From assembly GCA_022798035.1 (NCBI GenBank), contig JAAWLS010000016.1, forward strand, positions 1 through 15,636: a stretch of DNA of 15,636 bases. Reading direction: 5' to 3'. Shown here in pieces: positions 1 through 15,636 of the stretch. Position 1 is the stretch's first letter; each line of letters starts with the position of its first letter. The stretch comes from Lachnospiraceae bacterium (lineage in GTDB: Bacteria; Bacillota; Clostridia; Lachnospirales; Lachnospiraceae). The notes beneath the pieces are model-generated. The model searched no databases. It was not told the origin of the DNA and worked only from the letters and a program-made list of their open reading frames with translations. A program made the translations under genes and the position numbers.

Positions 1-132
1 GAATTGAATGAGCAGGAACACGCAGCATTTCTTATGAATTTTCAAAGGTCAATCCTTTTATCATTAGAAAAACGGAATCTCTTGACCGCATCACAGCGGG
101 AACGTTGTTTACTTGAACTTGAAAAACAATAA
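1..132 (+). CDS. C-terminal end of an unidentified small protein of the mobile element (5' partial)
   Basis: Frame 1 is open from the first base to a TAA at 130-132 and gives the last 43 residues of a protein. They are Leu- and Gln/Glu-rich and look helical, with no cysteine motif or transmembrane stretch. The stop is 12 bases before the recombinase start, and the AAGGAG ribosome site of the recombinase overlaps the stop codon, so the two genes are very likely co-transcribed. Short helical proteins often sit directly upstream of large serine recombinases in clostridial elements, but I cannot assign a family. The start lies outside the window. Confidence 0.55.
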   Translation, partial: ELNEQEHAAFLMNFQRSILLSLEKRNLLTASQRERCLLELEKQ

Positions 133-144
133 GGAGATATTCTT

Positions 145-1764
145 ATGTCAATAGATAAATACGAAATTCTAAATCAAGAAAGAAAGATACAGCGCACAAA
201 GAGGAAGGTTGCCGTATACTGCCGGGTATCTACGGACAACGAAGACCAGGCAAATTCATTTGAAAGCCAGCAGCGTTATTTCAAACAATATATAGAGCGC
301 AATCCTGATTGGGAGCTTTATGCGGTGTTCGCAGATGAAGGTATCTCTGGTACGAATACGAAAAAAAGGAAAGAATTTAACCGTATGATTGCGTGTGCGA
401 AGAACGGTGATTTTGATTTGATTGTAACAAAAGAAATCTCTCGTTTTGCGAGGAATACCCTTGACAGCATATTCTATACCCGTGACCTCAAAAAGCACGG
501 CGTGGGCGTTATCTTTCTGAATGATAACATCAACACTTTAGATGGCGATGCGGAGCTTCGCCTTGCCATTATGTCCTCGATTGCCCAGGAGGAAAGCCGT
601 AAGACTTCCGAGCGTGTAAAATGGGGGCAGAAACGCCGGATGGAGCAGGGAGTTGTGTTCGGACGGAGTATGCTTGGTTACGATGTGAAAGACGGCAAAA
701 TGTATATTAACGAGGATGGAGCGAAAGTTGTCCGCCTTATTTTCCACAAGTTTGTAAATGAGGGAAAGGGTTCTCATGTCATCGCCCGTGAGCTTAAAGA
801 AGCAGGCATACAGCCGATGCGGCGCGCAAAAGAATGGCAGAATACCGTAATTCTGCGCATTCTCCGCAACGAGAAATACTGCGGGGACCTGGTACAGAAA
901 AAAACTTATACGCCGGATTTCCTTTCTCACGAAAAGAAATATAATCGGGGACAGGAAGAATTTATTATCATTAAGGAACACCACGAACCTATTATATCCC
1001 GTGAGATGTTTGAAGAAGCAAATCGTATTTTAGACAAGCGCGCTTTGTCGCAAGAGAGGAAGGCAAAGTACAGCAGCCGTTATCTTTTTTCTGGGAAAAT
1101 CAAATGCGGATGCTGCGGCTCCAGTTATGTGGCAAGATATAAAAACCGAAAAAACAAAAGCAAATACAAAGCATGGCGCTGCAATGAAGCCGTCAGGCAT
1201 GGAAGTCCTCACATTGATAATGATGGAAAGAAAGCCGGCTGTACAGGAATGAGTATACGAAACGAAGACGCAGTCCACATCATGTATCTTGTCACAAGGA
1301 GTTTGAAATATAATAAGAAGAAAATCATTGACAATTTACTTGCTGTTATCAAGTCTATTACTGCAATGGATAATATGGGCACAGATACGGAGAGATTGAA
1401 GTTTCAGATAAAAACCCTTGAGAAAAAACGCGCGAATCTCATTGAGCTTTATACATCTGGCGATATCACAAGAGATGAATTTACAGCAGCAAGAGCAAAA
1501 TGTGAGACTGAGATTACCGAACTGCAGTCTGTCAGGAATAATATTGATAAACAAGAAAAACGTATGGAAGGACAGCAGGAGCTTGGAAAGGAAATCACAG
1601 AAGCGATAAACGAGCTTATAAACGGCGTGGAATATGAAGATGTTTTCTATAAAGAAATTTTAGATAAAATGGTCGTAAATGATAAAGGGCACGTTGATGT
1701 ATATTTGAATCTGCTCCCTTTCAAATGGAGCTATACGGCTGCGGAAAGCTTAAACCGTCCATAG
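145..1764 (+). CDS. Large serine recombinase (site-specific integrase/excisionase)
   Basis: The 539-residue protein has the three-part structure of large serine recombinases. The N-terminal resolvase domain (about residues 22-165) carries the YCRVST motif with nucleophile Ser29 and the conserved ISRFARN stretch near residue 98. A recombinase DNA-binding domain follows (about 170-300). A zinc ribbon has Cys321, Cys324, Cys346 and Cys366, and a long charged coiled coil (about 425-490) is typical of the part controlling synapsis and direction. Length is normal for the family. An AAGGAG site at 131-136 supports ATG 145. The enzyme would integrate and excise the element by cutting both strands at short att cores through a phosphoserine link. 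Its place beside a broken cotJC says that gene is the target. The 3' end overlaps, tail to tail, the chimeric cotJC reading frame on the minus strand. Confidence 0.93.
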   Translation: MSIDKYEILNQERKIQRTKRKVAVYCRVSTDNEDQANSFESQQRYFKQYIERNPDWELYAVFADEGISGTNTKKRKEFNRMIACAKNGDFDLIVTKEISRFARNTLDSIFYTRDLKKHGVGVIFLNDNINTLDGDAELRLAIMSSIAQEESRKTSERVKWGQKRRMEQGVVFGRSMLGYDVKDGKMYINEDGAKVVRLIFHKFVNEGKGSHVIARELKEAGIQPMRRAKEWQNTVILRILRNEKYCGDLVQKKTYTPDFLSHEKKYNRGQEEFIIIKEHHEPIISREMFEEANRILDKRALSQERKAKYSSRYLFSGKIKCGCCGSSYVARYKNRKNKSKYKAWRCNEAVRHGSPHIDNDGKKAGCTGMSIRNEDAVHIMYLVTRSLKYNKKKIIDNLLAVIKSITAMDNMGTDTERLKFQIKTLEKKRANLIELYTSGDITRDEFTAARAKCETEITELQSVRNNIDKQEKRMEGQQELGKEITEAINELINGVEYEDVFYKEILDKMVVNDKGHVDVYLNLLPFKWSYTAAESLNRP

Positions 1765-1990
1765 GGTATTTTCTCTTCCTCTGGAACATTTCAAAGGCTT
1801 CTGTACCAATATCCGTCAACAGCCCTGCAACTTCCCGGTAAGGCATGGTATAACGCTGAGAAAGATAGCGCATAGAAGCGGAAAGTTCACCGTCCGGACC
1901 CCCAAACTGGCTGATGATTACCTGGGCAATCTGGGGATTGGTCTGGGTAATGTTGACTGGGTATTGCAGCCGTTTTTCATAATTCCACAT
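1721..1990 (-). pseudogene. cotJC: Interrupted cotJC: N-terminal part of a manganese-catalase-like spore coat protein
   Basis: Residues 1-64 closely fit CotJC, a di-manganese catalase-fold protein of the inner spore coat: a WNYEKxLQYPVN start, the GGPDGEL helix with a likely metal ligand Glu35, then LRYxSQRYTMP and LLTDIGTE. Full-length members are about 190-200 residues. Here the frame leaves the family after Glu64, just before the metal-binding His, and adds 25 residues from element DNA before stopping at 1721 inside the recombinase gene. ATG 1990 is chosen because AAGGAGG lies about 10 bases upstream and because it overlaps the cotJB stop as TAATG. The product as read cannot be an active catalase. 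Whether the gene is dead or is restored by excision during sporulation cannot be told from this window. Confidence 0.85.
1796..1807. other. Candidate attachment-site junction (element/cotJC boundary)
   Basis: Read on the minus strand, codons down to about 1798 encode the conserved CotJC stretch ending Asp-Ile-Gly-Thr-Glu. Family members continue with Glu-x-Ala-His, but here the frame reads Ala-Phe-Glu-Met-Phe. The crossover core is probably inside or next to GGTACAGAAG (minus strand, 1807-1798), since core bases are shared by both sides. The exact core needs the left junction, which is outside the window. Confidence 0.5.
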
Positions 1991-2256
1991 TAACAAATCC
2001 CTCCTTCCCAAGGCATGGACTGTGTTGCCCACAGCCATTTTTGTTCTGGTTTTGCAGTGTCAACGGTAAGAGGGCCGTAACAATTTTCGTATTCTTTTAA
2101 GGCCTCTGTACGCACTTCACGAAAATGATTAAAGTAAGCAATTGCTTCCTGGTCTGTGGGATGAGTGTCAAGATACAAGACAATATCGTTTACTGCAAAA
2201 CTCACCATATTAATCCACTGAAATAATTTCATCTGTTCCATCTGATTTCCTCTCAT
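1990..2256 (-). CDS. cotJB: Spore coat protein CotJB
   Basis: The protein is 88 residues from ATG 2256. It matches the CotJB family: a short N-terminal helix, the hallmark VNDIVLYLDTHPxDQEAI block, a charged middle helix, the YGPLT motif and a Trp/Pro-rich tail ending in SMPWEGG. It is a small coat component made in the mother cell and thought to act with CotJA and CotJC. ATG 2256 overlaps the cotJA stop as ATGA. In-frame ATGs at 2241 (preceded by AGAGGA) and 2232 are possible alternatives. A longer frame back to 2316 lies inside cotJA and is unlikely. The stop overlaps the cotJC start by one base, so translation of the three genes is probably coupled. Confidence 0.88.
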   Translation of the reverse strand: MRGNQMEQMKLFQWINMVSFAVNDIVLYLDTHPTDQEAIAYFNHFREVRTEALKEYENCYGPLTVDTAKPEQKWLWATQSMPWEGGIC

Positions 2257-2672
2257 CTTGGACATCCCCCTTTCCCATAAAATGGTTTGCTCAATTCTGG
2301 GAAAATTGTCCCGCATTCCAATGCCTTATCAAGCTCAAAAGTCGTATTGAAAAACTGCCATGGGACGTAAGCCATTGCAATAGGCATTGCTGCCAGTGAA
2401 TCGAACATGGGACGGTCTGGCATAACGGGAGGGCAGTCTGGCATATCAGCCGGACACGGTTTTTTCGGCATATCAGCCGGACATGGCCTTTGAGACATAT
2501 TTGCCGGACATGGTCTCTGAGGCATAGGACGGTTGGGCATATTTGCCGGACATGGGCGTGACATCATCTGGCGTTTCGGGGTATTTGCCGGACACGGTCT
2601 CTGAGGCATAGGATAATTGGGCGTCATGTCCTGGCGGCATCCGCAGTCGGATGTTGTATTATAATTAGCCAT
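2253..2672 (-). CDS. cotJA: Spore coat-associated protein CotJA with an N-terminal Pro/Cys repeat extension
   Basis: The C-terminal half (about residues 88-139) has the CotJA signature: MPIAMAYVPWQ, a Leu/Asp helix with KALECGTIFPEL, and DKPF-like SKPF. The first 88 residues are an added low-complexity arm of PCPA(N/D)M units rich in proline, cysteine and methionine. Bacillus CotJA is only about 80 residues, so this form (139) is clearly longer. Start ATG 2672 has AAAGGA upstream with suitable spacing. It is the first gene of the cotJ operon, normally transcribed by the mother-cell factor sigma-E. The cysteines could support disulfide cross-linking in the coat; that is an inference. Confidence 0.88.
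   Translation of the reverse strand: MANYNTTSDCGCRQDMTPNYPMPQRPCPANTPKRQMMSRPCPANMPNRPMPQRPCPANMSQRPCPADMPKKPCPADMPDCPPVMPDRPMFDSLAAMPIAMAYVPWQFFNTTFELDKALECGTIFPELSKPFYGKGGCPR
2409..2600 (-). repeat. Tandem Pro-Cys-Pro-Ala repeats within cotJA
   Basis: Five copies of PCPA followed by Asn or Asp begin at CotJA residues 26, 40, 54, 63 and 72. The spacing is 14, 14, 9 and 9 residues, so the DNA repeats in 42-base and 27-base steps. Each unit is flanked by Arg or Lys and Met-Pro. The DNA copies are similar enough to expand or contract by slippage. Confidence 0.85.
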
Positions 2673-2741
2673 AATGGTAATCCTTTCTTAAATTTTGTTT
2701 TTTATACAATATGAAAAAGAATAAAAATGGTGCGGTTTGGC

Positions 2742-2770
2742 ATTGTACTTCCTGGTTCTATCCTTTATAA
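2742..2770 (-). promoter_or_regulatory. Possible sigma-E promoter of the cotJ operon
   Basis: On the minus strand TTATAAA (2770-2764), a 14-base spacer, and AGTACAAT (2749-2742) partly fit the sigma-E consensus (-35 near KMATATT, -10 CATACAHT), with about 4/7 and 6/8 matches. This would give a leader of about 60 bases before cotJA. Sigma-E control of cotJ is known in Bacillus; the site here is a visual match only. Confidence 0.3.
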
Positions 2771-2771
2771 T
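2743..2771 (+). promoter_or_regulatory. Possible sigma-A promoter for the surface protein-sortase operon
   Basis: TTGTAC (2743-2748), a 17-base spacer and a perfect TATAAT (2766-2771) form a plausible housekeeping promoter reading right. The leader to the GTG start would be about 70 bases. The boxes coincide with the proposed leftward cotJ promoter, so the two would exclude each other. Confidence 0.45.
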
Positions 2772-2849
2772 GAAAACATAAATTATCTTTTTAAAGTTCA
2801 TTAATTGTGCTGTTAAAATACACAGGAAATGGCGAGGAGTGTGAGAGTT

Positions 2850-5800
2850 GTGAAAAAGACAGACGGCTATACACAAAAAAGAGCACCTGAGAAGAAGCAC
2901 CCAGTTATACAGAAGTTTTCTACTGTCTTGCTATCCGTATGTTTGCTGATAGTGTCCCTTCCGATAGATTTTTTTGGCGTGGAGGTTCAGGCAGAGGAAA
3001 TACTGTGGAATATCATATCTTTTTCGGAATTGCAGGATGAGGTGAAATATCAAGCTGCTGACACTGGCACACCGGAGGAAAAATTAAATCTGCCGGACAC
3101 CTTAGAGGCCGTATGCGTTTCAGCAGAACTTCTCGGGAATCATGCAGATGTTTTGAATACAGAAGAAACAAAAGGGAAAGAAACCATTGTGATAGAACAT
3201 ATCACCTGGGTAAGCGAACCTGTGTATGACAGTCAAATAGAAGGAATTTATACCTTTCTTCCAATTCTTCCAGAGAGTTATGCAGCACAAGATAATGCAG
3301 CACTTCCTGAAATCAAGGTAACAGTGACAGAATCTGAGCAGCAGGAAGAAGGAAATCTGAAGACAAACGGACAGGAAGAAGGAAATCAGGAAGCCAACGA
3401 GCAGGAGGTAGAAAATCCAGAGACGAACGGGCAGGAAGAACAGAATCAAGAGGCAGAAAATCCAGCAGAAGAAGAGGTATTAAATAATGCTGTGGAAGGA
3501 AAGTCTGGCGAAGAGGGAGAAGAGGAAGTAATCGGAAGGCAATTTTGGGAAGAGACTAAACCAGAAGAACAGGTAATGAAAACCAATGATGATGGAGCAG
3601 AAGATAATGTGATTACAGGAAATTATGAGGTTCCCCCTGATACCCTGTGGGAAGAAAGTAAAACGTTACGAGACTGTGAACTTACCATCAATTCAGATAT
3701 CACTTTAATTCCAGCAGGAGGACTTCAAATTGAAGGAAACGTCACCATAAAGGGAGGCGGCAGAATTGAAGGGAAGGATAACGGATTTACGATAACTGTC
3801 GGAAATAATGCAGAATTGACCTTGGAAAATATCACAATAGATGGAGCATCTATAGTAGAGTGGAAAGCTACGCTGATAAGGGTTAAAGAAGGAGGAAAAC
3901 TGACTTTAGGAGCAGGATGTACGATAGAAAATGTAAATGTAAAAGGACGCCTGGATGAAAACTATAATCCTAATTTAATTTATTTTTCAAAAAATGCAAA
4001 AGGACTTTTTAAGGAGAATGCAGCAATTAGAAATTGTTCTGCAAGGACATATCAGAACGGATATGATACGATAATCAACATGGCAAAGGTTACAGGGGAA
4101 CGCAGTGAATTGACGATTGACGGGGGAACTTATGAGCATAACACGGGAGAGGCGCTGTTTTTTACTCAGGGAGTCACAACCATTAATGGCGGTACTTTTC
4201 AGTATAATTATGGAAATTACAGCAGCATTATCTATCAGGGGTACAGTGCTCCATATGGGAATCAGATAATTATTAATGGAGGGACTTTTCAAAAGAATGA
4301 ATCGAAATACCATGGAATGATTCACATCTGGACTTATGACGAATTACATATCAACGGCGGAAATTTTATTGAGAATACCGCAGGTGACTCTGGAGGATGC
4401 GTCGACGTAAGAGGTCACGGAAAAGCATATATTACCGGCGGAAATTTTCTGCGCAACCATGCAGAAGAAAAGGGAGGGTGTATTTATTCCAGCAGTCTCG
4501 AGGAGATACATATTGACGGTGGAAATTTTGAGGGCAATACAGTAGGCGCAGGGCCTGACGGTCTGAAAGGAAGCGGCGCAATTCATATTGAAGCTTATTT
4601 ATATCAGTTTAAGGAAGAACAATGGTACGGAAAAAGTTTTTTCTCTGGAAAAGCAAAATTTAATTTTGATACTTCTACAGAGTCTGACAAAGACGCCATT
4701 ACTTTTCAAGACCTTGATACCAATCCTAAATATGGAAGACTGTATATAAAAGGTTCTTTAGAAGTTCCTATTAAAATGTTTGTAAATGCAGAAGAAGGCT
4801 ATGTAATTTGCGAAGGCACTGGATATACACTTACAAAGGAAGATGCAGAGCAGATTATTGTTGTGGATAAAGCAAATCATGAGAAAAAATGGCGCAAGGT
4901 ATTGGATGAAGAGAACAATCAGATTTACCTTTCCCTTATGGGGGAAGAACCAGAGCCAGAAATAGAAACTCTCACTGCTGACTTCTATTCCGGAAGTGAG
5001 GCCCAAAAAGAGAGCAAGAACATTGATGTATCTGAAACGGGAGGAGTTGTAACAACTTTAAAACTAAAAGAAATGCCTGGCTGGAATCCTCTGGGCTGGA
5101 GTCGAAATGCCGGGGGATACGACTGTGAAATAAGGGAAGAGGAAAACGTTACGCTGACGGAAAATACTTCTTTCTACGGCATTTATCAAAAAGACATTAC
5201 CCTTTCCTATGATTTAAACGGCGGGGACAGTCCTGCTCCGGAGGCAGAGACAAACCCCTGTTACGCGAATGTGCATCAGAACATTACATACAAAACGCCA
5301 GAATTTTCAATTGCAAAAGCTCCTGCCCGGGGAGGTTATCTCTTCCGTGGCTGGAATACACAGGCCGATGGAAAGGGAGCTTTCTATCAGGCAGGAGCCA
5401 GACATGTTTTCGACTGTGATACTGTCCTCTATGCCATTTGGGAAAAAGACCCAGACGCCGTTTCGTATCAAGTAGAACATTATCTTCAGGATTTGGAAGG
5501 GGACGGCTACACTCTTTTTGAAAATGATACGGAAACGCTTTGGGGAAAGAAAGGCGCTGCGGCTGCCGCAGAACCCAAAAGCTATGAGGGATTTACGGAA
5601 AACCGGAGCCACCCAGAGAGAAACGCTGCAGGAACTTTGGAAGAAAATGGCAGCCTCCTGTTAAAATTCTATTATGACAGGAACATTTATGAAATCAGTT
5701 TTGACTTAAACGGAGGAGACGGCACCGCACCAAAGACCCAGCAGGTCCGCTATGGAGGTTTGCTTCAGCAGGTGAAAGAACCTGGAAGACGGGGTTACAA

Positions 5801-6998
5801 CTTTAAGGGCTGGCACTTAGAACAAAAAGGAATGGATGCAGGGCTCTGGGAGTTTCAACGTCCAGTGGAGGAAAACACAGCCTCTCTTCAGACCACTCTT
5901 TATGCCAAATGGAAAGATGAACTGGCTCCGGAGGCCGGAAAAGCTTCATTCAGCAGCAGCCATAAGGACTTCCTGGACTGGGTAATTCAAAAGAGAAATC
6001 TTGTGATTACCGTTCCTGTAGTGGAAGAGGGAAGTGGATTATTGGAAGCTTCCTACACCCTGACGCCGGAAGAGGGAGAAAAGGCGGAAGGAGAGGCACA
6101 GATTTATGAGACGTCGACAGGTGAGAAAGCTCTCTCCTATGGAAGTGGAACTTCCGTGCTGCGCGCTTTTGAGAAAGGGGCAGGAAGCGGCAGGTACGAA
6201 GCCAGAATTACAGTGGAAGAGGACTTTAAGGGGACGGTTTCTATTACCTGTCAGGACAAGGCAGGCAATGTTTCCGCAGAAAAACTTCTGACCTCTTACG
6301 GAGGAGGAATTATTGTGGAAGACAATGCTCCTATCATCACGTTTTCCAACACAGAGGAGGAGACGGCCGGAGCGCCTATAGAGGCGGATGTTCTGGTGGA
6401 AGATGACCGAAACGGTAGCATTACGGGAGGTCTTGCCGGAATCTCCTATCAGGTGGATGAAGAGACAGAAGTGATGGTTCCCAAAGAGAAATTTGAAAAA
6501 GAAATTCTGGAGGTTTATGGTTTCACTGTAACTGTAAAGGGAGAAGGAAAGCATGTGCTGAAAGTAAAGGCCAAAGACCATGCCGGAAACGAGAGCATCC
6601 GGGAAATCTCCCTGAAAATCAGCAAAAAGAAAGACAAACCGGTCAAAGGGCCGGAAGAAAAAAGTCCGGAGAAACCAGGTGGATTTCCAAGGCCGGCAGG
6701 GCCGGAACCCAGAACTGGAGAGAGCGGAAATGTGAAAATCTATGCTACTTTTGCCATGATAGCGGGATTCGGCTACCTGCTGTTATACTTTGCAGAAGAG
6801 AATGGAATTACAGAAAAAGAGAAAGACGAGATTATACAGCGGCTGGTAAACTGGGCTAAGAAAGGGGGCCGCATCCGGCGGACGCTGGCGCTTGCATCCA
6901 TTTTCCTGTTTCTGGCCTACTACCACAGCATTGGAAAGAGCGTGACAGTGGAGTGGAGGGACGTATGCAAGGAAAAGGCAGGAAAAAAATCAAAGTAA
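2850..6998 (+). CDS. Very large secreted, cell-wall-linked repeat protein (beta-helix, InlB-type and Ig-like modules)
   Basis: An approximately 1,382-residue surface protein, probably an adhesin or wall-associated factor; its ligand is unknown. In order: a signal peptide ending near 2995 (VQA before EE); a Glu/Gln/Asn-rich linker (about 3330-3530); a right-handed beta-helix region (about 3620-4580) with coils marked by I-x-GG-(T/N)-F at 4116, 4182, 4272, 4350, 4431 and 4512; InlB/Flg_new-like repeats with LNGGD...GW...YAxW (about 4970-5190, 5205-5445, 5694-5912), split by a MucBP-like stretch (5460-5700); Ig-like modules with CQDKAGN and KDHAGN (about 5930-6620); a Pro-rich linker; EPRTGE at 6705-6722; and two hydrophobic segments. 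GTG 2850 is preferred because GAGGAG (2834-2839) is 10 bases upstream. ATG 2829 is an alternative with a poorly spaced site. The end overlaps the sortase gene. Confidence 0.85.
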   Translation: MKKTDGYTQKRAPEKKHPVIQKFSTVLLSVCLLIVSLPIDFFGVEVQAEEILWNIISFSELQDEVKYQAADTGTPEEKLNLPDTLEAVCVSAELLGNHADVLNTEETKGKETIVIEHITWVSEPVYDSQIEGIYTFLPILPESYAAQDNAALPEIKVTVTESEQQEEGNLKTNGQEEGNQEANEQEVENPETNGQEEQNQEAENPAEEEVLNNAVEGKSGEEGEEEVIGRQFWEETKPEEQVMKTNDDGAEDNVITGNYEVPPDTLWEESKTLRDCELTINSDITLIPAGGLQIEGNVTIKGGGRIEGKDNGFTITVGNNAELTLENITIDGASIVEWKATLIRVKEGGKLTLGAGCTIENVNVKGRLDENYNPNLIYFSKNAKGLFKENAAIRNCSARTYQNGYDTIINMAKVTGERSELTIDGGTYEHNTGEALFFTQGVTTINGGTFQYNYGNYSSIIYQGYSAPYGNQIIINGGTFQKNESKYHGMIHIWTYDELHINGGNFIENTAGDSGGCVDVRGHGKAYITGGNFLRNHAEEKGGCIYSSSLEEIHIDGGNFEGNTVGAGPDGLKGSGAIHIEAYLYQFKEEQWYGKSFFSGKAKFNFDTSTESDKDAITFQDLDTNPKYGRLYIKGSLEVPIKMFVNAEEGYVICEGTGYTLTKEDAEQIIVVDKANHEKKWRKVLDEENNQIYLSLMGEEPEPEIETLTADFYSGSEAQKESKNIDVSETGGVVTTLKLKEMPGWNPLGWSRNAGGYDCEIREEENVTLTENTSFYGIYQKDITLSYDLNGGDSPAPEAETNPCYANVHQNITYKTPEFSIAKAPARGGYLFRGWNTQADGKGAFYQAGARHVFDCDTVLYAIWEKDPDAVSYQVEHYLQDLEGDGYTLFENDTETLWGKKGAAAAAEPKSYEGFTENRSHPERNAAGTLEENGSLLLKFYYDRNIYEISFDLNGGDGTAPKTQQVRYGGLLQQVKEPGRRGYNFKGWHLEQKGMDAGLWEFQRPVEENTASLQTTLYAKWKDELAPEAGKASFSSSHKDFLDWVIQKRNLVITVPVVEEGSGLLEASYTLTPEEGEKAEGEAQIYETSTGEKALSYGSGTSVLRAFEKGAGSGRYEARITVEEDFKGTVSITCQDKAGNVSAEKLLTSYGGGIIVEDNAPIITFSNTEEETAGAPIEADVLVEDDRNGSITGGLAGISYQVDEETEVMVPKEKFEKEILEVYGFTVTVKGEGKHVLKVKAKDHAGNESIREISLKISKKKDKPVKGPEEKSPEKPGGFPRPAGPEPRTGESGNVKIYATFAMIAGFGYLLLYFAEENGITEKEKDEIIQRLVNWAKKGGRIRRTLALASIFLFLAYYHSIGKSVTVEWRDVCKEKAGKKSK
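4116..4560 (+). repeat. Beta-helix coil repeats in the surface protein
   Basis: Six copies of Ile-x-Gly-Gly-(Thr/Asn)-(Phe/Tyr), most followed two residues later by Asn, start at 4116, 4182, 4272, 4350, 4431 and 4512. They are 22-30 residues apart, which fits successive turns of a parallel right-handed beta-helix. Codon use differs between copies, so this is an old structural repeat rather than a recent DNA duplication. Confidence 0.75.
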
Positions 6999-7729
6999 TA
7001 AAGACCATGCTTTTTCTGACGATGATAGTATGCCTGATTCCAGTTATTCAGGCATACTATTTATCTGTCAGACATGAAAAACAACAGGAGTCTCTGCAGA
7101 GGCAGAGGAAGGAACATGTGATGCCAGAGAGCGGTATTTCTTCTGAAACCGGCGGCATATTGGAACAATACAGAGAGCTTTATCAGGAGAACAAAGATTT
7201 GGCAGGGTGGCTCAGAATCGAAGGTCTTAACATTGACAATCCCGTTATGCAGTGTGTGGATGATGAATATTATCTTTCTCACAATTTTTATAAAGAAGAG
7301 GACAAATATGGCTGTCTCTATGTGAGAAACATGGCAGATATCCATACCCCTGGAACAAACTTTATTATTTATGGGCACAATATGAGAGATGGCTCCATGT
7401 TTGGAAGTTTAAAGAACTATGAGAAAGAAACTTTCTATAAAGAGCACAGAGAAATCTTCTTTGACACTCTGTTTGAAGAGCGGGTTTATGAAATTGCAGC
7501 TGTCTTTTCAGCAAATATCTATGAAGAAAATGCATTTCCATACTATCAGTTCTATCAGGCTGATACAGAGAGCGAATTTCGGGATTTTTATGAAAATGTA
7601 AAAAAACATGCTTTCTATGACACAGGAGTCACAGCGGAATGGGGAGATACATTTCTCACTCTGTCTACTTGTTTCGGGCAAAGAGAGGAGGAACGGCTTG
7701 TAATTGTGGCTAAGCAGAAAAAAGAATAA
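6965..7729 (+). CDS. srtB: Class B sortase
   Basis: A membrane-anchored transpeptidase of 254 residues, normal for SrtB. A basic start and one transmembrane segment (about residues 11-30) precede the catalytic domain. The domain shows the IIYGHNM motif with His138, the TLSTC motif with nucleophile Cys236, and Arg244 in EERLVIV, the full sortase triad. It would cut a TG-type sorting motif and join the protein to wall peptide. The gene overlaps the end of the large surface protein gene by 34 bases, so that protein is the obvious substrate. ATG 6965 is preferred, with GGAGGG at 6955-6960; an in-frame GTG at 6953 would add four residues. Confidence 0.92.
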   Translation: MQGKGRKKIKVIKTMLFLTMIVCLIPVIQAYYLSVRHEKQQESLQRQRKEHVMPESGISSETGGILEQYRELYQENKDLAGWLRIEGLNIDNPVMQCVDDEYYLSHNFYKEEDKYGCLYVRNMADIHTPGTNFIIYGHNMRDGSMFGSLKNYEKETFYKEHREIFFDTLFEERVYEIAAVFSANIYEENAFPYYQFYQADTESEFRDFYENVKKHAFYDTGVTAEWGDTFLTLSTCFGQREEERLVIVAKQKKE

Positions 7730-7741
7730 GGAGCAAATGTT

Positions 7742-8734
7742 ATGAAGTACTATCTGGCGCCTTTGGAGGGAATCACCACCTACATTTATCGAAACGCATA
7801 TCACAGTATTTTCCACCCGATGGACAAATATTTCACCCCGTTTATTGTGCCAAGAATGAAAAAAGGGATGAACCACCGCGAAAAAAACGACATTCTGCCG
7901 GAGCACAATGAGGGGCTGTATGTAGTTCCGCAGTTATTGACGAACCGGGCAGAAGACTTTATTAAAACAGCCCACGCCCTTGAAGATTACGGATATAGGG
8001 AAATCAATTTGAATCTTGGCTGTCCTTCCGGTACTGTGGCCGCCAAGGGAAGAGGAGCAGGATTTTTGGCCCATCCCCGGGAACTGAATCAATTTTTAGA
8101 AGAAATTTTTACAGCCCTCACTTTGGATATTTCCATTAAGACGAGAATCGGCGTGGAGGATGCGGAGGAATTTGAAATTCTTTTAAAAATTTTCAACCAA
8201 TATCCGTTGAAAGAACTGATTATTCATCCCCGGGTACAAAAGGATTACTACAAAAACAAACCGAATTTCCCGGTATTTGAAAAGGCATGGAAACAGAGCA
8301 AAAATCCAATCTGTTACAACGGGAATCTTTTTTCCAGAGAGGACTGCCAGAAAATACAGCAGAATATGCCGAATCTTCCGGCAGTCATGCTGGGTCGGGG
8401 CGTCATAGCCAATCCACATCTTCCCGGAGAATGCCTGGAAATTGAGAAAGAAAGAGACAGCTCTGAAACACTGCATCTGCAAAAGAGAAAAAAGGAAGCT
8501 CTCCAATCTTTCCATGGACAGGTTTTGGAAGGGTATCGGGAAATTCTGTCAGGCGAGCGCAATGTTCTATTTAAAATGAAGGAAATCTGGAGCTATATGA
8601 TACACTCTTTTTCTAATTATGAATCCTATAAGAAAAAAATACAAAAGTCAGAGACGCTTCAAAATTATGAGGCAGTGGTCCGCTCCTTATTTCGAGAGCA
8701 GGACGTTGTGGCTCCATCTCTGAAAACAATGTGA
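7742..8734 (+). CDS. tRNA-dihydrouridine synthase (Dus family)
   Basis: A flavoprotein of 330 residues that reduces uridine to dihydrouridine in tRNA, using FMN and NADPH. The start has the Dus barrel motif LAPLEGIT. Residues 88-109 carry NLNLGCPSGTV followed by a Gly-rich loop, with catalytic Cys94. IKTRIG near 135, a HPR motif near 165 and GRG(V)IANPHL near 220-230 complete the FMN-binding barrel, followed by a helical C-terminal domain. The PLEG start resembles the DusC-like branch, but I cannot fix the subfamily. AAGGAG at 7728-7733 supports ATG 7742. It lies 12 bases after the sortase stop and is likely co-transcribed, without an obvious functional link. Confidence 0.92.
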   Translation: MKYYLAPLEGITTYIYRNAYHSIFHPMDKYFTPFIVPRMKKGMNHREKNDILPEHNEGLYVVPQLLTNRAEDFIKTAHALEDYGYREINLNLGCPSGTVAAKGRGAGFLAHPRELNQFLEEIFTALTLDISIKTRIGVEDAEEFEILLKIFNQYPLKELIIHPRVQKDYYKNKPNFPVFEKAWKQSKNPICYNGNLFSREDCQKIQQNMPNLPAVMLGRGVIANPHLPGECLEIEKERDSSETLHLQKRKKEALQSFHGQVLEGYREILSGERNVLFKMKEIWSYMIHSFSNYESYKKKIQKSETLQNYEAVVRSLFREQDVVAPSLKTM

Positions 8735-8772
8735 TTTGTGGGAAATTTGCGGAGAAACAGGAGGAAATTCAC

Positions 8773-10077
8773 ATGAGAATGTACGATATTATCAATCAAA
8801 AAAAGCGAGGCAGAGCTTTGAGCAGAGAAGAGATTTGCTTCGCGGTGGAAGGATTTACAAAAGGGGAAATTCCCGATTATCAGATGTCCGCTCTACTGAT
8901 GGCTGTCTGTTTTCAGGGTATGAATGAAGAAGAGACGCTGCAGCTGACTCTGGCTATGCGCGACAGCGGAGATGTTCTGGATTTGTCCCGGATAGATGGG
9001 ATGAAAGTGGATAAGCACAGTACCGGCGGTGTTGGGGATAAAGTATCATTGATTCTGACTCCCATGGTGGCGGCCCTTGGAATTCCCGTGGCTAAAATGT
9101 CCGGCCGGGGACTGGGACATACGGGAGGAACCATTGACAAACTGGAGTGTTTTCCGGGATTTTCCACAGAATTGACGGAGAAAGAATTTTACCGAAACGT
9201 CAACCGCATAAAAATGGCGATTGTGGGGCAGACGGCAAATCTTGCCCCAGCAGACAAAAAATTGTATGCCCTGCGGGATGTGACTGCCACCGTGGACCAG
9301 CTCTCACTGATTGCCTCCAGCATTATGAGTAAGAAACTGGCGGCCGGAGCGGATGCCATTGTCCTGGACGTAAAGACAGGAAACGGAGCGTTTATGAAGG
9401 AGGAGGAAGACGCCTTTGCCCTGGCCCGGGAAATGGTTCAGATTGGGAAAAATGCCGGAAAGAAGATGTCTGCAGTGGTGACAGACATGTCCCAGCCTCT
9501 TGGAAATGCAGTGGGAAATTCCCTGGAAGTAAAGGAAGCGATTCTTGCCTTAAACGGTCTGGGGCCCGCCGACCTTATGGAAGTGGTCTATGCACTGGGG
9601 GCGGAAATGGTTCTGGCGGCAGGAAAAGCCTCTGGGCAAGAAGAAGCCGTAGAAATACTGCAGCAGACCATCCAAAATAAGACTGCGTTGGATAAATTTG
9701 CAGAATTTATAGAAGCCCAGGGTGGAGAGAAAAGGCTGGTATACCAGCCGGAATGTCTGCCCTCTGCATCCATTCAGCTGCAGGTAATAAATACAGAGGC
9801 CGGATTTGTCACTGAGCTTCTGGCAGAAGAAATCGGCCTGGCAAGCCTTGCCTTAGGGGGAGGGCGCGCCACCAAAGAGAGTGAGATTGATTTGTCTGTA
9901 GGAATTCTCCTGAACAAAAAACGGGGAGACGCCGTTGCGCCGGGAGACACCCTGGCTGCTGTCTATGCCAATGATATGGAGCGGGCAAAGGAAGCTTACG
10001 GCAGAATTGTCCGGGCCTATACGGTGCAGGCTGAGAAACCGGAGAAAATTCCCATGATAAAAGGAGTTGTCCGCTGA
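8773..10077 (+). CDS. pdp: Pyrimidine-nucleoside phosphorylase
   Basis: A 434-residue enzyme that splits thymidine, uridine or deoxyuridine with phosphate to free base and (deoxy)ribose 1-phosphate, for pyrimidine salvage. An alpha-helical N-terminal domain (about 1-65) is followed by the phosphate-binding KHSTGGVGDK (81-90) and the complete thymidine/pyrimidine phosphorylase signature beginning SGRGLGHTGGT (from 110). LDVKTGNGAFM lies near 200, and a C-terminal domain follows. Length agrees with Bacillus Pdp (433). ATG 8773 is chosen for AGGAGG at 8759-8764, eight bases upstream; an open frame back to 8731 has no such support. Distinguishing it from strict thymidine phosphorylase (deoA) needs a tree. 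It is 38 bases after the Dus stop. Confidence 0.93.
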   Translation: MRMYDIINQKKRGRALSREEICFAVEGFTKGEIPDYQMSALLMAVCFQGMNEEETLQLTLAMRDSGDVLDLSRIDGMKVDKHSTGGVGDKVSLILTPMVAALGIPVAKMSGRGLGHTGGTIDKLECFPGFSTELTEKEFYRNVNRIKMAIVGQTANLAPADKKLYALRDVTATVDQLSLIASSIMSKKLAAGADAIVLDVKTGNGAFMKEEEDAFALAREMVQIGKNAGKKMSAVVTDMSQPLGNAVGNSLEVKEAILALNGLGPADLMEVVYALGAEMVLAAGKASGQEEAVEILQQTIQNKTALDKFAEFIEAQGGEKRLVYQPECLPSASIQLQVINTEAGFVTELLAEEIGLASLALGGGRATKESEIDLSVGILLNKKRGDAVAPGDTLAAVYANDMERAKEAYGRIVRAYTVQAEKPEKIPMIKGVVR

Positions 10078-10125
10078 TTCGTCAAATGCCCATGTAAATA
10101 TGACTGTTTTCTTCACTGCCTGCGG

Positions 10126-10154
10126 GAATAAATCCGGTTCTTTTTTCATATAGT
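10126..10154 (+). promoter_or_regulatory. Possible sigma-E promoter of yqfC
   Basis: GAATAAA (10126-10132), a 14-base spacer and CATATAGT (10147-10154) agree with sigma-E boxes at about 5/7 and 6/8 positions. yqfC and yqfD belong to the mother-cell (sigma-E) regulon in Bacillus. The predicted start of transcription falls on or next to the yqfC ATG, which would give a leaderless message. Confidence 0.4.
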
Positions 10155-10159
10155 GCAGT

Positions 10160-10462
10160 ATGGGAAAAAGAAAGCAAATCAGGCTTCATCAAGTAAGGGA
10201 AAATGTAAAATCAAATATTGTGGAATCCCTGGAACTGCCCATAGATATCATGTACGGTGCGGTGATTATTACAGCTACCGGCCGGGGGCAGGTTCTTGTG
10301 GAAAATTATAAAGGAATTATCGAATATACCCAGGAAAAAATCCGTCTGCAGACTAAGACATGCCAAGTAACCATCCAGGGCACAAATCTGCTTGTGGAAT
10401 ATTACACAAATGAGGAGATGAAAATTACAGGCTGTATTCAGGGCATCTTATACGGGCCATAA
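10160..10462 (+). CDS. yqfC: Sporulation protein YqfC (YabP/YqfC family)
   Basis: A 100-residue protein matching the YabP/YqfC fold. A basic N-terminus leads to LELPIDIMYGAVIITATGRGQVLVENYKGI, here described by position as residues 24-53, with the family's ENYKGI at 48-53. After this come an IRLQT strand, a VTIQGTNL strand and a tail ending in ITGCIQGILY. It is a mother-cell sporulation protein required for normal spore formation; no enzymatic function is known. ATG 10160 gives the usual length, but no ribosome site is visible upstream, which is unusual for this window. It precedes yqfD as in most spore formers, but with a 244-base gap holding a large palindromic structure. Confidence 0.85.
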   Translation: MGKRKQIRLHQVRENVKSNIVESLELPIDIMYGAVIITATGRGQVLVENYKGIIEYTQEKIRLQTKTCQVTIQGTNLLVEYYTNEEMKITGCIQGILYGP

Positions 10463-10471
10463 TTTGCATCT

Positions 10472-10492
10472 CTGATACAGGAAATCTGTCAG
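10472..10492 (+). other. Small imperfect hairpin after yqfC
   Basis: CTGATACAG, a five-base loop and CTGTCAG pair with a two-base bulge, just 10 bases after the yqfC stop. There is no T-run after it, so it is not a standard terminator. It may be incidental or protect the 3' end of yqfC mRNA. Confidence 0.25.
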
Positions 10493-10505
10493 GTAAATTG
10501 AAAGT

Positions 10506-10690
10506 GAGCGCTGGGCTGCCTGTTGGCTGCAAAAAAGCAAAAGGACCTGCTGCAACAGCAGCAGGGTCAGATTGCCCGCAGACTGCACTCGGAAAACGAG
10601 TTTTCCAGATGCAGTCTGTAGGCAATCATCACCTGTCACATTTTGTGACAGGCGCTTTTGCTCTTTTGCAGTCAACAGCCCCAAGCGCTC
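10506..10690. repeat. 185-base cloverleaf-forming palindromic element between yqfC and yqfD
   Basis: The ends GAGCGCT (10506-10512) and AGCGCTC (10684-10690) are exact inverted repeats and start a closing stem that resumes as about 24 pairs between 10520-10543 and 10655-10678, with one G-T and one A-C pair. Three hairpins fill the inside: 10544-10568 (10 pairs, one bulge), 10570-10627 (7 + 9 + 6 pairs around small internal loops, CGAG loop), and 10632-10652 (9 pairs, T loop). Both strands are open in several frames only because the sequence is its own inverse. No coding sense is seen. It may be a MITE-like or REP/bcr1-like mobile repeat, or a structured RNA in the yqfC-yqfD transcript. Confidence 0.75.
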
Positions 10691-10706
10691 CGGAATCAGA
10701 GGTAAT

Positions 10707-11969
10707 ATGCTTATTGACAAATTGAAATTTCTTCAGGGGTATGTTAAAATTAAACTTTCGGGATATGCGCCGGAGCGTTTTCTCAATCTGTGCAGCAACC
10801 ACAATATTTTAATTTGGAATCTGGAATACGAAGAAGACAATTATGTGTTTTGTATCAGCGTCCGGGGACTGAAAAGGCTGAGACCCATTCTACGGAAAAC
10901 AAGGACAAAGTTCGTTATTTTAGAGCGCAGAGGACTTCCGTTTCTGATGCACCGCTATCGAAAGCGCAAACTTTTTTTTGCTGGAATATTCCTCTGCTGT
11001 GGATTGATTTACTTTATGTCGCTGTTTGTGTGGAGAATTGAAATCAATGGAAATCTTCACGAAACTGACAGCAATATTTTAAAATTTTTGGAAGAACACC
11101 AGGTATATCATGGACTTTTAAAAAGCAAAATAAATTGTGAAAAAATTGAGGAGGAGCTCAGGGCAGGCTACGGAGACATTATATGGGCTTCTGCCAAGCT
11201 GGAGGGGACTATGCTGATTATTGATGTGCAGGAAAATCTGGCCACCAATCAGCAGGCAGCCAGCCAGGAAAACACAGACGACACCCCAAGCGATTTGATT
11301 GCCGATAAAGACGCCGTTATTTACAGCATTTTAACCAGGCAGGGAACCCCTTACGTGGAAAAGGGGGCAGAAGTGCATGCAGGAGATTTGCTGGTGGAAG
11401 GGAAAAATCCTGTCTTAAACGACAATGGGGAAATTGCTTCTTATCAGTACTGCGTGTCAGATGCAGATATTTTGGGAATTACTCAATATACTTACGAAGA
11501 CAGTTTTTCCATGTGGTATGAAGATAAAGTCTTTACTGGCGAGGAAAGCAGAGCTTACGGCTTACGGATTTTTCAGTTCCAGGCAAAACTTCCCCACATT
11601 TCCCGAAAATTTAAAGATTACGATGTCATTACCGATGAGTATAACGCCAAAATAGGAGATACCTTTTATCTGCCCTTAAGCCTCACCAGGGAAACGAAAA
11701 AAGAGTATCAAGTGCAGAAGAAACAGTACACGAAAAAAGAGGCGGAACAGGCAGCCAAAGCGAAATTGAATGAATTTTGTGAAGAATTAACAGAAAAAGG
11801 GGTTCAAATTATAGAAAATAATGTTATGATAGTAACGGATGGAAAAAACTGCAGGGCTTCTGGCACATTAAAAGTCATTGAGCCCATTGGCACACGAAAA
11901 AATACAGTAATCACAGACATACCACAGGAAGGGCCGATAGAGAATGAGTCTGATAGAAACAATAATTGA
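10707..11969 (+). CDS. yqfD: Sporulation protein YqfD
   Basis: A 420-residue sporulation membrane protein. An N-terminal cytoplasmic domain (about 1-85, starting with LKFLQGYVKIKLSGYAPER) ends in a very basic patch. One transmembrane segment (about 89-108) leads to WRIEINGN and a POTRA-like fold, and then a long extracytoplasmic beta-rich part with biotinyl/HlyD-like features (near AGDLLVEGK). It is known from Bacillus as a sigma-E-dependent protein of the mother cell needed for sporulation; its biochemical role is not established. ATG 10707 is chosen for the family's MLIDKL-type start and AGAGG four bases upstream. The open frame extends back into the cloverleaf (10572) but that part has no family similarity. 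It overlaps phoH by 26 bases. Confidence 0.88.
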   Translation: MLIDKLKFLQGYVKIKLSGYAPERFLNLCSNHNILIWNLEYEEDNYVFCISVRGLKRLRPILRKTRTKFVILERRGLPFLMHRYRKRKLFFAGIFLCCGLIYFMSLFVWRIEINGNLHETDSNILKFLEEHQVYHGLLKSKINCEKIEEELRAGYGDIIWASAKLEGTMLIIDVQENLATNQQAASQENTDDTPSDLIADKDAVIYSILTRQGTPYVEKGAEVHAGDLLVEGKNPVLNDNGEIASYQYCVSDADILGITQYTYEDSFSMWYEDKVFTGEESRAYGLRIFQFQAKLPHISRKFKDYDVITDEYNAKIGDTFYLPLSLTRETKKEYQVQKKQYTKKEAEQAAKAKLNEFCEELTEKGVQIIENNVMIVTDGKNCRASGTLKVIEPIGTRKNTVITDIPQEGPIENESDRNNN

Positions 11970-12966
11970 TATCCCCGCAGAGCATATGTCGAATGTATTC
12001 GGACAATTTGATGCATTTCTAAAAAAAGTGGAGCGGGCTTTCCGGGTCACGGTAGTGATGCGGGACAATAAAATGAAACTTCTGGGAGGAAACGAGGATG
12101 TAAAAAAAGCCTCTCGTGTCTTTGCACAGCTTTTTGAACTGTCCAAACGGGGCAGTCAGATTACGGAACAAAATGTAGATTATGCAATTTCCCTCACGTT
12201 TGAGGAAAAAGAATCTGCCATTGTGGAGATAGACAAAGAAATAATCTGCCACACCATTAATGGGAAACCTGTAAAGCCAAAGACTTTGGGCCAGAAAAAG
12301 TATGTGGAAGAAATCCGCAGCAAAATGATTGTCTTTGGCATGGGCCCGGCAGGTACCGGGAAAACATATTTGGCTATGGCCATGGCGATTACGGCCTTTA
12401 AAAATGAGGAGGTAAACCGGATTATCTTGACCCGTCCCGCCATAGAGGCAGGAGAGAAGCTGGGATTCCTTCCAGGAGATTTGCAAAGCAAAATCGACCC
12501 TTACTTAAGGCCGCTGTACGATGCCCTCTATCAAATTATGGGTGCCGACAGTTTTCAGAAAAATATGGAAAAGGGGCTGATAGAAGTTGCGCCTCTCGCC
12601 TACATGCGCGGGAGAACTTTGGACAACGCATTTATTATTTTGGATGAGGCTCAAAATACTACGCCTGCCCAGATGAAAATGTTCCTGACCCGAATCGGTT
12701 TTGGTTCCAAAGTAGTGGTGACTGGGGATGCTACGCAAAAAGATTTGGCGCCAGGGAGCGTTTCCGGATTGGATGTAGCTCTCCGGGTATTGCGAAACGT
12801 AGAGGACATTGGAATCTGTACCTTGACCAGCAGCGACGTGGTGCGTCATCCATTAGTACAAAAAATAGTAAAGGCTTATGAGGAATATGAAAAACACGAG
12901 AGAACTGGAACCCGAAATAACAGGGAAAGCTATAAAGGCAAAAAAACAAAGAAAATGGAGAGATAA
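11944..12966 (+). CDS. phoH: PhoH family ATPase
   Basis: A 340-residue cytoplasmic ATP-binding protein related to the helicase-like PhoH/YbeZ group. A small N-terminal KH-like region (about 1-70) precedes the ATPase core. Walker A is GPAGTGKT (134-141), Walker B is IILDEAQ (231-237), and GDATQKDL (261-268) is the sensor/motif III region. The C-terminus has a basic KGKKTKK tail. It is usually next to ybeY and is thought to work with it in RNA/ribosome metabolism. Start ATG 11944 has GGAAGGG upstream. The start overlaps yqfD, and the end overlaps the next gene by up to 89 bases, which suggests tight coupling. Confidence 0.93.
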   Translation: MSLIETIIDIPAEHMSNVFGQFDAFLKKVERAFRVTVVMRDNKMKLLGGNEDVKKASRVFAQLFELSKRGSQITEQNVDYAISLTFEEKESAIVEIDKEIICHTINGKPVKPKTLGQKKYVEEIRSKMIVFGMGPAGTGKTYLAMAMAITAFKNEEVNRIILTRPAIEAGEKLGFLPGDLQSKIDPYLRPLYDALYQIMGADSFQKNMEKGLIEVAPLAYMRGRTLDNAFIILDEAQNTTPAQMKMFLTRIGFGSKVVVTGDATQKDLAPGSVSGLDVALRVLRNVEDIGICTLTSSDVVRHPLVQKIVKAYEEYEKHERTGTRNNRESYKGKKTKKMER

Positions 12967-14134
12967 TGGCAGAAGATACCGGAATCTAATGATTTTTCTG
13001 ATGGCCGCTTTCGGAATTGCAGAGAGTATATTGTCCGGAGTTCTGCACGAGAGAAGCACAGACAGAATTGTGGCATTGGGATTTTTCTCTGTTTTCTACT
13101 CCGTTATCTTTTTGTCCGGAATGGAGATGTACCGTCTCCAAAAAGACTGGTTCTATGAAAAAGCGGGAAATTACAGCGCAATTGCCCGCTGGTACTGTCT
13201 TTTCTGCGGAGCCGCTGTACTGTTTGGATTTCTGCCGGAGTTTGCACAGCCTGTCCTGCTTTTGTCTATGGGAATGACGGTGATAACAGATTCCTTTTTG
13301 GGGATGACTGCCGGTATTTTTCATATAGGAGTTCTCACTCTCTGCGGACAGGAAAACGTCAATGTGCTTCTGTGCCACATCCTGCTTTTGATTGGCGGAT
13401 GCCTGGCTGTCTCGCTTTTCGAAAAACACAGCGGTCTGCGCTGGAGCGCTCTCTTTTTATTCCTGTATACCTTTGGCAATATTTTGGTTTTTTCCTTTTT
13501 TCAGACTGGTCAACTGAAATGGGATGTGTTAATCTATGGAATATGCAATGGTGTTTTTTCATCGGTGGGCGCCAGCATCTTATATCAAAGACTCTCCAAA
13601 TACCTGTATTTTTCTAAGAAAACAGAACTGGAAAAAATTTTAAGCGAGGACTTTGGTTTAGTACAGGCAGTGTGGAGCTTTTCCCAGGTTGATTATATGC
13701 ACGCAAAAAAAGTGGCGGAAATTTCCCAAAACTGTGCCCTTTTGCTGGGTGCGGACCCAGGCATCGCAGCAGCAGGAGGATTTTATTATCGTCTCGGACG
13801 GATGGAAGGGGAGCCTTACGTGGAAAATGGTGTGGCATTGGCCAAGAGCAACCGTCTTCCAAAAGAAATTATCGCTATCCTGCAGGAATACAACGGTGAA
13901 AAGAAGCTTCCATCTACGGTGGAGTCGGCGATAGTGCATATTGTAGACAGTGTTGTCGCCAAATTTGACGTACTGGACAGAACCACCCTTTCCAGTTCCT
14001 GGAATCAGGATATTTTGGTGTATCAGACGCTGAATGAGAATTCTGCCTCTGGATTGTATGACAAATCCGGCTTTAGCATGAATATGTTTCTGAAAATCAG
14101 GGATTATCTTATAAAGGAGGTAAAATTACTTTGA
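12878..14134 (+). CDS. Multi-pass membrane protein with degenerate HD domain, in the yqfF/pgpH position
   Basis: A 418-residue protein placed between phoH and ybeY, where Firmicutes carry yqfF (pgpH, c-di-AMP phosphodiesterase). After a basic N-terminus there are about seven or eight hydrophobic segments (37-235), then a C-terminal domain (about 250-418) that follows the PgpH HD domain in layout. Most metal ligands are gone: YYHDIGKM is YYRLGRM (Arg305-Leu306 for His-Asp), the HHG motif is YNG (338-340), and the loop with HVxxG is shortened to VENG. Only His275 and Asp357 remain. The large extracellular domain of PgpH (usual length about 700) is missing. It is unlikely to hydrolyse anything and may be a sensor or scaffold. 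ATG 12878 or 12887 lies inside phoH; neither has a good ribosome site. Confidence 0.72.
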   Translation: MRNMKNTRELEPEITGKAIKAKKQRKWRDNGRRYRNLMIFLMAAFGIAESILSGVLHERSTDRIVALGFFSVFYSVIFLSGMEMYRLQKDWFYEKAGNYSAIARWYCLFCGAAVLFGFLPEFAQPVLLLSMGMTVITDSFLGMTAGIFHIGVLTLCGQENVNVLLCHILLLIGGCLAVSLFEKHSGLRWSALFLFLYTFGNILVFSFFQTGQLKWDVLIYGICNGVFSSVGASILYQRLSKYLYFSKKTELEKILSEDFGLVQAVWSFSQVDYMHAKKVAEISQNCALLLGADPGIAAAGGFYYRLGRMEGEPYVENGVALAKSNRLPKEIIAILQEYNGEKKLPSTVESAIVHIVDSVVAKFDVLDRTTLSSSWNQDILVYQTLNENSASGLYDKSGFSMNMFLKIRDYLIKEVKLL

Positions 14135-14625
14135 CGCTGCACATAGAGGAAGAAGCAGAAATAACTTTTCCATTTGATTACAAAACCCTTGCAGAAGAAG
14201 TGACAGCGGCGGCTTTAGAGACAGAAGGTTTTCCTTTTGAGGCGGAAGTCGGCCTTCTGATTGTTTCCCTGGAAGAAATCCAGGAGATTAATCGGGAACA
14301 TCGTCAGATTGACGCTCCCACAGACGTACTTTCATTTCCCATGATAAATTATGAGACGCCGGGAGATTTCACGGCTATCGAGCAGGAGGAAGATAATTTC
14401 AATCCAGATACGAAAGAGGCTCTGCTGGGCGATATTGTACTGTGCATAGATAAGGTGAGAGAACAGGCAGAGCAGTTTGGACACAGCGAAAAGCGGGAGT
14501 ATGCATTTCTAATTCTGCACAGTGTGCTGCACTTGTTGGGATATGACCATATGACAAAGGAGGAATCTGCAGTTATGGAAGAAAAGCAGAGAACCATCCT
14601 GAATCAGATGGGCATTTTAAGATAA
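14131..14625 (+). CDS. ybeY: Endoribonuclease YbeY (16S rRNA maturation factor)
   Basis: A 164-residue zinc-dependent RNase for 16S rRNA 3'-end processing and ribosome quality control. The zinc motif H-x3-H-x5-H is present as HSVLHLLGYDH with His130, His134 and His140. The family motif DAPTDVLSFP (61-70) and LLGDIVLC (98-105) are also intact. The start is TTG 14131, supported by AAAGGAGG at 14113-14120, 10 bases upstream; it overlaps the stop of the preceding gene as TTGA. Its position after phoH and the HD-type gene is the usual Firmicute order. A dgkA or era gene often follows but does not here. Confidence 0.94.
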   Translation: MTLHIEEEAEITFPFDYKTLAEEVTAAALETEGFPFEAEVGLLIVSLEEIQEINREHRQIDAPTDVLSFPMINYETPGDFTAIEQEEDNFNPDTKEALLGDIVLCIDKVREQAEQFGHSEKREYAFLILHSVLHLLGYDHMTKEESAVMEEKQRTILNQMGILR

Positions 14626-14653
14626 ATCATTAAAAAACTTGGAGGAATTAATT

Positions 14654-15636
14654 ATGAAAAAACGTATGGTATGGCTGCTGTTAGCCGCATGCATTTTAAG
14701 TATGTCGGCTGGCTGCGGCAAAAAAGAAGAAGAACCGAAGCCAGAGCCAGAACCGGTTGTAGAGGAAGAGCCGGAACCAGAGCCAGAACCAGAACCGGAG
14801 CCGGAGAATCCGGAGGGTAAGGCGAGAAGCTACCTTACTGGAGAATGGATTGACAAAGAATTAGCCGGCAAACGGCCTGTTGCAATTATGATTGGAAATA
14901 CTTCCGATGCGCTGCCTCAGTACGGTATCTCTTATGCAGACGTTATCTATGAAGTACCGGTAGAAGGCTCCTATACCCGTCTGATGGCTATTTTCCAGGA
15001 CTATTTAGGAGTGGGACTGGATAAGATTGGTTCTGTGCGCAGCTGTCGTCACTATTTTATCTATTTTGCAAAAGAGTTCGATGCTATTTATACCCATTAT
15101 GGACAGGCCGTCTATGCAGAGCCTATCTTGGCACAGGAAAGTGTACACAATCTGAGCGGTATGGATTCCGAGATTGAGACGGTTATGTTTTACCGTGATG
15201 CCAACCGGAAATCGCCTCATAATGCATTTACAAGTGGAGAAGGCATCCAGGCCGGCATTGAGAAGAAAGGTTACCGCACAGAGCTTGCTGAAACTTACAG
15301 CGGACATTACCAATTTGCAGAAGATGACGCTCAAGTTGAGCTTGCCGGCGATGATGCTCTGGTAATCAGCCCGGGATATTTTGTCAACAAACCATGGTTT
15401 GTCTATAACAGCGAGGACAAACTCTATTACCGTTATGAATTCAAAGACAAACAGATTGACGGAGTTACTGACAGCCAGCTTGCAGTGAAGAATATTTTAA
15501 TCCAGTACTGCGACTGGAGCAAGATGGATGAGAATGGGTATCTGGATATCAATACCACATCTGGTGGAGATGGTATCTACATTACAAACGGCAAGATGGA
15601 AAAGGTTACCTGGACAAAGGCAAACGAAGATTCCCC
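14654..15636 (+). CDS. DUF3048 lipoprotein, YerB-like (3' partial)
   Basis: The frame runs from ATG 14654 off the window edge, 327 codons. A short signal peptide ends in SAGC with lipidated Cys21; an earlier LAAC at 10-13 is too close to the start. An acidic Glu-Pro repeat spacer (about 14730-14815) then lifts the domain from the membrane. The body matches the DUF3048 family: RPVAIMIGN, SYADVIYEVPVEG, TRLMAIFQD, IGSVRSCRHYFI, and HNAFTSG. The function is unknown; B. subtilis YerB is a member and is an exported lipoprotein. GGAGGA at 14641-14646 supports the start. Only a few tens of residues should be missing. It is 28 bases after ybeY with no terminator between them. Confidence 0.9.
   Translation, partial: MKKRMVWLLLAACILSMSAGCGKKEEEPKPEPEPVVEEEPEPEPEPEPEPENPEGKARSYLTGEWIDKELAGKRPVAIMIGNTSDALPQYGISYADVIYEVPVEGSYTRLMAIFQDYLGVGLDKIGSVRSCRHYFIYFAKEFDAIYTHYGQAVYAEPILAQESVHNLSGMDSEIETVMFYRDANRKSPHNAFTSGEGIQAGIEKKGYRTELAETYSGHYQFAEDDAQVELAGDDALVISPGYFVNKPWFVYNSEDKLYYRYEFKDKQIDGVTDSQLAVKNILIQYCDWSKMDENGYLDINTTSGGDGIYITNGKMEKVTWTKANEDS
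14732..14815 (+). repeat. Glu-Pro repeat spacer in the DUF3048 lipoprotein
   Basis: A run of alternating Glu and Pro codons (GAR-CCR) follows the lipidated cysteine. Such stiff, acidic spacers are common between a lipid anchor and a folded domain in Gram-positive bacteria. The simple repeat could change length by slippage. Confidence 0.8.

Follow-up and report, generated by a model that had tools for sequence, protein, structure and literature searches.

The spore-coat gene cotJC of Lachnospiraceae as a convergent landing site for large serine recombinase elements and a strong candidate for a gene stitched together only at spore formation

Introduction

In C. difficile and B. subtilis, a large serine recombinase (LSR) element, skin, splits the mother-cell gene sigK, and excision of the element rejoins the gene. 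According to the available text of PMC5025042, the LSR of skinCd in C. difficile, CD1231, is constitutive, and its small recombination directionality factor (RDF), CD1234, is under the control of sigma-E and SpoIIID. LSR elements also lie in other sporulation genes, the accessible descriptions placing SPbeta in spsM, gin in gerE, vfbin in spoVFB and yin in yabG. The gin element is not prophage-like, to go by the accessible parts of PMC5595907 and PMC10747680, and the small elements described here are alike in this respect. Distantly related LSRs have been reported to converge on the genes for a Mg chelatase/ATP-dependent protease and a prolyl isomerase (PMC10083194, in the text available). In C. 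difficile, the attR of prophage phi027 adjoins a CotJC-like gene; PMC11222575 and PMC12122855 present that gene, located downstream of attR, as an entire ORF of 678 bp and do not describe it as split.

The locus studied here resembles skin in that an LSR element splits a mother-cell gene, and it resembles the Mg chelatase and prolyl isomerase cases in that one conserved target gene is common to distant LSRs. It differs from skin in its target, cotJC, in the presence of four insertion sites, several LSR families and up to four gene pieces, and in that excision, known for skin, is a prediction for cotJC. Unlike for cotJC, several sites or elements per gene are not described for spsM, gerE, spoVFB or yabG in the available parts of PMC5595907 and PMC10747680, and cotJC is absent from the text of both papers. 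The main text of PMC10083194 mentions neither catalase nor spore, and sporulation occurs there in a reference title only. No report of a split cotJC was found in the open PMC literature. The inferred working logic is that of skin in sigK and SPbeta in spsM, transferred to a new gene, cotJC, at several sites and in some genomes with two or three elements per gene.

Results and discussion

The DNA analysed, referred to as the window, is a whole contig (G000:C315) of 15,636 nt, from a genome in 325 contigs that is 63.6% complete. On its minus strand, the open frames of cotJA (2253-2672; PF11007, E 1.8e-17) and cotJB (1990-2316; PF12652, E 1.8e-28) lead into a 5' piece of cotJC, the gene for a manganese catalase of the spore coat. 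This piece (codons 1-62, 1804-1990, minus strand) is open and matches positions 1-67 of the 284 in the Mn_catalase profile. Residues 1-64 are 100% identical to an intact CotJC of the genus and the similarity ends there, at the Gly-Thr-Glu motif, where the core GGTA (1804-1807) is found. Together with the element arm CAGAAGCCTTTGAAATGTTCC (1783-1803), the core forms one half of an attachment site (1783-1807, minus strand), and the same core and arm occur in relatives. A complete LSR gene of 539 aa (145-1764, plus strand), with the Pfam domains Resolvase, Recombinase and Zn_ribbon_recom, ends 40 bp from the core and is oriented towards the core and the broken gene. Open frames and Pfam matches thus confirm the original prediction of an intact cotJA and cotJB, a cotJC lost at Gly-Thr-Glu and a complete LSR abutting the break. 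Upstream of the recombinase lies the 3' end of a small ORF (43 codons and a stop; 1-132, plus strand), a candidate RDF gene whose position is kept in relatives. In all, 1.8 kb of the element is present; the contig ends within it and the far end is unassembled.

The neighbours of the cotJ operon are a gene for a 1389-aa protein with Listeria-Bacteroides repeats (2829-7729, plus strand) and then a sortase gene. The genome holds a second 5' piece of cotJC, on the short contig C237 (G000:C237:1-1553; L051, L242), with 76% identical residues and adjoining a recombinase 47% identical to that of the window; this contig may be foreign, or the piece may belong to a second copy of the gene.

Among 29 genomes of the genus, that of the window included, cotJC is broken in 20, whole in 7 and absent from 2, so that the gene is split in 20/27. 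The broken genes include two cut at a different, later site (G007 and G028), one represented by its 5' piece only (G016) and one by its 3' piece only (G021). Where both pieces lie on one contig (G003, G004, G006, G014 and G025), their order and strand are correct in 5/5 cases, and the distance between them is 18-80 kb. The 5' side of the junction reads GATATnGGTA and continues into GAAGCCCCTGAAATGTTCC-like arms, and the 3' side, at the other end of the element, has an arm of the form TGGAACATT..GCTTCT..GGTA or GGAACATT..GCTTCT..GGTA; G008 and G023 have a different junction, a few bases further on. Joining the two sides at GGTA in silico, by script, gave the GTEELAHME motif in frame in 13/13 genomes, of which G004 and G006 are still open at the later site. 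The elements share with skin-like elements the gene halves in the same orientation at both ends (in relatives), a serine recombinase, a shared att core, and a frame that is restored on joining. The 3' part of cotJC, which had been expected at the far end of the element, is where it should be in the relatives, on the right strand and rejoining in frame, while no 3' piece was found in the window's own genome, with its 325 contigs and 63.6% completeness.

A separately expressed 3' half, fused to a reading frame of the element, was considered and rejected: the arm-side sequence in G018 differs by one base in length, so the arm side is not a conserved coding extension. G013 carries, 17 kb from an intact cotJC, a stray piece of the gene (codons 60-92) with the left arm of the element (G013:C4:94058-94168, L160). 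As a natural control for decay it was discarded, since the cotJC part of the fragment looks, by eye, identical to the genome's own cotJC over about 90 bp, which makes the event recent.

Breaks in cotJC extend well beyond the genus. The family was sampled with 150 Lachnospiraceae genomes, roughly one for each genus. A cotJC match is present in 98, and 44 of these (43/97 without the window genome) show an internal break at the DNA level, a count from which G106 (contig edges) and G056 (one frameshift) were left out. By our count, 18 genomes are broken at site S1 (QYGGPDGE), 17 at S2 (GTEELAH), 8 at S3 (AAEQ) and 6 at S4 (RFGE); five genomes have two break sites, which in G140 may belong to separate copies of the gene. 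We take these four motifs to be those of the manganese ligands of the catalase. In 15 intact genes, DNA conservation is higher at the four att cores than in random windows (0.850 vs 0.797, P 0.006). At the level of the class, 162/243 genomes have a cotJC match and 49 show the same break ranges, judged by match range only and with G423 left out (break at a contig edge). G117 has a cotJC 3' piece whose start, codon 166, coincides with no site from S1 to S4 (G117:C26:28113-28220, L286), perhaps a fifth site or another copy.

Recombinase identity within a site is 38-43% at S1, 67-70% at S3, 81% at S4 and 45-79% for the two S2 types, and it falls to 21-32% between representatives of different sites. 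G030 has an additional S2 recombinase, with 21-28% identity to the ones it matched. The S1, S3 and S4 recombinases tested have Resolvase and Recombinase domains. A simple search of the available flanking stretches found no recombinase at the S2C junctions of G161, G023 and G145. In Clostridia, several LSR families have thus been shown to converge on cotJC, where each inserts at one of four fixed points in conserved motifs and leaves pieces able to rejoin exactly.

An artefact of assembly or binning might be suspected, given that many of the genomes are drafts or metagenome-assembled and that the window genome, 63.6% complete, has two 5' pieces. For the class of breaks this explanation is refuted and we give it practically no weight: the breaks lie within long contigs, five genomes (G003, G004, G006, G014, G025) have both pieces on one contig, and the breakpoints are constant, with matching arms. 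The housekeeping control gene PhoH, in a family sample drawn alike, is present in 149/150 genomes (the remaining one, G068, has a weak match only) and broken in only two, G043 and G059, both times at contig ends.

The association of the S2 cut with its recombinase was also followed from the junction and from the recombinase. A degenerate junction pattern retrieved 92 stretches from the species-genome collection, and 73 of the first 80 are cotJC 5' pieces. Species-genome scan and genus loci together give 94 distinct junctions, with the same cotJC cut in 85 and a sequence other than cotJC in 9. Where more than 300 bp of the element side is available, a related recombinase lies at most 150 bp from the cotJC junction in 57/63 cases, always facing it, and the other 6 of these S2A junctions have no recombinase nearby. 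When the recombinase alone was searched in 250 family genomes (E<=1e-100), 16 matches were obtained in 14 genomes, the two of the own genome included, and 12/16 adjoin a cotJC piece; six IMG/VR contigs were found by recombinase, four of them with cotJC pieces. The pairing of cotJC and recombinase is more than chance. Two loci, L111 and L143, have an S2A junction arm with no cotJC frame before it, in L111 with a 74% identical recombinase alongside; they are possibly another target or a rearranged copy.

The gene may be cut more than once. Of 15 genomes surveyed for pieces, eight of them picked for an odd 5' piece, eight have cotJC in three or more pieces, all readable. In Eubacterium sp. 14-2 the pieces cover codons 1-64, 61-178 and 168-199; Parablautia muri, strain COE1 and G178 (three pieces, ordered, on one contig) and G177 (four pieces) are further cases. 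The inserts differ in content. That of 14-2 at S4 (2.8 kb) has a recombinase and a ParE-type toxin gene, and that of G155 at S1 measures 3.0 kb; elements of 3-4 kb are too small for phage structural genes. In the annotated part of the large elements, an amidase and an antirepressor are seen by eye in that of G008. Two recombinases are incomplete, that of G159 being truncated (273 aa) and that of G027 fragmentary. The anatomy is firm: a class-wide, convergent LSR hotspot in which the gene is divided into exact, readable pieces.

We infer that the small ORF before the S2A recombinase is a candidate RDF gene. In relatives it has 61-68 aa and lies directly upstream of the recombinase; two full-length relatives had no match in Pfam (above the cut-off) or NCBIfam. 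The S2A recombinase is preceded by TCGACA-N17-TRTAMT in 18/29 distinct upstream regions, which looks like a vegetative-type promoter. The window lacks this interval, and its small ORF runs straight into the recombinase. Before the S2A small ORF stands TTATATG-N15-CATACATT, whose -10 and -35 boxes are sigma-E-like; the corresponding region of the window lies outside the contig, and a divergent S2A subgroup lacks the CATA box.

The layout GTAC-N11-CATA found in S2A also precedes unrelated small ORFs in S1, S3 and S4 elements and in one S2C element. GTAC and CATA are 11 apart at 34 distinct sites, many of them homologous copies, against 3-12 sites for each of the remaining ten spacings in the range 6-16; this recount excludes loci fetched by the motif, unlike a first count of 41. 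Setting aside S2A-type ORFs, the figure for spacing 11 is 21 against 3-12, and for sites before a small ORF it is 9 against 1-3. The strict form TATANNGTAC-N11-CATANANT has 16 matches in the 29 genus genomes against one for the reversed control, and 14 of the 16 lie, by our reading, in or before S2- or S4-type recombinase modules (two degenerate), an enrichment that is partly circular because sequences of S2A and S4 served to define the pattern. The broad motif GTACAA-N9-CATANNWT has, by our sums, 65 matches in the genus against 26 for the reversed control; most of the other matches inspected have no link to sporulation, so the motif names no sigma factor. The gene for sigma-K is in a single open frame in 27/29 genus genomes. 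Two elements without an assigned target (L324, L327) have the broad motif before a different small ORF (IICDD..EEAE..LA.RIKP). Upstream of the S2A small ORF there is, moreover, an inverted repeat (L048, L115) of CCCTCGTT with AACGAGGG or AATGAGGG, which covers the promoter-like motif and extends as far as the ribosome-binding site, so that translation of read-through transcripts might be blocked.

Split cotJC pieces are under strong purifying selection. Neither stop nor frameshift interrupts the genus pieces, 17 from the 5' side and 16 from the 3' side. Their pN/pS values, 0.029 (5') and 0.064 (3'), compare with 0.024 (5') and 0.070 (3') for nine genes that are unbroken at S2, although two are broken at S4, with synonymous sites of cotJC near saturation. 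In the family, a few pieces contain gaps, or stops close to the junction. A gene so constrained, with no full-length copy elsewhere, is unlikely to be dead in 20/27 genomes. The age of the elements is mixed. Part of the S2A family has moved between species recently: synonymous divergence between G011 and G003 is 1.9% for the recombinases and 82-85% for the cotJC pieces. This lineage has accordingly moved recently, and intact pieces in it prove little. We reject a long vertical inheritance of the common S2A lineage, its recombinases being far more alike than cotJC; from the table of recombinase and cotJC divergence, the comparisons of the window or G010 with other genomes were not used, as they are distorted by an indel.

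This recent horizontal spread agrees with the main rival explanation, in which cotJC is a mere conserved attB for ordinary mobile elements, small mobilisable ones or prophages, with the knockout tolerated and excision rare and independent of sporulation. A vegetative-type recombinase promoter and att cores in conserved DNA would suit it too, as would the mild effect of losing CotJC-like proteins in the available text of PMC11222575 and PMC12122855. It would also be helped by the full-length copies of cotJC listed elsewhere in at least 10 of the 44 broken family genomes. The original prediction named a second intact cotJC next to a decayed fragment as a refuting outcome, and none of the 20 split genus genomes lists a full-length second gene. 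Its interpretation is partly supported: the LSR element and the exact rejoining in relatives agree with it, excision during sporulation stays a prediction, and the four sites, several unrelated recombinase families and up to four pieces go beyond it. Set against the rival are the 33 undecayed genus pieces with a pN/pS as in unbroken genes, the 20/27 split genus genomes, none with a full-length copy, and second and third insertions with every piece still readable. We regard it as possible but rather unlikely.

That a gene as constrained as cotJC is so often broken is best explained by its being rebuilt in the mother cell, and we think it fairly probable that skin-like elements have converged on cotJC and are excised there during sporulation. 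In favour of this are also the motif shared by small ORFs of the S1, S2A, S2C, S3 and S4 elements, the regulation known for skinCd and the single open frame of sigma-K. The mother cell would make the small directionality factor of the element during sporulation; this factor and the resident recombinase would then excise the element and restore cotJC. As the mother-cell chromosome is not inherited, the insertion would stay in the germ line. A more far-reaching version, to which we give slightly less than even chances, is that cotJC in pieces reflects programmed DNA elimination in the mother cell: several LSR families would have become developmental independently, at four points of the gene and with up to three elements per gene. 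Their small directionality factors would be driven by mother-cell promoters of one kind, and one signal would remove all inserts. Such a removal could be likened to that of internal eliminated sequences in ciliates.

Against mother-cell excision, the joined attP had no match in IMG/VR (three patterns) or in the 29 genus genomes (one pattern); assemblies from growing cells would rarely show the excised form. The vegetative look of the S2A recombinase promoter, the recent movement of the G011 and G003 lineage, the missing CATA box of the divergent S2A subgroup, the broad motif in L324 and L327, the incomplete recombinases of G159 and G027, the 6 junctions with no recombinase nearby and the full-length copies in the family count against it too. 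The attP result also bears on a reversible switch outside sporulation, in which the element would move in and out in growing cells and set the share of cells capable of making CotJC. The vegetative-type recombinase promoter would fit such a switch, and yin in yabG was integrated and excised at all times tested, in the accessible part of PMC10747680. It is nevertheless very improbable, in that no free attP is present in the 29 assembled genus genomes and growing cells would be likely to lose an element once it is excised.

As its pieces could be rejoined exactly, cotJC is a strong candidate for a gene stitched together only at spore formation. Should excision prove developmental, the skin-like elements that gut Lachnospiraceae have on this one target gene would be unusually widespread, and cotJC would be a natural bacterial example of a gene assembled from as many as four segments of DNA. 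The reasons for which mobile DNA inserts into mother-cell genes would then become testable, the candidates being a haven without germ-line cost or the control of a coat enzyme. The elements also supply several sets of LSR, attP and candidate RDF. As a caution, annotation of many gut genomes will report a truncated cotJC or none at all.

Partial cotJC sequences occur as well in phage records of human-faecal origin (MT839280, MT837874, MT839049, MT835881 and MT839831), the first two of which also carry a 44-48% identical recombinase; these records may be host junctions filed as phage.
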